Below, piece after piece: positions 1 through 64,000 of a stretch of 64,000 nt of DNA. Position 1 is the first letter of the stretch. Each line of letters opens with the position of its first letter. The position numbers and the translations under genes are program-made. Source of the stretch: Candidatus Fermentibacteraceae bacterium (GTDB lineage: Bacteria > Fermentibacterota > Fermentibacteria > Fermentibacterales > JCC-6). The notes beneath the pieces are model-generated. The model saw nothing but the letters and a program-made list of their open reading frames with translations, searched no databases and was not told the DNA's origin. The stretch spans positions 62,001 to 126,000 of the forward strand of contig JADGDO010000003.1 of NCBI GenBank assembly GCA_016744855.1, given 5' to 3'.

Positions 1-488
1 TCGCTTATACCCGGGATTTTACTCCAGATCATTGCACCAATAGGCACTCTTCCAAGCATTACAACAAAAGCACTGACAAGAAGCAGAGTTGCCCTCCAGT
101 TGTTTGCTCTGAAAGCTCTAAAAGCAGCACTAGCCACAAAGAAAGCTAGCAGACTGAACATCGTTGCACCCATCGGCACCATCATCTGTGTAAACATGAA
201 ATCAAATGGCCTACCCGGTTCAATGCCCAGAAAGAGACCAGTTATTATCATTACTGCAAAACCGGCAATAGTGACAGGACTGTATTTCCAGTTTTTTGCC
301 TTGAAGCGTATCTTGTGAATGTGGACATTCAAAAGGTTTATTGCTCCCAGGAAAATAGCTGCGCTAGCCACAATCATGTACCATTCCTGAAGGCTCTCTC
401 CCATGGACTGAGTCGCCGGGACAAAAAACTGAAGTATCATTATCATTCCGGCCACGAAGGTGATCATTAAAGGTATTACAAGTCTCAC
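1..488 (-). CDS. Multi-pass membrane protein, 3' end beyond window
   Basis: Reading the minus strand from a GTG at 488 gives an uninterrupted frame to the window edge, about 162 residues. A GGAGG sits 7 nt before the GTG and overlaps the end of the gene upstream of it (stop at 500), so the two are probably translated together. The product begins RLVIPLMITFVAGMIMI and shows about five hydrophobic stretches separated by short basic loops (for example HIHKIRFKAKNWKYS), so it is an inner-membrane protein. I do not recognise the family. Its partner is the Fn3-membrane protein at 500-1708. The C-terminus is missing only because the window ends. Confidence 0.75.
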   Translation of the reverse strand, partial: MRLVIPLMITFVAGMIMILQFFVPATQSMGESLQEWYMIVASAAIFLGAINLLNVHIHKIRFKAKNWKYSPVTIAGFAVMIITGLFLGIEPGRPFDFMFTQMMVPMGATMFSLLAFFVASAAFRAFRANNWRATLLLVSAFVVMLGRVPIGAMIWSKIPGIS

Positions 489-499
489 TTCACAGCCTC

Positions 500-1708
500 C
501 TATTCTACAGTGGTTATAGTTTTGAGAAAATCTGCAATCTTAGCAACTGGTTCCCATACCTGCCCAAGAGTGGCAGAGAGAACACCAATAACGATTACAA
601 TCATGAAGAAAAGCTTAGCCATATCCTGCCCGCGAAGGCTACCAAGTAGCTTGGGTTCTTTAGAAAGATAGGCACTGGCTGCGAAAAGTTCTTCACCGAT
701 GAGAGTGTAATCACAAGCAGCAATGAAGAATGGAATCTGACTCGGCATTGCAGTTCCAGCAATCTGTATAGCACCGACACTTCTACCGGTTTCAGCAAGA
801 ATCAGACTTTCAGCATAAAATGTACCCAGCATGAAAATAGCAGCAGGTTTCTCCCTTACCATAATACCATCTACACCAGCCGCATATCCGAACTGATCAT
901 CGGTGATGTAGTTGATGCTTTCTCTGTTGTATGCATCTGGTCTTCCCACCTGCAAGTATGACTCTTTAACGATCTCCTGGGCAACACTCATAACTACCGA
1001 GCGGCATGTAGGAACAAGAAGTGGAGAACCGTATTCGGCGGTTTTAATTGCAACACGTCCCAGAATAACCATACTGGCGATTGTCTGGATATCATCCATG
1101 TCCATAATCCCAGGTATGTAAAGAACGGGACGCCCCATCTCGGTTGCTCTTCCGACAGCGTCTTCAACAGCTGTAAGACCGGCAATTCTGCGAATGTAAA
1201 GATCCTTACCGCGTTTCCCCTGATCAATGTAATAGAAGATCACTATGCTGATAATAACAAGAGTTATGAGCATGCCGATTCTTCCAGTATGCATCCACTG
1301 TTTCTGCGGAATAGAAGAGACAGCTTCTGAAGCTGTTTCAGCATTTCCAGAGTAGAATGGAACAATCCTGTAAGAATACTCACTGCCATCTATCAGATTG
1401 GCATCAGTCTTTGATCCGTCTATTGGAGAAAGAGTCGATATTGGAATCCACTCTCCACTGGAATCAAGCCGTTCGAGAAGCATAGAATCAGGTATTGCAT
1501 CTGTTGTGGCAACAGTCCATGCAATCTCAATATTCCCTCCGGCATCATTCGGAGCATCCTCAGCGGTGAGGGACAGTATAAAACAGTCACCACACGGCTC
1601 AGGGTTTTCACAACCGCCATCTAATTCTTCCTCGGGGCACCCGGCGCACTGAGTGTATGCCACCCCGGCAAAAATCAGAAGAGGCAAAACAAACAGCATT
1701 CTTCTCAT
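500..1708 (-). CDS. Signal-peptide Fn3-like membrane protein (DUF6754-like)
   Basis: 402 residues from an ATG preceded by AAAGGGG. A signal peptide (MRRMLFVLPLLIFAGVAYTQ) leads into a short Cys-rich segment with CAGCPEEE and repeated Cys, then a fibronectin-III-like domain up to about residue 135. One transmembrane helix (about 140-160) follows, then a roughly 220-residue cytoplasmic domain rich in Gly/Ala with motifs such as PVLYIPGIMDMDDIQTIASM, and a final helix near the C-terminus. I recall this Fn3-plus-membrane arrangement from DUF6754 proteins, but that is memory, not a search. The next gene starts 12 nt downstream and is also a membrane protein, which suggests a two-gene unit. Function unknown. 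Confidence 0.75.
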   Translation of the reverse strand: MRRMLFVLPLLIFAGVAYTQCAGCPEEELDGGCENPEPCGDCFILSLTAEDAPNDAGGNIEIAWTVATTDAIPDSMLLERLDSSGEWIPISTLSPIDGSKTDANLIDGSEYSYRIVPFYSGNAETASEAVSSIPQKQWMHTGRIGMLITLVIISIVIFYYIDQGKRGKDLYIRRIAGLTAVEDAVGRATEMGRPVLYIPGIMDMDDIQTIASMVILGRVAIKTAEYGSPLLVPTCRSVVMSVAQEIVKESYLQVGRPDAYNRESINYITDDQFGYAAGVDGIMVREKPAAIFMLGTFYAESLILAETGRSVGAIQIAGTAMPSQIPFFIAACDYTLIGEELFAASAYLSKEPKLLGSLRGQDMAKLFFMIVIVIGVLSATLGQVWEPVAKIADFLKTITTVE

Positions 1709-1813
1709 ACTGCGCGAACCCCTTTCGTTAGAATGTAACAACAAAAATACAGTCTAACGATAATAACCCTCCAAGACAATCTCTGCAACAAGGAGAAGAA
1801 AGATAAGCGGTAA

Positions 1814-3868
1814 TCAGAGGAGTAAATCACGCAATCCTTTTACCGTTTCTACAGGAAGATTACATGTTCCATTTCTGCATACAGATGCTTCAGATTTTTC
1901 GCCATCCGGTCTTTCTGAAAACTGAACGGTAGTCCAGGGTCTATAGTTAGTTCGTACAACATCAAGCATGTCCTGTAATAACGGATCATTTAAGCTACCT
2001 GAAAGAAGAACCTCTGATCCCACCTGCTGACCGTACAAAATCCCGGAAAGCATCATTGAGTAACTTCGAGGGGTTGCTGCCGCAGAAGCACCAAAAGAAC
2101 CTTCGATCTCACCAGCCCGTTCCATATAGGATGACTCACCAGTGAGCTTGGACAATGTTATCAGATTTAAAAGTTCAACTGAATTCCCCGAGGGAAGAGC
2201 ACCGTCATAAGATTCCTTTAATCTTGCTATCTGCATATCCAAATCATCTCCTGTGAAGAAGTAACCACCACCTGACTGATCACGGAAACTCAGATCAAGT
2301 CGGGCCTGAAGATCGATTGCGAATTGAAGATAACCGTGATCAAGCGTTGCATTGTGCAGTTCGAGAGAACCCATAATCAGAAAAGCATAGTCATCAATAA
2401 AAGCATCCGGACCTCTCCTACCCGCTGCGTAGCTGTGACTGAGTCTCGAGTCCTCAGCAATCATCTTCTCTTTAATGAACTCAAAACTCTTCACAGCTGC
2501 ATTAAGATATTCTTCATTATTCAGAACAACAGATGCCCTTGCCAGTGAAGCAATCATCAGTCCGTTCCAGTCTGCAAGGATTTTTTCATCCCTTGCCGGG
2601 CGCGGTCTGCTTTCTCTGGTCTGGTAAAGAATCTCGCGGATGGTCTCCAGTTCAACCAGCTGCTCTGCAGTGAAGGAGGAGCTGGCGGATTGATGAAGAA
2701 TATCAACATTGTCAGAGATATTCCAGAATTCTACAGCTAGAGCACTCTGCTCCGAAGAGAGTACAGAGGAGAAATCATCAACCTTCCATGTGTAAAATGA
2801 TCCTTCGCCCCCCTCACTGTCGGCGTCCTCAGAAGAATAGAATGCTCCTTCAGGAGATGACATATCACGGAGCACATAGTTAATGATTTCAGAAGCTGCA
2901 TCTGCAAAAAAACGGTCTCCGGTAACCTGATAAGTTTCCAGAAAGGCCATTGTGACAAGAGCCTGGTCATAGAGCATTTTTTCATAGTGAGGTACCAACC
3001 ATTCTCTGTCTGTAGAATAACGATGAATACCAAACCCGATCTGATCATAAATGCCACCATACCGAATTGCCCGTAGTGTTGAAGTCACCATATCAAGAGA
3101 ATTATGCTCTCCTGTAGCCTTCCAATAGCGTAGCAGAAAAAGCAGATTATGCGGAGATGGAAATTTGGGCGCATTCCCGAAACCGCCACGCTCGCCATCA
3201 AAAGATCTCGAAAAACGTATATAGGCTGAATCCACGGATGCATGCATTGTTTCAATCGAAACAGAAGAAGGAGGGGAACTTGTCAGCACGGCGCTCTCTA
3301 TCTCTTCTGCCTGTCTCAGAAGTGCTTCACGATTCGTGTCCCACTGAAAAGCTATTGAGGGAATAAGCTCAAGCATTCCCCTTCTTCCGAAAGATGTAGT
3401 TCTGGGTATGTATGTTCCTGCGAAAAAGGGTTTCCCGTCAGGTGTCATTACGACAGACATCGGCCACCCTCCACCACCGGTTAACGCAACTGTAAACCTC
3501 ATATAAAGGTTATCGATATCTGGTCTTTCCTCCCGGTCAACCTTAATGCAGATAAAAGTTTCATTCATCAGCTCAGCAACTTCTGCATTCTCAAAACATT
3601 CCTCTTCCATAACATGACACCAATGGCAGGAAGAGTAGCCGATTGAAAGAAAGATGGGTTTGTTCTCTTGAATAGCAGCGGCGAATGCCTCTTCTCCCCA
3701 TGCATACCAGTTCACAGGATTATCAGCGTGGGATAGAAGATAAGAACTTGTTTCCTCAGAAAGCCTGTTCATCCCGTCAGCTCCTTCCGGATACTCTACA
3801 GCACTGCAACCCGATCCTGCAGCTAAAAATAGAGGTATCAGCAAATGCATTGTTGTTTGTATTTTCAT
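1814..3868 (-). CDS. DUF255/YyaL-type thioredoxin-fold protein, exported
   Basis: 684 residues. The start is an ATG with AGGAG 9 nt upstream; it puts an export signal at the N-terminus with a Cys at GSGC, possibly a lipoprotein site. The N-terminal domain is the thioredoxin-like DUF255 module: [13 protein letters not shown], then [10 protein letters not shown] with both active-site-like Cys, then [11 protein letters not shown]. The rest matches the (alpha/alpha) glycosidase-like body of the YyaL/SSP411 family ([47 protein letters not shown]). Length is normal for the family. Family members are mostly cytosolic, so a signal peptide is worth noting. The C-terminus keeps a CRNGTCNLP motif. Function of the family is poorly defined. 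Single gene, 69 nt from the Fn3 membrane gene downstream. Confidence 0.9.
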
Positions 3869-3999
3869 ACTAAATTGATCTCCTTTGTCATAAGGATACA
3901 ATAGACAAAGGTACTCGGTTCCATATGAAGTATTTGTAGACACAGCGCTCTCTGTATGAGTATGTTAGAGGACATGTTACTGATTTCTTTACTAAAAAC

Positions 4000-4067
4000 A
4001 GGAGGCGCAACATGATCATTCTTTCCTGAAATAACGGCATACAGGCAGTTTTTCAGAAAGGATATTC
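4000..4067 (+). promoter_or_regulatory. Predicted translational attenuator of the ABC-F gene
   Basis: The leader holds a consensus AGGAGG (4000-4005), six bases, then an ATG opening a five-codon ORF with its TGA at 4027-4029. The end of that ORF lies in CTTTCCTGAAA (4021-4031), which can pair with TTTCAGAAAG (4051-4060), leaving one bulged C. The right arm covers most of the AAAGGA (4057-4062) that serves the ABC-F start at 4068. A ribosome paused on the short ORF would open the stem and free the site. This is the layout of erm- and ABC-F-type antibiotic-induced attenuators. The pairing is visible in the sequence; induction is inference. Confidence 0.55.
4012..4029 (+). CDS. Five-codon leader peptide MIILS
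   Basis: ATG-ATC-ATT-CTT-TCC-TGA, with the strongest Shine-Dalgarno of the leader at ideal spacing. It overlaps the left arm of a stem that can mask the ribosome-binding site of the downstream ABC-F gene. It is too short to do anything except be translated or stall a ribosome. It may be a chance ORF, but the perfect SD without any other gene to serve argues for a leader peptide. Confidence 0.5.
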   Translation: MIILS

Positions 4068-5558
4068 ATGTATCAGACCTTTTTACGTTTCCGCAATGTT
4101 TCTTATACCTATCCCGGATCAAATACCAGTGCAGTAAGTTCAGTATCCTTGAACTTCGGGGCTGGATGGGCAGCTTTCGCAGGCCCCAACGGCTCCGGTA
4201 AAACTACAGTTCTTAAGCTGGCTACCGGGCTTCTCTATCCGGAAACAGGATCAATCGTTTCCTCGGGAAATACTGTTTACTGTGCCCAGAGAACAGATTA
4301 CCCGCCTGGCAACAGGGACAATTTTCTATTGGACTGGTCAAAAGAAGCCATTAAGCTCAGAGACAGTCTTCAGATCGAAGATGACTGGGGTGAAAGATGG
4401 AGCACTCTGTCGCATGGTGAAAGAAAAAGGCTTCAGATTGCCGTCGCTCTGTGGAGCCGACCGGCCGTGCTGGCCCTTGATGAACCCTTCAACCATCTGG
4501 ACATTTATGGAAGAAGTCTTCTCAAAGACGCAATGTTGAACTACAAAGGTTGTGGTCTTCTTGTCAGCCACGACAGGCATGCACTGGATTCTATCTGCTC
4601 CTCTTGTACCCTTTTCCTTCCGGAGGGAGTCCAGCTATTTAAAACCGGCTACACAGGAGCAGTGAAAGCTGACATCGGACAGCAGAATGATCTCCGGAAA
4701 CAACACAAAGAGGCAAAGTCAAACTACTTCAGGTTAAAAAAGGATGCTAGACGCAAAATGCTAAAGGCTCGTACGATTCAGGCACACGCTTCCGGAAGAA
4801 ATATCTCCTTCAAAGATATCTGCAAGAGTAACTGTGACGGACCCTCACGAGTAGATGGAATAGTACAGAAAGCCGGTCAGAGAAGCAGGAAGGCGGCGGC
4901 TCGAGCAGATAAGGCGCGAGAGCAAATGGAAACAATTTCCTGCAGGAAAATTTACAATTCCGGAATTGAACTTAGCGGAGAAAACTCATCGAGAAATTAT
5001 CTTCTTAAAATTCACTCCGGTGAAGTAACAGCAGGAAGCAGAACACTCACATACCCTGACCTGGAAATAGGGACAGAAAACAAAATTGCTCTGACAGGAA
5101 GAAATGGTGCTGGAAAAACCCTTTTCCTTAATCACATTCACTTAAGACTGAACTGTCCGCCAGACAAGCTTCTGTGGATTCCTCAGGAAATCACTGCAGA
5201 ACAATCGAGTATTTGCCTTTCAGAAGCAAAAAATACTTCCAAAGAAAATCTTGGCAAAATAATGACAATAGCTAGAAGGCTGGGAAGTGACCCGAAACGG
5301 ATTCTTACCTCAGCAGTTCCTAGCCCGGGAGAAACCAGAAAACTTCTTCTTGCTCTCGGTCTCGCTAAAACCCCCTGGCTTGTCGTGATGGATGAGCCGA
5401 CCAACCACATGGATCTGCCATCAGTTGAATGCCTTGAAAGGGCTCTTAACGATTTCTCAGGGGCTCTTCTTCTTGTTAGTCACGATCAGGTGTTTCTGGA
5501 GCAGACAGCAAATCAATTCTGGAAGATTGAAAATGACAGACTATCAGTCACCTATTAA
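4068..5558 (+). CDS. ABC-F family ATPase (ribosome-acting, tandem NBDs)
   Basis: 496 residues, no membrane segments. Two nucleotide-binding domains are joined by a basic linker. NBD1 has Walker A GPNGSGKT (39-46), signature LSHGE (114-118) and Walker B with DEPFNHLD. NBD2 has GRNGAGKT (344-351), a weakened signature SPGE (419-422) and VMDEPTNHMDL. Both catalytic Glu are present. The linker (about 205-290) is rich in Lys/Arg, as in ABC-F proteins that reach into the ribosomal exit site. ABC-F members either regulate translation or protect ribosomes from antibiotics; the short-ORF leader in front favours protection, but the substrate cannot be told. It ends 15 nt inside the convergent barrel gene. 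Start: ATG with AAAGGA 5 nt before it. Confidence 0.88.
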   Translation: MYQTFLRFRNVSYTYPGSNTSAVSSVSLNFGAGWAAFAGPNGSGKTTVLKLATGLLYPETGSIVSSGNTVYCAQRTDYPPGNRDNFLLDWSKEAIKLRDSLQIEDDWGERWSTLSHGERKRLQIAVALWSRPAVLALDEPFNHLDIYGRSLLKDAMLNYKGCGLLVSHDRHALDSICSSCTLFLPEGVQLFKTGYTGAVKADIGQQNDLRKQHKEAKSNYFRLKKDARRKMLKARTIQAHASGRNISFKDICKSNCDGPSRVDGIVQKAGQRSRKAAARADKAREQMETISCRKIYNSGIELSGENSSRNYLLKIHSGEVTAGSRTLTYPDLEIGTENKIALTGRNGAGKTLFLNHIHLRLNCPPDKLLWIPQEITAEQSSICLSEAKNTSKENLGKIMTIARRLGSDPKRILTSAVPSPGETRKLLLALGLAKTPWLVVMDEPTNHMDLPSVECLERALNDFSGALLLVSHDQVFLEQTANQFWKIENDRLSVTY

Positions 5559-6623
5559 GTAAGAAACGCCAAAGTTGAAAATTGTGTATGAGTCATCAAT
5601 TCTATCAGACTCTTCATTAGGAAAAGCAGTATTTCTTCTGGCTCTGAATCTGTTAAGAAGCCCACCGCCAATAGAAAAATTACCAAGACGGCCCGAAAAA
5701 CCCATACCGAATCCCAAACCGGCTCTGTTAGCAACACGGTTATCATCAAAACTGACTGAGACCATTGCTTCCATGCTATCCTTGAGAGGCATTCTTAAAA
5801 ACAGTTTTCCCATAAATTGATTTTTATTGAATGGAGAGGTCACCTCTGCTTCAAATCCGACAGTCACATTCTGAATATGCTCGGCAAATGCACTTCCACC
5901 CAGAGCGATAATGTCTTTCATATGTTCAGTTTCAGAGGCGTAGGAAAGACCGGACTTAAAGATCTGACCGTTTAATGCGAGACCTGCATGCCAAGCAAAC
6001 TCTTTACTGTATTGGGACCAGAGCAATGAAGAATCAGGTACCAGGACTTGATAACTGTCATAGAAATACTGGTAGTCTGCTTGAGCCCGGCGAATTCCAC
6101 CTGATATACCAGCAGAGAAATCGCCTGAAATCATAGTGGATATACTGCCCATGGCTTCAATCTGCGAACCCTGAGCCTGAAGCACTTCCAGCCCTATAAG
6201 AACATAAGAGCTCGGATGCTCAAAGATAGAAGTCATACCGTCGTAACCGAATTCACCCACCTTCGTTACCCCTGCACCTATTGTTATTCCTCCAAGTGGG
6301 TAGACAATAGCAGCCATTCCATTGCTGTTAATTATCTGGGTACGAATAGTTTTATCTATATCATTTTCAATAACCCGCTCTGTCCAGGAAATAGAAGAAC
6401 CGGAAAGCTGGATAGTAAATGGGTAATTTGCTGTCTGAGCAGGATTAGTGAAAATACTTGCTGCCTCCCTAACACCGACAGCGCGTACCGTACCCAGAGC
6501 GACAGTGTAGGGCGAGAAACCACCGAGAACAGTGCCATTTGTAATGGAATCATGGTAGCCGTAGCCAAAAACAGGAGAACTCGCGATAACAAGAATTAGA
6601 AATAAGCCATTGAGATACTTCAT
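5544..6623 (-). CDS. Outer-membrane beta-barrel, PorV/FadL-like, copy 1
   Basis: 359 residues beginning at an ATG with GAGGGG 6 nt upstream. A signal peptide (MKYLNGLFLILVIASSPVFG) is followed by an amphipathic, Gly-rich protein with the FadL/PorV-style opening GTVRAVG...ASIFTNPAQ and many alternating strands, ending in the aromatic-rich barrel strand IFNFGVSYLIGD. It is a close paralogue of the gene at 7772-8851 (shared GYHD-ITNGTVLGGFSPYTVALGTVRAVG and NRFRARRNT segments). Such barrels carry hydrophobic ligands or serve type IX secretion; which applies here is unknown. It overlaps the ABC-F gene tail to tail by 15 nt. Confidence 0.8.
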   Translation of the reverse strand: MKYLNGLFLILVIASSPVFGYGYHDSITNGTVLGGFSPYTVALGTVRAVGVREAASIFTNPAQTANYPFTIQLSGSSISWTERVIENDIDKTIRTQIINSNGMAAIVYPLGGITIGAGVTKVGEFGYDGMTSIFEHPSSYVLIGLEVLQAQGSQIEAMGSISTMISGDFSAGISGGIRRAQADYQYFYDSYQVLVPDSSLLWSQYSKEFAWHAGLALNGQIFKSGLSYASETEHMKDIIALGGSAFAEHIQNVTVGFEAEVTSPFNKNQFMGKLFLRMPLKDSMEAMVSVSFDDNRVANRAGLGFGMGFSGRLGNFSIGGGLLNRFRARRNTAFPNEESDRIDDSYTIFNFGVSYLIGD

Positions 6624-6858
6624 GGATACCCCTCTCATAAATAGCCATTATACAATGTATCGACTCTGTCTCCCATTCACTTATAATAATATGTATACTC
6701 AGACACAAGGCAAGAGGTATTCTATCTTTAACCGTGCAAGAAGTAGAGTATTTGTCTTGTATATATTGTATTTCCTACTAACTCCGACAACTTCTTACTT
6801 TACTTGAAAGAAAAAAATTGCTGTTAACAGAAGTTCAATTTCTCTGAGTTCGGGAAAT

Positions 6859-6877
6859 GCGGGTTGAAAAAACCCGC
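6859..6877. repeat. 7-bp hairpin, GCGGGTT/AACCCGC
   Basis: A perfect seven-base inverted repeat with a GAAAA loop in the 290-bp gap between divergent genes at 6623 and 6929. Neither side has a T-run, so it is not a standard terminator. It could be a regulator site or a structure in the 5' leader of the acetyltransferase mRNA. The rest of the gap is AT-rich and holds no ORF that I can support. Confidence 0.4.
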
Positions 6878-6928
6878 CAACGCAAAAGCTTCTATATTTG
6901 ATAAAACAAATTCATTAAGCGAGGCAAA

Positions 6929-7762
6929 ATGAAAAATGAAATACTAATCAGAGAAGCAAGAGCCGAAGACATTGGCGATCTGGCAAAAATATCCAGAACG
7001 ACTTGGGATGGAGCAGATTATCTGGAGAGTATCTCAGCGAAGTGGATCAGTGAAAAGGGCTTCTATGTTGCCGAGAAGGGAACTCGAGTAGTCGGGTGTG
7101 GCAAACTAACAGTTCTGCCGGGAGAAGTGGCATGGCTTGAGGGGCTACGTGTTCACAGCGATTTCAAGGGAAGAGGATATGGTCGAATGATATCCGATAA
7201 CCTTCTTGAAATTGCACAACGCAGACTGGCAACCGGGGAGTTCAGCAGCATAGAGTTCTCCACCTACATAAACAACTCGGAAAGCATATCTATGGCAAAG
7301 AAACAGGGATTCGTTGTTTCTGATCTTTTTCACGTTGTTTCTATTGAGAATCCACCGGTGCTCACAACGCCAGTCAATCTTGAGCAGTTCTCGCCGTCAA
7401 ATGAGGATTTTTTCGCTTACAAAGAGCATTCTCCATGCGGATGGAAGTATATCCTTAGCGGTGCAGCAGGATCTCTTGAGTGGCTTAAGGGAAATGCAGA
7501 GTTCTGGCGCGTGGATACAGGTGCCGCATTCCTTAGTGCAAACAGAGGTTCTGAGATTTCACCACTATCTTCAGCATTTGATGACCCATCGGGATTTGTC
7601 CGGGGAGCTTTTGCCTTCGCAGAGAAGAGAAGACTGGACTATCTGGAAATAGTAATGCATGACTCTCACAAGGACCTTCTGAGTACAGTTAGAGAGAACG
7701 GTTTTGTCTACTGGGATGAAGAAGGAGCTGCAAATCTTCCTGTATACAGATTCCGGAGATAG
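6929..7762 (+). CDS. GNAT family N-acetyltransferase
   Basis: 277 residues. The N-terminal 130 residues form a GNAT fold: IREARAEDIGDLAKISRTTW at the start, then VAWLEGLRVHSDFKGRGYGR, which contains the acetyl-CoA pyrophosphate loop (R/Q-x-x-G-x-G, here KGRGYG), then ISMAKKQGF near the end of the domain. The C-terminal half (about 140-277) has a weaker, possibly second GNAT-like domain (AFAEKRRLDYLEIVMHDSHKDLLSTVRENGF). Two-domain GNAT proteins of this size are common; the acceptor is unknown. It lies between two paralogous barrel genes on the other strand. Start: ATG with GAGG 5 nt upstream. Confidence 0.85.
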   Translation: MKNEILIREARAEDIGDLAKISRTTWDGADYLESISAKWISEKGFYVAEKGTRVVGCGKLTVLPGEVAWLEGLRVHSDFKGRGYGRMISDNLLEIAQRRLATGEFSSIEFSTYINNSESISMAKKQGFVVSDLFHVVSIENPPVLTTPVNLEQFSPSNEDFFAYKEHSPCGWKYILSGAAGSLEWLKGNAEFWRVDTGAAFLSANRGSEISPLSSAFDDPSGFVRGAFAFAEKRRLDYLEIVMHDSHKDLLSTVRENGFVYWDEEGAANLPVYRFRR

Positions 7763-7771
7763 CGGGAAGAA

Positions 7772-8851
7772 TCAGTTTCCAATAAGATATGAAACACCCA
7801 GGTTCAGTATTGTGTAAGAGTCATCCACCCTATTGGCGAATTCCCCCGGAAAGTTTGTATTCCTCCTAGCTCTGAATCTGTTAAGAATTCCTCCTCCAAT
7901 TGTATACCTGCCAACACGCCCTGAAAAACCCATCCCAAAACCAAAGCCGGCCCTGTTCGCTATCCTGTTATCATCAAAGCTTACAGAAACAAGGCTTTCC
8001 AAGCTTTTTGTTAGAGGCATGGTGAGGAAGAGCTTACCTAGAAACTGATTCTTGTCAAAGGGAGATGTAATCTCTGCTTCAAAACCCATTGTAATTTTCT
8101 TTATGTGTTCAGCATAGGCACTTCCACCAAAGGCGATAATATCTTCCATATCTTCTGTTTCAGAAGAGTAGGATAGCCCTGATTTAAACAAATCACCATT
8201 CAATGCCAATCCTGCGTGCCAGGCAAACTCACTGTTTTCCCTGATAGTAAAAGCGGATGAATCAGGCAGGGTGATTCTAAAACTTTCAAACTGGTAATCG
8301 CTCTCAGTAGAAACACGGCGCATTCCCAAGGATATTCCCGCTGACAGCGGGTCCGAAACAACAAATGAAAAACTTCCCATTGCTTCTATCTGTTCTCCCG
8401 AAGAAACCAAAAGTGCAACTCCGATTGAATCTTCATACACATCATCAAAAAGGAAGGCCATCCCATCATAGCCGTATTCGCCAACCTTTGCTAAACCTGC
8501 ACCGACGGTGATTCCCTCACCTAAAGGATAGACTACTGCACCCATACCATTGTCAAAAGTCACAAGTGTTCTGAGTGTTTTATCAATGTCTGACACAATA
8601 ACTCTCTCTGCCCAGGATATGGAAGAACCGGACAGTTGGATAGAGAAGGGGTGGGTTGATAGTTGCGCCGGGTTGGTAAAAATGCTTGCGGGTTCTGAAG
8701 CACCCACCGCGCGGACAGTACCGAGTGCCACAGTGTAAGGAGAGAAGCCACCGAGAACTGTACCGTTTGTAAGTGCATCGTGGTAACCGAACGCGAGAAT
8801 TTTGGAACTGCAAGTGATCAAAATCAGAATAAAACTACTCACTATTTTCAT
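7772..8851 (-). CDS. Outer-membrane beta-barrel, PorV/FadL-like, copy 2
   Basis: 359 residues, exactly the length of its paralogue at 5544-6623. The start is the ATG after GGGAG. It has a signal peptide (MKIVSSFILILITCSSKILA), the same FGYHDALTNGTVLGG opening and the same final strand (LNLGVSYLIGN). Identity is highest at the N-terminus and in the last third; loops in the middle differ, as expected for barrels that diverged after duplication. The two copies are separated by an oppositely oriented acetyltransferase, so this is not a simple tandem repeat. Ligand unknown. Confidence 0.8.
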   Translation of the reverse strand: MKIVSSFILILITCSSKILAFGYHDALTNGTVLGGFSPYTVALGTVRAVGASEPASIFTNPAQLSTHPFSIQLSGSSISWAERVIVSDIDKTLRTLVTFDNGMGAVVYPLGEGITVGAGLAKVGEYGYDGMAFLFDDVYEDSIGVALLVSSGEQIEAMGSFSFVVSDPLSAGISLGMRRVSTESDYQFESFRITLPDSSAFTIRENSEFAWHAGLALNGDLFKSGLSYSSETEDMEDIIAFGGSAYAEHIKKITMGFEAEITSPFDKNQFLGKLFLTMPLTKSLESLVSVSFDDNRIANRAGFGFGMGFSGRVGRYTIGGGILNRFRARRNTNFPGEFANRVDDSYTILNLGVSYLIGN

Positions 8852-9028
8852 GTCTACTCCCAGCAATACAATATTTCAGCAATCTATTTGCCATGTCTAG
8901 CTCTTATCAATAATAATCACATGCCACAATACTGGACAAGAGGCTATTTAGGCTTTAACTGCCATTGAAGTAATGATATTCCATAAGTCGAATACTGATG
9001 TTCTTAAGGCCGTGTAGATCCAATGTCG

Positions 9029-9064
9029 AAAAAAAGGAGGGGGCGCAATTGCGCCCCCTCCTCT
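9029..9064 (-). terminator. Intrinsic terminator of the gcv-glmL operon
   Basis: A perfect 26-base palindrome (9036-9061; GGAGGGGGCGCAA and its complement) is followed, on the minus strand, by seven T residues. It sits 20 nt after the stop of the last operon gene at 9084. This is the clearest terminator in the window. Confidence 0.95.
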
Positions 9065-9083
9065 TATCAATAAACCCGAAAGG

Positions 9084-10211
9084 TCAGCCCTCGATTAACT
9101 CGACATTAGCTCTTGGAACAATGAACTTCTTGCCGTCATCGAATTCGACTTCGAGAACTCTCACCTTGGCTTCGGAATCAACGACCTGAAGCTCGGGTGG
9201 AAGTGCTGCCACTGTACCGATCATGCCAAAATATGGTGAACGAATGCAGCGGATTGAGCTTCCGATATCCATAGCTCCTGCTTGCTTGGTACTGGTCTTT
9301 GCGCTCGTGGCATCAGAAGCCAGAGGCACAACGATCTCTGGGCGCATAACTCCGGCACGAATCTGGGTAGCACCGTTCACACTGGCAGTCATACCTTCAC
9401 GAAGCTTAAGAAGCTCGAAAGTACCCTCAGCCATAGTCATTTTTCCGAATCCCTCAGTAAGAATAAGTGTAATACCGAGTTTCTCGTGACCAGTGATTGC
9501 AACACCAAGGTCGAAACCAAGAAGATTCTTAAGGTCCTGATCATCAAATCCACCTACTACAACCGCACTTACGCCTGTTGAAATAGCCTTTTTGAGAACA
9601 GAGTGACTTATGTAATTACCCCCGATAATGATCTTACCCTTGCATTCGGGTGTAATCTTATCTGCTGTAATCTCTTCATCCGGGGAGGATGAAACCATTT
9701 TCAATTCACCACGAACCTCGCCACCGATACCGAAAATACCTTGAACGAAAGTGCAGTGTGTTTCGACTACAACACCCTCTTCAGGAAGAACTTCAATGAC
9801 TGTACCGTTAACATAGCCATCGATTTCTACTGGGATTGGAGGCTCTCTGAGAACTGCCTGACCTGTAATTTCATTAAAACTCTCAAAAACTCCCTCAATG
9901 GGACTTTTCACAGTGTTCTTGAAATACTTGCCGAAAAGACCTTTGCTCTGAGCAAGAGGTTCATCGGCAGCGATGGTTTCTCCTTCTTTCTTGAGCAGAA
10001 GCTCAGGAATATCGGAAGGAGGTACACCAATCAGGTTAGCAATGTTAAACATCTTAACATTTCCTGGAAGCTGGGTGCGTGCAACAACTGTATCTGATTT
10101 GATTACATCGCCCTTTTGGACAAGCACCTCACCCTTAAGGGGAAGTCTGCGAGTCTTTGCTACGTCTGCAACGTCTGCGACTCGTAGTCCTGGTGTGTAT
10201 GCGAATGCCAT
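9084..10211 (-). CDS. Unknown protein linked to GlmL, barrel-sandwich-like N-terminus
   Basis: 375 residues, no signal peptide or membrane helix. GGGAGG lies 9 nt before the ATG, which shares one base with the glmL stop (TAATG), so translation is coupled. The N-terminal 150 residues read like one or two biotinyl/lipoyl-type barrel-sandwich domains (GEVLVQKGDVIKSDTVVART; VKSPIEGVFESFNEITGQ), as seen in RnfC-like proteins, but there is no biotin or lipoyl Lys motif. The C-terminal 50 residues (VLEVEFDDGKKFIVPRANVELIEG) look like a small SH3/KOW-type barrel. I do not know a named family. Position as last gene of a gcv-glmL operon suggests a role linked to GlmL. Confidence 0.8.
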   Translation of the reverse strand: MAFAYTPGLRVADVADVAKTRRLPLKGEVLVQKGDVIKSDTVVARTQLPGNVKMFNIANLIGVPPSDIPELLLKKEGETIAADEPLAQSKGLFGKYFKNTVKSPIEGVFESFNEITGQAVLREPPIPVEIDGYVNGTVIEVLPEEGVVVETHCTFVQGIFGIGGEVRGELKMVSSSPDEEITADKITPECKGKIIIGGNYISHSVLKKAISTGVSAVVVGGFDDQDLKNLLGFDLGVAITGHEKLGITLILTEGFGKMTMAEGTFELLKLREGMTASVNGATQIRAGVMRPEIVVPLASDATSAKTSTKQAGAMDIGSSIRCIRSPYFGMIGTVAALPPELQVVDSEAKVRVLEVEFDDGKKFIVPRANVELIEG

Positions 10212-12091
10212 TACTTGCCACCTCCCATTGTAAGAAAGCGTTCAGGGTAAGTAACCAGTGTCTGGGACCAAGTCTGAAGCATTTTTACACGGTTTGCATC
10301 GTCCTCTGGAAGGTTGAATGGGTGTCTGCCGCGTCCGTCAAGAATAAGACCGACAACGCCGCCTTCAAGAGTTCCTTCCCAGATCTCTCCGGGGCCATTA
10401 CCCACATCAATTCCCTTGATAGGAGTGATAACAGTTTTAACCTTCTCACCGGCACCGAGAGCTACATGCTTCAGCTCACCGGGAGTTATTTTTTCTTCTA
10501 CTGTACTGCCGTCAGGCATAACCATTGAAACAACAGCAAGATGATCAGCCTTTTTGAAGGCACCTGTAGGTGCAACGCAATGACCGAGTTTTATAAGACA
10601 GTCATTGTTGAACACATCAACCGCAGCCTGTGGGTGAACTTCACTGAGTACTCCAAGGTGAGGCATCATGAAGATAGAATCAACTGCGAGCATTGTGACA
10701 CCTTCTGGAAGGAAACTGTCAACAAGCATAAGAGCTGTCTGGCTTCTTCTTGGTGCGTGACTGAGCACACCACCTGAGCCGATTAGAAGATCAAGGTCCA
10801 TCATATTAACCAGAGTTGCACCGGTTTGTGTCTGTTCGAAAGCATCACCGATTGTTCTTTCCTGAGCAACACCCTTCAGACCAGTTGCAAGATCCTTGTG
10901 CTGAACAAGCGCAAGACGGAGAGCTTCACGGGCGATAGCCTGTTCAATAATCAACTCTTCAAGTTCCTGTGGAATTGTGGTTGGACGAATCATCTTGTTT
11001 CTAATTCTGTTACGCAGATCAGCTTCATCAACATGGAAGGGCACCCAGCGCATAACATTTTCCATACCGGCACTGGCAAGAACATTACTTATGGAATAAC
11101 TCATTCCAAGGTTTGCACTTACAGTTCGGTTGAATACCGGCTCGCCATCACTGTCGAAGACACTGAATACATCTGTAGTTGCTCCACCGATATCAACACC
11201 CATAACGCGGATGTTCTCCATCTTTGCAACTCTTTCAATCAATTTTCCTACAGCACCGGGGGTAGGCATAATTGGAACATTCTTCCACTTACCATCAACA
11301 AAGCGACCAGTCCACTCCATCAGATGGGCATAGCCCGGAGCCTGGGCCATCACGTGCTCCATGAAAAGTTCATGAATCAGATCTCGTGCCGGTCCAAGAT
11401 TCTCGCGCTCAAGTACTGGGCGAAGGTTGTCTACAATCTTCAGTTCAACAATGTTTCCAAGTTCTTCTTTAACCGCGGAAGCAGCATCCTTGTTTCCCGC
11501 ATAGATTACAGGAAGCTTAAAACCAACACCAAATCTCGGTTTGGGGTCGGCAGCTCTTACTATTTCTGCAAGCTCAACAACGTGGTCAATTGTACCACCG
11601 TCGATACCTCCAGAGAGAAGAATCATATCAGGACGGAGCCTTCTGATATCTTCAACTTTTTCGTGTGGAAGTCTTCTGTCATTTGAAGCAACAATATCCA
11701 TTACGATAGCTCCGGCACCGAGAGCTGCTCTCTGGGCACTTTCACCGGTCATAGATTTAACAACACCAGCGACAGTCATCTGAAGGCCACCACCAGCTGA
11801 TGATGTTGATACATACAGATCAACTCCATCACCAGCGGGACCCTGCCTAACATGAACACCATCCTGATTTTCTTTAAGGAAAGTGCGACCCTCAAGGTCT
11901 TCAATCTCTCCAACAGCGTTAAGAACGCCTTTTGTAACATCTTCTGCAGGAGCTTCAACGGTTGTTGGAGCTTCCCCACGACGAGCGAGACGATAGCGAC
12001 CAGCCTCTTCACTATACTCTATAAGTATTGATTTAGTGGTGGTACTACCGCAGTCGGTGGCTAAAATTGTCTGCATTCTTTCAGCGGCCAC
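10211..12091 (-). CDS. glmL: GlmL/MutL-type actin-fold protein (mutase reactivase-like)
   Basis: 626 residues. It carries the actin/ASKHA phosphate loops ILATDCGSTTTKSILIE at the N-terminus and VMGVDIGGATTDVFSVF in the middle, with STSSAGGGLQMTVAGVVKSM between, which is diagnostic of the GlmL family. GlmL genes usually sit next to B12-dependent glutamate mutase (GlmES) and are thought to reactivate such mutases. No mutase is present in this window; instead glmL lies in the glycine cleavage operon. I chose the GTG at 12091 because GGGGGA sits at good spacing; an ATG ten codons further in (ATG of MQTILATDCG) is the alternative. ATP binding is expected from the motifs; the client enzyme is unknown. 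Confidence 0.88.
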   Translation of the reverse strand: MAAERMQTILATDCGSTTTKSILIEYSEEAGRYRLARRGEAPTTVEAPAEDVTKGVLNAVGEIEDLEGRTFLKENQDGVHVRQGPAGDGVDLYVSTSSAGGGLQMTVAGVVKSMTGESAQRAALGAGAIVMDIVASNDRRLPHEKVEDIRRLRPDMILLSGGIDGGTIDHVVELAEIVRAADPKPRFGVGFKLPVIYAGNKDAASAVKEELGNIVELKIVDNLRPVLERENLGPARDLIHELFMEHVMAQAPGYAHLMEWTGRFVDGKWKNVPIMPTPGAVGKLIERVAKMENIRVMGVDIGGATTDVFSVFDSDGEPVFNRTVSANLGMSYSISNVLASAGMENVMRWVPFHVDEADLRNRIRNKMIRPTTIPQELEELIIEQAIAREALRLALVQHKDLATGLKGVAQERTIGDAFEQTQTGATLVNMMDLDLLIGSGGVLSHAPRRSQTALMLVDSFLPEGVTMLAVDSIFMMPHLGVLSEVHPQAAVDVFNNDCLIKLGHCVAPTGAFKKADHLAVVSMVMPDGSTVEEKITPGELKHVALGAGEKVKTVITPIKGIDVGNGPGEIWEGTLEGGVVGLILDGRGRHPFNLPEDDANRVKMLQTWSQTLVTYPERFLTMGGGK

Positions 12092-12109
12092 TGCTTCCCC
12101 CTTCACTGG

Positions 12110-12514
12110 TTAGGCATCCGGTTGGTCGTTGCTTTTGCGGAATAGTTTTTTGAAAAAGCCTTTTCGTTTCTTCCGTCTATCAAGCTTTTCCTTCCGTCTC
12201 AGCGCGGAAACCGATGCGTTTTCTTCCTCTATTGCTACTGTAAGTTTCTCTACATTTTCTCTGTCTTCTATCATTCGGACAAACCTGTAATAATCTCCCG
12301 ACTGAACAAGAAGAGATACTACAGGATTTGCAAAAACGAGCATCTGACTACCCAGAAAAGAAACCGGTTTTATAGACTCAAGAAAAATGATTGCTGGAAC
12401 AGTCAATTCTCTCTCGACAATCTTACCGGCAATCCGTTTTACCAGATCATCTATTTCTTCAGGGGTATCTGACTTGTAATCCTCAGGATCCAATCCTGGC
12501 CCGAATAAACTCAA
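12110..12514 (-). CDS. Small basic-tailed protein in gcv-glmL operon
   Basis: 134 residues from a TTG at 12514 that has GGGAGG 6 nt upstream; this start lies 32 nt inside the preceding gene. Central part: VPAIIFLESIKPVSFLGSQ and YRFVRMIEDRENVEKL, a pattern I have seen in unnamed proteins near glmL in other bacteria (memory only). The tail is very basic (RRKKRKGFFKKLFRK) after a charged helix, so it may touch membrane or nucleic acid. One moderately hydrophobic segment (about 50-70). No function can be assigned. Confidence 0.7.
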   Translation of the reverse strand: MSLFGPGLDPEDYKSDTPEEIDDLVKRIAGKIVERELTVPAIIFLESIKPVSFLGSQMLVFANPVVSLLVQSGDYYRFVRMIEDRENVEKLTVAIEEENASVSALRRKEKLDRRKKRKGFFKKLFRKSNDQPDA

Positions 12515-12914
12515 GCACTTCCTCCCTGTTAGAAGAAAACTGAACACCCAGTCCTCTGAATTTTGCGAGCCTGGTTGGCTCTTTGAAAGGGCTGAGCAGA
12601 ACACCATTTGGATCAGCTACAATGCTTCTGACTTCTCTCCATTTTCTCACTTCGGTTCCGAAGGGAGATTTTTTTCTCACTCCTACAGAGTCCATTCTAA
12701 ACTCGACAGGCAAGAAGAAACTCCACATGGAAAGGAACAAGAGAGCAATACCGATAATTCCCCACCAAAAGTTTCCCATCATGGTAGAGGCGGCAAATGC
12801 CGATACCAGAATTATAGCAACAAGCGCAACCGCTGCTTTGGGGCGTTCCTTCATTGGAAACGAAACCCATTCAAGGGTTTCGTTTCCTGTAACATCATTC
12901 GTATTGTTATTCAA
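12483..12914 (-). CDS. Small two-helix membrane protein in gcv-glmL operon
   Basis: 143 residues. The only usable start is a TTG at 12914 with GGAG 5 nt before it; it overlaps the gcvPB stop by 8 nt. Two adjacent hydrophobic helices (AAVALVAIILVSAFAAST and WWGIIGIALLFLSMWSFFLP) form a hairpin, then a soluble C-terminal domain of about 70 residues resembling a PH-like or bPH fold in its pattern (VGVRKKSPFGTEVRKWREVRSI). The same two-helix-plus-domain layout occurs in many small unknown membrane proteins. Role in the operon unknown. Confidence 0.72.
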   Translation of the reverse strand: MNNNTNDVTGNETLEWVSFPMKERPKAAVALVAIILVSAFAASTMMGNFWWGIIGIALLFLSMWSFFLPVEFRMDSVGVRKKSPFGTEVRKWREVRSIVADPNGVLLSPFKEPTRLAKFRGLGVQFSSNREEVLEFIRARIGS

Positions 12915-14346
12915 TTGGCTCCACCAGACACAAGTCCTTTACTGCCTTGACTTCATCAAGCCTGAGAACCGGAGTATTGACAGGTGCATCATTAACAAGA
13001 TGAGGTTTTTCATCTACCTCGCCTGCAATTGAAATCATTGCGTCAATAAATGCATCAAGACTCTCGAGACTCTCTGTTTCTGTCGGCTCTATCATAAGAG
13101 CTTCCTTGACAATAAGTGGAAAGTAGATTGTCGGAGCGTGAAAACCGTAGTCAAGAAGACGCTTGGCAATATCCAGTGTTTTAACACCTTTTTTTGCCAT
13201 TGCTGCTCCACTGGCCACAAACTCGTGCATACATGGACCATCATCATTGGGAACATCAAAGTAAGGCTTCAATCTGGCCTTCATGTAGTTCGCATTGATA
13301 AGTGCTACTTCAGAAACCTCCCTTAGCCCTGAAGGACCAAGTGTTCTGATGTATGCATAGGCTCTGTAGAGAACTCCCACGTTTCCGTGGAAGGCAAGCA
13401 GCCTGCCAAGAGACTTACCTGTACGATCCCTCATGGAGTATCCATCCTCTGTTTTTTCAACAGAAGAAGCAGGAAGAAATGGTCTGAGTATTTCCTTGCA
13501 GCAAACAGGACCCGCTCCGGGACCTCCGCCTCCGTGAGGAGTACTGAACGTTTTATGGAGGTTCAAGTGACACACATCAAAACCCATGTCACCGGGACGG
13601 GCAATGCCAAGCAAAGCATTCATATTAGCGCCATCCATGTAATTGAGTGCGCCTGCGTCATGAACAATCTTTGTTATTTCTTCAATATTACTCTCGAAGA
13701 TACCAAGGGTATTGGGATTCGTCAGCATGAAAGCACAGGTATTCTCCCCGGCCTTGCTGCGTAAATCTTCAACATCCACTCTACCATGCTCGTTTGACTT
13801 TACACTGATCACCTTAAGGCCGGCAAGAGTGCTTGTAGCAGGATTGGTTCCATGGGCTGAGTCAGGCATAAGAACTTCGTTGCGATGAGTCTGACCTCTG
13901 TCCTCCTGCCACTTCTTGATAAGCATCAATCCGGCAAATTCACCCTGTGCTCCCGCTGCAGGTTGCAAAGTAACTGCGTCAAAACCTGTGATCTCGCAGA
14001 GGGACTCGCCAAGCTTGTGCATAAGCTCGAGTGTGCCCTGAACCGCTGAATCTCCTGATAAGGGATGAACAGAAGAAAGACCTTCTATACGGGCCAGAAA
14101 TTCGTGTAGTCTGGGATTGTACTTCATGGTGCATGAGCCAAGAGGATAAAGTCCCTGCTCAATGTTGAAATTCATTGAAGAGAGACGAACAAAATGACGC
14201 ATAGTCTGACCTTCAGTAACCTGAGGAAGACCGATAGGCTCTTTACGCATGTAGTTTTCCGGAATGGCTGTTTCAGGTACATCAAGCACTGGAAGTGCTA
14301 CACCGATTCGGCCGGGGCTGCTGTATCGAAATATGGTCTTTTCCAT
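12907..14346 (-). CDS. gcvPB: Glycine dehydrogenase (decarboxylating) subunit 2
   Basis: 479 residues, the usual size for the C-terminal half of the split P-protein. The pyridoxal phosphate site is seen at LNLHKTFSTPHGGGGPGAGP with Lys265. Other family blocks: PLGSCTMKYNP, LQPAAGAQGEFAGL, DSAHGTNPA and YMDGANMNA. With GcvPA it decarboxylates glycine and passes the aminomethyl group to lipoyl-GcvH. Its ATG shares one base with the gcvPA stop (TAATG), so the two subunits are coupled. Confidence 0.97.
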   Translation of the reverse strand: MEKTIFRYSSPGRIGVALPVLDVPETAIPENYMRKEPIGLPQVTEGQTMRHFVRLSSMNFNIEQGLYPLGSCTMKYNPRLHEFLARIEGLSSVHPLSGDSAVQGTLELMHKLGESLCEITGFDAVTLQPAAGAQGEFAGLMLIKKWQEDRGQTHRNEVLMPDSAHGTNPATSTLAGLKVISVKSNEHGRVDVEDLRSKAGENTCAFMLTNPNTLGIFESNIEEITKIVHDAGALNYMDGANMNALLGIARPGDMGFDVCHLNLHKTFSTPHGGGGPGAGPVCCKEILRPFLPASSVEKTEDGYSMRDRTGKSLGRLLAFHGNVGVLYRAYAYIRTLGPSGLREVSEVALINANYMKARLKPYFDVPNDDGPCMHEFVASGAAMAKKGVKTLDIAKRLLDYGFHAPTIYFPLIVKEALMIEPTETESLESLDAFIDAMISIAGEVDEKPHLVNDAPVNTPVLRLDEVKAVKDLCLVEPIE

Positions 14347-15692
14347 TACACTGCCCCCTTTATATGCTGCTCGAGAGCTGCTACAAACCTGTCAATTTCA
14401 TCTCTCGTTCGTTTTTCAGTAGCAGTTAGCATCATTGCACCTTCACCGAGACCCGGAATTGGTAGTCCCGCAAGAAAGCCTTTTTCCTCCATTGCCGCGA
14501 CAGCCTTCTCGGCTGAAACTGGAAGATTTACAACAAACTCTCTGCAAAAAGGTGTATCGAACACAGCAGTAACACCATTAATTTCAAGCAACCTGCTATG
14601 CAGATAGTGTGACTTGTGCCAGCACTGCTTCGCCACATCGGTAAATCCGGCTTCTCCTGTAAGAGAGAGGTATACAACGTTGGCCAGTGCCATAAGTGCC
14701 TGGTTAGAACAGATATTGCTTGTGGCCTTTGCCCTCTTGATATGCTGCTCTCGGGTTTGGAGAGTGAGAACATATCCCGGATTACCGGCTCTGTCCTCAG
14801 TTCTGCCAACAATTCTTCCAGGCATTTTTCTGATGTATTTGGCATTGGTAGCCATGAATCCCACATAAGGACCGCCATAGCTCATAGCGACACCCATTGG
14901 CTGTCCTTCTCCAACCACAATATCAGCGCCCAGCTTTCCAGGGGCTTCAATCACACCAAGAGCAATCGGGTCTGCTGCAACAATCAGAAGACCCTTCTGG
15001 TCGTGAATAAACTCTGCAGCTGCCTGGACGTCTTCAATCGAACCGAAGAAATTGGGGTACTGCAACACTAGAGCCGCAACACCTCCTTCGGCAAGTTTAC
15101 TCGCTGCATCAAGGTCAATAAGACCATCCGCACCGAAAGGAACTTCATTAATTTCAAAGTCTGCATTATCTAGATAGGTATGTATCACATCTATGGTTCG
15201 CGGGTTCAAAGCCCCCGCTATCAGGACTCTCTTCTTCCTTGTAGCTCTGATTGCCATTAGGGCTGCTTCAGCAACTGCGGAAGCTCCGTCATACATACAG
15301 GCATTAGCTGCATCGCATCCTGTCAACCTGGCAATCATCGTCTGGTATTCGAAGATCGCCTGTAGGGTGCCCTGGCTGACTTCAGCCTGGTAGGGTGTGT
15401 AGGCCGTGAAGAACTCACTTCTTGTGATAATGTTATCTATGGCAGTAGGAACAAAATGGTCGTAAGCTCCTGCCCCGCGAAAACAAACAAGCTCTGATGC
15501 GCAGTTCTTAGCAGCGAGTTCCTTGAATTCACTAGTGAGTTCAAGTTCGCTTGCAGGTGCTGGTAGATCAAGTTGACCTTTGAGAAGAACACTATCTGGA
15601 ATAGGGGAAAGAAGATCATCAAATCCTTTTGCTCCTATTACATCAAGCATCTGCTCCTGCTGAACTTTTCCATTGGGAACAAATCTACTCAT
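14346..15692 (-). CDS. gcvPA: Glycine dehydrogenase (decarboxylating) subunit 1
   Basis: 448 residues, full length for the N-terminal half of the split P-protein. Family blocks seen: FRGAGAYDHFVPTAIDNI, TAYTPYQAEVSQGTLQ, YDGASAVAEAALMA, GEGQPMGVAMSYGGPYVGFM and GRTEDRAGNPGYVLTLQTRE. It has the same overall fold as GcvPB but no PLP Lys, as is normal. Sits 4 nt after gcvH, with GGAG in the intergene overlap. Confidence 0.97.
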   Translation of the reverse strand: MSRFVPNGKVQQEQMLDVIGAKGFDDLLSPIPDSVLLKGQLDLPAPASELELTSEFKELAAKNCASELVCFRGAGAYDHFVPTAIDNIITRSEFFTAYTPYQAEVSQGTLQAIFEYQTMIARLTGCDAANACMYDGASAVAEAALMAIRATRKKRVLIAGALNPRTIDVIHTYLDNADFEINEVPFGADGLIDLDAASKLAEGGVAALVLQYPNFFGSIEDVQAAAEFIHDQKGLLIVAADPIALGVIEAPGKLGADIVVGEGQPMGVAMSYGGPYVGFMATNAKYIRKMPGRIVGRTEDRAGNPGYVLTLQTREQHIKRAKATSNICSNQALMALANVVYLSLTGEAGFTDVAKQCWHKSHYLHSRLLEINGVTAVFDTPFCREFVVNLPVSAEKAVAAMEEKGFLAGLPIPGLGEGAMMLTATEKRTRDEIDRFVAALEQHIKGAV

Positions 15693-15696
15693 GGAT

Positions 15697-16080
15697 TTAC
15701 TCTCCTATATGTGTCTTGTACTCTTCTGGTGTGAGGAGTGCATCAAACTGGGAATCATCAGAAGTCTTAACAGCAAACAACCAGCCAGCAGCAAAAGGAT
15801 CTTCGTTTATGAGAGAAGGGTTCGCCTCAAGCTCTTCATTAATCTCTGCGACTTCGCCATCGAGAGGTGAGTAGAAATCTTCAGCTGTTTTTACAGCTTC
15901 AAGCCCACCCATTGAATCACCCTTTGTAGCTTCTGCGCCGACTTCCGGAAGTTCAGCCATAACGATCTCTCCCATTTCATGCTGAGCATGATCAGTGAGC
16001 CCGATTATGTACTTATCTCCTTCTTTGCGTACCCATTCGTGTGTTTCTGTGTAGCGTACATTCTCTGGAATATTACTCAT
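15697..16080 (-). CDS. gcvH: Glycine cleavage system H protein
   Basis: 127 residues. The lipoyl carrier site is at GGLEAVKTAEDFYSPLDGEV with Lys64 as the predicted lipoylated residue; the family norm is E-S-V-K, here E-A-V-K. The N-terminal YTETHEWV and the C-terminal GWLFAVK blocks are standard. It shuttles the aminomethyl group between P, T and lipoamide dehydrogenase. No lipoamide dehydrogenase or lipoyl ligase gene is in this window. Confidence 0.97.
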   Translation of the reverse strand: MSNIPENVRYTETHEWVRKEGDKYIIGLTDHAQHEMGEIVMAELPEVGAEATKGDSMGGLEAVKTAEDFYSPLDGEVAEINEELEANPSLINEDPFAAGWLFAVKTSDDSQFDALLTPEEYKTHIGE

Positions 16081-16110
16081 TCTATTTCTCCTTTATCAAA
16101 CTGATGATTA

Positions 16111-17208
16111 TTACTTGCGACTGCCTTCTGTATAGAAGGGAATCTTCACTATTTTCAGAGGAATTCGTTTCCCTCTGATTTCTGCCTCAAGCTCACTACC
16201 CCTCTTCTGGAAACCTCTTTCAACATACCCCAGACAAACTGCCTGCCCCAAAGCCGGAGCGAGTGAGCCGCTGGTAATAATGCCTACTTTTCTGTCTCCG
16301 CTGAAAAGTGGAGTTCCGTGCCTTGGGAATCCTTTTCCTGTTACTACCATTCCAACCAGATATCGTCCCGGTTTATCAGCCTTCTGCTGCTCAAGAACTT
16401 CTCTGGAAATAAACTTTTTATCTGTCTTCAGCTTAACAACCCAACCGAGTTTCGCTTCAATCGGAGTTGTACTGTGATCAATGTCGTTACCGTAAAGAGG
16501 ATAACCTACCTCAAGACGAAGCGTATCTCTTGCTCCGAGTCCCACAGGAATGATGCCAAATTCTTCTCCGGCTTCCATAACCCCGTCCCAGACTGCTTCC
16601 GCATCAGGATATTTCATGTATATCTCGAAGCCGTCTTCTCCGGTATAACCGGTTCTGGCAATAAGAGCATCTACACCGGCGAATTTCCCAGAAATATGCT
16701 CGTAGTAACCAATAACGCTAAGATCTGCATCTGTCAGTTTTGAACAGAGATCCTCAGCTTTGGGACCCTGAATTGCAACCAGTGCAATTTCGTCACTTTC
16801 GTTAACTACTTTGATGTTGAAACCTTGAAGGTGACTCTGTACCCAGGCCCAATCCTTATCGAGGTTTGCAGCATTTACAACCATGAGGTATTCCTCATCG
16901 GTAATTTTGTAGACAATAAGATCATCTACAATTCCACCATCAGGATAACACATTGTAGAGTAGTAGGCTTTGCCATCGGCAACAGCCGCGTCATTAGTTA
17001 GAAGCTTATCAAGAAATGCCGCAGAATCGGGTCCTGTGACTCTGAATTCACCCATGTGAGTGAGATCAAAAGCACCGACACTCTCTCTGACTGCCATATG
17101 TTCTTTCTTAATAGCACCGTATTTAATGGGCATCAGGTAGCCCGCAAAAGATTGTATCGTAGCACCTAATTCAACATGCTTATCATAAAGCGGTGTTTTC
17201 TTATCCAT
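16111..17208 (-). CDS. gcvT: Glycine cleavage system T protein (aminomethyltransferase)
   Basis: 365 residues, normal length. Folate- and substrate-site blocks: SFAGYLMPIKYG, VGAFDLTHMGEF, PDGGIVDDLIVYKI (with the catalytic-region Asp), and ARTGYTGEDGFEIYM. Moves the methylene group to tetrahydrofolate and releases ammonia. First gene of the operon; ATG with AAGGGG 6 nt upstream, and a promoter-like pair 30-60 nt further up. Confidence 0.97.
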   Translation of the reverse strand: MDKKTPLYDKHVELGATIQSFAGYLMPIKYGAIKKEHMAVRESVGAFDLTHMGEFRVTGPDSAAFLDKLLTNDAAVADGKAYYSTMCYPDGGIVDDLIVYKITDEEYLMVVNAANLDKDWAWVQSHLQGFNIKVVNESDEIALVAIQGPKAEDLCSKLTDADLSVIGYYEHISGKFAGVDALIARTGYTGEDGFEIYMKYPDAEAVWDGVMEAGEEFGIIPVGLGARDTLRLEVGYPLYGNDIDHSTTPIEAKLGWVVKLKTDKKFISREVLEQQKADKPGRYLVGMVVTGKGFPRHGTPLFSGDRKVGIITSGSLAPALGQAVCLGYVERGFQKRGSELEAEIRGKRIPLKIVKIPFYTEGSRK

Positions 17209-17237
17209 TACTGCCCCTTTTTGGGAATAACTGTAAA

Positions 17238-17266
17238 ACTATAAATACACCAATTCCATCTTACAA
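17238..17266 (-). promoter_or_regulatory. Likely promoter of the gcv operon
   Basis: On the minus strand TTGTAA and TATAGT are 17 bases apart, ending 30 nt before the gcvT ATG. I looked for a glycine riboswitch between here and the start and there is no room for one: the leader would be only about 20-25 nt. Confidence 0.6.
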
Positions 17267-17369
17267 GTGAATGCTAATTTAGCCAACTATCTGCATAAAT
17301 GCAAATCTCATTGACTAGCCGCCACAGAAGCCCTGATATTCATCATTGAAAACAGGGGAAGGATGCAGA

Positions 17370-17936
17370 GTGAAGCAAATTACACTCTCAGGATCGATTG
17401 TTACAAAACTAAAAAGAGAGTCTCGCGGCAGCACTGATATTTACCGTACTCTCTGCAGAGAGTCGATAGCAAGAGAATGGCTCAGATTGTCAGGAATTCC
17501 TTCATGGAGAAACCCTGCTACTCCTGTGATAAATTCCCAAACGGCTTCTTCAGATCGTGCTGGATACAGTATCCTGTTGGCTGATGGATCAAGATTTCTG
17601 GTTTGTCCATATTATTCTACAGTTCTCTCCCTTGATGGGCTAGCGTCTGCCAAGTGCTTCGCAGCACTCTCTATAAAGCTATCCAGAAATCACAGTTACG
17701 GGTCGGTTGAAGGTTGTATCTTCATAAGGAATCTTTCCCCGGAAAAAAAGCAATACTGTTTTGCAAAGGGGGGACTTGAGTCCAGCTCAACATTTTTACA
17801 TTATCTTGGTGTACAAAGTAACTATTGGGTAAGATTTATTTGTTTCACTGCCAAACTGATTCTATTTGGTGAACCTGATGCACCAGGCAGGGGAATAGAG
17901 GGAGTAAAAACATTTAGCCCTTCATTAAAGGGCTAG
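17370..17936 (+). CDS. Unknown protein upstream of a diguanylate cyclase
   Basis: 188 residues from a GTG at 17370 that has GGGGAAGGA 6 nt upstream; an ATG eight codons earlier has no such site. No signal peptide or clear domain. It is Ser/Arg-rich with several Cys (CRESIAREWLRLSG, VCPYYSTVLSLDG). It ends 13 nt before the proposed start of the PAS-GGDEF gene, with the SD of that gene between them, so it is likely co-transcribed and might modulate the cyclase. I do not recognise a family. Confidence 0.6.
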   Translation: MKQITLSGSIVTKLKRESRGSTDIYRTLCRESIAREWLRLSGIPSWRNPATPVINSQTASSDRAGYSILLADGSRFLVCPYYSTVLSLDGLASAKCFAALSIKLSRNHSYGSVEGCIFIRNLSPEKKQYCFAKGGLESSSTFLHYLGVQSNYWVRFICFTAKLILFGEPDAPGRGIEGVKTFSPSLKG

Positions 17937-17949
17937 TGGGAGGTCTCTC

Positions 17950-20076
17950 CTGGACACAGAAAGCAGTGAACAGAAAAGCCAATTTGGCCCAGCCTACCTG
18001 GAAAGACTTTGGAAAGCCTCAACAGGCGCTCTGGCAGTGTGTGATTCCAACAGGTTTGTTGTCCGAGTAAATCCGGCCTTCACTGATCTGTTTGGAATTT
18101 CTCCTGAAAACTCAATCGGTAGAGATCTGGACGACTTGATAACCCCTCTGCCCTTTCTATCTGAAGCCGAATGCATTTTTGATAAAGCAATCACCGGAAC
18201 ACCAATTTCTCTTATAGCCATTAAAGCAGTAAGCAACGGCAATCTTGTACGGGTGTTCCAGGTAGCTGTTCAGATTATTGTGGAATCAGGCAACAGACTG
18301 GTCTGTTTCATCTTCAAACGAATTCCAGAGAATTCGAGCCTACGCTCTTCAGATATGTGTGAGGATTCTGAGCTCCTAAACAGTGCATTTGAAAACTCGC
18401 TGGATCCCTCTCTTTTTTCAGATGCAAAAGGAAGAGTAATAAAAGCAAATACAGCATTTCATTCCGAGTTTCACTGGGAACCAGCTGAACTGGCAGAGAA
18501 GAGTATTTCGGAACTTCTTGTACCGAAGTCAATCGAGCCCGAGTCAAAATACATCAATGCAATGCAGGAGGCCGGTAAAAAACTTCGACTCCAGACTGTG
18601 AGAAAACAGAGAAATGGAGAGAACCTCCAGACCTCATTGATATCTGCCCCAATGAACACAGACAAAGGTGAAGGATATCGTATATACAGAACCCCAAATT
18701 CCAAGGCACGCACTGCTGTTGACATTGCCGAAAGGAATGACTTCAAAGAGTGCTCTAGCTCAGGGTTCCATTCTGGAATGTTCTTTCATTCAAGATTAGA
18801 TAAAATGAGAACTATGGAATTTATAGCTCCAGGAACTGCCTCAATTGCCGGATATTCTGAAACCGAGCTTCTTTCTGAAGAAAGACCTTTTCTCTCTGTA
18901 ATCTTAAGCGAAGACAGGGCAATGGTCTTAGACACCCTCGATAAATCACGCTCAAACCGCGGGGATTACAGCATAACTTACAGGATTGTAAACAACTGTG
19001 GAGACATCTTGTGGGTAATGGAAAGAGGGAAAATTTACAAGATGGCAGAAGGAGAACCTGATTTTTGCGTAGGATCCATTATTGATGTTTCCGAGACAAG
19101 GAAAGACAGAGAACAATCATCCCTAGCCAGAGATCGCATTGAAAAACTCCATAGTGTTGCGGCGGAACTGCAACAGTGTCGTTCGGAAGGTGAGATTTAC
19201 AGGATATGCACAGAAGCAGGTCAAACAGTTCTGAATAGTGCATGCAGTTCAGTATTCATTCAAGACGGTACAAAGATGAAACAGATTGCATCATCAGGCA
19301 GAGAAAGGCACAATTGCAACAAGGAATGTAGCCCCGGCATGGTTGAACTGGCTCTCAGCAGTGTAAGCCCATGCTATTTTACATCCAGAGATAAAGGCGA
19401 GAACTTCTGCCCGGGAGGAAGCTCAGGAGCCTGTTTCCGTTTGAGTGACAAGGCGGTTTTTCAGATAATTTCTCCAAGTGATAAAGTCTTTGGAGATATT
19501 GATGCAAGGATAACCGAGCTACTTCTGGGCTATACTCAACAGGGACTTAAAAGAATAGCATTGCAGCAGCAACTCATAAATCAAGCTCTTCATGACCCGC
19601 TCACCGGAATACACAACCGATATTACTTCAATAGAATAATAGAACTTGAAGAACTCAGAGCTCGAAGACTCAACTCATCTATAGGTTTTGTCATGATAGA
19701 TGTAGACAATTTTAAAATGGTGAACGACAAGTACGGTCACCAAACAGGAGACTCCGTTCTTCGCGAGGTGGCGAAGAATCTTGAAAACGCTTTGAGGAAA
19801 ACTGACACTGTACTGAGATACGGAGGCGATGAGTTCCTGATAATCCTCACCAGGATGACAAAAGATTACTGCCACAAAGTAGAGGATCGAATTAACAAAG
19901 CAGTACAAAAATCTCAGGGACTTTTGATGGTAGACGGAGAGAAAATTACCGTATCGATGGGACACGCCTTCTGGACACCAAACGCAACGGAATCAATAGA
20001 TGAAGTTCTCGGAATTGCCGATTCCATCATGTACGAAAACAAGAGAAAAAAACTCGAAAAACTCAAAAAACAGTAA
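17950..20076 (+). CDS. PAS-PAS-PAS-GAF-GGDEF diguanylate cyclase
   Basis: About 708 residues. Domains: PAS near 15-130, PAS near 150-240, PAS3 near 275-390, a GAF-like segment (LHSVAAELQQCRSEGEIYRIC) near 395-530, then GGDEF. The GGDEF domain has HDPLTGIHNRYYF, DVDNFKMVNDKYGHQTGD and an intact RYGGDEF loop. RKTD lies five residues before GGDEF, a standard inhibitory I-site, so product feedback is likely. No membrane helix, so it is a cytosolic sensor making cyclic di-GMP. The first PAS starts before the first GTG (18037), so I extend to a CTG at 17950 with GGGAGG 6 nt upstream; no ATG, GTG or TTG lies in frame between the upstream stop and 18037. Confidence 0.85.
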   Translation: MDTESSEQKSQFGPAYLERLWKASTGALAVCDSNRFVVRVNPAFTDLFGISPENSIGRDLDDLITPLPFLSEAECIFDKAITGTPISLIAIKAVSNGNLVRVFQVAVQIIVESGNRLVCFIFKRIPENSSLRSSDMCEDSELLNSAFENSLDPSLFSDAKGRVIKANTAFHSEFHWEPAELAEKSISELLVPKSIEPESKYINAMQEAGKKLRLQTVRKQRNGENLQTSLISAPMNTDKGEGYRIYRTPNSKARTAVDIAERNDFKECSSSGFHSGMFFHSRLDKMRTMEFIAPGTASIAGYSETELLSEERPFLSVILSEDRAMVLDTLDKSRSNRGDYSITYRIVNNCGDILWVMERGKIYKMAEGEPDFCVGSIIDVSETRKDREQSSLARDRIEKLHSVAAELQQCRSEGEIYRICTEAGQTVLNSACSSVFIQDGTKMKQIASSGRERHNCNKECSPGMVELALSSVSPCYFTSRDKGENFCPGGSSGACFRLSDKAVFQIISPSDKVFGDIDARITELLLGYTQQGLKRIALQQQLINQALHDPLTGIHNRYYFNRIIELEELRARRLNSSIGFVMIDVDNFKMVNDKYGHQTGDSVLREVAKNLENALRKTDTVLRYGGDEFLIILTRMTKDYCHKVEDRINKAVQKSQGLLMVDGEKITVSMGHAFWTPNATESIDEVLGIADSIMYENKRKKLEKLKKQ

Positions 20077-21253
20077 TATCAGTTCCGTCTGTTGTTATAA
20101 CGAAAGTGCCATCCCGGTCTGTTCTGTATACCGGGATTCCTCTGCTGTCCAGTCTGTCTAAGAGTGAACTGTGGGGATGTCCGTAAGTATTTCCGGAACC
20201 CACTTCTATGGCTGCGAAAGAAGGATCAACTGCATCAAGCCACTGGCTACTAGTCGCATCGCTGGAACCGTGATGACCAACCTTAAGAATGTCAGCTTTC
20301 AGATCATCGGGAGAGTAGAAAGAGAGTACATCTTCTTCTCCCTCGTCTGTTTCAAGATCACCGGTAAAAAGGAAAGAAACATCTTCGAAAGTGATGTGAA
20401 TCACAATGGATGAATTGTTCATATTGCCTGTCCCTGGACTCGGTTCAGGGTGAAGGATCTTTACATAGATGTCCGGGTCCCAATCAAGAACCATACCTCT
20501 GTTGCCTTCTATGTACTCTGCACCTGAAGACTGAATCTCCCACAGGAAGTCCTCGTATGTGCCGGAAGCATCTCCTGTCCAGCCACAATCCCAGACCTTG
20601 TCTACAGGAATTTCCTCAAGCACGGCAATGAGTCCGCCAATGTGATCCGAGTGAGGATGTGTGCCCACAATTCCATCCAGATGAGTGATACCCAAGCTGT
20701 CAAGCATCGGAAGTATACGATCATCTCCGCAGTTCCAGTCACTTCTTCTATCTCCACCATCTATGAGATAGTTGAATCCGTTTGGAGTCCGAATAAGCAT
20801 AGCATCGCCAGAAAGAGATCCATGAGAAGGATCAATAAAAAACACAGTTAGATTTTCCGGCTCATTTAGGGGAATTGTAAGACCTAGCTCGTTGCTCCAA
20901 GCAGAAAGTGCTGAAGTGTTTCTGGTTTCCAATGCATACCAGTATGTCTCACCTGGAACAACAGTTGAATCATACCAGATATTCTGAAGTGACTCTCCGG
21001 ACAAGATTTTCAGAACCTGTGCCTGAGATGGGTCCGACTGAATATCGGGAGATAAACTTCTCCACAATATGTAGCTCTCAAAATCACTATCCGTGCATTG
21101 ATTCCAGCTGGAGTAGACCACGGAATCGGAATAAAGCTCTATTTGAAGAGTGCTGGGAGTAGGGTTCCCGGCTGAATCAACAGGAGAATTTCCGCATGAA
21201 AGCACTATCAGAAGAAATACGACAAATAGCACGAGGATTGATTTGCTTCTCAT
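20063..21253 (-). CDS. Lipoprotein metallo-beta-lactamase-fold hydrolase, ComEC-like
   Basis: 396 residues. Lipoprotein signal (LLIVLSCGNS) then a fibronectin-III-like domain (about 30-125), then a metallo-beta-lactamase domain. The metal motif is THPHSDHIGG (HxHxDH), followed by the later ligands LFTGDLE and VGHHGS. The pattern DPSHGSLSGDAMLIRTPNG...LIDGG is that of the ComEC/Rec2-type exported hydrolases, without the ComEC membrane core. Such domains cut phosphodiesters, but no substrate is known here. Tail-to-tail overlap of 14 nt with the diguanylate cyclase. Confidence 0.88.
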   Translation of the reverse strand: MRSKSILVLFVVFLLIVLSCGNSPVDSAGNPTPSTLQIELYSDSVVYSSWNQCTDSDFESYILWRSLSPDIQSDPSQAQVLKILSGESLQNIWYDSTVVPGETYWYALETRNTSALSAWSNELGLTIPLNEPENLTVFFIDPSHGSLSGDAMLIRTPNGFNYLIDGGDRRSDWNCGDDRILPMLDSLGITHLDGIVGTHPHSDHIGGLIAVLEEIPVDKVWDCGWTGDASGTYEDFLWEIQSSGAEYIEGNRGMVLDWDPDIYVKILHPEPSPGTGNMNNSSIVIHITFEDVSFLFTGDLETDEGEEDVLSFYSPDDLKADILKVGHHGSSDATSSQWLDAVDPSFAAIEVGSGNTYGHPHSSLLDRLDSRGIPVYRTDRDGTFVITTDGTDITVF

Positions 21254-21284
21254 TCAGGGAGACTCCGTTCAAGTTGTTATTTGC

Positions 21285-22079
21285 TTAGTTCGCTATTTCA
21301 ATACCACGGACGGGAAGCACTGGGGCGTCTCCGTCATGGATAACAAATATATCAAAGAACTGCTGGAGAAGTCTTCTTTCTCTCTCCCCGAAAATCATCC
21401 GAAATTCAGGAGTTTTTGAGCTGGTAACAAGCTCTTCGGCAGTGCAGATATCTCTGAGCATCCATTGTGGAAGTGTGAACAAGGCTTCGTACATAATAGT
21501 TCCATCCGGCTTCAGATTCCCCGAATAGTTCACAGCCTGCTCGGCAAGAAATGGAAAGGAAGTTCTTTCTGCAACAATAGCAACAACCTCTGTGCCGGTA
21601 ACAACAGGCAATAAGGTTCCATCGTTTCCTGAAGGGGCAACCCCATCGTTCAGAATAATGGATTCAGTGGCTGATCCGACAAGGAGAGACTGCATTACAC
21701 AAGAGAATTCTATCTGGAAATCTTTTGTAATCTCACCTTCGGAAGAGGTCACTGAAACAACAATCGGTCTCATTTCGAAAGCAACACCATCTGTTTCGGT
21801 CTTGCAACCAATCAGTGTGTATCTGGACCAGTTCATGGATTCCTCTATCTCAACAAAACCACCTTCAACAAGAGGATACCTGGAAAAAACAGTATCTGGA
21901 AAGACTGGAGGAGGTATTACTGCTGATCCTCCAGGCTGACCACCGGGCTCAATATAAATCGTATCGGGTGGAGGTGAACCTGTTCCACCCGGATAACTTG
22001 TATGGCTGGAATAATCATAGGTATTTACAGTACATGACCCCATCAAAAGCAAACTGGTAACAAAAGTAATTTTGTACAT
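21285..22079 (-). CDS. Lipoprotein of unknown function
   Basis: 264 residues from an ATG with AAAGGAA 6 nt upstream. Signal peptide MYKITFVTSLLLMGSC with a lipobox at MGSC. A Pro/Gly-rich linker follows (SYPGGTGSPPPDTIYIEPGG), then a beta-rich domain. No catalytic motif is visible. It lies 31 nt after the MBL-fold gene's start region on the same strand, so the two secreted proteins may be co-expressed. Family not recognised. Confidence 0.75.
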   Translation of the reverse strand: MYKITFVTSLLLMGSCTVNTYDYSSHTSYPGGTGSPPPDTIYIEPGGQPGGSAVIPPPVFPDTVFSRYPLVEGGFVEIEESMNWSRYTLIGCKTETDGVAFEMRPIVVSVTSSEGEITKDFQIEFSCVMQSLLVGSATESIILNDGVAPSGNDGTLLPVVTGTEVVAIVAERTSFPFLAEQAVNYSGNLKPDGTIMYEALFTLPQWMLRDICTAEELVTSSKTPEFRMIFGERERRLLQQFFDIFVIHDGDAPVLPVRGIEIAN

Positions 22080-22204
22080 AATTTTTCCTTTCATAAGGAA
22101 ACATACATCACCGTCCGGCAAAGTGTTCCATTAGCTCCAGCGATAACAACCGGTTCTTTCTATGAATCAACAGCAGTATATTTGAAGAATCTTAAGGAGT
22201 GAAA

Positions 22205-22882
22205 ATGACCTCAATGACCCTTGCAATACTGATCCTGATGTCCAACATTCTTTTTCAAGACAACTTTAATGACGGCACTGCAGACGGTTGGTTTACGGTT
22301 GGTCCATCCACATATACAGTCTTGAATCAGAGATATAACTTCAGCGGTGGTGGTGCTGTTAATGATGCGACTTCATACAGGGGTGACACCGGAGAGTTCA
22401 TGAGTACTCCTGACTATTCTATGACAGCAGATATCGAAATCGATGTGGGTATTTTCGGTGGATTGATGGTCAGGTATTCTGAAGACGGCCTCTACAATTT
22501 GATGCTGGTTTTAAGTGTGCCTCATCAGGCCCTAAGATTATACAGATGGCATTGGTCATCAATAGAGCTTCTTGATTCCTTTTCTTTTCCTGTTGAAACT
22601 GGAATACCCTACTCTGTTAGAATGCAGTGCAACGGCAGTACTTTTGCAGGCAAGGCATGGCTTCCAACAGAAAGTGAACCAGAAAACTGGTTTGTTTCCG
22701 CAACAGATACCGTAACCCGAAGTGGTTCTGCAGCACTGTTTACAGCGGGTCTTTCAAAAGATCCCACAGATGTTTCTCTGAGCTGTTTCTTTGATAATGT
22801 TGTTGTAGAAACCCCAGAACCATGGTCATTCACTCAACAGACATGGGCTGGAATCAAGAAACATCACTTAGAAGATTACTGA
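22205..22882 (+). CDS. Secreted LamG/concanavalin-like protein
   Basis: 225 residues; ATG at 22205 with AAGGAG 5 nt before it (a GTG two codons earlier overlaps the SD). A short signal peptide (MTSMTLAILILMSNILF) leads into DNFNDGTADGWFTVG, the typical opening of a laminin-G-like jelly-roll domain that binds sugars. Strand patterns such as LMVRYSEDGLYNLMLVL and ALRLYRW support this. The tail ends TWAGIKKHHLEDY after the domain. Stand-alone gene; overlaps the next convergent gene by 7 nt. A carbohydrate-binding role is family-based inference. Confidence 0.75.
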   Translation: MTSMTLAILILMSNILFQDNFNDGTADGWFTVGPSTYTVLNQRYNFSGGGAVNDATSYRGDTGEFMSTPDYSMTADIEIDVGIFGGLMVRYSEDGLYNLMLVLSVPHQALRLYRWHWSSIELLDSFSFPVETGIPYSVRMQCNGSTFAGKAWLPTESEPENWFVSATDTVTRSGSAALFTAGLSKDPTDVSLSCFFDNVVVETPEPWSFTQQTWAGIKKHHLEDY

Positions 22883-24618
22883 GTTTTGATCAACCGCACA
22901 CTGCTAACAAAAAAGGAATCGGTAGAAGACAATTCAATAGCAAGTGAATCACCGACTGCGAACAGCTGAACATCAATTCCATCATCCGTTTCGGCTGCTA
23001 TCCACTCAGAACCATCATCCATATCTGTCAACACAATACCCGCAGGTCTCCCCGGCGAAAGAGAGACCACCGGAACACCATTCTGAACGCTCACAACAGT
23101 GTGTCTGTGCATATTCAAAAAGCAGGCTGGAATCTCTATGAACTCATCTGTCTTAACGATTCCAATTGAGGGGCTTTCCCGGTTGAACCACAAGACACCA
23201 TGATGAGTGTAGGGGTAGTCTCCCCTGACAACAATCCTGCTGTAAAGGCTGACAAATTCTCCCGAAGAGGAAAGACTTTCTGCTACCGCTAGACCAGAGG
23301 GCTCACCGGCTGCATTGAAACTGACAATATCGGGTTTCTGTTCAAGAACATAGTCAGGATTACAGACATTGTGACCGAGTAAACCTTCCTGCTGACAGTC
23401 GCCCTGGTTAAGCGCTAGATAACGGTCATTCAGACCCAGCATGTCCAGTGAGGGCAGCTCAGACCAGAAAGGAAGGGTTCCCGCAGCTGTCACTGCAAGA
23501 AGAGGCTGCTGCTCTGAAAATGCTTCTTTTAAAACAAGACCGATAACCTGACCGTCCCACTCCCACAGCTCATCGCGAGCCTCACGGTTGCGGGAATCAA
23601 TCAACTGCAGACCTGTAAAAAGAATCAGCGTGGCAGCCACCATAGCTACCGTTCTTCTGTTTATTGTAAACTTCATCCGCAGGAGTCCTTCGATGCTCAC
23701 CCATGTAAAGAGAACAACAATGGGAACAAAGTGCCTGTAACCGGGGAAAATGTCTCCACCAATAACCAGTAGATATCCAAGCCAGACGAGAGACATTACA
23801 GCGGGAAGAAGCGTTCTTGTGTCTCTGTTGCGGAAGGCTTTTACCGTTGATAAGGCCGAGAGAAGGGAAAGAGGAAACAAAACAATCAACCCTCTCAGTA
23901 CATACTTGGCACCGCTTAGGAAATAATGGAGAGAAGGCTGCATCTTTATTCTTGCGGTGTTGGGAAGATAATCTCCATAATAATGTAGGCGAAATCCCAT
24001 CTGCGCTGCAACAAAAAGAACCGGTAGAAATGCAAGAAGAAATGATTTTTTTGAATGCCCTGCAAAAAGTAAAACAACAACGGCGGCAATAGTAAAGAGA
24101 GCACCGTCAGGCCTCGTGAGGCACAACAGAGCAAGGGGAACTGAAGCCAGAAGATATGCCCGGAAAGAAGGTTTCCTCTTATCAATTAGTCGCCAGATCA
24201 GAGGGACTGCAAGTGCCAGAAGTGCAGCAACCAGGGGCTGCTCCAACCCACCGATAGCCCATACGGCAATAGGTGCTGACAATGCCGAAACCAGCAGGAC
24301 AGGCAGGTACCTCCACAAACATTTCTTCCTGTATTCGAACAGGACACAGAATAGGAAAAAGAGCATACAGATTGTTCCCAGAAGACGAACCGCTGTAACA
24401 GCATCAACCCCGAGCGAAACACATCCGGAAGTGAGCAATACCCAAAGAAGATTGGAGTACCCTTCAACGGGCTGACCATCTGTCCAGGTCAATGTACCAT
24501 TCTCTGAGAGCCTTTGAGCGTAGCGCATTGATATCAGGGCATCATCGGAAAGAAAGGGCATATACAGAATACTGTTGAGTATCAGAACAGCTGCAAAACA
24601 GAGAAATGTAATGGGCAA
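22876..24618 (-). CDS. GT-C fold membrane glycosyltransferase-like protein
   Basis: 580 residues with about 10-12 hydrophobic helices in the first two thirds and a soluble C-terminal domain of about 200. The first external loop has FLSDDALISMRYAQRL and then GQPVEGYSNLLWVLL, a block I associate with GT-C enzymes related to AftB-like arabinofuranosyltransferases; the DD pair is the usual catalytic site. Donors would be polyprenyl-phosphate sugars. The start is a TTG at 24618 with no SD; the frame is open 18 codons further up without any better start. It follows the ABC exporter pair by 69 nt, so a link to glycolipid export is possible but unproven. Confidence 0.75.
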   Translation of the reverse strand: MPITFLCFAAVLILNSILYMPFLSDDALISMRYAQRLSENGTLTWTDGQPVEGYSNLLWVLLTSGCVSLGVDAVTAVRLLGTICMLFFLFCVLFEYRKKCLWRYLPVLLVSALSAPIAVWAIGGLEQPLVAALLALAVPLIWRLIDKRKPSFRAYLLASVPLALLCLTRPDGALFTIAAVVVLLFAGHSKKSFLLAFLPVLFVAAQMGFRLHYYGDYLPNTARIKMQPSLHYFLSGAKYVLRGLIVLFPLSLLSALSTVKAFRNRDTRTLLPAVMSLVWLGYLLVIGGDIFPGYRHFVPIVVLFTWVSIEGLLRMKFTINRRTVAMVAATLILFTGLQLIDSRNREARDELWEWDGQVIGLVLKEAFSEQQPLLAVTAAGTLPFWSELPSLDMLGLNDRYLALNQGDCQQEGLLGHNVCNPDYVLEQKPDIVSFNAAGEPSGLAVAESLSSSGEFVSLYSRIVVRGDYPYTHHGVLWFNRESPSIGIVKTDEFIEIPACFLNMHRHTVVSVQNGVPVVSLSPGRPAGIVLTDMDDGSEWIAAETDDGIDVQLFAVGDSLAIELSSTDSFFVSSVRLIKTQ

Positions 24619-24687
24619 CCGACTGGCGGCTACAAAACCTGATTTCTCTGCAGAGATTTGTTTGATTTATCTACCCCCGTTACTCGT

Positions 24688-26790
24688 CTACTCCCCGGAA
24701 CCTTCGTTGTTACCCCACTGCAACAGATAGAGGTTGTAATAGATACCTCTCTTTGCAAGAAGCTCCTGGTGAGAACCCCTCTCCATTATCCTGCCAGCAT
24801 CTATCACAATTATCTCGTCGCACTTCTGAATAGTAGAGAGCCTGTGAGCAACGATAATGCTTGTTCTGCCCTTCATAAGGGTATCAATAGCCCTCTGAAT
24901 CAGCTGCTCTGTCGCCGGATCGACATTACTGGTTGCCTCATCCAGCACAAGTATTTTGGGATCATGAGCCAGCGCACGGGCAAAACAGATCAATTGTTTC
25001 TGTCCTGTGGAAAGAGTAGCTCCCCTCTCCGCCATAACTGTATCGAATCCGCGTGGAAGTTTATCAATAAAGTCTGTTGCCTGTACCATATCTGAAGCTC
25101 GACGGATATCCTCAACAGAAAGATCGCTGCTCAACTTAATGTTTTCCGCAACTGATCTGCTGAAAATAAAGGCGTCCTGTAAAACTATAGCGGTATTCTT
25201 CCTGAGTGTTTCGATTGCATGGTCTCTAATATCGGTACCGTCTAACAGAATCCTTCCGGAGTCTACATCCCAGAATCTTGTCAGAAGGCTGATTATTGAA
25301 GTTTTGCCTGCACCGGTTGGTCCAACGAGAGCAACACTTTTTCCAGGTTCTATAGAAAAGTTGATGTCCTTAAGAATGGGTGTATCCGGAGTGTATCCGA
25401 AATTAACCTTGTCAAAGGTTACCTCTCCACTGAGTTTCACGGGAGGGAGAGCGCTTTCAGCTTCTTCCACCTCAGGTTTGGTATCCATGATATTAAAAAT
25501 TCTTTCACTGGAGGCCATTGCACTCTGCATGATGTTGTACTTCTCGCTCATGTCGGAGATCGGTCTGAACATCTGCCTCACATAACTTATAAAAGCCACA
25601 AGAGCACCAATAGTAAGTGCTCCTGAAATAGCACTGAGACCACCGTAGATAAGAACAATTGCAGTTCCTATCTGAGCAATAACTTCAATCAAAGGTCGGA
25701 ACACACCGAACACATAAAGCTGCTTCATACTGATCTTGTAATAGTTATCGTTTATCTCAAAGTACTTTTCTTTCCTTGCTTTCTCCTGACGGAAAATCTG
25801 AATCACCTTAACCCCGGAAACATCCTCTGCAATACTGGAATTAAGTTCTGCCAGGTACTTTCTGACCTTACGATATATGGTTCGGGTTTTCTTTCTGAAC
25901 AGAACAGATGCTATGGTGAATATCGGCAGGACAGAGAGAGAGACAAGAGCCAATCTCCAGTCCATAAAAAGAAGAATAGTTACTGTTCCGATGATAAGGA
26001 GAAAATCCTTTACCAGATTCACAAGAACTGCACTGAACATTTCATTCAGGGCTTCCACATCATTCGAAACCCTAGTTACAAGCCTGCCAACCGGGTTCTT
26101 GCTGAAAAAATTCAAACTGAGTGTTTGTATGTGGTTGAAGAGCTCAGTTCGCACATCGTACATGGACCTTTGCCCTGCTATAACAAGAGTCATAACATGG
26201 CCATATCCCGCAAAGATGCTCACAATAAGCAATCCAACAAAGAACAGAGCAAGTCTGGTTATTCCGACAACATCTTTATGGCGAATACTCATCAGTTTAT
26301 CCGGCGGAATTTTACCCAGATCCCTTTCTGCGACAAACCAATAGTCCCCCTGCACCCGACCGGTCTCCCCCTCATAGTTGTCTGCGGGAAAGAGGTAGAA
26401 GGTCTCGGGCTGAAGGTGGCCTCCAGTCGTAAGAACGTGTCTAGTGGCTGGGTCCATCCCGTCCATAGAACTTTTTCTAATCAACAGAGTATCTGTTGTT
26501 AAATAGATGAAATCACCGTCTGCCGGCTCAAGAGACATAATGCTGTCACAGGCAGTTGGGCTGTCTGTGTAAACCTGATACAACCTTGCCAGATATTTAT
26601 CAATTCCCTGTTTGGTGATGTAGGGCAAAAGAAGCTCAACACCGGAGGAAATAAGCATAAAGAACATCGCGAGGAAAATCAGTTTTTTGTGAGGTCTTAC
26701 ATAGTGAAGCAGACGCTTAATCAATCGTGAATCGTAACCTTTACCCTCAATTGTGTCATCTGCGAAAGATGTGTTTCCATGTGGAGGCAT
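24688..26790 (-). CDS. ABC exporter subunit, active-site half (BmrD/YheH-like)
   Basis: 700 residues; ATG shares a base with the stop of its partner (TGATG). A six-helix exporter domain is followed by an NBD with GPTGAGKTS, signature LSTGQKQL and Walker B ILVLDEATSNVD with the catalytic Glu. Between TM1 and TM2 there is an extra extracytoplasmic segment of about 100 residues (roughly 70-175). BmrD of Bacillus has such an added outer domain, and this match in length and position, with the partner's degenerate site, marks a heterodimeric type IV exporter. Substrate unknown: drugs or lipids are usual. Confidence 0.88.
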   Translation of the reverse strand: MPPHGNTSFADDTIEGKGYDSRLIKRLLHYVRPHKKLIFLAMFFMLISSGVELLLPYITKQGIDKYLARLYQVYTDSPTACDSIMSLEPADGDFIYLTTDTLLIRKSSMDGMDPATRHVLTTGGHLQPETFYLFPADNYEGETGRVQGDYWFVAERDLGKIPPDKLMSIRHKDVVGITRLALFFVGLLIVSIFAGYGHVMTLVIAGQRSMYDVRTELFNHIQTLSLNFFSKNPVGRLVTRVSNDVEALNEMFSAVLVNLVKDFLLIIGTVTILLFMDWRLALVSLSVLPIFTIASVLFRKKTRTIYRKVRKYLAELNSSIAEDVSGVKVIQIFRQEKARKEKYFEINDNYYKISMKQLYVFGVFRPLIEVIAQIGTAIVLIYGGLSAISGALTIGALVAFISYVRQMFRPISDMSEKYNIMQSAMASSERIFNIMDTKPEVEEAESALPPVKLSGEVTFDKVNFGYTPDTPILKDINFSIEPGKSVALVGPTGAGKTSIISLLTRFWDVDSGRILLDGTDIRDHAIETLRKNTAIVLQDAFIFSRSVAENIKLSSDLSVEDIRRASDMVQATDFIDKLPRGFDTVMAERGATLSTGQKQLICFARALAHDPKILVLDEATSNVDPATEQLIQRAIDTLMKGRTSIIVAHRLSTIQKCDEIIVIDAGRIMERGSHQELLAKRGIYYNLYLLQWGNNEGSGE

Positions 26791-28580
26791 CAGCAATCAC
26801 TCCCTTCGCATCTTTTCTCTACTTCTTCTTCCAGCTGCTGCATTGTATACAGCTCTGTATAGTAACCGTTTTGCTCAAGCAAAGACTGGTGCGTTCCCTT
26901 TTCTACAAGTTTGCCATTATCGAGCACAAGAATAAGATCTGCGTGCTGAACTGTGCTGATCCTGTGTGCGATGAGAATATTGGTCAAACCGGAAATTTCT
27001 TTTTTAAGTTTTGCAAGAATTGCCGATTCTGTTTCTGTATCAATGGCACTGAGAGAGTCGTCAAGAACAAGGATAGATGGGGAAACAGCAAGAGCTCTTG
27101 CTATGGCAATTCTCTGCTTCTGCCCACCGGAAAGGGTTATTCCCCTCTCTCCTACCATAGTCTCGTAACCCTCATTAAAACCTTCGATTTCGGAACCAAT
27201 CTCCGCAAGTTCAGCAAGGTGCTTAACTGTTTCAACTGGAATACTCTGATTACCGAATGCAATGTTATCTGCAATCGACATTGCGAAGAGAAATGTCTCC
27301 TGAGGTACGTATCCAAACAATCCTCGAACCTGACTGAGCTTTCTTTCTGTAACATCAGTACCGTCTATGAAAACAGTGCCTGTAGGTGGGTCGTACAGAC
27401 GCATAAGCAGTTCAACAAGTGTTGTTTTTCCACTTCCGGTTCTGCCGACTATACCCAGGGTGGATGAGGCGGGAAGGTTGAAGGAAATGTCTTGTAGTAC
27501 TTCAACATCTGTATCAGGATAAGTAAAAGATAAATCTCTGACCTCTATGGAAGGCTCCGGCTGGCCATCGACAGGACCATCAGTAATAGCAGGTTCAGTT
27601 TTCATGATTTTCTCGAGTCTGCCCATGCTGGCAGCTCCACGCTGTAGAAGATTAACAACAAAACCGATAGCCATCATCGGCCATGTCAGCATAGCAAGAT
27701 AGCTCGAGAATGCAACAAACTGCCCAAGGGAAATAGACCCTCCGATAACAGCCCTTCCACCGACCATAAGCAGAATTGAGCTACTGATCATCGCAAGACC
27801 CATTACGAGAGGTTGCATAAAACCCCAAATTCTTGTGAGTCTGATGTTCTCGTGAACGCACTTAGAAGCTTTCTCGGCAAGCAATCTTCTCTCAGAGTCT
27901 TCGTCACCGTATGCCTTGACTACTCTGATGCCCGAAAGAGATTCCTGTATCTTCTCTGTAAGACCGCTGAATGCCTTCTGTACAGACTCAAATCTGTCGT
28001 GGAGCATTCCACCGAATCTTGTTACAAGCAAAGCAATAAGAGGAAGAGGTATCATGGTGATAAGAGTAAGTCGCCAATCGATAAGCAGCAGCATAACAAT
28101 GCTTGCAAGGCTCATGAAAATGGCATCAAAGGATGCGATTGTAGCCATTCCTGCCGCCATTCGCACCGCGTTTATATCGTTAGTGGCGTGAGCCATAATA
28201 TCGCCGACTTTTGTTTTATCGTAATACTGTGCCGGCAATTTCTGCAGATGGCTGTAAAATTCTGCTCTCAGATCTTTCTCGAGTTTTCTGCTAGCGCCGA
28301 CAATAAAGATGCGCCAGAAAAAACGGCAGAATGCCATTCCAAGTGCAATAGCGACAATGGAGAAACCCATCTTCCAGACAAGAGAAGAATCAGCGGTTCC
28401 CTGGGCGAGTCCATCGATCAACTTTCTAAAGACTTGCGGTATCATGAGTTGCAGACCATCGACGCCAACAAGGGCAATGATGCCCCCAAGAAGAGCCTTC
28501 TTATGCCTGAAAATTCTTGAGTATAGATTCCTTAGACTTGATCTGTCGAGTTTTGGTCCTGTGCCTTGTTTTCCGGCCAA
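26790..28580 (-). CDS. ABC exporter subunit, degenerate-site half (BmrC/YheI-like)
   Basis: 596 residues. Six-helix exporter domain and an NBD with GRTGSGKTT, signature LSGGQKQR and Walker B ILVLDDSLSAIDTETE. Asp replaces the catalytic Glu, the hallmark of the non-catalytic site in heterodimeric exporters such as BmrC and TM287. The normal site is in the partner at 24688-26790. The start is a TTG with a long purine-rich SD (GGGGGAG) 6 nt upstream; a promoter-like pair lies 36-65 nt above it. Confidence 0.88.
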   Translation of the reverse strand: MAGKQGTGPKLDRSSLRNLYSRIFRHKKALLGGIIALVGVDGLQLMIPQVFRKLIDGLAQGTADSSLVWKMGFSIVAIALGMAFCRFFWRIFIVGASRKLEKDLRAEFYSHLQKLPAQYYDKTKVGDIMAHATNDINAVRMAAGMATIASFDAIFMSLASIVMLLLIDWRLTLITMIPLPLIALLVTRFGGMLHDRFESVQKAFSGLTEKIQESLSGIRVVKAYGDEDSERRLLAEKASKCVHENIRLTRIWGFMQPLVMGLAMISSSILLMVGGRAVIGGSISLGQFVAFSSYLAMLTWPMMAIGFVVNLLQRGAASMGRLEKIMKTEPAITDGPVDGQPEPSIEVRDLSFTYPDTDVEVLQDISFNLPASSTLGIVGRTGSGKTTLVELLMRLYDPPTGTVFIDGTDVTERKLSQVRGLFGYVPQETFLFAMSIADNIAFGNQSIPVETVKHLAELAEIGSEIEGFNEGYETMVGERGITLSGGQKQRIAIARALAVSPSILVLDDSLSAIDTETESAILAKLKKEISGLTNILIAHRISTVQHADLILVLDNGKLVEKGTHQSLLEQNGYYTELYTMQQLEEEVEKRCEGSDC

Positions 28581-28615
28581 TTAACACTCCCCCCGTATTG
28601 CAGTTAGGAACGCTG

Positions 28616-28645
28616 AATATAGAGTACGCTCCCAGAAAGTGTTAA
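28616..28645 (-). promoter_or_regulatory. Possible promoter of the ABC exporter pair
   Basis: Minus-strand TTAACA and TATATT with an 18-base spacer, about 36 nt before the TTG start at 28580. The remainder of the 212-bp gap has no ORF and no hairpin with a T-run. Confidence 0.4.
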
Positions 28646-28792
28646 TTCAAAAACAGAAAGAAACTGATAACTAAGAAGATACATTCTGAGGTACAATACA
28701 ATAGACAAAACGGTACTGTCCTCTTTTCAGTTCCTGATCAGTTGGGAAATGAGTACCGGCAGTTGCAGGAAAAATGCGTCAGAAGGCACGAC

Positions 28793-31018
28793 CTATTCTA
28801 TAATCACAAATCGATCTGCTGCTATAAAGTCTGGAGCCTGCACCTGAACAAAGTAGAGTCCGGGCTGAAGACCATTGAAATAAAGGGCATGTTGACCCCG
28901 CTTGAAATCTCTGCTTGATCTGTCTATAACCCTGCCTGAAACATCATAAACACTAAGATTTGCTCTGGAATCCTCAGGTATGGTAAAAGTGATTTCTACA
29001 GTTCCGAAAGAAGGGCTGGGGGATACAGACAGCCCAGATGCCACCAAGCCGGCACCTGAATCAGGCGACTCAATCTGCTGTAAGCCAGCCAGCCAATGTA
29101 TTCCACCGCCATAAGTCGAGGTAAGTAAAGCCGATCCACAGAGAGCCATCGGAGAATTACCATATACATTGTTCACAGGAAGATCACCGGTAATGTCTTC
29201 CCAGTTATCTCCAGAATCAGGAGTTCGCCATACTCCACCATGCATTACAAATGTTGTATCAACCTCCGCACCATTCAGCCCTGCATATAAAACACCACTG
29301 ATGAAAAGAAGATCAGCCACATTGACCGGCTTTTCCCAGTTGCCCGAGATGTCTTCAATGGAAGTCGCTGCTACACGGAATATCTCTCCGGTTTCGGTTC
29401 CGGCAAACAAGGCACCCTCATTCCATTCAAGCGACATCAGGTTGTAGGATGACAAACCCCTGAGGCTCCATGATTGCCCCTGATCATTACTGATATAAAG
29501 TCCCTGAGTTGAGGCTGCGTAAAAAGTATCCGACTGGGTAACATGCAGTAACCGGGTACAAACCTCAGGCAGTACCAGCTCGAAACTCCCCCCGCTGTCA
29601 GTACTTCGGTAAACACCCACCGTAGACTGCTCAATATCCCACTCGGAAAGCAGAAGAACCGATGGATCATTGTCATGCACGGCCAGATCGAAAACGATCT
29701 TGTCTCCCTCTCTGATGGCTTGCCATGTAGAGAAACCGTCATCAGATCTGTACGCACCTTTGCGGAAAGTACCGCAGTACATGATATCTGAACTGCCTGG
29801 ACTGAAATGGACAAATAGGCAGTGAGCCTCAGGCCCCAACCTGCTCCAGGTTTGACCTCCGTCAGTAGTTTCGGAAAGAGAAGGCAAATTAATAAATGGC
29901 ATGTAACTACCCAGATTCGCGGCGAATATGTGATCCGGATTCGATGAATCAACTGCCAGGCCACAGAAATAGCCCGACTGTGGAGACGATGGTAATTCAG
30001 ACCAGCTCTGTGCGGCGTTATCGGATACAAAGATCGGACTGTTGGCAAACGTGCCGCAGTACATCAAATCTTCTTCGGCGGTAACTCCCATTATCATCAA
30101 GTCACCGGGAAGGGGCGGCGACACCGCATCAATCCACTCCCCGGATAAAGCTGTGTATTTAATAAAGCCGGGAAAGTCACAGGCATAGATTTCCGTATCG
30201 GGAGACACACGGGCTATGGACAGATCTGCCGTGTAATAAGAGGAATAGCTGAATTCAAAACTTGATCCGTAATCCTGACTGAGATAGATACCGTAGGGAT
30301 TGACTGCTGCAACCACCACATTGGCCATACTCTCCAGCTGCCAGACACATCCATCAGTCGGAATACTCAATACCTGTGTCCATGTGGCTCCGTCCACTGA
30401 TCGGTACAAGCCCTCTTCCTCCAGCCCGGCAAGCAGTGATCCATCATCACATCGGCACATGGTAAGAGCGGTAAAACCCTGCAGACCACTTGCTACCCAT
30501 GTGAGACCTCCATTAACCGACTTGTATATCCCGTCACCTGGCTTCGGTGGATCCCCATACCTGTCCAACCCGGTGCTGATGTAAAGCGAATCCCCATCCG
30601 GTGAAGCAATAACCAGACAGGACACCATTCTGGAGGCCTGTGCTGCAAGTCCTTCAGTCCTCTGCTGCCAGTTCTGACCGCCATCTTCAGATTTCAGAAG
30701 ACCGTATCTTCCGTATGGATCGCAGATGTACACAATGTCAGGATCAGAAGGATCTAACTCGATGTGCCATGCCGTCATGTTCGGCCAGTCTGCCGTCATA
30801 AGATTCCATGTCTGTCCTCCGTCGATGGTTTTCCACAAACCTCCGGAGTCATCGCTCCCCGCATAAATCACCAGAGGAAATTGTGGGTGAGCAATGAAAT
30901 CCTTGAAGTACCCCCCCTGTGGTCCCATCTGCTCCCAGTGCCATGAAAATGCGGAAATCGGCAGCACGAGTCCAAGCAACCATAGAATCTTGAATAATGA
31001 AGCTCTTCGCCTGTTCAT
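28793..31018 (-). CDS. Secreted sortilin/BNR-type beta-propeller, type IX sorting tail
   Basis: 741 residues. A signal peptide (LFKILWLLGLVLPISAFS) precedes many BNR/Vps10-type repeats, seen as recurring Asp-box units such as S-x-D-x-G-x-x-W (KTIDGGQTWN, KSEDGGQNWQ, SDNAAQSW, SNDQGQSWS). The last 80 residues are a C-terminal sorting domain of the type IX kind: VEITFTIPEDSRANLSVYDVSGRVI, then GLQPGLYFVQV. It is therefore probably exported to the cell surface. Start: ATG with AGGAG 9 nt upstream. The ligand is unknown. No type IX secretion machinery gene is in this window apart from PorV-like barrels. Confidence 0.85.
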   Translation of the reverse strand: MNRRRASLFKILWLLGLVLPISAFSWHWEQMGPQGGYFKDFIAHPQFPLVIYAGSDDSGGLWKTIDGGQTWNLMTADWPNMTAWHIELDPSDPDIVYICDPYGRYGLLKSEDGGQNWQQRTEGLAAQASRMVSCLVIASPDGDSLYISTGLDRYGDPPKPGDGIYKSVNGGLTWVASGLQGFTALTMCRCDDGSLLAGLEEEGLYRSVDGATWTQVLSIPTDGCVWQLESMANVVVAAVNPYGIYLSQDYGSSFEFSYSSYYTADLSIARVSPDTEIYACDFPGFIKYTALSGEWIDAVSPPLPGDLMIMGVTAEEDLMYCGTFANSPIFVSDNAAQSWSELPSSPQSGYFCGLAVDSSNPDHIFAANLGSYMPFINLPSLSETTDGGQTWSRLGPEAHCLFVHFSPGSSDIMYCGTFRKGAYRSDDGFSTWQAIREGDKIVFDLAVHDNDPSVLLLSEWDIEQSTVGVYRSTDSGGSFELVLPEVCTRLLHVTQSDTFYAASTQGLYISNDQGQSWSLRGLSSYNLMSLEWNEGALFAGTETGEIFRVAATSIEDISGNWEKPVNVADLLFISGVLYAGLNGAEVDTTFVMHGGVWRTPDSGDNWEDITGDLPVNNVYGNSPMALCGSALLTSTYGGGIHWLAGLQQIESPDSGAGLVASGLSVSPSPSFGTVEITFTIPEDSRANLSVYDVSGRVIDRSSRDFKRGQHALYFNGLQPGLYFVQVQAPDFIAADRFVIIE

Positions 31019-31086
31019 ATTGTCTGCTCCTTTGAAGCATATAATACTACTACGTCATCGGAAACATTAATAACAGTTTCTATTGA

Positions 31087-31590
31087 CTAAAGAATGAGAA
31101 GAGCCCCTAATAGTGGTGTAGTAAAACTTTGTGAAACTAAGCGACCAATATTCTTGAATTTAGTGCTTCTATCGTTAACGGTTTTATCACGAATTTTATC
31201 GTAGGTGCGGGAACTGAGGCGAAAATGACCCCGGTCCTGATATGATTCAAGTGTTGTCGGGACACCATGAAAGGGTGGGGCTGCATTTGTTTCAACTTCA
31301 GCGTCTTTCAGCACCTTGAAACCGCTGGCCTTGTAGTACTCAGCTGTTTCCAGTTGCGGGTCAGGTACCTGAACGGCCATACCGCTGACTGCCATACCGA
31401 TTTGAAACCGATGCTTCTTCTGTGCGGCCTTTCTTATTGCTACCTGAAATTCCTCCTGATGGTCTCCACATGTTCCGCGAATGCGAAGCACAAAACCAAG
31501 GTAATTGTGTTACCGCTCGTCGAACGATCTCATAAGCCTGATGCGGGGTTGTACTGCTACAATCTGCCCTGACCATGGAGTTTTAGTCAT
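31087..31590 (-). pseudogene. Conserved unknown gene broken by an in-frame TAA
   Basis: An ATG at 31590 (8 nt inside the DUF4143 gene's end) opens MTKTPWSGQIVAVQPRIRL and reaches ...RSFDER at the TAA 31510-31512. The same frame goes on without a shift as HNYLGFVLRIRGTCGDHQEEF... for 140 more codons. I recall an unnamed family with exactly these two halves joined (RSFD-R-S-H-YLGY...), so the stop replaces one sense codon. The family's C-terminal Cys-rich block also seems absent: after HGVPTTLESYQDRGHFRL the sequence departs from what I remember. It is most likely a nonsense mutation plus a damaged tail. A GTG at 31491 could restart the second half. Confidence 0.65.
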
Positions 31591-32998
31591 TGTACCTCTT
31601 TTTGCTCTCAGTGAGTTGGCTTTTAAGAAGTCGCTGCACCTCTCCGACCATGTACAGTGGCAGTGAGAGCAGGTCAAACTGAACTCTGTCGCTTTTACCT
31701 GCACCATTACCCAGCTGGTGAATAACTGCCTGTGTTGATGGAGGGTTAGTGTCGAAACGAACAGCCAGCGAAGCATTCTTCTCCTGAATAAACCGCAGAA
31801 GGGATTTCATGCTGCCGGTTTTGCCTGATTTTACTTCAATGGGAACAACTTTCCCCTCGTGCTGAATGAGGAAGTCTACTTCAGCGTTTGAACCTTTCTT
31901 TTCTCTCAGCCAGTAATGCAGAACAGGTCTTTCATAGGAAGGGCTTTTGAACAGGAGGTGTTGCGCAATGAATTGCTCAGCGAGCCTGCCTTTGTTAATG
32001 AATTCATTACTTAGAATCTGTTTATCGGTAATGCGAGATATACCTGTCATGTGAGCCATGAGTCCAACATCAAGGAAGAAAAGCTTAAAGACATCAGGAC
32101 TGGCTTCAGCTCCAAGTGGAACACCATTACCGGAGGAATGGCAAACGGGAAAGATTATTCTTGCACTGCTGAGAAGATTTATTGCTTTTGAAACCCTGTT
32201 TGCCCGAACATCCCTGGTGATCTGCGAGTAGATGGCTTTGTCACCCGCTCTTGCTGGAACCCAGTCAAATACTTTGCGGAGAAGGAGCAATTCTTCCTTT
32301 GAGTTATACTTCGCGAAATCATCCCTGTATGTATTGATTATTGAAGCTTGTATTCTACTTACACCGTCTGTTCCACCGGACTCTATGTAGTGATTCACAG
32401 CTTCAGGCATTCCTCCAACAACAATGAATGTTCTAAGAAGATTGATAAGCTTTTTGTGTGCTGTCCGGGGGAAAAGCATTCCAGGTGTCCAGCTTCTAAT
32501 TAAATCAAGTTCCATGGAACAGTCAGAATGTGCGATAAGAAATTCTTCAAAAGACAAGGGACCCATATACTGGTATTCCATTCTTCCCACTGGAACTGAA
32601 ATCCTGCCTTCTGAAATTTCCGTATCCAACAGAGAGCCTGCGGCGACAAAGCGCAAGTCCGGTCTATGCTCGCGAAGGTATCTCATTGCTTGAAGAGCAG
32701 AAGTTGCTGCTTGAATCTCATCCAGAAACACGATATCACCTGCAACAAACTTACTTCCGGTAATAAAGGCAAGTTCTTCAATAATGCCGGCCGCATCATT
32801 TGATGCAAAAACAGCTGACAGCTCAGGATGCTCTTCCAGGTTGACTACGGCAATGTTAATTTTTTTGTCAAACAGATTTGGATTACTTCTTACAACAGTT
32901 GTCTTCCCGACTTGTCTAGCGCCCCTCAAAACAAGACACTTCGGGTTTCTCGATTCAACCCATAACTTGAAATCATCAAAGGCATACCTAAAAAGCAT
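31583..32998 (-). CDS. AAA ATPase with DUF4143 domain
   Basis: 471 residues; ATG with AGGAG 5 nt before. N-terminal AAA_14-like ATPase: LRGARQVGKTT is Walker A, IVFLDEIQ is Walker B, and FVAAGSLLDTEI is the sensor block. The C-terminal DUF4143 region follows and ends in a PD-(D/E)XK-like segment: AEVDFLIQHEGKVVPIEVKSGKT, with D...E-x-K. This two-part layout is very common in anaerobes and archaea and is often found in accessory regions; no partner or substrate is known. It overlaps the broken gene downstream by 8 nt. Confidence 0.88.
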   Translation of the reverse strand: MLFRYAFDDFKLWVESRNPKCLVLRGARQVGKTTVVRSNPNLFDKKINIAVVNLEEHPELSAVFASNDAAGIIEELAFITGSKFVAGDIVFLDEIQAATSALQAMRYLREHRPDLRFVAAGSLLDTEISEGRISVPVGRMEYQYMGPLSFEEFLIAHSDCSMELDLIRSWTPGMLFPRTAHKKLINLLRTFIVVGGMPEAVNHYIESGGTDGVSRIQASIINTYRDDFAKYNSKEELLLLRKVFDWVPARAGDKAIYSQITRDVRANRVSKAINLLSSARIIFPVCHSSGNGVPLGAEASPDVFKLFFLDVGLMAHMTGISRITDKQILSNEFINKGRLAEQFIAQHLLFKSPSYERPVLHYWLREKKGSNAEVDFLIQHEGKVVPIEVKSGKTGSMKSLLRFIQEKNASLAVRFDTNPPSTQAVIHQLGNGAGKSDRVQFDLLSLPLYMVGEVQRLLKSQLTESKKRYND

Positions 32999-33055
32999 CA
33001 CAACTCCTGACAAAACATACCTATCTTTCGACACAACCCATGCTGAATTATAGGT

Positions 33056-33229
33056 ATGTTACAGCATTTCTACAAGAGGACTCTTCTTGATCCGTTGGAA
33101 CCGAATCAACCAATGTTTTCCCATGCAGCCTTCCGGGGAGCTCTGCTGACTCAAATCAAGTCGACATACTTAGGAGATCGTTATTTTGATGCAAAGGAAC
33201 TCTTTAATCGGCGCGACGGTTTTAAGTAG
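33056..33229 (+). CDS. 57-residue ORF, likely gene remnant
   Basis: ATG at 33056 (no good SD) to TAG at 33227-33229. The product opens MLQHFYKRTLLDPLEPNQP and ends DAKELFNRRDGFK. The amino-acid mix looks coding, and the end reads like the tail of a larger protein. It lies in the 351-bp gap between the DUF4143 ATPase and a lipoprotein gene, in opposite orientation to both. It may be a real small gene or the 3' remnant of a lost one. Confidence 0.35.
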   Translation: MLQHFYKRTLLDPLEPNQPMFSHAAFRGALLTQIKSTYLGDRYFDAKELFNRRDGFK

Positions 33230-33230
33230 C

Positions 33231-33279
33231 GCACTATAGTGCTAAACAAATACCATTATTTGTCAATTAGCAATTGACA
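33231..33279. promoter_or_regulatory. Two palindromes, possible operator sites
   Basis: GCACTATAGTGC (33231-33242) is a perfect 12-base palindrome and TGTCAATT-AGC-AATTGACA (33261-33279) is a perfect 8-base inverted repeat. The second includes a TTGACA on each strand, so it could be bound by a repressor over a promoter. The nearest clear gene starts are 230 nt away on either side, so the target gene is not obvious. Confidence 0.35.
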
Positions 33280-33349
33280 CTATTCCTGTTTTGTTATACA
33301 CTTATTCTTGACAACACAGACCTGCAAAACAGTAGTGATGTCGCTGTGA

Positions 33350-33700
33350 TCAGTAGTCGTCCATTTCTTCAACACCGATTATTGAATAGTCAATCACATG
33401 AACTTTTTGAAGATCTTCCCTGACAGAATAGCCTTCCTCTGTCAGTCTTCCAATCACAGCGGTCAGCTGACCGTATTCAGGAACTATGTCGAAAGCTCTC
33501 TCCCCAACCAGAGCAAAAACTTCACCTGAAGCCTCGTCGGTGAGGACAACAGTTTCAGATCTGGTACCTGCGTGAAGAACATCCACAATACCGGTAAGTC
33601 TCATCGTATCATCAGGTTCTTCAGAAGAAGTGGTAGTACCGCATCCTGTAAGGCTCAGTGCCATCATGAACAGAACAGCAGACAGAGCAATTTTACTCAT
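33350..33700 (-). CDS. Small lipoprotein, possible OB-fold
   Basis: 116 residues. Lipobox LTGC in MSKIALSAVLFMMALSLTGCG. The mature part of about 95 residues is beta-rich (MRLTGIVDVLHAGTRSETVVLTDEASGEVFALVG), a pattern seen in small OB-fold lipoproteins. Its SD (AAAGGAG) lies inside the last codons of the M16 gene upstream and the genes are 1 nt apart, so it is the last gene of the M16 unit. Function unknown. Confidence 0.78.
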   Translation of the reverse strand: MSKIALSAVLFMMALSLTGCGTTTSSEEPDDTMRLTGIVDVLHAGTRSETVVLTDEASGEVFALVGERAFDIVPEYGQLTAVIGRLTEEGYSVREDLQKVHVIDYSIIGVEEMDDY

Positions 33701-33701
33701 T

Positions 33702-35003
33702 TTATTCTCCTTTCAGAGACCAAGGCTCAAATTCAGAAAAGTCAACAACAGCACTATCTGCAATGATACCCCACCCGGCATCATCTGCCCAGTCTGTAAG
33801 AGCTCTTGTGACTTCGTAGACAGTCATGTCGCCCAGAGATTCCTGAAGCTCGTACGAATTACGCCAGTCTCCGACGGTTATGTACCCACTACCCAACATC
33901 CAGCACTGAGTGTCCATAGACTGAGCACCTATGCCCTGAATGGTTCTGTTGTTGTTCGCAATACCTGTGACCAGAGACTGGTCTACATTGCCCATAGCAA
34001 CATTCCGGAAAACCTCAGCCATCAGAGTAGCTGACAAAACCGGTTCTGTTGTACTGATGTACATGTATCCCCAGTTTTGCCGGTAACTGTTTGTGCTTCC
34101 ACCGCTTGGAGCGTAAGTAAGAGCATGCTCCGTGCGAAGCACCTGCCAGAGCATTTCATCTACAACGCCCATGGCTGTTGAATACGCAGGTATATCTACA
34201 CTGCCAGAAGGGGGTGCCTTGAACTTTACAACAGCGTAAGCAGTAAGAGTTTCGTCATTTTCAACTACAAGAGTATCATTTTGTATTGCAAACTCTGGAA
34301 CCTCAGGAAGCACATCTCCACCCTCAGGGATTCTTCCGAATGAGACTTCGAGAAGTGCCTCAAGCTGCTCAGGTGAAGTAGGTCCGGCATGGGTGATAAC
34401 AATATTCCCGCTTTTGATTCTGCTGGTAAGCCATTCACGTACATCTTCAACTTCAAAGGAAGCAAGAGTGGAAGGAATTCCATCGGGACGAAGCAGGTAG
34501 GGATGTCCGGCACCCATGAATCCCTGATTGGCGACAAGCCAGATTCTGTTGTCAGGATCCTCAAGATCAGACTGCAGAGCAACGAGTTGAGAACTCTGTA
34601 TCCTCTGGACAATCTGAGGGTCCAGTTCCGGCTCAAGCAAGCAGTCGGCAAACCCGTCAAGAAGAAGTGGCAAATCCTCGGAAAGACACTTCAAATGATA
34701 TCGGGAATAGTCATAATTGTAAGATGCATTCCAGCTGGCAAGAGTGGTATCCATTATCTGGCGCCAGCGTTCATCAGGGTAGGTGTCGCTTCCTGCAAGA
34801 GCTGCCTCTAGAGAAAATGCTTCTATTCCCTGATTGGATTCGTCAAGAACTCTTGAACCACCGACAAGGAACAAACTCAGTCCTTCGACTTCCCCGCCAG
34901 TCACAGTTCGGGTAATAACATGTATACCGTTATCAAGATCGAATTCAGTTACATTTTCAGGTACTGCAGCAAACAGTACAAGTGTGAAGAGAAGAGAAAT
35001 CAT
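33702..35003 (-). CDS. M16 peptidase-like subunit, no zinc motif
   Basis: 433 residues; ATG overlaps the stop of the upstream M16 gene by 4 nt (ATGA). A signal peptide (MISLLFTLVLFAAVPENV) is followed by a two-domain M16 fold: FDLDNGIHVITRTVTGG at the start and HYHLK-type pattern YSRYHLKCLSEDLPLLLDGFADCLLEPELD. It lacks the HxxEH motif that its neighbour has, so it is the non-catalytic half of an alpha/beta pair, as in mitochondrial processing peptidase or in other bacterial M16 pairs. Likely periplasmic. Its substrate is unknown. Confidence 0.88.
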   Translation of the reverse strand: MISLLFTLVLFAAVPENVTEFDLDNGIHVITRTVTGGEVEGLSLFLVGGSRVLDESNQGIEAFSLEAALAGSDTYPDERWRQIMDTTLASWNASYNYDYSRYHLKCLSEDLPLLLDGFADCLLEPELDPQIVQRIQSSQLVALQSDLEDPDNRIWLVANQGFMGAGHPYLLRPDGIPSTLASFEVEDVREWLTSRIKSGNIVITHAGPTSPEQLEALLEVSFGRIPEGGDVLPEVPEFAIQNDTLVVENDETLTAYAVVKFKAPPSGSVDIPAYSTAMGVVDEMLWQVLRTEHALTYAPSGGSTNSYRQNWGYMYISTTEPVLSATLMAEVFRNVAMGNVDQSLVTGIANNNRTIQGIGAQSMDTQCWMLGSGYITVGDWRNSYELQESLGDMTVYEVTRALTDWADDAGWGIIADSAVVDFSEFEPWSLKGE

Positions 35004-36295
35004 TCTACCCACTCTCCTTCCGGAGTAATAATAAAGACAGCTGAAGGCTGGTCTTTTATCCACCTGTCGAGAAACTCGGTTATCTCTGCAGAGGTTACAA
35101 GTGACAGGTTTTCAAGATAGTTATTGTAGTATTCAAGACCTCCTCCTTCAACCCACCAGAAGGGGAATGTTTCGGTAGCCATGTCTCTGCTTGATTCCTC
35201 ATTGAAGAGTCTTGAACGACGAAGCTGTTCAGAAGCCATCTCGATGCCTGATTCGTTGAAGTAACCTTCTTCAAACATCCTTTCAATCTCTTCGCGCATC
35301 ATCTCAACGCCTTCTTCGGCAAGCTCAGGATCAATAGTTCCACCGAAAGTAATAGATGGTTCAAATCTCTGCGAATAGTAGCTTGCATAAACATCGAGGA
35401 AAGGACCGTTTGCAACCAGATTCTCATGGAATTCACCGGTCATTCTGCCCATATACTGTCCCCACACATCAGCCCCGTATGACCACTCCTGCTGATCGGC
35501 CATGGATGGACCTACGAAAACAATGCGGACCATTCCTAGTCCCTCGGGACAGCCCACATACACAGTAGTATCACGGGGTATCGAAATATTAAGCTCGAGA
35601 TCGGCATAGTTGCTTCTCCCGCCGAACTCCCACTGACCGAACATCTCGGACACAGCCGGCATAATCTCTTCCGCTTCAATGTCGCCTGTAATTATCAGGG
35701 CAGAATTGTCTGGTGTGTAATAGGTATGCTGGAATTCAAGCATTATCTCCTGATTTGCAGCCATGATAACTTCAGGCACACCAATTGCGCTGCTTCTCCA
35801 CTTATCAATGGAAAGCACCTCTTCCTGCATGCGCCAAAGGTTCCAGAACGGGTGGCTGGTGTTTCTTTCGTATTCATTCATGATAACTGTGCGTTCATTC
35901 ACTATTTCCTGAGGATCAAAAAGAGGGGCTGTTATAGCATCGTACATAAATTCGAGGCCTTCTTCAAACAGATCAGATGAAACTGTCAGGTAATACCTTA
36001 CAACTTCAGGTCCGGTGGTTCCATTACGGATAATACCAAGTTCCCGCATCCTGGCGTTGTAGGCACTCTGATCAGGCAGAGCGGAGTTACCTTTGAAAAA
36101 CATGTGTTCGTAAAAATGTGCGAGGCCGTTTGACTCTGGTGTTTCACAGGTAGCACCTGTATTCACAACAACACACACGGTTACTATAGGTGATGCGTGA
36201 TCTTCACCAATGATAATATCCAGCCCATTGGGCAATTCACTTTCAACCAGGGGGAAATTCATTGAAAGCATCAGAATGAGTGTATAGAGCACCAT
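35000..36295 (-). CDS. M16 family zinc peptidase, catalytic subunit
   Basis: 431 residues with a signal peptide (MVLYTLILMLSMNFPLVES). The inverted zinc motif is GLAHFYEHMFFKG (HxxEH, here H-F-Y-E-H), and the third ligand is the Glu in ERTVIMNEYERN about 75 residues later. The C-terminal half repeats the M16 fold without the motif. It should cut small or unfolded peptides in the periplasm together with the next gene's product. Start: ATG at 36295 with AAAGGA just upstream; a longer frame to 36328 exists but would put the signal peptide inside. Confidence 0.9.
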   Translation of the reverse strand: MVLYTLILMLSMNFPLVESELPNGLDIIIGEDHASPIVTVCVVVNTGATCETPESNGLAHFYEHMFFKGNSALPDQSAYNARMRELGIIRNGTTGPEVVRYYLTVSSDLFEEGLEFMYDAITAPLFDPQEIVNERTVIMNEYERNTSHPFWNLWRMQEEVLSIDKWRSSAIGVPEVIMAANQEIMLEFQHTYYTPDNSALIITGDIEAEEIMPAVSEMFGQWEFGGRSNYADLELNISIPRDTTVYVGCPEGLGMVRIVFVGPSMADQQEWSYGADVWGQYMGRMTGEFHENLVANGPFLDVYASYYSQRFEPSITFGGTIDPELAEEGVEMMREEIERMFEEGYFNESGIEMASEQLRRSRLFNEESSRDMATETFPFWWVEGGGLEYYNNYLENLSLVTSAEITEFLDRWIKDQPSAVFIITPEGEWVE

Positions 36296-36388
36296 TATTC
36301 CTTTCTGAGGAGTGAACTGACATTGCAATCAACATTGATTATAAGAACCTGTGCAAGTGCAGCAAAAATAACGTGCAAGGAGATTCAA

Positions 36389-37525
36389 ATGGAGAGAGTA
36401 AACCCCACAATACAAAGTCATGTTCACCTCTGTCAGACGCTTTTTCGTGGAATGGCGGAGAACAGAACGTTAATCTCATGGCTGGAAGACCGAATCTGGC
36501 CCCTCGAGGCTGCACACACACCTGAGACACTAGCCGTTTCAGTCATTCTTTCTCTTAGAGAAATCATTTCAACCGGCTCAACCGGTCTGCTGGACATGGG
36601 AAGTGTACAACACTCCCAAACCACCATCGAAATTCTGAAACAAAGCGGGATAAGAGCTGTGGCGTGCAATGCCCTGATGGATAGGGGTCCCGACTTCATA
36701 AAAGAAGAACTGAGCTGGCTGAGAAAGGAATCTGAGAAAGTAGAACAAAGGTGTGGTGGACTTGTTCAATACGGTCTTGCTCCAAGATTTGTTCTCTCCT
36801 GCTCCCCGGAACTCTGGAAATGGCTTGAAACAAAGAGCAAAAACACAATAAGAACCACCCATGCAGCCGAAGCTCCCGGTGAGATGGCAGACCCCTGGAT
36901 TGCAGAACATGGGGGTAATATCCATCTGCTCAGTAAGCTGAATTTTCTTTCCCCAAAAACTCTGCTTGCGCACTGTGTTCACCTCCAGCCGGGCGAGTTA
37001 GAACTGCTAAAGCAGACAAAGACTGCTCTCGTTCACTGCCCATGGACCAATCTTCATCTGGGTAGTGGAATAGCAGACGTCCCTGAAATGCTTCGCAACA
37101 ACATCACAGTAATGCTGGGCAGTGACGGAGCCCCCTGCAACAACCGCCTTGACCTCTCTGGCGAGACCCGCCTCGCAGCAAATCTTGCAACTCTGAAGGC
37201 ACCTCCCGGAACGGTCAACGGCAAAACATGGTCGGCAATCAGCGGCAAAAATGCAGCAGACTTCTTTAACTTCAATAATTTCGAAAAGGACAAAGTAGAA
37301 CTAAGTCTTACAGCAACAGAAGAGGAAGAACTTCCGAGAGCCGAGGACAAACAGAGATACCTGAATGAAGTTCCCAGAGCCGGCCGGGTAAGAAGAGTTG
37401 AATGCAACGGCAAGCTGATCTACGACCACGGAGAATTCCCTACTTTGCCGGAACTGCCAATGAGCATAGGTGAAGCAAGAGATATCGTATGGAGCAGAGC
37501 CCTCTCCCTGGGTATGAAGCCGTGA
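36389..37525 (+). CDS. Amidohydrolase, deaminase-like, lacking N-terminal beta-domain
   Basis: 378 residues; ATG with AAGGAG 6 nt upstream. The metal site of cytosine-deaminase / SAH-deaminase-type amidohydrolases is complete: SHVHLCQTLFRG (HxH), TTHAAE, LAHCVHL and LGSDGAP (Asp). Such enzymes normally have about 50-60 residues of beta-sandwich before the HxH; here the HxH is at residues 11-13, and the upstream DNA belongs to the divergent M16 gene's leader, so the segment is really absent. The C-terminal strands (VRRVECNGKLIYDHGEF) are kept. It likely hydrolyses or deaminates a purine-like substrate. It overlaps priA by 4 nt. Confidence 0.82.
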   Translation: MERVNPTIQSHVHLCQTLFRGMAENRTLISWLEDRIWPLEAAHTPETLAVSVILSLREIISTGSTGLLDMGSVQHSQTTIEILKQSGIRAVACNALMDRGPDFIKEELSWLRKESEKVEQRCGGLVQYGLAPRFVLSCSPELWKWLETKSKNTIRTTHAAEAPGEMADPWIAEHGGNIHLLSKLNFLSPKTLLAHCVHLQPGELELLKQTKTALVHCPWTNLHLGSGIADVPEMLRNNITVMLGSDGAPCNNRLDLSGETRLAANLATLKAPPGTVNGKTWSAISGKNAADFFNFNNFEKDKVELSLTATEEEELPRAEDKQRYLNEVPRAGRVRRVECNGKLIYDHGEFPTLPELPMSIGEARDIVWSRALSLGMKP

Positions 37526-39906
37526 CAATAGCGGTATCGGTTGCCATCCCCAGACCCATAACGGAAACCTACACTTACCTGCTTCCTGAAAAGATGCAGG
37601 GAGGTACACTCGAGGGTTGCCGTGTTGTTGTTCCTCTCGGTCCCACCAGAGTTGTCGGTGTAATATGGGAAACCAACCTCGAAGTTCCCGAAAAAATTAG
37701 ACCGAAGCTGAAAAAAGTGATACAGAGGCTGGACTCTAATCCACTGATTACAAAGGGTGTGCTGAACCTTCTTAAGTGGACAACGGATTACTACATGACT
37801 ATGCCCGGAATGGTTGCAGCAGCTGCATTTCCTCCGGGAATGCAGGGAAGCGCAGCCAGAATAATCGAATTGAATAACGGTTCAACGCTCAAAAAATACA
37901 CCGGCACTAGAAAAACCATTGAATACAAGTTTCTTCAGACCCTGATACCTAAAGATCTTCCTCTGGACAGCTTACTTGCTGAGGAGGCAGAAACAGGAAG
38001 AATTCGAAGCTGGTGGCAACCCAAAAAACTCCCACCCCCTAAACACATTTCCATTATTGCGCCACTTGTTCCTGCGGAACAACTTACTTCAGCCGGACAC
38101 TCTCTAAAAAAGCGAGCCCCAAAACAAGCAGCTCTTCTGCTTACACTTGCATTGACCGGGACGATCCCAAAAAAGGAGCTTCTCCTAACTGCAAGATCAA
38201 ACAGAAACTCTCTTGAAAGACTAATCCAGCTACGACTCGTAAAAGAGACGAAAGTAAAAGTATCACGTGACCCAATGCTTAACTCTCCGAATCTGGAAAG
38301 CAAACCTGTTCCCACGCTCAACAAGTATCAGACAGATGCAATAAATGCAGTGGAACAATCTTCAATGAGCGCTCAGCATACATTTCTTCTTCACGGGGTA
38401 ACCGGAAGCGGCAAAACGGAGGTCTACCTGAGACTCATTGAAAATCAGCTTAAAAAGAACAGAGGCGCGATAGTTCTCGTTCCGGAAATTTCGCTGACCC
38501 CACTTGCCGTTAGCAGATTTAACAACCGCTTTCCCGGGAAAGTCGCAGTTCTTCACAGCGGTCTTTCAATGGGTGAAAGACTTGATGCATGGAGCATGGT
38601 TCAGCGGGGAGAGCGCACTATTGTAATTGGTCCACGCAGCGCAGTTTTCGCCCCGGTGAAAAACCTTGGGATCATAGTTGTAGATGAAGAACATGACGAC
38701 AGCTACAAGCAGAGCTCAATGCCCAGGTACAACGGTCGCGATCTTGCTGTTGTCCGGGGAAATATCGATAAAATCCCTGTTATTCTTGGCTCAGCGAGCC
38801 CTTCCGCTGAAAGCTGGCAGAATACTCAGCACGAACGGTACACTCTTCTATCTCTACCGAACAGAGCCACAAAGAGTGCTCTTCCTCAAACTACGCTGGT
38901 CGACTCAAACAGAGAAAGATTTCAACTGCTTTCCAAAGAACTTCTTGCCGCAGTCGGCAAGAGAACAGCAGCAGGTGAACAGAGCATTATTCTCATAAAC
39001 CGCAGAGGTCATTCCCCAATTCAAATGTGCTCTGCATGCGGCCATGTGGAAAAGTGCCCAGCATGCGAGATATCAATGACCTATCATCGCCACGGAGAGA
39101 TTCTCAGATGCCACCACTGCGGCCACTGGAAGAGTGCTAAAACCCGCTGTCCCCAGTGTAAAGGTGAAGAATACAAAAGGCAGGGCCCCGGCATTCAGAA
39201 GGTACAGGAAGCCCTGAAAGAACTTCTACCACAGACTAAAGTAATCAGAATGGATGCAGACACAACCAGCACCAAGTCATCACACTGGAAGATCATTCAG
39301 CAGTTTACAAAAGGTGATGGAGATGTTCTCCTTGGTACCCAGATGGTAGCAAAGGGCCATGATTTCCCGAACGTCACATTAGCCGCTGTTATTGGTGCAG
39401 AGATGGGCCTCTACATGCCCGACTTCAGAGCCCAGGAACGCACATTCAACCTGCTTCTTCAGGTAGCAGGAAGAGCCGGCAGAGGTGAAAAGCCAGGGGA
39501 AGTTATCATCCAGACCACAGACCCGGACAACCCGATTATCAAGATGGCATGCAACCACGATTACAAAGCATTCATAGATCAGGAACTGGAAATGCGGCAG
39601 GCCCTGAGCAACCCACCTAACACCCGCATGGTACGACTGCTGTGGTCCGGCAAAGACCCGAGAAAAACAAAAAAAGCTGCAGAATTGGCTTGTAAAACAG
39701 ATCTACCACCCAACTGCACCCTTCTCGGCCCGAGCGAAGCAGCAATGACAAAAATAGCAGACAAATGGCGCTACAGCGCTCTCCTGAAGGCTCCACTCCA
39801 CTCAACTCTGAAAACCGCAGTTCAAGAAGTTCGCAAAACCTTCAACGAACTCAAACAGAACACCGTCCGCATGGATATTGACGTGGACCCCCGCAACCTG
39901 ATGTAG
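37522..39906 (+). CDS. priA: Primosomal protein N', replication restart helicase
   Basis: 794 residues from a GTG that overlaps the amidohydrolase stop (GTGA). The N-terminal DNA-binding domain (TIAVSVAIPRPITETYTYLLP) is followed by a superfamily-2 helicase: HGVTGSGKTEVYLR Walker A, VDEEHDDSYKQ (DEEH), GSASPSAESW and LGTQMVAKGHDFPNV. The zinc-binding insert is complete with eight Cys (CSACGHVEKCPAC...CHHCGHWKSAKTRCPQC). Reloads the replisome at stalled forks. Its TAG lies in a palindrome shared with the convergent barrel gene. Confidence 0.97.
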   Translation: MTIAVSVAIPRPITETYTYLLPEKMQGGTLEGCRVVVPLGPTRVVGVIWETNLEVPEKIRPKLKKVIQRLDSNPLITKGVLNLLKWTTDYYMTMPGMVAAAAFPPGMQGSAARIIELNNGSTLKKYTGTRKTIEYKFLQTLIPKDLPLDSLLAEEAETGRIRSWWQPKKLPPPKHISIIAPLVPAEQLTSAGHSLKKRAPKQAALLLTLALTGTIPKKELLLTARSNRNSLERLIQLRLVKETKVKVSRDPMLNSPNLESKPVPTLNKYQTDAINAVEQSSMSAQHTFLLHGVTGSGKTEVYLRLIENQLKKNRGAIVLVPEISLTPLAVSRFNNRFPGKVAVLHSGLSMGERLDAWSMVQRGERTIVIGPRSAVFAPVKNLGIIVVDEEHDDSYKQSSMPRYNGRDLAVVRGNIDKIPVILGSASPSAESWQNTQHERYTLLSLPNRATKSALPQTTLVDSNRERFQLLSKELLAAVGKRTAAGEQSIILINRRGHSPIQMCSACGHVEKCPACEISMTYHRHGEILRCHHCGHWKSAKTRCPQCKGEEYKRQGPGIQKVQEALKELLPQTKVIRMDADTTSTKSSHWKIIQQFTKGDGDVLLGTQMVAKGHDFPNVTLAAVIGAEMGLYMPDFRAQERTFNLLLQVAGRAGRGEKPGEVIIQTTDPDNPIIKMACNHDYKAFIDQELEMRQALSNPPNTRMVRLLWSGKDPRKTKKAAELACKTDLPPNCTLLGPSEAAMTKIADKWRYSALLKAPLHSTLKTAVQEVRKTFNELKQNTVRMDIDVDPRNLM

Positions 39907-39923
39907 AGGATTTGCTCTACATC
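39900..39923. terminator. Hairpin across two convergent stop codons
   Basis: GATGTAGAG - GATTTG - CTCTACATC, a perfect 9-bp stem. It contains the TAG of priA on the plus strand and that of the barrel gene on the minus strand. There is no T-run on either side, so it is an unusual candidate for two-way termination or transcript end protection. Confidence 0.4.
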
Positions 39924-40543
39924 GTCCCGCGTATAATCCCCAGTCTGAGATTCCAGCTGTCAAGTTGCTCAATAGGATTGTCGTAATCTGGAAATCCATC
40001 CCGCCGAAGGAATGTTCTTCCACCCTCCAGCCTCACTCCCCAACCTTCGTTTATAGGGATATCAATACCTGTCATAAGTTTCATTCCGAAGTGAAGATTG
40101 GAAGTATCTTGATTTCTGCCCGACATGAAACCACCGGAATAATCCCACTGAATACATAGTCTGCTCAGGTAAAGGCCAGGAATAGCCTTGGCAAACAATG
40201 TCACATGATCAAAATTGCGATTTGCAGCCAGAAAAAGACTGAAACTGTATTCTGTAAAATCATATGTAGTAGCGGAGAGTCGTCTTTCGGTTTCTTCTTT
40301 TCTCCAGTGGAAAGGACAGAATGGGGCTATATCAAGTTCAACTCCGGCGTCAAGCAAATCTGTTAATGAAAACTGATACTGGATTACAAGGGATGCTGAA
40401 ACTTTGTCACCAGCAGACTGAAACCAGCTCGTATCACTCTCTGCAGTAGAATAGTCACTTAGGGATGTTTGGCCCAGAAAAACTAATCTGTCTGAAAGAG
40501 ATACAGAGATGCAAACACAGAGTGCAATTACAAACTTCAACAA
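39917..40543 (-). CDS. Small outer-membrane beta-barrel
   Basis: About 208 residues. A signal peptide (LLKFVIALCVCISVSLS) precedes a beta-rich protein with alternating strands (SASLVIQYQFSLTDLLDAGVELDIAP, SLFLAANRNFDHVTLFAKAIPG, WGVRLEGGRTFLR) that ends WNLRLGIIRGTM. It resembles a small barrel of the OmpA/OmpW size class. No ATG is in frame near the signal peptide; I use the TTG with GGAG 9 nt upstream, but a TTG five codons earlier is possible. Single gene, convergent with priA. Confidence 0.65.
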   Translation of the reverse strand: MLKFVIALCVCISVSLSDRLVFLGQTSLSDYSTAESDTSWFQSAGDKVSASLVIQYQFSLTDLLDAGVELDIAPFCPFHWRKEETERRLSATTYDFTEYSFSLFLAANRNFDHVTLFAKAIPGLYLSRLCIQWDYSGGFMSGRNQDTSNLHFGMKLMTGIDIPINEGWGVRLEGGRTFLRRDGFPDYDNPIEQLDSWNLRLGIIRGTM

Positions 40544-40665
40544 TGGCTTATACTCCAATTTGATTCAGATGAAAGCAGGAAGTTTAAACCACTCCAAAGC
40601 TTAAATGTCTCGAAAGCTGTGACCCGTAAATTTCATGCAGTAAAAGAGCTAACAAGGAACTGCTG

Positions 40666-41118
40666 CTAGTTCTCCTTCAACATATCATCGTAGGCTATTT
40701 CGAAACGAAGTTTGTGCTTTGCTTCTTCTTGAGCCAGTGCAACAAAAAGATTTGCGGCACTTTCTGATTCAACCATTTCACTGAGCTTCATGTAAAGCTT
40801 GTATGCAGCTTTTTCTTTCTTCATGGCAATAACAAGAGCATCTTCGTAGCTTTCGACATTATCGGTGCTGAGGTCGACTGTGTATTCGGCAATTTTAAGG
40901 TCGAGAATCTTTTCCTGTGTTGGCTGGAATGTCTTACCTTCTTTAACTGCAATGAGTTTTGCCTTGTGGGCTCTCTCCTCGTTTGCAAAAAGAAGAAAAT
41001 CTCTTTTCATTGAACTGTGCTTTGCCTTTTCAGCAAGCTCGGTGTAGAACTTTACAGCTCCCTCTTCCTCACTAATTGCAAAATCAAGTATCTCATCTGA
41101 AGACATCCAGCTTTTCAT
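40666..41118 (-). CDS. Rubrerythrin-like ferritin-fold protein
   Basis: 150 residues; ATG with AAAGGAG 6 nt upstream (a longer frame to 41370 is noncoding). A four-helix bundle with the two di-iron E...E-x-x-H blocks: AISEEEGAVKFYTELAE then ANEERAHKAKL, and AMKKEKAAYKLYMKLSE then AQEEAKHKLRFE. There is no C-terminal rubredoxin domain, so it is a 'sulerythrin/short rubrerythrin' type. Such proteins act on peroxides or bind iron and are typical of anaerobes. The promoter -10 (TATAAT) is 40 nt upstream, between it and the divergent ABC exporter. Confidence 0.88.
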   Translation of the reverse strand: MKSWMSSDEILDFAISEEEGAVKFYTELAEKAKHSSMKRDFLLFANEERAHKAKLIAVKEGKTFQPTQEKILDLKIAEYTVDLSTDNVESYEDALVIAMKKEKAAYKLYMKLSEMVESESAANLFVALAQEEAKHKLRFEIAYDDMLKEN

Positions 41119-41157
41119 GATTTCTCCTTTGTGAAAATTGCTACAAACATACATTTG

Positions 41158-41163
41158 ATTATA
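41158..41163 (-). promoter_or_regulatory. Consensus -10 box of the rubrerythrin gene
   Basis: TATAAT on the minus strand, 40 nt before the ATG at 41118. No good -35 is visible at 16-18 bases. Confidence 0.45.
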
Positions 41164-41227
41164 CAAACAATGGCAGTCGAAAACCCCCCTGCTTTTACTG
41201 ATGATGCTGTGAACAGCGAGAAGCAAC

Positions 41228-42934
41228 TTGCAAAGTTGGGTGGATTTGAAAAAAACGAAAGCTTTTTCCCAGGTGAGAAAACTCTGGCAGGACCGTGGGT
41301 TGCTGTTTCGCACACTCACATTTCTAAAGCCCTGGCTTAAATGGCATGCCCTTGGCCTTTTCCTTACCATTATCGCTGCAGGTCTTGCGCTTGTTCAGCC
41401 CTGGGTGAGCAGACTCCTGATAGACAAGGTGCTTATTGCCGGTAACACAGATATGCTCCTGAAGATCTGCTTCGCATATCTTGCTGCTGTGCTGCTTGGC
41501 TCCCTTGTTGGTATGTCAACGTCTGTCTTGTTCTCATGGGTTGGTCAGAGCGCTGCAATTGACTTGAAAATGACCCTCTATAGAAAATTGAATAGCCTTT
41601 CTATGGCCTTTACCGGGAGAAAAAGGGTGGGAGAACTGATGGCAGGGTTTACAAGTGATATCCCTGTGATGCAGAGCTTGTACTCTTCAACCCTCTCGAG
41701 TACCATCAGTGAGATTATACGCTTCTTCGTAGTGCTTGCTGTTATGATTTCAATTAATCCCAGGCTTACTCTTCTTGCTATACCCTCTATACCGCTCTTT
41801 GCAGTAATTATTGCCCTGACTGGCACGATGCTGAAAAAAGCAAGCGCAGAAGTACAGGAGAAGAGGGCGTTTTTTACAGCTACGCTTCAGGAACAGCTCA
41901 CAGGTCTTCGCACATCAGCTGCTTTCAATCTCGAGGAAAGAGAGAGTTCAAAATTTAATCACTCCATGACAGACCTCATGCGCTCAAGCATTCGTCTCAC
42001 AGTTAAAGGGTTTGTGATAAACGCTGGGGGGCTCCTTGCTTCAACAACGCTGATACTGGTGATCTGGCTTGGTGGTAAGGAAGTAATTGCAGGCAAAATG
42101 GATGTCGGTGTGCTTATTGCCTTCATCAGCTATTTTGGAATGCTCTTTGGGCCTGTTGGTTCAATCGCAGGAGTTGCAACACAAATACTGAAAGCGATGG
42201 GTGCTGCCGAAAGAGTCTTCGGTGTGATTGACACAGAACCTGCCGTAACTGAGCTTCCGGGTGCCGTTAAGCTTGCTCAAGTAAAAGGCAAAGTGGAATT
42301 CAAGAATGTCAGTTTTTCCTACACTGAAGAATCTCCCGTTCTTGTTAATTTCAACGAGGTAATCCGTGCAGGTGAGACAGTTGCTTTCTCTGGCGACAGC
42401 GGTTCAGGTAAAACTACCCTGATATCGCTCTTGCTTCGTTTTTACGATCCTGACACAGGAGATATCCTTATAGACGGGAAGTCGGTGAAAAATTTCACTC
42501 TGGAGTCTCTTAGAAACAGCATAGGTGTTGTTTTTCAGGATCCATTTCTTTACCATTGTTCTGTTGCAGAAAACATCTTGCTTGGCCGTCCGGAGGCTTC
42601 GATGGAAGAAGTAGAGACGGCAGCAAAATCTGCACATGCTCACGAGTTTATCTCATCATTTCCTGAAGGCTATAACACTGTGGTAGGTGAACGGGGCAGC
42701 AGTTTGTCGGGAGGGCAGCTTCAAAGACTGGCTCTTGCCCGTGTGTTCCTGAAAAACCCGCCGATAATTGTTCTTGACGAAGCAACCAGCGCTCTCGACA
42801 GCAACAGTGAATCAATTGTGCAAGATGCTGTTTCCCTTCTGCTTCAGAACAGAACCTGCCTTGTAATAGCACATCGCCAGACTACTGTAGACTCAGCGGA
42901 CAGGATAGCAAGGGTTCCCAATATTCTGGATTAG
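41228..42934 (+). CDS. ABC exporter, C-terminally truncated NBD
   Basis: 568 residues. Six hydrophobic helices, then an NBD with GDSGSGKTT (Walker A), signature LSGGQLQR, Walker B IIVLDEATSALDS and H-loop IAHRQTT. The frame ends eleven residues after the His switch region (DRIARVPNILD), where related exporters continue 30-40 more residues with the usual V-L-x-x-G-x-I-x-E-x-G block. The next 200 bp hold a porin relic, so the 3' end was probably lost in a rearrangement. The nucleotide site is complete, so it may still work. Start uncertain: TTG at 41228 or GTG at 41240. Likely a homodimeric lipid/drug exporter. Confidence 0.78.
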   Translation: MQSWVDLKKTKAFSQVRKLWQDRGLLFRTLTFLKPWLKWHALGLFLTIIAAGLALVQPWVSRLLIDKVLIAGNTDMLLKICFAYLAAVLLGSLVGMSTSVLFSWVGQSAAIDLKMTLYRKLNSLSMAFTGRKRVGELMAGFTSDIPVMQSLYSSTLSSTISEIIRFFVVLAVMISINPRLTLLAIPSIPLFAVIIALTGTMLKKASAEVQEKRAFFTATLQEQLTGLRTSAAFNLEERESSKFNHSMTDLMRSSIRLTVKGFVINAGGLLASTTLILVIWLGGKEVIAGKMDVGVLIAFISYFGMLFGPVGSIAGVATQILKAMGAAERVFGVIDTEPAVTELPGAVKLAQVKGKVEFKNVSFSYTEESPVLVNFNEVIRAGETVAFSGDSGSGKTTLISLLLRFYDPDTGDILIDGKSVKNFTLESLRNSIGVVFQDPFLYHCSVAENILLGRPEASMEEVETAAKSAHAHEFISSFPEGYNTVVGERGSSLSGGQLQRLALARVFLKNPPIIVLDEATSALDSNSESIVQDAVSLLLQNRTCLVIAHRQTTVDSADRIARVPNILD

Positions 42935-42946
42935 TATAGATGAAGT

Positions 42947-43155
42947 CTAAAAATAAGTTGAAAGAATGAGGTGCAAGACCGTTGTCAGATTGTGGAATTC
43001 CGTTTGCTCGGCACCTATGCCACCGCTTATCCCGGCGTCGAGTGATGTATTGTCGGAAAGGCTGTAGTCGCCGCTTGCACTTTGCGGTACTGAATTGTCG
43101 TTCATATTGAATAGACTATTCGCATTGAGTATCATGAGTGGTGTTTATCAAACTG
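42947..43155 (-). pseudogene. Relic of a porin gene, 3' end only
   Basis: About 67 codons (TPLMILNANSLFNMNDNS... to ...HLILSTYF and stop) match the C-terminus of the complete barrel gene at 46129-47250 (TPLLTLNTNSLFNMNDNS...) at well over half of positions and in the same strand sense. Homology starts abruptly near 43155 and the 5' four fifths are gone. The divergence between the two copies means it is the remnant of an older paralogue, not a fresh duplication. Confidence 0.8.
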
Positions 43156-43215
43156 CATTCTGCATGTTGATTAGTATCTGTCATTGTGACACTTCAATAT
43201 CTGCTTTGTATTAAC

Positions 43216-43251
43216 TTAGGTTTCTTTTTGAAGGATAAAAGCTAAACCTAA
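43216..43251. repeat. Long imperfect hairpin in AT-rich spacer
   Basis: TTAGGTTT-CTTTT, loop of eight, then AAAAG, two unpaired bases, AAACCTAA: 13 base pairs. It lies in the 340-bp AT-rich gap (43156-43476) that has no other ORF; the gap also carries a promoter near its right end. Confidence 0.4.
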
Positions 43252-43392
43252 ATAGGTGGCTATGTCAAGCTTTATTACTATTTCAATTCTTTAGTTGCTA
43301 GCTCGTTACATAGTAACATCTATTTTGTATCTCATTAGACAGTATTATCTTAACTACTACTTTCTTATCCATTTTTGTGAAATATATTACTA

Positions 43393-43421
43393 TTGACTCT
43401 ATCAATACTGCCATATATATT
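43393..43421 (+). promoter_or_regulatory. Likely promoter of the 43477 gene
   Basis: TTGACT and TATATT with a 17-base spacer, about 55 nt before the ATG. With a GAGGGGG SD and a strong terminator after the gene, it makes a tidy single-gene unit. Confidence 0.55.
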
Positions 43422-43476
43422 TTTCGTGCGCCGCTATTATATTGATTTAAATTCTTTAAACTAACGAGGGGGACAA

Positions 43477-43890
43477 ATGTCCATTATTCTAGCTATCTTT
43501 ATGGCAGTAGCCGCTATTACACCAGTAAATAACGCGTGTATCCAGGATGAAAACGGTCTCGATTCTTGGGGTTATTGGGTAACAGGAAATCCTACATTCG
43601 GTCCAGATGTAGATTACGTTTACATGTTTGTTTATGACCTAAGTCACGCCGAACACGAATCAGCTGAAGTCCTCTGGAGCGGAGGCTCTTACGGAATGGA
43701 AGTAACACACCTGATCCAAAATGGAACTCCTTTTTATGTGGTCGCAAAAGGATACGATATCAATAATAATCTTATTGGTACAACCAACTCTGGCCTCCTG
43801 ATTGAGTCCATGTTCTCATTCATACCTAAGATTATGAATTACACGTATTCACCATATGTAGTCAGAACCATACAGGGACTCGGCCTCTAA
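43477..43890 (+). CDS. Small secreted protein of unknown function
   Basis: 137 residues; ATG with GAGGGGG 6 nt upstream. A signal-like N-terminus (MSIILAIFMAVAAITPVNNA) is followed by a beta-rich, aromatic domain (WGYWVTGNPTFGPDVDYVYMFVYD, PFYVVAKGYDINNNLIGTT). One Cys only. It has its own promoter, strong SD and terminator, suggesting high expression. It stands alone beside a rearranged region. I do not recognise the family. Confidence 0.72.
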   Translation: MSIILAIFMAVAAITPVNNACIQDENGLDSWGYWVTGNPTFGPDVDYVYMFVYDLSHAEHESAEVLWSGGSYGMEVTHLIQNGTPFYVVAKGYDINNNLIGTTNSGLLIESMFSFIPKIMNYTYSPYVVRTIQGLGL

Positions 43891-43911
43891 GTAGCATAAT
43901 TGTGGCGCACT

Positions 43912-43938
43912 AAGGCGGTAGAAATACCGCCTTTTTTT
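43912..43938 (+). terminator. Intrinsic terminator of the 43477 gene
   Basis: AAGGCGGTA - GAAA - TACCGCCTT with seven T residues, 22 nt after the TAA at 43890. The A-run on the other side could also serve the convergent gene ending at 43941. Confidence 0.9.
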
Positions 43939-43940
43939 AA

Positions 43941-45809
43941 TTAAAAATGAAAATTTAGAGACGCCTGAGACCTTGTGTTGGTCTCCGAGTTGTTGTCTGG
44001 TGGAACAATTGCTTGGTATTCTTGTGAATACGAATACGATATTGAAAGCAGTCTGCTGATTGCAGCAGATATTGTAGCTCTTGCATCTACTTCGTACTGT
44101 TCGGGATCAAAGATATCACAGGAAGATTCCACCCTGAATGTAAAGGTTGGGTTAATCGTTCCTCTGAACAGATTTGATATAGTTAGACCCAAACCAGGGG
44201 CATAAACATAGGCATCCTTCTGGAACAAATCATCATCCCACTTGTTAATTATTCTTCCCGCTCCAAGTGAAGGAATAATTGAGAGAGAAGACCCAACTGT
44301 TATTTTATACCCACATCCAACAATTGCCTGAAATTTCCATCGTCTTGTTGCCTCGCGAGACTGCTCCATGGTTACCTCGAGTGTCTCAAAGAGATTCCGC
44401 GTAGAATAATTCATGATATCGAAAGATGTACTGAAACTCTTTAACTTGTATGATCCACCCGGCCAGCTATTTTCCGAATAACTGCCAGAAAGAGAAAGAT
44501 GGCTGTTGTACAGCCCATATCTGTAGGAATTTCTGTTTCTAACAGAAATGCTCTCTTGGGGGTAAATGCCGGTGGATTTGAAATAACTTAGAGATACATT
44601 CATTCGTAAACCGCTGCCTGGATTCTGCCATTGATTGCTGCTTGTTGGAATACATGCTGGTCTTAATGATTCATCGAGTAAACTGTTTCTGATCCTGTTG
44701 ATAAGAACAACACTGTCTGCTGACATATCAAGCAATTGAGAGTAAGCGGTTACAGCGAGAGGAAACTCTCCAGCCAATTCCGCTGCCAGTCCCATTATTG
44801 CCATACACTTCGGGGAACCAGTTTGTTCAACAGCCGTCTGCATAAGCGAATATGCTTCCCGGTATTTCCCCCCTTTCAACTGAACATGACCTAGTATTCC
44901 AAGAAGTATTCCTGACTCCGGATGCTGTAAAAGAGCAGTTTCAAGAACGGATTCCGCATTGCTCAAATCACCCATCGCCATTAGTGTATTAGCATACAAT
45001 ATCTGTTCTTGAAGACTCTGTTCATTCACTGCAGTTTCGGCAAGAACCTTCTCTGCCTGATCCCCTCTGCCAACGACACTAAGCATCTCTGCTGAGAAAG
45101 CTGTTGACATTTCACCCGATAGAGCTATTTCAACAGCTTGACCAAAGTAAACACTTCCTGTTAGAACAGCGTCGGCTCTCAACCCTCTGATAACCCTAAT
45201 TGTATCAACATTAGATAAAGCTGCTCCTTGAAGAAATCCATCCAGGAAAGCAATATCCGCATAGGGATTGTTGAGATTAGTCAGTATACCGGCAATTGAA
45301 TCTGCAACAGTATCATGTCTGCTTAGTCGAGCCTGTCTTATCAGCAGGAGCTCAATAGCACCTTCCGGAAGAGATTCATCTGTCATAAACTGGAGCAGTT
45401 CATTCGCTTCAGCCGATCTCTCTGAATACTGATAAATACAACATTGCATTATCCTGACAAACACATCTGAAGAATCTGCCGAAAGTATCTCCAGAGCGGA
45501 ATCAACTTCGCCCGACTGAACCTTTAGAGAAGCTCTGCCTCTAAGCCCTTCAGGTGAATCTCCCAAGTAGCTGCAGGTCTGGAAAGCAAGATCCGCCAGG
45601 GGGTCTCCGCGGTTAAGCAGAGATAATCCATACCTTCCCCATGAAGTCGCATCAGTTGAATCAGCCATAAGTTCAAGCTCTGCAACACTTAGAGGCATAT
45701 AAATGTTGTCTCCTGAAGCCAGACAATTGCCGAAAATAATCATGGTAACCAAAACAATTTTTACTTCATCAAACAAAATAATTGTTTTCCGTTCTTTGGC
45801 ATAAAACAT
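43941..45809 (-). CDS. TPR-repeat protein with C-terminal beta-barrel
   Basis: 622 residues. N-terminal export signal (IVLVTMIIFGNCLASG) after a charged stretch; start uncertain because no clear SD precedes the ATG at 45809. Residues about 40-390 are TPR-like helical pairs (LLQFMTDESLPEGAIELLL, EQILYANTLMAMGDLSNAESVLETALLQHPE, KGGKYREAYSLMQTAVE). The last 230 residues are amphipathic strands (GLRMNVSLSYFKSTG, YGLYNSHLSLSGSYSENSW) ending in SQASLNFHF, with a terminal Phe typical of outer-membrane barrels. TPR plus barrel resembles proteins that export polysaccharide (BcsC/PgaA-like size class) but no pathway genes are nearby. Confidence 0.78.
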   Translation of the reverse strand: MFYAKERKTIILFDEVKIVLVTMIIFGNCLASGDNIYMPLSVAELELMADSTDATSWGRYGLSLLNRGDPLADLAFQTCSYLGDSPEGLRGRASLKVQSGEVDSALEILSADSSDVFVRIMQCCIYQYSERSAEANELLQFMTDESLPEGAIELLLIRQARLSRHDTVADSIAGILTNLNNPYADIAFLDGFLQGAALSNVDTIRVIRGLRADAVLTGSVYFGQAVEIALSGEMSTAFSAEMLSVVGRGDQAEKVLAETAVNEQSLQEQILYANTLMAMGDLSNAESVLETALLQHPESGILLGILGHVQLKGGKYREAYSLMQTAVEQTGSPKCMAIMGLAAELAGEFPLAVTAYSQLLDMSADSVVLINRIRNSLLDESLRPACIPTSSNQWQNPGSGLRMNVSLSYFKSTGIYPQESISVRNRNSYRYGLYNSHLSLSGSYSENSWPGGSYKLKSFSTSFDIMNYSTRNLFETLEVTMEQSREATRRWKFQAIVGCGYKITVGSSLSIIPSLGAGRIINKWDDDLFQKDAYVYAPGLGLTISNLFRGTINPTFTFRVESSCDIFDPEQYEVDARATISAAISRLLSISYSYSQEYQAIVPPDNNSETNTRSQASLNFHF

Positions 45810-46128
45810 ATCAAAGAATAGGCAGATATGTTTAAAGAATGTATATATATGAATTCATTAAACAAATATTTACTGTATCGTATTCAACTATAGGGCTATA
45901 TACTGCTACCTTATACAGCTGGTCAATAAGACTCACATTTATTACCCGAACTAAAGTGCATTATTCTGCAAATACTTAAATGCTCTGAGACGATTCTGCT
46001 TCTGTTTATATGGGTTTCTAGATGGATAAGTAGATAAAGGCAGGTCTCGGTGCACTGTTGTAAAGTGACCATAGACAACCTGGTATGACTGGGATTCATC
46101 ACATATCTTGTAAGAGCATAAAAGGGTT
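45810..46128. other. 319-bp AT-rich gap, no gene seen
   Basis: The left part (45810-45900) is very AT-rich and probably holds the promoter of the TPR gene; I see no clear -35/-10 pair. No ORF above 40 codons that looks coding and no hairpin terminator for the operon ending at 46129. Confidence 0.5.
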
Positions 46129-47250
46129 TCAGAAATACATCGAGATAATCATGTGTATAGCAGTGCGAAGGTTCTGAAACTCCGTGTTCTCGGGGCCAAG
46201 CCCACCGCTTATACCGACATTAACTGCTGAGTTGTCGGAAAGGCTGTAGTCACCACTTGCGCTCAGTTGTATTGAATTGTCGTTCATGTTGAACAGGCTG
46301 TTTGTATTGAGTGTAAGGAGGGGTGTTGCTGTTATACTGAGGCCTCCAGCCAGATAGTGTTTTGCCATAAGGTAAACCCCACCGGTTCTGTAGGCTTGGC
46401 TGAGTGAGTTTTCACTGTAGCTCTCGCGCTCTGATGTGCCGGGTGAGTTATGGTGGTACTCGAGGAAACCATAGAGAGTGCTGTTTCTAAAACTGCGTTC
46501 AAGGCCGGTTGAAAGCCTGAAAAAAGCATCGCTATCGTCTGGCTTCGTCAAGGCTGACTCTATCCAGCCAACCGCTCCACCTATGGATCTGTTGAGACTG
46601 GCTCCTATCAGTCTGTTCTCTCTGAACCCTGCTGCCACTATTGATATATCGGTGCTTGCTGCATACAATCTGGTTCTTAGCCAGTATCCGCTTTTGTCAA
46701 TCTCTGCATCTTCACCAAACACCCAACCGGTTTCTATTTCAGACATCATGCCCAGAGGGTAAACTGCCCGGACAGCGTCCACGCCTGCCCTGTAATCTGT
46801 ATTGATAGCCCCGTAGGGGAATGGTGCGATAAAATCGGTCGGGCTGACTGATTTGGCTACACCCCAGAAAATGGCCTGGCGGCCCATAGTGATTTTCACT
46901 CTGGATGGTCGTACTTGAAAGCTGAGTCGATCGATGTTCTGAAGAAGACTAAAGCTTTCATTACCTCTCCACTCTTCCGGAAAAATTCTTGCGTGAGGGT
47001 CGGCTATTCTGAACTGATCCAGTTCGATCTCGGGACCAGCCAGAGCAGGGTTTCCTAGAGTAGGAGTAACTACCCATGCAAAGTCTGTTCTGAATGATCC
47101 GATCCTGCGCCTGTCCATAAGCCTTAAAGAGAGGTAACCGTTCCAACTGGTAGAGTCTTTTTGAGTAACTTGAAATCCCGGTTTGAAGACACCGGTAAAA
47201 CAGTAAACTGCTGAGGTCAGAATTGCCAGAATGAATAACCATTTCATCAT
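46129..47250 (-). CDS. Outer-membrane beta-barrel of the LolCDE-like operon
   Basis: 373 residues; ATG overlaps the stop of the ATPase gene by 4 nt. A signal peptide (MKWLFILAILTSAVYC) precedes a beta-rich protein with ITMGRQAIFWGVAKSVSPTDFIAPF, a block similar in style to DUF1302-type barrels, and a terminal strand ending MYF. It is the last gene of the TetR operon. The relic at 42947-43155 is the tail of a paralogue. It could be the outer-membrane receiver in a lipid or lipoprotein route, which is an inference from gene order. Confidence 0.8.
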   Translation of the reverse strand: MMKWLFILAILTSAVYCFTGVFKPGFQVTQKDSTSWNGYLSLRLMDRRRIGSFRTDFAWVVTPTLGNPALAGPEIELDQFRIADPHARIFPEEWRGNESFSLLQNIDRLSFQVRPSRVKITMGRQAIFWGVAKSVSPTDFIAPFPYGAINTDYRAGVDAVRAVYPLGMMSEIETGWVFGEDAEIDKSGYWLRTRLYAASTDISIVAAGFRENRLIGASLNRSIGGAVGWIESALTKPDDSDAFFRLSTGLERSFRNSTLYGFLEYHHNSPGTSERESYSENSLSQAYRTGGVYLMAKHYLAGGLSITATPLLTLNTNSLFNMNDNSIQLSASGDYSLSDNSAVNVGISGGLGPENTEFQNLRTAIHMIISMYF

Positions 47251-47951
47251 TCAGAACTCTCATCTGTCTTGTAGAGCAGTCCGTCTCTGATTGTAACGAC
47301 TTTTCTGGCCCTTTTCATTACAATCTCATCGTGAGTGGAGAAGAGGAATGTCATACCCGTTTCCTCATTCAGCTTCTTCATCATGTCGAGAAGGTCTCCG
47401 CTCGTTTTAGAGTCCAGATTCGCAGTGGGCTCGTCTGCAATAACAAGAGAAGGTTTTGAGACCATGGCCCGTGCTACAGCAACTCTCTGCTGTTGCCCGC
47501 CCGAAAGCTTTGAAGGAAGTCTTCCTGCAAAATCCTGAAGCTCGACCTGTTCAAGAATTTTCATCACACGCTCATGGCGTTCCTTCTTGTGGACACCCTG
47601 AAGAAGCATGATGTATTCAATATTTTCCTCTACGGTCAGAACAGGAAAGAGATTGTAGGCCTGGAAGATAAAACCTATGTGATCACGGCGATAGTTGGAT
47701 AATTCTTTACCGCTCATCTCTGAAATGAGGTTCCCGGAAAGCTCAACTTCTCCACCAGTCGGGCTGTCCAGCCCTGCCATCAAGTTCAGGAATGTTGTTT
47801 TTCCAGAACCGGACGGTCCGATTATTGCGGTGAATTCACCCTTTGTCAGAGCAAAATCAATGCCTCTAACAGCTTCGACAGGAACTCCCCCGTCTTCATA
47901 TGTCTTCCTGAGATCTCTTGTTACAATTACATTCTCTGTTTGTGTTTTCAT
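47247..47951 (-). CDS. LolD/MacB-type ABC ATPase
   Basis: 234 residues, cytosolic. GPSGSGKTTFLNLMAGLD (Walker A), signature KLSGGQQQRVAVARAM, Walker B LVIADEPTANLDSKTSGD, H-loop FSTHD. The sequence is of the MacB/LolD/FtsE type that powers FtsX-like permeases. It pairs with the two permeases upstream in the operon. 17 nt after the permease gene, AGGAG 7 nt before the ATG. Confidence 0.93.
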   Translation of the reverse strand: MKTQTENVIVTRDLRKTYEDGGVPVEAVRGIDFALTKGEFTAIIGPSGSGKTTFLNLMAGLDSPTGGEVELSGNLISEMSGKELSNYRRDHIGFIFQAYNLFPVLTVEENIEYIMLLQGVHKKERHERVMKILEQVELQDFAGRLPSKLSGGQQQRVAVARAMVSKPSLVIADEPTANLDSKTSGDLLDMMKKLNEETGMTFLFSTHDEIVMKRARKVVTIRDGLLYKTDESSE

Positions 47952-47968
47952 TTATTATCTCCTGACCG

Positions 47969-49192
47969 TTAAAGGCTTTTACGCATGGCTTTGGAGGGAT
48001 TCAGATTGCCTGCATGTATTCCCGGATAGATTCCTGCAATTGTTGTAAAAAGAAGAGTCGCAGCTGGATATATCCAGATTCGGGACCAGTCAACAATTGT
48101 GTAAAGAGGCTTGTCAAACATTACTCCAGACAAAGAAATATCTCCAAAACTAATACCTGCATTCGCATAGTATTCGATAAGGGCAAAACCAAAGAGTGCT
48201 CCGATGGCGGAACCGACCACACCCAGCCAGAAAGCTTCCAGAAGTACCATTGCCGTAATGCTTAATTTCGAAGTTCCAACTGCCTTCATGACACCGAACT
48301 CATACATTCTTTCATAAACAGACATGAAAAGGGAGTTGATTATTCCGAAGAGAACAAGCCCGAAAAGAATAAGCGACATGATTGTCATGCTGACATTAAC
48401 CATACCGAGCATCGTTTTTATCTGTGGTGCCAATGTCGGCCATCCCTCAGCGATGTTACTATCCGGTGAAAAAGTATTCCAGAATGGAAGGTCCTCGTTC
48501 ATAGCAATCATGGGACCTGAGAATTTTATAGCTATCTCGTGAAGCTCACCGGTAAGACCGAGAAGACTTCCGGCAGATTCAATATTAACGAATGCAGCAT
48601 ACCTGTCATACTGATCAGAACCGAACTTGCAGATACCTGATACCATGAACATCCGTGAGGAAAAACCGCTGTCAGCCATTGCAGCTGTAACAACAGCAAT
48701 ATCTCCCAGCTGAAGATCCATTTCATCAGCAAGTTTAGAACCAATGATTATTTCCAGGCTGTCTCCGGTTAGGTAACTGCCGGCGTCGATTGCTGTCTCC
48801 AGCATGGAAATACTGCTCTCGGTAAGATGATTTACTCCCATCAGAGTGACGGGTTTCATCTCCATTGCAGACTGGAGGGAAGCAGGAGAAATCAACCTGC
48901 CTGTTGATGCTGTTACCAGTGTATCACACGAGAGCATGCTGTCTATTTCAGCAGGGTTATCAATGGTATAGGAGATACGAGCCGTTTCCCTGAAACCCTC
49001 CCTGTGTATCTGGGCATCACCCATCCATGTTTGTGTAATGCTTTCCACCATATGAACATTCATACCTGCAAAAAGAGCATCTGAAAACATGAGAGAAGCC
49101 AGCCCAACGCCAATTGCGATGCCGGTGATAACAGTTCTTCTTCTGTTTCTCATCACATTGCGCCAGGATATCATTATCAGTTTTTGAAACAT
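47969..49192 (-). CDS. FtsX/LolE-like permease, second
   Basis: 407 residues; the ATG at 49192 overlaps the stop of the first permease by one base. One N-terminal helix (RTVITGIAIGVGLASLMF), a large periplasmic MacB-PCD-like domain, then three helices with the FtsX signature block (FGVMKAVGTSKLSITAMVLLE). Paralogous to the next gene upstream, so the complex is probably a LolCE-like heterodimer with the LolD-like ATPase. Confidence 0.92.
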   Translation of the reverse strand: MFQKLIMISWRNVMRNRRRTVITGIAIGVGLASLMFSDALFAGMNVHMVESITQTWMGDAQIHREGFRETARISYTIDNPAEIDSMLSCDTLVTASTGRLISPASLQSAMEMKPVTLMGVNHLTESSISMLETAIDAGSYLTGDSLEIIIGSKLADEMDLQLGDIAVVTAAMADSGFSSRMFMVSGICKFGSDQYDRYAAFVNIESAGSLLGLTGELHEIAIKFSGPMIAMNEDLPFWNTFSPDSNIAEGWPTLAPQIKTMLGMVNVSMTIMSLILFGLVLFGIINSLFMSVYERMYEFGVMKAVGTSKLSITAMVLLEAFWLGVVGSAIGALFGFALIEYYANAGISFGDISLSGVMFDKPLYTIVDWSRIWIYPAATLLFTTIAGIYPGIHAGNLNPSKAMRKSL

Positions 49193-49193
49193 G

Positions 49194-50462
49194 CTACACC
49201 GTCCTGAGCGATTTGGCTGCATCGGTGTGAGCAGCTTTCAGTGCAGGAATCAAACTGACCACTGACGAGGTAATCATTACAGAAACTGATGGAATCCAGT
49301 AGCAAGCAGGAGTAATTGAGGCAAGCATCTCACGGAATACAAAACCACCGTAATCCATGGGAGGGTCAAAAACCATCCCGTGTTTTGAAAGAATTAGCAA
49401 GCCTATGGTACTTAGAATACCTCCAGCAATAATGCTCACAAGACCCATTAGGTTTGCTTCTAGAACAATCATTCTTACAATTGATTTTGGCTGGGTACCT
49501 ATTGCTTTCATCACGCCGAATTCTCGTCTTCTTTCAAGAACCATCATCAGTATAGTGTTAAGTACACCCAGAGCAGCAACGCCTATAATTATTGCAAGCA
49601 TGATTTTCAGCTGAGTTTCATCAGCTTTCATCCCAGCGTAAAATTCTCTGGCAAATACTTTCCATGATGCTGTTTCGAGCCCCAAAGAACCTGTTACTCC
49701 TGAGATCTCTGCGGCTGCAGCATCTACTTCCCCAAGAGAAGTGGTCATCACTGCAAGTTCGTGCACCCTGCCTTCAAGCGCAAACAACAACTGACTGTCT
49801 GCCAAAGTAAGGTAGCTGGTTGTACGGTCCACCTCAGGATTTCCAGTTGAAACAATTCCCTGAACTGTGTATTTTCTGTCGGCTCCGCTACCATCGGCCG
49901 CCTGTGAGAAAAGAATAAGAGAATCCCCCACAGTCACATTCAGTGTAAGTGCAAGCTCTTTGCCAAGCAGTATTTGACCTGTTGCCCTCAGAGATGAGTC
50001 AGCTTCTGATGCAGTAAGCATTTCACCATCTGTGATCTGATTCGAAAACTCAGTGGCATTTTCTTCCAATCGGGGGTCTATTCCGATGATTGCGGCGGCT
50101 GCTGAGTTCGAGTAAATCCCTGAAGGAGAACCCTCTTCGCGGGAGGCAAGCAGCGCTCCAGTATAGATTCTGGGAGCCCAGGCCCTGACATTTTCCAACG
50201 AATCAATTTCCAGCCCCACCGAACTGTAGTTATCAATTGTATCATAAATTGAGGGATTATCTAGATACCCCTCTTTGTGTACCTGAATTTGACCGGTTCT
50301 GTGATTGGTGAAAAACAGAATCATCCCACTGTAGGAGCCGTCCATCCACCCTATAGAGAGACTCGAAAGAACGAACCCGCCAGTCATCGTCATGATGGTA
50401 AGAATGGTTCTTCTTCTCTGCCGGAAAATGTTCCTCCAGGCAAGCTTGGCTGTAAGACTCAT
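49194..50462 (-). CDS. FtsX/LolC-like permease, first
   Basis: 422 residues. N-terminal helix (RRRTILTIMTMTGGFVLSSL), periplasmic domain of about 230 residues, then three helices with FGVMKAIGTQPKSIVRMIVLE. Same architecture as the second permease. Starts 2 nt after the LolA-like gene. Such complexes use ATP to pull lipids or lipoproteins out of the inner membrane or to drive other envelope tasks. Confidence 0.92.
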   Translation of the reverse strand: MSLTAKLAWRNIFRQRRRTILTIMTMTGGFVLSSLSIGWMDGSYSGMILFFTNHRTGQIQVHKEGYLDNPSIYDTIDNYSSVGLEIDSLENVRAWAPRIYTGALLASREEGSPSGIYSNSAAAAIIGIDPRLEENATEFSNQITDGEMLTASEADSSLRATGQILLGKELALTLNVTVGDSLILFSQAADGSGADRKYTVQGIVSTGNPEVDRTTSYLTLADSQLLFALEGRVHELAVMTTSLGEVDAAAAEISGVTGSLGLETASWKVFAREFYAGMKADETQLKIMLAIIIGVAALGVLNTILMMVLERRREFGVMKAIGTQPKSIVRMIVLEANLMGLVSIIAGGILSTIGLLILSKHGMVFDPPMDYGGFVFREMLASITPACYWIPSVSVMITSSVVSLIPALKAAHTDAAKSLRTV

Positions 50463-50464
50463 CC

Positions 50465-51217
50465 CTAATTACCACCGGACTGGAGATTGTCGAGAGAAAA
50501 GATATCGTCGCTTACACCTTCATTGAAAGAAGCATCCGACCAGGAAACAGTGGTGCTCTGATCAGGTTTGTCCGAGGGAATCACCTGCATAACAGTGGGA
50601 ATTGTTCTGCCGCTCATAGTCTCTACATCAGAGAAGGTGACTGTCTTAATAAGTGCGTCGTGACGGTCGTAGTATTTCTCCCATACGGGCAAAGTCGGAT
50701 CGGTTGATATTGCACAGACGATATAGGACCAGACAACTGCAGTTGAAGGTTTTGGGGTGAGCTTAAGATAAAGCTGACCTTCCACCTGTTCCCCGTTTAC
50801 TGCTGAATCAGTAATGTACTCCGCAGTATAATCATCCACATAGGTTATCTCTTTTACAATGTCGTTGTTGGTTATATCGGAGCCCATCCAGGAACCAGTC
50901 ATCATCGAAGGTGGAATTCTTACGGTACTGTTTGTATTAGGCAGGTAATTCCACATCTCTGAACCGATTCTGAGGGTGGCTGAGCCGGCCTGCCTTGCTG
51001 GAGAAAGCACCCGGATGAAAGTTTTGTCACGCCCAAGCGACCAAGTTTCCATCGTTAAGGTTCTTTCCCAATGCTCTGTGACTATGTGCATGGACATATC
51101 TGCCTGACTGTTTTCGCTTCTGTAGAGCTGGTCGAGATCGTGAAGCACGTCAGAGATTGATGGCTGCGCCTGTAGAATTGTAGCTAGTGCGATCAGAGTC
51201 ATTACTGTTAGTTTCAT
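50465..51217 (-). CDS. LolA-like outer-membrane lipoprotein-sorting protein
   Basis: 250 residues with a signal peptide (MKLTVMTLIALATILQA). The domain pattern is of the LolA/LppX fold (COG2834 type): VTEHWERTLTMETWSLGRDKTFIRVLSPARQAGSATLRIGSEMWNYLPN and later LKLTPKPSTAVVWSYIVCAI. It is a periplasmic carrier for a lipid or lipoprotein. The ATG overlaps the tetR stop (ATGA) with GGGAGGG upstream. Confidence 0.88.
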   Translation of the reverse strand: MKLTVMTLIALATILQAQPSISDVLHDLDQLYRSENSQADMSMHIVTEHWERTLTMETWSLGRDKTFIRVLSPARQAGSATLRIGSEMWNYLPNTNSTVRIPPSMMTGSWMGSDITNNDIVKEITYVDDYTAEYITDSAVNGEQVEGQLYLKLTPKPSTAVVWSYIVCAISTDPTLPVWEKYYDRHDALIKTVTFSDVETMSGRTIPTVMQVIPSDKPDQSTTVSWSDASFNEGVSDDIFSLDNLQSGGN

Positions 51218-51837
51218 TTGCCCTCCCGTTTATCAGGAACAATTCCCCTGCATAAGTGCCCTGCCATTGCTGAAATTGTTTCCTGCGTCTTTTCAAGTGT
51301 AACATCAGGTGAAACAGAGTAAAACATTATAGCTGTAGTTGACATCCCGTAAAGTGCAAGAGCTACAGTCTGCGGCTCAGCTTCGCTCTTAATTTTATCT
51401 TTTTCCTTAAGGACAGCTATTGTCTCAGTCAGTTTCTCAAGAATAAGAAGGTCGATTGAGGCTAGGCCATCAACAAGAGTCTCCTGACCACTTTCCCAGA
51501 AAGCTCCGATCATTTCGTTCAGCAATTTTCTGGGGTATGCTGCAAGAAAATTCAGCAACTTGCTTGTGAACTTCCAGATCAGCTCTTCAACCTCAAGAGA
51601 ATCTAATTCTTCAGGGGTGTAGGGCTGCAGTAAACCGGAAGAATCCTGACTGACAATTGTCAGCACGATCTCGCTTTTCGATTTGAAGTAATTGTAGAGA
51701 GTTCCAACTGCAACTTCGGCATTATCTGCAATCTCACCCATAGTGGTCGAACTGTAACCCTTTTCAACAAAAAGCTTCCTCGCTGAAAGTACTATGGCAT
51801 CCTGTGTATTTCTTTTCTTCTTTTCTCTGAGATTCAT
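51214..51837 (-). CDS. TetR-family repressor, first gene of the Lol-like operon
   Basis: 207 residues. N-terminal TetR helix-turn-helix: ARKLFVEKGYSSTTMGEIADNAEVAVGTLYNYFKSKSEIV. The C-terminal part is the ligand/dimer domain (about 60-207). I use the ATG at 51837; a longer frame to 51894 runs through the operator. As the first gene downstream of a promoter overlapped by a palindrome, it probably represses itself and the five genes after it. Fatty-acyl or hydrophobic ligands are common for the type, but the ligand is not known here. Confidence 0.9.
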   Translation of the reverse strand: MNLREKKKRNTQDAIVLSARKLFVEKGYSSTTMGEIADNAEVAVGTLYNYFKSKSEIVLTIVSQDSSGLLQPYTPEELDSLEVEELIWKFTSKLLNFLAAYPRKLLNEMIGAFWESGQETLVDGLASIDLLILEKLTETIAVLKEKDKIKSEAEPQTVALALYGMSTTAIMFYSVSPDVTLEKTQETISAMAGHLCRGIVPDKREGK

Positions 51838-51869
51838 CTTTCTTCTTTCATGAATGAATTCTATTTTTA

Positions 51870-51910
51870 GAATACGTTCATATTTATAACGCATTCATTA
51901 TTTTTGTCAA
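51870..51910 (-). promoter_or_regulatory. Promoter with overlapping TetR operator
   Basis: Minus-strand TTGACA (51905-51910) and TATAAA (51883-51888) are 16 bases apart. GAATACGTT (51870-51878) and AACGCATTC (51888-51896) form an inverted repeat with one mismatch, centre spacing nine bases, straddling the -10. The site lies 33 nt before the tetR ATG, the standard position for TetR self-repression. Confidence 0.7.
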
Positions 51911-51943
51911 GAAGAAAAAACAGATTGATTTGTAGAAATAGGT

Positions 51944-52243
51944 TTACTTATTAAACAATTTTGCTGCCCTTTTCAGGAAGGCTTCAATTTCTTCCAGCGG
52001 GTAGTCCTTGTCCAACATCGATTCAACAGCTAGGGGGATAAGTGCATCACCGGCGAGAATGGCTTCAGCGGGTTCCATGTCGGCGGGATACTTTGAATGA
52101 ACTGCAAGGGCAGATTGAATACAGAGTTCTGCATCTGTTGGGTGCTCTGTATTTAAGAGAGCACTGTATAGAACTTCACGCCATCTTGCAGGAAGACCCT
52201 CTGTCTCAGAATCAATCCTCTTCTTGAGTTCCTCGGTTGTCAT
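51944..52243 (-). CDS. Small helical protein, unknown, end of cdaA operon
   Basis: 99 residues, acidic and wholly helical by eye (MTTEELKKRIDSETEGLPARW; EEIEAFLKRAAKLFNK). No Cys, no membrane helix. ATG overlaps the cdaA stop by 4 nt. The usual cdaA partner, cdaR (YbbR), is absent and this gene takes its place, so it may be a lineage-specific partner or just a passenger. Confidence 0.72.
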   Translation of the reverse strand: MTTEELKKRIDSETEGLPARWREVLYSALLNTEHPTDAELCIQSALAVHSKYPADMEPAEAILAGDALIPLAVESMLDKDYPLEEIEAFLKRAAKLFNK

Positions 52244-53049
52244 GATTCCTTTCCAGTTGATAAACGCATCAGGCGATATAGCTGTTCTTTCATAGTTTCT
52301 ATAGAGTAAGGTCCAGTCAGCTTGCCGTCATAGGCAATTCGGAGGCGTCCTGTTTCCTCACTAACTGCGACAACCACTGCATCAGTTCTTTCAGCAAGCC
52401 CTTTAGCAGCTCGATGTCTGGTACCGAGGGCAACAGTATCAGCACTGGGAAAGGTAAGTGGCAGAATTGCTCTGGTCATTATGATTCTATCAGCGTCTAT
52501 AACGAGAGCTCCATCATGATAGGGACCGGGAGGAGTCAGGAAGGATTCGATATAGCCAGCGGTAACAGGGAGGTCTTCCAACTGAAAATGATCAGAACAA
52601 TATGGACGAATGTCCTTGTCTGCCCGTATGAATACGATCAAACCGCCGTACCCTCTCTCGCGCAGATAAGTGCAGGACTCAAGAACAGCATCGACTGATT
52701 GCATAGTTTCGGTATTTTCGTAATGATGTCTGAAATCAAGGAACTCTATTCTGCTTAGAAAGCGTCCGAAGCGGGTAAGGATGTTCTTAACTTCCTGACT
52801 AAAGATTACAATCAGGGCAAAGATACTGACAGAAGCGAGTTTTCCGGTAATCAGACCGATGGAGTAGAACCCTATCGCGTTAAGAAGAACGCTGGCACCC
52901 CAGACTAGCACAACAGCAACGATAACTCTCATCACAGGCTGGCCCCAGATAGCCCGGAGAAGAAGCCAGACCAGGTAGGTAATAAGAGCGATGTCAAGAA
53001 TCTGAATCAGCCAGAAAGAAGAGAGCAGCGGGTGGCCGAGAAGGTTCAC
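52240..53049 (-). CDS. cdaA: Diadenylate cyclase, membrane CdaA type
   Basis: 269 residues. Three N-terminal membrane helices (WLIQILDIALITYLVWLLL...) and a DAC domain with both signature motifs: YHDGALVI (DGA) and GTRHRAAKGL (RHR). Makes cyclic di-AMP from two ATP, controlling potassium and turgor. ATG overlaps the folP stop by 4 nt. I see no phosphodiesterase for the product in this window. Confidence 0.93.
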   Translation of the reverse strand: MNLLGHPLLSSFWLIQILDIALITYLVWLLLRAIWGQPVMRVIVAVVLVWGASVLLNAIGFYSIGLITGKLASVSIFALIVIFSQEVKNILTRFGRFLSRIEFLDFRHHYENTETMQSVDAVLESCTYLRERGYGGLIVFIRADKDIRPYCSDHFQLEDLPVTAGYIESFLTPPGPYHDGALVIDADRIIMTRAILPLTFPSADTVALGTRHRAAKGLAERTDAVVVAVSEETGRLRIAYDGKLTGPYSIETMKEQLYRLMRLSTGKES

Positions 53050-54242
53050 AATGCCCCCCTTAGAGCCCTTGTAATCTTTAACGCTGCGACAGCTCCCTCG
53101 ACATCATGGACTCTGATAATATCCGCTCCATTACTCATTGCTGTAACAATATGAGTCGCTGAATCACGATGCTCAGCTTTTTGTATTCCCGTAATATCCC
53201 CAAGAAAGCTTTTCCTGGAATGGCCCAGTAAAACCCTGCACCCGGTAAGAGAACCGAGCCAGTCGAGTGATTTAATCAGAGCAAGGTTATCATCCAGTCT
53301 TTTCCCAAATCCAATACCCGGGTCCACAATTATCATCTCCCTTGGGAAGCCAGCCTTAACAAGAAGCTCGACTCTACCAAGAAGATAATGCGCAATCTCT
53401 ACTGGAGCATCCCCATACTGCGGTTTTGTCTGCATGGTTTCAGGAGTGCCCTTCATGTGCATAAGAACAACAGGGAGGTTGAGTGAAACTGCAAGCTCGA
53501 TCATTCCTGGGGTTTCCATAGAGTTAATAGAGTTTATCATTCCGGCACCAGCTTTTACAGCAGCTTCAGCAACCTCCGGTGAAGACGAATCTATACTTAT
53601 GGGAATAGGGCTGCACTGACGAATAGCCTCAATTACAGGAATAACTCTTTCCAGCTGCTCCTTAGAAGAAACAGCCTTCGAGCCGGGTCTGGTAGACTCT
53701 CCGCCAATATCGATGATATGTGCACCGGACTTCTCGAGAGCAACGGCTCTCTCTGCCGCAGCAGCGGGAGAAAAATACTTTCCTCCGTCACTGAAAGAGT
53801 CTGGTGTGATGTTCAGTATTCCCATGATAAGTGGGTTACTGGAATAATTCAATTCGGTTTTGTTTATAAAGACAGATTTCGGCCTTGTCTCTGATTGAAG
53901 ACATTTTCTTATTCGGTCACCCGTTGAATTTAAGTCAAAGGGTTGGTTTCGAAGAGAGTCACAACCTCGTGAGAGTGTTGCCGGTGTCCCATAAACTACA
54001 GCGCGCGATCGCTCGGTCCGGCAAGTCAGAACTTCTCTGTGAACAAGGGCATCAGCCCCACCTGCGAGCATGCACTGCTTGAGAATAGATGCGGCAGGAC
54101 TTGGGAGATCATCAATCAGAATTACTGATATGCGATCCCTAAGTGTGACCCTGGGCTGACAACCGGAATCGGCTCCAACAAGAGCTATCAGGTTTTCCCA
54201 TGGCAGCCCCTGTCCTGAACTAAGCAACCTTATGGAACTCAC
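53046..54242 (-). CDS. folP: Dihydropteroate synthase with extra N-terminal region
   Basis: 398 residues; GTG start overlapping the folE stop (GTGA). The catalytic barrel starts near residue 137: LIMGILNITPDSFSDGG, then GGESTRPGS, SIDSSS, VLMHMKGTPETMQ, DPGIGFGKR and LGHSRKSFL. All pterin- and sulfa-site residues appear present. The first 130 residues (GADALVHREVLTCRTERSRAVVYGTPATLSRGC...) are an added domain not found in the usual 280-residue enzymes. It joins dihydropterin and p-aminobenzoate in folate synthesis. Confidence 0.93.
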   Translation of the reverse strand: MSSIRLLSSGQGLPWENLIALVGADSGCQPRVTLRDRISVILIDDLPSPAASILKQCMLAGGADALVHREVLTCRTERSRAVVYGTPATLSRGCDSLRNQPFDLNSTGDRIRKCLQSETRPKSVFINKTELNYSSNPLIMGILNITPDSFSDGGKYFSPAAAAERAVALEKSGAHIIDIGGESTRPGSKAVSSKEQLERVIPVIEAIRQCSPIPISIDSSSPEVAEAAVKAGAGMINSINSMETPGMIELAVSLNLPVVLMHMKGTPETMQTKPQYGDAPVEIAHYLLGRVELLVKAGFPREMIIVDPGIGFGKRLDDNLALIKSLDWLGSLTGCRVLLGHSRKSFLGDITGIQKAEHRDSATHIVTAMSNGADIIRVHDVEGAVAALKITRALRGAL

Positions 54243-54811
54243 CGTCCCTGTATGCTCCTTCCAATAAGCGAAAGGGCTTCACTTCTTGTCTCCGGTCGTT
54301 TCAAATACCCGCGCATGGCACTCGTTACAATCCTGCTGTCTCTTTTTTTGACTCCCCGCATGGCAAGGCACATGTGCTCGGCTTCCATGACTACCATAAC
54401 ACCCTTGGCCTTAAGCTCTTCCATAAGAGTGTCTGCTATTTCTGTTGTTAATCTCTCCTGGATAGTCGGGCGTGCGGCAAGGGTTTCTACCAGTTCAACA
54501 ATGGCGCTCAAACCTGCGATCCGGTCATCAGCAGGAAGATAAACAACATCACACCTTCCCAGAAAAGGAAGAAGGTGATGCTCGCACATAGACGAGAAGC
54601 TGATATCTTTCACGATTATCATCTCGTTCTGATGAAGCTCCTGCATAATGCTCATAGGATTTCTTGAAGTAGGATCAAGACCCCTGCAAAGCTCGGCCAT
54701 AGAGTTAGCAACCCTTTCAGGGGTTCTGGCTATACCGGGGCGATTAAGATTCTCCCCTATCCCCTCCAGCATCAGTCTCACTCCCTGCTCCACTTTCTTC
54801 AGGTCCATCAT
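54239..54811 (-). CDS. folE: GTP cyclohydrolase I
   Basis: 190 residues. Blocks: ARTPERVANSMAELC, DISFSSMCEHHLLPFLGRCDVVY (the zinc ligands Cys and His) and QERLTTEIADTLMEEL, EAEHMCLAMRGVKKRDSRIVTSAMRG. First step of folate synthesis. The ATG at 54811 has a full AGGAGG and lies 68 nt inside the end of ftsH; the N-terminus matches the family from residue 4, so the overlap is real. Confidence 0.95.
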   Translation of the reverse strand: MMDLKKVEQGVRLMLEGIGENLNRPGIARTPERVANSMAELCRGLDPTSRNPMSIMQELHQNEMIIVKDISFSSMCEHHLLPFLGRCDVVYLPADDRIAGLSAIVELVETLAARPTIQERLTTEIADTLMEELKAKGVMVVMEAEHMCLAMRGVKKRDSRIVTSAMRGYLKRPETRSEALSLIGRSIQGR

Positions 54812-56798
54812 TCTTCACCTCCTCCATATCGGCGTTAGGATCGGTCTCCGTTTTGCTTTCCTGAGGAGAATCATCATCATAGTCAGGTGAGTCGAGTTCA
54901 GGAAATTCAACTCCGGGGCGCAACTCAGCAAGCATTTCTCTTATCTGTACGCTGGAAACTGTCTCTTCTTCGAGAAGGTAATCAGAGAGTTTCTCAACAA
55001 TGTCCTTGTTATCTTCAAGAATAGCGAGTGCAGCATTGTATGCCTCTCCGAGAATTCTTCTGATTTCATCATCTATCACTCTTGCAGTATACTCACTGTA
55101 ATTTTTCGTTTTTGCATAATCGCGACCAAGGAAAACCGGACCGTGCTCCTGAGAAAATGATACAGGCCCCAGTTCAGGACTCATTCCCCAGTTACAAACC
55201 ATCTTCCTTGCAAGGTCAGTGGCTCTGTCCAGGTCGTTGCCTGCCCCTGTGCTAAGCGTGTCAAGAAAGAGCTTCTCGGCTCCACGCCCGCCTAAAAGTC
55301 TGGCAAGAACACTTTCACAATACTCAAGCGAGTAATTGTGTCTCTCTGCCTTGGGCAGAAAACTGGTAACTCCCAAAGCCTGTCCCCTTGGGACAATTGT
55401 CACTTTGTGGAACGGATCTGACAGTGGACTGAAAATATTAACTATTGCGTGGCCACTTTCGTGAACAGCAGTTAGCTTCTTCTCTTCTTCTGTCATAACC
55501 ATGCTGCGTCTTTCGATACCCATGATGATACGGTCGACAGCATTTTCAAAATCCCGCATTTCAATAGAATCTGCATTTCTTCTTGCTGCATGAAGAGCTG
55601 CTTCATTGGCCAATGATTCAAGATCAGCACCACTGAAACCGGGTGTTCTTCTGGAGATCACAGATAAGTCGACCTCTTTGTGAAGCGGCATTCTCGCAGT
55701 ATGCACCTTAAGAATAGCTTCACGGCCCTTTACGTCAGGCATACCGATTGTAACTCTTCGGTCAAAACGCCCAGGACGAAGTAAAGCCGCATCAAGAACA
55801 TCAGGTCTGTTGGTAGCGGCGATAACGATAACACCCTGATTGTCTGCGAATCCATCCATCTCTACGAGAAGTGCATTAAGGGTCTGCTCTCTTTCGTCAT
55901 GACCACCACCAAGACCGGTACCTCTCTGACGTCCGACAGCATCAATCTCATCAATGAAAATTATGCTTGGGGATTTGGCTTTCGCCTGAACAAACAGGTC
56001 ACGGACTCTGCTTGCACCAACACCAACAAACATCTCAACAAAATCAGAACCACTCATGGAAAAGAAGGGAACCTTTGCTTCTCCTGCAACAGCTCTGGCA
56101 AGAAGGGTTTTTCCCGTACCGGGAGGTCCGATTAACAAAACACCTTTGGGGATTTTACCGCCGAGTTTCTGGAACTTCGCCGGTTCCTTGAGGAATTCAA
56201 TTACCTCTTCCAGCTCTTGTTTAGCTTCATCGCACCCAGCAACATCTTCAAATGTATTCTTGGGTTGATCACCGGTGATCAGCTTTGCCTTGCTCTTGCC
56301 GAAGCTGAAAGCCTGTCCACCGCCGGACATTCTCTTCATTATGAATATCCAGAGAACAACAAGAAGAAGAATCGGTCCGATATTAATCAGGATTGCCATC
56401 AATCCGTTTGGACCTCTTCCAGAAACATCAACACCATGCTCCCGCAGAAGATCTATTGAGCCTGCATCCTCAAAAGGGATGAAGCTAGAATATTTCAGAT
56501 ACTCCTGTGTGGTTTCACCTGAACTTATAGGTTGCGGCGAACGGAACTCTCCCTCAACATCTCCACCGCTTGTCAGAACTGCATTTTCCACCTTGCCCTG
56601 ACCAGCGTATTCGAGAAGCTCAGAATAAGTAATGGAAGCCCTGTCCGAACCGGATCCCAAAAAGATCACAAGGACATAAGCAAGAAGTCCCAGCATGACC
56701 CACATTGTAATTGTGCGGAAAGAGCACCCACCCAGCCCTGGGGGGGGCGTGGGCATTTGCTTTTTATTTTTATCCGGAGGTGTTTTGTTTTCACTCAC
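54744..56798 (-). CDS. ftsH: ATP-dependent membrane zinc protease FtsH
   Basis: 684 residues. Two N-terminal helices bracket a periplasmic domain, then the AAA module ([19 protein letters not shown]; second region of homology to ...RPGRFDR) and the zinc protease site [12 protein letters not shown] (HExGH) with a further Asp ligand in the [11 protein letters not shown] block. A Glu/Asp-rich 45-residue tail overlaps folE. GTG start overlapping the hpt stop by 8 nt. It degrades membrane and short-lived proteins. Confidence 0.97.
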
Positions 56799-57339
56799 AG
56801 TGCGTATTCTCCGTTTCTTCCCTCAAAGCAACAATATCGGGTAGATTTCTCCAGAAGCCTCCTGGTCCATCCAGCCCGTACCCAACAACAAATTTGTCGG
56901 GGATTGTAAAGAGGGTACTATGTAAATCCACCTCTACTGTTCTTCTCGATGGTTTATCCAGAAGAACAACACTGTGAATTGATCTCGGGTTTCTCGATTT
57001 AAGTAATTTCTGAATATATGCCAGCGTAAGGCCTGTGTCTACAATATCTTCCACAATAAGAACATTCTTGTCATGAAGAGGAAAGGATGTATCAAGAGTA
57101 AGGCGAACCTCACCCGAGGATACAGTTTCCTCGCCGTAGCTTGCTGCGCCCAGAAACTCAACTCTAACAGGAACATCCATTGCACGGATGAGGTCAGCAG
57201 CAAACATGAAAGCCCCTCTTAAAAGAGGTATCACAACAACTTCTTCGCCATCATAAAGAGCTGTCAACTCAGCTCCAAGCTTTTTAATCTCCCCGGCAAT
57301 CTCCGAGGCGCTAACCAGTACATCATAATTGTATTTCAT
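56791..57339 (-). CDS. hpt: Hypoxanthine phosphoribosyltransferase
   Basis: 182 residues. The PRPP loop is VLIVEDIVDTGLTL, with VVIPLLRGAFMFAADLIR and LLDKPSRRTVEVDL nearby, and the final DKFVVGYGLD block. Salvages hypoxanthine and guanine. Its ATG shares a base with the tilS stop (TAATG). The order tilS-hpt-ftsH matches that of Bacillus and many other bacteria. Confidence 0.95.
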   Translation of the reverse strand: MKYNYDVLVSASEIAGEIKKLGAELTALYDGEEVVVIPLLRGAFMFAADLIRAMDVPVRVEFLGAASYGEETVSSGEVRLTLDTSFPLHDKNVLIVEDIVDTGLTLAYIQKLLKSRNPRSIHSVVLLDKPSRRTVEVDLHSTLFTIPDKFVVGYGLDGPGGFWRNLPDIVALREETENTHCE

Positions 57340-58262
57340 TAATACCTTTCAGAGCCTCTGTCCTTAACCAGAATCAGATCACCCTCAGCAATAAGTCTTT
57401 TGCCACCGGGGAGAATGTGCTTTCCTCTTCCCCCGCGATTGAGCCAACACAATATTTTATTAAATTCTTCAAATCCGTTTCTTGGTTTACCCGCAAGGTT
57501 CCACAGGGTCAAAGAAGCAAGAACAGAAGGCATCTCCAGTAGTTCCGCAATCGGAAGGTTGTTACTCTCCGAAATCAAAGAAATCTCTTCCTGAAGATCT
57601 CTCCACCTGCTAAGGATTGCACCTGAACGGGTTATTCCTGACACAGCCTCTGGAAAATTGCTCTCCAGAACAGGCATTACCTGTAGCCTTAACCGATTCC
57701 TGTTTATATCCAAGTCCTCATTACTTTTATCTTCAACCCACTCAATTCCATTAGTGACAAGCCAATTGCGGATTTCACTTTTGTGCATATCAAGCATAGG
57801 CCGTCTCACTGAACCTGTGCCTGAATAGTCCATTCCTCCCAGCCCTCGAAGCCCGGAACCCTCGAACAACCTCATTAAAAGAGTTTCGGCCCGGTCACTC
57901 GAAGTATGTGCAACCGTAACAATCCCCGGTTGCTCATTAAAGACATCCTGACGCAAAGAACTCCATCTGCTTTCCATTGATCCTTCTGTTCCAGGAACAG
58001 GACGTCGGCAGGAGAAAGATAGCCCGAATTCTTCTGAAAGAGATTTTACAAAGGCCTCATCTCTTTGGGATTCCTCTCTTAGACCATGATTAATGTGCAA
58101 AACACTCAGGTCCCATTTTCTTGCAACTGCAAATCTGGAAAGCAAATACAGCATTGCAACAGAATCTGCACCTCCGGAAACTGCAGCTGTAATACTGCAT
58201 CCAATGGGAAGCATTGATTCCCTGGCGACAGTCTCAAGAAATATCTTTTCTAATTGCCTCAT
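57339..58262 (-). CDS. tilS: tRNA(Ile) lysidine synthetase
   Basis: 307 residues. The N-type P-loop AAVSGGADSVAMLYLL, HINHGLREES, VAHTSSDRAETLLMRLF and RRPMLDMHKSEI identify it. Converts the anticodon C of tRNA-Ile(CAU) to lysidine. The start is uncertain: the ATG at 58262 has no SD within range but a -10-like element just upstream; the ATG 16 codons in (ESMLPIGC) has AGGGA 4-5 nt upstream. Confidence 0.92.
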   Translation of the reverse strand: MRQLEKIFLETVARESMLPIGCSITAAVSGGADSVAMLYLLSRFAVARKWDLSVLHINHGLREESQRDEAFVKSLSEEFGLSFSCRRPVPGTEGSMESRWSSLRQDVFNEQPGIVTVAHTSSDRAETLLMRLFEGSGLRGLGGMDYSGTGSVRRPMLDMHKSEIRNWLVTNGIEWVEDKSNEDLDINRNRLRLQVMPVLESNFPEAVSGITRSGAILSRWRDLQEEISLISESNNLPIAELLEMPSVLASLTLWNLAGKPRNGFEEFNKILCWLNRGGRGKHILPGGKRLIAEGDLILVKDRGSERY

Positions 58263-58270
58263 AATTCTAA

Positions 58271-58276
58271 TATAAT
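58271..58276 (+). promoter_or_regulatory. TATAAT in the divergent tilS/58341 promoter region
   Basis: Consensus -10 on the plus strand, about 65 nt before the ATG at 58341; its -35 match is weak. On the minus strand the overlapping TATATT (58269-58274) is 6 nt before the tilS ATG. Confidence 0.4.
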
Positions 58277-58340
58277 CCCTTATGCGTGATGTCCATGAAA
58301 ATACTTGTGGAAGATGAAATTCAGGAATGAAGGGTTTATC

Positions 58341-58748
58341 ATGACTACAGGCAGAGAACCTATTGAACTCGACAAGGATATCAAGTACGAACAGAAGCAA
58401 AAGAAGATCGAAAAAGGAGAATCAAAGCTTCCATGGCCGTACATGGCAGGCGGGATTGGCATTCTACTGATTGTTCTGCTTCTTTTTGTAAATCCCGACG
58501 GAGGAGAATTTGTTGACTCTCCCCCTCAAGCAGAAATGGACGAAAGAGAATCCGTATATTCGGCAGCAGAACGGATTGAACAGTATCTGCTCGAAAATGA
58601 CTCTCTCCCTGAGACTAATGACATTCTATTTCAACCTGGGCTCTTCTATGAAAGAGAAGATGAGGAGTTCTGGTCAATAGAAACAGAATCGGGTCTCTTT
58701 TACTCTTCAGACATGAACCTCGCAGAATTCAGAACGGGGGAATTATGA
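58341..58748 (+). CDS. Single-helix protein with pilin-like C-terminal domain
   Basis: 135 residues; ATG with GAAGGG 7 nt before. A charged cytosolic N-terminus of about 35 residues (DKDIKYEQKQKKIEKGE), one helix (YMAGGIGILLIVLLLFV), then an external domain: VYSAAERIEQYLLENDSLPE ... EEFWSIETESGLFYSS. The same layout occurs in the 61127 gene. The external part has the spacing of pseudopilin globular domains, but no prepilin-peptidase site. Overlaps the pseudopilin gene by 4 nt (ATGA), so they work together. Family not recognised. Confidence 0.72.
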   Translation: MTTGREPIELDKDIKYEQKQKKIEKGESKLPWPYMAGGIGILLIVLLLFVNPDGGEFVDSPPQAEMDERESVYSAAERIEQYLLENDSLPETNDILFQPGLFYEREDEEFWSIETESGLFYSSDMNLAEFRTGEL

Positions 58749-59143
58749 GTTTCAGGGGAAACCAGGGCTTCACACTGATTGAGCTGATGGTTGTTGTTGT
58801 TATTATCGGAATTCTTGCAGCAATTGCAATCCCTAAGTTCCAGGATGTGACAGAGAGTGCTAAGAATGCTGCTTGTCGTTCAAACCTCAGGAATATCGCA
58901 GGTGCTTTGAATCTCTATCATGCCGATAACGGAGAGTTTCCTGGAGCTTTTCAGGGACACACATGGTATGGTCTCTACAAAATATCGGAATATGTTCATA
59001 CTGAAATGGTCTGCCCTTCAACAGAAGCCACCTACCGTTTCAGAATCACGGGGTCTGATTATGATCTCTTCAAAATAAGGGGATGGGACGCTAACTGCAA
59101 AAGAAATCATGGTATGTACAACAGAAGCATGTACCAACCATAA
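58745..59143 (+). CDS. Type IV pilin/pseudopilin (GspG-like)
   Basis: 132 residues. The prepilin-peptidase site is MSFRGNQG/FTLIEL with Glu at +5, followed by the hydrophobic helix VVVVIIGILAAIAIPKFQ. The globular part (SNLRNIAGALNLYHADNGEFPGAF ... WDANCKRNHGMYNRS) follows the type II/IV pattern. No pilus assembly genes are in the window. It is translationally coupled to the upstream single-helix gene. Confidence 0.9.
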   Translation: MSFRGNQGFTLIELMVVVVIIGILAAIAIPKFQDVTESAKNAACRSNLRNIAGALNLYHADNGEFPGAFQGHTWYGLYKISEYVHTEMVCPSTEATYRFRITGSDYDLFKIRGWDANCKRNHGMYNRSMYQP

Positions 59144-59173
59144 CCTTTTTGCTATCAACTGGAGATGTAATTA

Positions 59174-61051
59174 ATGAAATCGGAATCTTCTGTGGGTAAA
59201 GGAGAAATTTCTCTTCACAAAACGCTGAAATTCCCGGATCTCTTTTCAATTGCTACAGGTGCCATGATAAGTTCAGGTCTGTTTGTACTGCCCGGTCTTG
59301 CCTACTACTATGCCGGTCCCGCTGCTATTGCAGCTTACGTGCTCGCAGGAATCTTCATTCTTCCAGCCTTGTTCAGCAAGGCAGAATTGACCACTGCAAT
59401 GCCTAAGGCGGGTGGGGACTACTACTTCATTGATCGCTCGCTGGGACACATGGCCGGAACCATCGCAGGTTTTGCAGCATGGGTAAGCCTGAGTATAAAA
59501 ACAGCCTTTGCATTTGTCGGTATCAGAGTTTTTCTTGAAGTGCTTTTTCCCGGAGTGAACAGTCTCGGAATAACAATGGTTGCTCTGGTCTTCTTTACCT
59601 TCCTCAATCTTCATGGTGTGTCCCATGCTGGAAAAGCCCAGGTTCTCATGGTGTTCGGACTTCTTCTAATACTTCTGGTTTTCTCTGTTGTAGGGAATCT
59701 GCACACCTCTGCAGCCCGATTGGTTCCTTTTGCTCCAGGCGGCTTCAAAGGTCTAATTCAGGCTACTGCACTCATCTTCGTCGCCTTTGGTGGACTCACT
59801 AAAGCAGCGAGTGTAGCGGAAGAAGCTTCAAACCCCAAAAGAGACATTCCCTTGAGTATGATTGTTTCTCTCTCCGTAGTGACTCTTCTTTATTTCACTT
59901 CAGTCACAGTCTGTGTCGGAACACTGGGTGGCGATGTACTGGCACAATCGATGACTCCTCTTTCTGACGCAGCAAAGACATTCGCTGGCCAACCCGGTTA
60001 TCTCATTCTTGCTCTTGCAGCAGTTTTCGCATTTCTCTCAACAGCAAATGCGGGGATTCTGGCTTCAGCAAGATTTCCACTTGCAATGAGTAGAGATCGT
60101 CTCATCCCCGGCATCATCGGGAGGATAGGACAGAAAAAAGGAACTCCATGGATATCCATTCTTCTAACGGGAGTTTTCATTGCTGCGATGCTATTTCTTG
60201 ACTTTGTCAGGCTGGTAAAGATGGCAAGCGCAATGCAGATTTTTCTCTTCATGCTTACCAACATCGTAGTAATTGTGATGCGAGAAAGTAGAATACATAC
60301 CTACAGACCTTCCTTTAAAAGCCCATTCTACCCGTGGATGCAGATTGTCGGCGCTGCTACCATGTTTATGCTACTCGTGATGATTGGTATGGAAGCACTC
60401 ATTGCCTGTTCCGCTGTAGTACTCGGTGGTTCTGTCTGGTACTTCATTTACTCACGAAAACGTGTTCAGAGAGCTTCTGCTCTGCTACACCTAGCAGCAA
60501 GGATATTCCCAAAAGAGTTGAAGCGAAGAAATGAGTCAATAACAAGAGAGTTAAAAAATGTTTTGATGGAAAGGGATGCAATTACTGAGGATCGTTTTGA
60601 CAAACTGATACTCACTTCAGAGATAATTGATATCGATGAAAAACTGAATCTTGCTGACTTTCTTACAATTGTTTCAGAAAGAATCGGACCCTCTCTGGAG
60701 ATGGAACCGATGGACCTTTTTAACCTGCTTCTGGAAAGAGAAAAAACATCTCCGACAGCACTCCGCCCGGGTCTTGCAATTCCCCATATAATTATTCCGG
60801 GTAACGGTAAATTTACTGTGAATCTGGCAAGAAGCAGAGAAGGAATTATCTTCAGTGACGATACGGACCCTGTTCATATTGTCTTCATTCTTGCAGGTAC
60901 GATGGATGAACGAAACTTCCACCTGAAAGCACTGATGGCCATTGCAGAGATCACCACTGCCTCTGGATTTGATGAAACATGGAAAAAATGTCACTCCAAG
61001 CAGGGTCTAAGGGATCTTGTACTTCTCTCAAAAAGAAGAAGAGAAGTTTGA
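59174..61051 (+). CDS. APC-family transporter fused to a PTS EIIA-like domain
   Basis: 625 residues. The first 430 form about 12 helices of the amino acid-polyamine-organocation family (FSIATGAMISSGLFVLPGLA, TTAMPKAGGDYYFIDRSLG, VAFGGLTKAASVAEEASNPKRDIPLSM). The C-terminal part (about 490-620) is a PTS EIIA type-2 / nitrogen-type domain: SPTALRPGLAIPHIIIPG with His538 where the phosphoryl site lies, then DPVHIVFILAGTMDERNFHLKALMAIAEI. The fusion suggests that transport is regulated by phosphorylation or binding through the PTS. Substrate unknown. No EI or HPr gene in the window. Confidence 0.88.
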   Translation: MKSESSVGKGEISLHKTLKFPDLFSIATGAMISSGLFVLPGLAYYYAGPAAIAAYVLAGIFILPALFSKAELTTAMPKAGGDYYFIDRSLGHMAGTIAGFAAWVSLSIKTAFAFVGIRVFLEVLFPGVNSLGITMVALVFFTFLNLHGVSHAGKAQVLMVFGLLLILLVFSVVGNLHTSAARLVPFAPGGFKGLIQATALIFVAFGGLTKAASVAEEASNPKRDIPLSMIVSLSVVTLLYFTSVTVCVGTLGGDVLAQSMTPLSDAAKTFAGQPGYLILALAAVFAFLSTANAGILASARFPLAMSRDRLIPGIIGRIGQKKGTPWISILLTGVFIAAMLFLDFVRLVKMASAMQIFLFMLTNIVVIVMRESRIHTYRPSFKSPFYPWMQIVGAATMFMLLVMIGMEALIACSAVVLGGSVWYFIYSRKRVQRASALLHLAARIFPKELKRRNESITRELKNVLMERDAITEDRFDKLILTSEIIDIDEKLNLADFLTIVSERIGPSLEMEPMDLFNLLLEREKTSPTALRPGLAIPHIIIPGNGKFTVNLARSREGIIFSDDTDPVHIVFILAGTMDERNFHLKALMAIAEITTASGFDETWKKCHSKQGLRDLVLLSKRRREV

Positions 61052-61126
61052 TGACGACAGGTACTCCCTTAAGTGGGAACAGGCAGTTATACTAAGCTTG
61101 CACGAACAGAATTTGGGAGGTAATAC

Positions 61127-61552
61127 ATGACTGAAGGAAATAAACCTACCCGGCTTGATGCAGGGATTGATGATTCTGTATTTGAGAAAAAACCCCCTTC
61201 CGCAGCTAGAAACAAGAAAGAGTCTAAAGCACTGCCATACCTCTTGGGAGGTCTCGTTCTGGTAGCCGGATACTTTATTGTTACCAGCGTCAGCAATTCA
61301 GGCCCGCAAATGGAGCTGACTCCCGAGCAAGAAGCAGTTCAGAACAATGTCAGTGGAATCATGGAAGACTATATCACGGTTAATGGGGCCCTTCCTGAAA
61401 ATCCAGCTGATCTAAATCTTCCAGAAGGTTCTGAAGTTATTGTTGGAGACAACAACACCTGGGTTGTTAGCACTGCAGACGGTCAGCTGATTCTTTCCGA
61501 AAATGCACTTCCGCCGTTCGAAGAAGGTCCACAAATGCCAGGAAATCCATAA
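61127..61552 (+). CDS. Single-helix protein, paralogue-like to 58341 gene
   Basis: 141 residues; ATG with GGGAGGT 5 nt before. Charged N-terminus (DAGIDDSVFEKKPPSAARNKKESK), one helix (ALPYLLGGLVLVAGYFIV), then an external domain: VQNNVSGIMEDYITVNGALPENPADLNLPE ... NTWVVSTADGQLILSENALPPF. The pattern Y-x-x-x-N-x-x-LP-E and W-x-x-x-T-x-x-G is shared with the 58341 protein. A terminator follows 22 nt after the stop. Function unknown. Confidence 0.72.
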   Translation: MTEGNKPTRLDAGIDDSVFEKKPPSAARNKKESKALPYLLGGLVLVAGYFIVTSVSNSGPQMELTPEQEAVQNNVSGIMEDYITVNGALPENPADLNLPEGSEVIVGDNNTWVVSTADGQLILSENALPPFEEGPQMPGNP

Positions 61553-61573
61553 TCTGATCATTAACATACAAGA

Positions 61574-61600
61574 AAAGGCGTCGGAATAACCGACGCCTTT
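61574..61600 (+). terminator. Hairpin terminator after the 61127 gene
   Basis: AAAGGCGTCGG - AATAA - CCGACGCCTTT, an 11-bp perfect stem. The T-run is short on the plus side (TTTG) and the A-run on the other side (AGAAAA) is equally short, so it may work both ways, also ending the tRNA-Met transcript. Confidence 0.7.
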
Positions 61601-61608
61601 GTCATAAC

Positions 61609-61684
61609 TGGTAGCGGCGGAGGGACTTGAACCCCCGGCCAGTGGATTATGATTCCACTGCTCTACCAACTGAGCTACACCGCC
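61609..61684 (-). tRNA. tRNA-Met(CAT), probably elongator
   Basis: 76 nt with encoded CCA. Acceptor GGCGGTG/CGCCGCT (two G-T pairs), D stem GCTC/GAGC, anticodon stem GTGGA/TCCAC with loop ATCATAA, T arm GGGGG-TTCAAGT-CCCTC. The G1 pairing and lack of GGG/CCC in the anticodon stem rule out the initiator. A tRNA-Ile(CAT) that needs TilS cannot be excluded, but the overall form fits elongator Met. Confidence 0.93.
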
Positions 61685-61724
61685 ACTGCTGACGTGGGGA
61701 CAATACTGCCAGACTTTGATTATG

Positions 61725-62063
61725 TCAAGATTCTGATTGACTTCCAGAAGATCTGATTTTGCGAAGCATAATTGCATCCCCTGTTCGAACCCTTTTTAGA
61801 ATTCGTCCTCCACCAAAGAGGCAGAGAACCCAGGCAAGAATCGAGGCTCCTAAGAGACTGAGTAAAATGATGGAAGGGAGCGGGATATAAAAACTGTACC
61901 AGAATGTCAATGTAAAAACAAAGACAGCAATCACTGGAATCAGAATGAGCTTAATGGCTTTAGCGGTCATTTCCGTTCTCTGTTCAAACCAGTTTTCAAG
62001 CATTCCAAGTTTTTCTTTCTCTGAAAAATACTGAGTCACGGAGTCTTCTGTATTATCATTCAT
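61725..62063 (-). CDS. Small two-helix membrane protein
   Basis: 112 residues; ATG overlaps the end of the ACT-like gene by 8 nt. A charged N-terminal helix (SVTQYFSEKEKLGMLENWFEQRTEMTAKAIK) precedes two adjacent membrane helices (LILIPVIAVFVFTLTFWYS and IPLPSIILLSLLGASILAWVL), then a short basic tail. No known family; likely translated with the 62056 gene. Confidence 0.7.
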   Translation of the reverse strand: MNDNTEDSVTQYFSEKEKLGMLENWFEQRTEMTAKAIKLILIPVIAVFVFTLTFWYSFYIPLPSIILLSLLGASILAWVLCLFGGGRILKRVRTGDAIMLRKIRSSGSQSES

Positions 62064-63852
62064 TATTTTCCAATCTTTCAGTTATTGCTTCAAGAACGGC
62101 TTGTCTTGTCTCTGGGGGAAGTGCATGGTTTTCCTGTTGTACCCTGAAAAGAACAGAAACAGCACCGGACCATCTGATAATGCTTGCTGTAACAGTGTAA
62201 TCCCGAATAATCCCAAGAAGACCTTCCATGTTCTTGCAATCTCCCCTGCGGGCACAACAGATAAGAGTGGCTGAAGGTCTGTTTCTTCCAGGTACTTCCT
62301 CGCAGGCTACCATTCCGGGGGAATCGTGGTTGGATAAAAGAGATGAGAGGGTCTCGAATAAAAGCCTTATATGCATGGATAGTTCTTTGACCGGTACGGA
62401 GGCCCTCATGAAATCTTCAAGACTGTAATAGAAATCAGTGACAACTGTGTCCGGGATATCAGAGAGCACCTTTCTTATCTCATCCAGTTGATTCACGTCG
62501 TTGAGGCGCATACCCTGATCAAAATCACGAAAGCTGCCAAAACTCTCCTGAATGCCATGCTTCACTATTGAATACGCATCTTCCATCTGATCAAAATGCT
62601 CTCTTTCTGCAACGAAATCAAAAACATCAACCCAGACGTTTTGCCTTCGGGAAGGAGACTTGAACGAATTCACTCCTATCCCCTTCTGAAGTGTAAGATT
62701 TTTTACCAGTTTCAATATACGCGTGTCATGAGTCTGAGCACTATCATCGTCAGCATTTGTTACAAGAAGAAGCTTCAATTCCGCATCGAAGGTAGTAATA
62801 TTCTCAAGAGCTATGTAGGCCTGATTGATCCCTGTCATTCTGCACTCTTTAATCAAGAGCGGAAGAAGAGCCCTGCCGATATGTTCTGTTCCGCCATAGT
62901 GATGAATTCTGTGCAGCCGCTCGATACCTCTGGATACAAGAAGTTTCTTTAGATACTCACGAATTATTTTAAGATCTGTTCTAGTTGCACTCATGCCGTT
63001 TGGGCCAGTCATTTCAACTCGGATGGAAACAATCCCGTCATGAGTTGTGTATTTTCTCTGATGGCTTATTGTGGAGCCCGGCCATGCAACAGAAAGAGCT
63101 GTAATCAGATCTTGTAATGAAATGTCTCTTTCGTATCCAACAATGTTTATCCCTGTGAGATGCTCTCCTCTGGCCCGGATGTTCCGAATCCTGTAAAAGG
63201 GAGCTCCCCCCTTTGTTCTAACATTTTCCACAAGATCATGATTTGTTTTCACTATCCATGCGAGATCAGTTTTTTTCCTGGCTAGCAGATACTGATCTGA
63301 CCGGGAACTAATAAAAAGAACTAACTGCCCTCTTTTACCCAGAATGCCTTCCGGCACAGTCTTGTGATATATCCGGTCCAGTTCTTCAAGAATGCCCTGA
63401 TAACACTCTACCCTGTCAGCCGATCTGTCAAGAAGAGAAATGACGCCTTCTCTGCCGATTGCAAGCCTCTGTAAAAGCTCACTCAGCTTGTTGGCATCTT
63501 CACGGAACTTAACTCCCCGCTCTTCGGAATCATTGATAACAATTCCAGTAATGATGATACCTCGTCTGACTCCATTTTTTTCAACAGTAAAGCCTTCGAG
63601 AAGATCAAGGTTCCACCCCTCGTGATGCAGCTCCCCAATAACAATGGAGGCCAGTCCGGCCCAGTCTATTGCGCTTACACCAAGAAGTGCAAGGCCATCA
63701 TGCACATCAACTGCTATTGATACAGGTTCTTCTGAATCGAATAAGCGTGCATAAATCTCTTGACGACGATGACTAGGGATAACAACAACGGGACAGGTTT
63801 CACCGTAGCAAGCTGTAATATTTTTTTCTTTGCTGTGTTCCTCTTTTTGCAT
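62056..63852 (-). CDS. Large soluble protein with ACT-like segments, unknown
   Basis: 598 residues, no signal peptide or membrane helix. Residues about 40-110 look like an ACT domain (VSIAVDVHDGLALLGVSAIDWAGLASIVIGELHHEGWNL), and similar beta-alpha-beta patterns recur (SIRVEMTGPNGMSATRTDLKIIREYL; PSATLICCARRGDCKNMEGLLGIIRDY). Multiple ACT-like units also occur at the N-terminus of large NAD-dependent glutamate dehydrogenases, but there is no dehydrogenase core here. It may be an amino-acid sensor or regulator. Start at 63852: the SD is not strong. Convergent or coupled with the small membrane gene downstream. Confidence 0.72.
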   Translation of the reverse strand: MQKEEHSKEKNITACYGETCPVVVIPSHRRQEIYARLFDSEEPVSIAVDVHDGLALLGVSAIDWAGLASIVIGELHHEGWNLDLLEGFTVEKNGVRRGIIITGIVINDSEERGVKFREDANKLSELLQRLAIGREGVISLLDRSADRVECYQGILEELDRIYHKTVPEGILGKRGQLVLFISSRSDQYLLARKKTDLAWIVKTNHDLVENVRTKGGAPFYRIRNIRARGEHLTGINIVGYERDISLQDLITALSVAWPGSTISHQRKYTTHDGIVSIRVEMTGPNGMSATRTDLKIIREYLKKLLVSRGIERLHRIHHYGGTEHIGRALLPLLIKECRMTGINQAYIALENITTFDAELKLLLVTNADDDSAQTHDTRILKLVKNLTLQKGIGVNSFKSPSRRQNVWVDVFDFVAEREHFDQMEDAYSIVKHGIQESFGSFRDFDQGMRLNDVNQLDEIRKVLSDIPDTVVTDFYYSLEDFMRASVPVKELSMHIRLLFETLSSLLSNHDSPGMVACEEVPGRNRPSATLICCARRGDCKNMEGLLGIIRDYTVTASIIRWSGAVSVLFRVQQENHALPPETRQAVLEAITERLENNE

Positions 63853-63890
63853 AAGCTAATTATGAAACAGAATGAAAATAATAACCAGTA

Positions 63891-63919
63891 TTGACAAAAC
63901 TGGAATATATGTGTATCTA
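63891..63919 (+). promoter_or_regulatory. Strong promoter of tRNA-Val
   Basis: TTGACA and TATCTA with a 17-base spacer, ending 13 nt before the tRNA 5' end, so the start would be a few bases upstream of G1. Confidence 0.8.
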
Positions 63920-63932
63920 TCAGCGGCACTGA

Positions 63933-64000
63933 GGGCGAGTAACTCAGTTGGCTAGAGTGCCTGCCTTACAAGCAGGACGTCGGGGGTTCAAGTCCCTCCT
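63933..64000 (+). tRNA. tRNA-Val(TAC), 3' end beyond window
   Basis: GGGCGAG acceptor, D stem ACTC/GAGT, anticodon stem CCTGC/GCAGG with loop CTTACAA (anticodon TAC), T arm GGGGG-TTCAAGT-CCCTC. The window stops two bases into the 3' acceptor strand (CT of an expected CTCGCCC). Everything seen pairs correctly. Confidence 0.93.

Follow-up and report, generated by a model that had tools for sequence, protein, structure and literature searches.

The window, a 64,000-nt stretch of DNA from Candidatus Fermentibacteraceae bacterium, encodes an ABC-F protein whose gene follows a five-codon open reading frame with a strong Shine-Dalgarno (SD) sequence of its own. An earlier note on this DNA had pointed to an AGGAGG, a short ORF (MIILS), an AAAGGA and the ABC-F start codon, in a lineage that is not Gram-positive. 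Direct reading of the sequence found all four, and the lineage is indeed Fermentibacteraceae. The features are:

3937-3966, plus strand: putative sigma-70 promoter, TAGACA (3937-3942), an 18-nt spacer and TATGTT (3961-3966), from a consensus scan
4000-4005, plus strand: SD of the leader ORF, AGGAGG, from the sequence
4012-4029, plus strand: leader ORF (uORF), ATGATCATTCTTTCCTGA, 5 codons encoding MIILS and then a stop, from the sequence and the loci of relatives
4011-4035, plus strand: left arm of the hairpin, comprising the start region (4011-4015), the SD-masking codons 3-5 (4018-4025), and the stop codon with the next bases (4027-4035)
4048-4070, plus strand: right arm of the hairpin, which holds the SD and start codon of the ABC-F gene, from the predicted fold and conservation
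4057-4062, plus strand: SD of the ABC-F gene, AAAGGA, masked according to its predicted unpaired probability
4068-5558, plus strand: ABC-F gene, with its ATG at 4068 and 496 amino acids, from the ORF, motifs and predicted structure

The leader codons are ATG ATC ATT CTT TCC TGA, with 6 nt between AGGAGG and the leader ATG. AAAGGA lies 5 nt before the ABC-F ATG, and the distance from the leader stop to the ABC-F ATG is 37-38 nt. The minimum-energy fold of 3992-4070 has an energy of -20.4 kcal/mol, as compared to -9.9 +/- 2.3 kcal/mol for shuffled sequences (z = -4.6), and none of 200 shuffles reached it. In this predicted fold, leader codons 3-5 (A4018-C4025) pair with G4056-U4063, which buries the SD of the ABC-F gene entirely; C4026 is a bulge; and the stop codon UGA with the following AA (U4027-A4031) pairs with U4051-A4055. 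The leader stop thus lies inside the left arm of the stem, as the earlier note had proposed. The two start codons are also paired together (CAUGA at 4011-4015 with UCAUG at 4066-4070), and the leader's AGGAGG is left unpaired. The note had described a 10-bp stem; the stem does mask AAAGGA, but it consists of 8 and 5 bp on either side of the bulge, with a further 5 bp at the base and weak pairing at the apex.

We found no intrinsic terminator between the leader and the gene when scanning 3850-5700, so control looks purely translational. Rfam gave no relevant match near the leader element. On the minus strand, 5544-6638 and 7772-8866 encode two related 364-aa proteins that are predicted to be secreted or in the outer membrane, with an acetyltransferase-like gene between them; the first of them and the ABC-F gene converge and overlap at their 3' ends.

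We screened 374 predicted genes from this genome (the 64 kb of the window and another 399 kb, or about 463 kb as background) for short SD-bearing ORFs whose bases pair with the SD of the downstream gene. The ABC-F gene had the top score, and the other high scorers began at TTG or GTG or had a weak leader SD of 4 nt. The best of the other candidates for an attenuator in the same genome (MFVIL*, at about 5168-5185 of L113, contig C52) is absent from the relatives that were checked and is probably due to chance. (This mini-ORF pairs with a downstream AAGGA, and the product of the gene has ferredoxin-type cysteine motifs.) A covariance model of the element, run over 42 genomes, gave 21 strong matches, all of them ahead of this ABC-F gene. 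We also considered the weaker matches as copies before other genes and rejected them: they were mostly the same hairpins read on the complementary strand or had E > 0.02.

Within the phylum, 24 of the 42 genomes (and 12 of the 24 of best quality) carry the ABC-F gene; they belong to 3 of 9 genera, all within one family. Two named contigs (L005 and L006) are from Candidatus Fermentibacteraceae, and their ABC-F protein is 67% identical; they share their leader sequences with L011 and L012, which belong to the genus of the window's genome. The gene neighbourhoods vary between species, some close relatives excepted, which implies that the leader goes with the gene, whatever its genomic location. 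The earlier note would have been undermined by related genomes that lack the short ORF or the stem. Instead, both are kept in all 24 gene-bearing genomes: each locus has an SD-like sequence, an ATG, an ORF of five or six codons, a strand that masks the SD, and a leader stop that is in the stem or close to it (in L027 and L028, pairing of the stop is predicted to be only partial). A predicted SD-masking hairpin that overlaps the leader ORF, the geometry which the note had recognized as that of an attenuator, is a constant feature of these loci. The leader has 5 codons in the 21 loci of the main clade and 6 codons in 3 divergent loci, and most main-clade leader ATGs are preceded by an extended SD-like sequence (AGG..GGTG).

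Pairwise identity within the main clade is 78% for the 70-nt element, as compared to 33% for the upstream sequence and 50% for third codon positions; it rises to 98% for the right arm and 100% for the leader ATG. The promoter-like TAGACA-18-TATGTT is about 100 nt 5' of the ABC-F ATG, similar sites lie at about the same distance in most main-clade homologs, and conservation has a local peak at -110. The leader peptide is not conserved. The 24 loci encode 13 different peptides (MIILS, MNILS, MTISF, MNTSF, MTNSF, MIITF, MGISF, MNISF, MIISF, MGITF, MILSIR, MFISIR, and MIITIR), and a conserved arrest peptide of the erm or msrD type is absent from them.

The changes between these loci are informative about what is being maintained. 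In genus g1, the left arm is one base longer and the sequence upstream of it one base shorter, and the five codons are kept. In L033, the stop codon is TAG in place of TGA, and the partner bases are altered to match (G-C to A-U). The divergent clade, whose proteins are 49-50% identical, has CCGG-type stem bases and a six-codon ORF, uses all three stop codons, and has replaced both sides of two base pairs (TA to CG at -1 and TA to GC at -3, relative to the SD). The indel compensation in g1, the stop swap in L033 and the redesign in the divergent clade imply selection on the ORF and not on the stem alone. Covariation is present in the masking stem, with few changes within the nearly invariant main clade. 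Because MAFFT aligns the left arms of genera g1 and g2 one base out of register, the covariation count from RNAalifold (1 pair) is unreliable, and we read stem pairing in each sequence instead of from the alignment. Overall, the leader element is very likely real and under selection.

Two loci had other peculiarities. In L025, a long near-perfect inverted repeat (GGGCCGGGCGTCACTTATGGTCACTT...) lies directly before the leader SD, about 80-150 nt 5' of the ABC-F start, apparently in place of the usual promoter. In L030/L033 (contig C11 of genome G027), the leader is intact and the ABC-F coding sequence occupies two frames (1-130 and 130-494), owing to a real frameshift or an assembly error.

The protein has the defining features of an ABC-F: a single chain contains two ABC ATPase domains with a two-helix linker between them and no transmembrane part, and its whole-length PDB matches are led by ABC-F proteins. 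The first nucleotide-binding domain (NBD1) has the Walker A motif GPNGSGKT, the signature LSHGE, and LDEP; the second (NBD2) has GRNGAGKT, PSPGE, and MDEP. The linker is at about 195-289 (helices 195-241 and 264-289), and there is no Arm. The distance from Walker A to the signature is 76 amino acids, as compared to 64-66 in Msr, 81 in Lsa, and 125 in EttA; the distance from the signature to the second Walker A is 229 amino acids, as compared to 227-228, 223, and 192. An Arm-less NBD1 with an extended linker matches the build of Msr and Lsa and differs from that of EttA and OptrA. The closest structural matches to the predicted structure (pLDDT 89) were VgaL (Z = 39.4), VmlR2 (38.5), LsaA (36.4), VmlR (36.0), and VgaA-LC (35.2), which score slightly above EttA (34.6), by modest margins.

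The best NCBIfam match is NF000355 ("ribosomal protection-like"), at 252 bits with a cut-off of 380, and the protein falls below every NCBIfam cut-off for resistance. We rejected this match as proof of resistance, as the housekeeping protein YbiT scores 431 bits against the same model. In a 45-sequence tree, which did not include the Sal, CarA/TlrC and LmrC groups, the protein and its homologs from other bacterial families form a clade of their own with 100/100 support. This clade is apart from all of the sampled resistance subfamilies (Msr, Vga, Lsa, OptrA, and PoxtA) and also from the housekeeping EttA, Uup, YheS, and YbiT. The protein thus groups with neither EttA nor Uup, a placement that would have counted against the earlier note, and the note's idea of a new type of ABC-F gains support. 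The genome's own EttA-like gene (Own_C96) groups with EttA from E. coli, and a second ABC-F of its own (Own_C14) lies in an unresolved group on the housekeeping side of the tree. We identified no member of the clade with a tested function. The note had also called the second signature weakened. SPGE is indeed present, and PSPGE is found in nearly the whole clade (the variants are PSPGQ in L079 and PTPGQ in L065). However, PoxtA, which confers resistance to oxazolidinones and phenicols, has an SPGE second signature too, so PSPGE is a mark of the family and not evidence of lost function, and a new mechanism cannot be read from the motif alone.

Beyond the phylum, 15 of 63 genomes from one other class have homologs (33-44% identity over the matched part), and we read their upstream regions in an exploratory way. 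L065 and L079 have overlapping ORFs (MRLFR... and MRIIR...) in the region from -61, counted from the start of the ABC-F gene, along with an ATAACGG hairpin over the SD. L072 has a leader and a terminator; L073-L075 have terminator/antiterminator-like pairs; and L064, from another lineage, has the leader MRIISTGNI*. Others among the out-of-phylum homologs have nothing obvious upstream. In the last 80 nt before the ABC-F gene, L073, L074, and L075 have a terminator-like GCCACG/CGTGGC hairpin, a U-run, and an overlapping alternative hairpin, which looks like transcription attenuation, a design unlike that in the window. On this exploratory reading, attenuation-like signals recur around the subfamily in varied designs, as they do for known resistance ABC-Fs. 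As a separate observation, the leaders of the out-of-phylum homologs (L064, L065, L072, L077, and L079) mostly start with Met-Arg (MRLFR, MRIIR, MRIIS, MRQVD, and MRNLS), which recalls the cplR consensus MR[I/M] and the macrolide motif MRL.

To model the effect of a ribosome on the leader, we blocked the bases it would cover and refolded the RNA. At rest, the predicted probability that the AAGGA core of the ABC-F SD is unpaired is 0.002 in the window and averages 0.08 across the 24 loci. With a ribosome on the leader AUG, the mean rises to 0.63. The modelled gain is weaker in L019 (to 0.39) and L033 (to 0.25), and there is none in L028 (0.41 to 0.24). With the leader stop codon in the A site, the mean is 0.46 and the value for the window is 0.06, so stalling at the stop codon may not work in the window. 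In the five-codon leaders, the bases that mask the SD are at +8 to +13 (up to +14 in L026 and L027). The toeprint of the 30S subunit on the vmlR uORF is 16 nt downstream of the A of the start codon (PMC9226507), so a ribosome parked at the start codon should cover the masking bases. This would leave the peptide sequence free and fix the position and length of the ORF.

We propose the following mechanism. At rest, leader codons 3-5 and the stop codon would be paired to the SD region of the ABC-F gene, whose translation would be off, and the strong SD before the leader would remain open. A normal ribosome would initiate, add five residues, terminate, and depart, and the hairpin would reform. A ribosome that is delayed at the leader's start codon or the next few codons would cover the masking strand and free AAAGGA, and a second ribosome could then start on the ABC-F gene. 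No particular arrest peptide would be needed, as the masking strand (+8 to +14) would be under the ribosome at the start codon. The likeliest signals would be drugs that stall ribosomes at or just after initiation, such as pleuromutilins, lincosamides, streptogramin A, and perhaps others, and the ABC-F protein would likely rescue ribosomes from such drugs. We do not favor sensing of the chloramphenicol or oxazolidinone type, which involves Ser or Thr at codon 4, as MIILS and MNILS do not fit. (The MxxSF, MxxTF, and most of the MxxxIR leaders do fit; codons 4-5 are dictated by the stem.) We judge a stalling-responsive translational attenuator to be the best explanation for the leader hairpin, and a probable one.

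If the leader peptide is free, then the sensor need not be specific to drugs. The leader might instead report general stress on translation, with slowing caused by starvation, cold, assembly defects, or difficult start or stop contexts, and the ABC-F might resolve stalls rather than confer resistance. vmlR is also induced by defects in ribosome assembly (PMC9226507), and housekeeping ABC-F factors resolve stalls (PMC11381351). Nevertheless, we consider a general stress sensor to be unlikely: the gene's patchy presence (24 of 42 genomes, or 12 of the 24 best) is unlike that of a housekeeping factor, an EttA-like gene and another ABC-F on the housekeeping side are encoded separately in the genome, and the Arm-less, long-linker build of the protein also argues against it.

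It is less likely still that the element is a device for constitutive translational coupling, in which leader translation would always open the hairpin and the output of ABC-F would track it at a constant ratio, without control by stalling. The leader SD is strong and any initiating ribosome would cover the masking strand; indeed, basal coupling could be substantial because, with so short a leader, every initiation event opens the hairpin. But mere coupling does not need a stop codon beside the strand that pairs with the SD or an ORF of strictly five or six codons, 37-38 nt from the leader stop to the main ATG is long for re-initiation, and several relatives outside the phylum have other attenuator-like signals of the stalling or terminator type. 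Finally, the A/U-rich stem that masks the SD resembles the four-U type pairings of RNA thermometers, which raises the idea that the hairpin acts by itself, for instance as a thermometer, and that the short ORF is incidental. This is very improbable, as all 24 loci keep the ATG, the five- or six-codon ORF, and the stop despite compensated indels and changed stem bases, and the leader ATG is 100% conserved in the main clade.

If a stalling-responsive attenuator does operate here, then antibiotic-inducible ribosome protection of the vmlR/cplR kind extends to a candidate phylum that is still uncultured, where the attenuator would have a very simple layout and the ABC-F subfamily is outside the sampled resistance families. 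This would also imply that bacteria in these habitats meet ribosome-targeting compounds and that the family is a chromosomal reservoir of such factors. Given this layout, the sequence of the leader peptide should be irrelevant and the length of the leader critical, which would bear on the minimum requirements of an antibiotic sensor. A more specific proposal, which we put forward tentatively as a real possibility, is that the element is a minimal, terminator-free sensor of any inhibitor that parks ribosomes at initiation. The sense codons of the leader would themselves be the anti-SD, and the ORF would be just long enough for its stop to fall at +16 to +19, where the footprint of the start-codon ribosome ends. 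The sensor would control a subfamily of resistance ABC-Fs, not placed in any sampled family, that is common to several lineages and is under a different attenuator design in each.

How does this compare to known systems? The erm attenuators (ermC, ermB, and ermD) have a leader ORF with a strong SD, a gene SD that is masked by structure, and no need for a terminator, and the window shares all three traits. In contrast, erm leaders encode arrest peptides and form several alternative hairpins, whereas the window has a single hairpin and a peptide that is not conserved. The earlier note likened the element to the attenuators of erm and ABC-F genes; of these, the sensors of start-codon stalling before vmlR, cplR, and lsa(A) fit better than an erm-type arrest peptide. 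As for the proteins, Msr(A)/Msr(D), Vga, Lsa, and PoxtA/OptrA are also two-NBD ABC-Fs, Msr and Lsa share the Arm-less build with a long linker, and PoxtA shares SPGE, but the window's protein lies in a separate clade (100/100). Among Gram-negative bacteria, the uORF toiL, upstream of topAI in E. coli, senses several ribosome-targeting drugs, including those that stall at the start codon (PMC12121999). toiL differs in that it belongs to a toxin-antitoxin operon, has 8 codons, is 139 nt upstream, and involves Rho-dependent termination.

The leader most resembles the short uORFs of vmlR, cplR, and lsa(A), whose sequences tolerate change. vmlR, which provides resistance to pleuromutilins, lincosamides, and streptogramin A in Bacillus subtilis, also has a very short uORF with its own SD and a coding sequence that tolerates changes: the uORF encodes MIN, the MDN and MDK variants still induce, and stalling is at the start codon (PMC9226507). 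It also shares a hairpin that masks the SD of the ABC-F gene (PMC9226507) and an ABC-F of similar fold, although the window's protein is only about 22-24% identical to VmlR. vmlR is controlled mainly by a terminator and antiterminator in a 219-nt leader with NusG pausing; in contrast, the window has one hairpin and no terminator, and the codons of the uORF themselves mask the SD. The uORFs of cplR (MR[I/M]), vmlR2 (MK[L/Q]), and lsaA (MAGN) are also short, and it has been suggested that PLSA drugs stall ribosomes on them with little dependence on context (PMC10201436). In cplR from Clostridioides difficile, as proposed for the window, the SD of the gene can be reached only if a ribosome is stalled on the short uORF (PMC10201436). 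cplR differs in having an added terminator, another length of uORF, and a protein of the ARE1 subfamily; translational attenuation suffices for its repression (PMC10201436).
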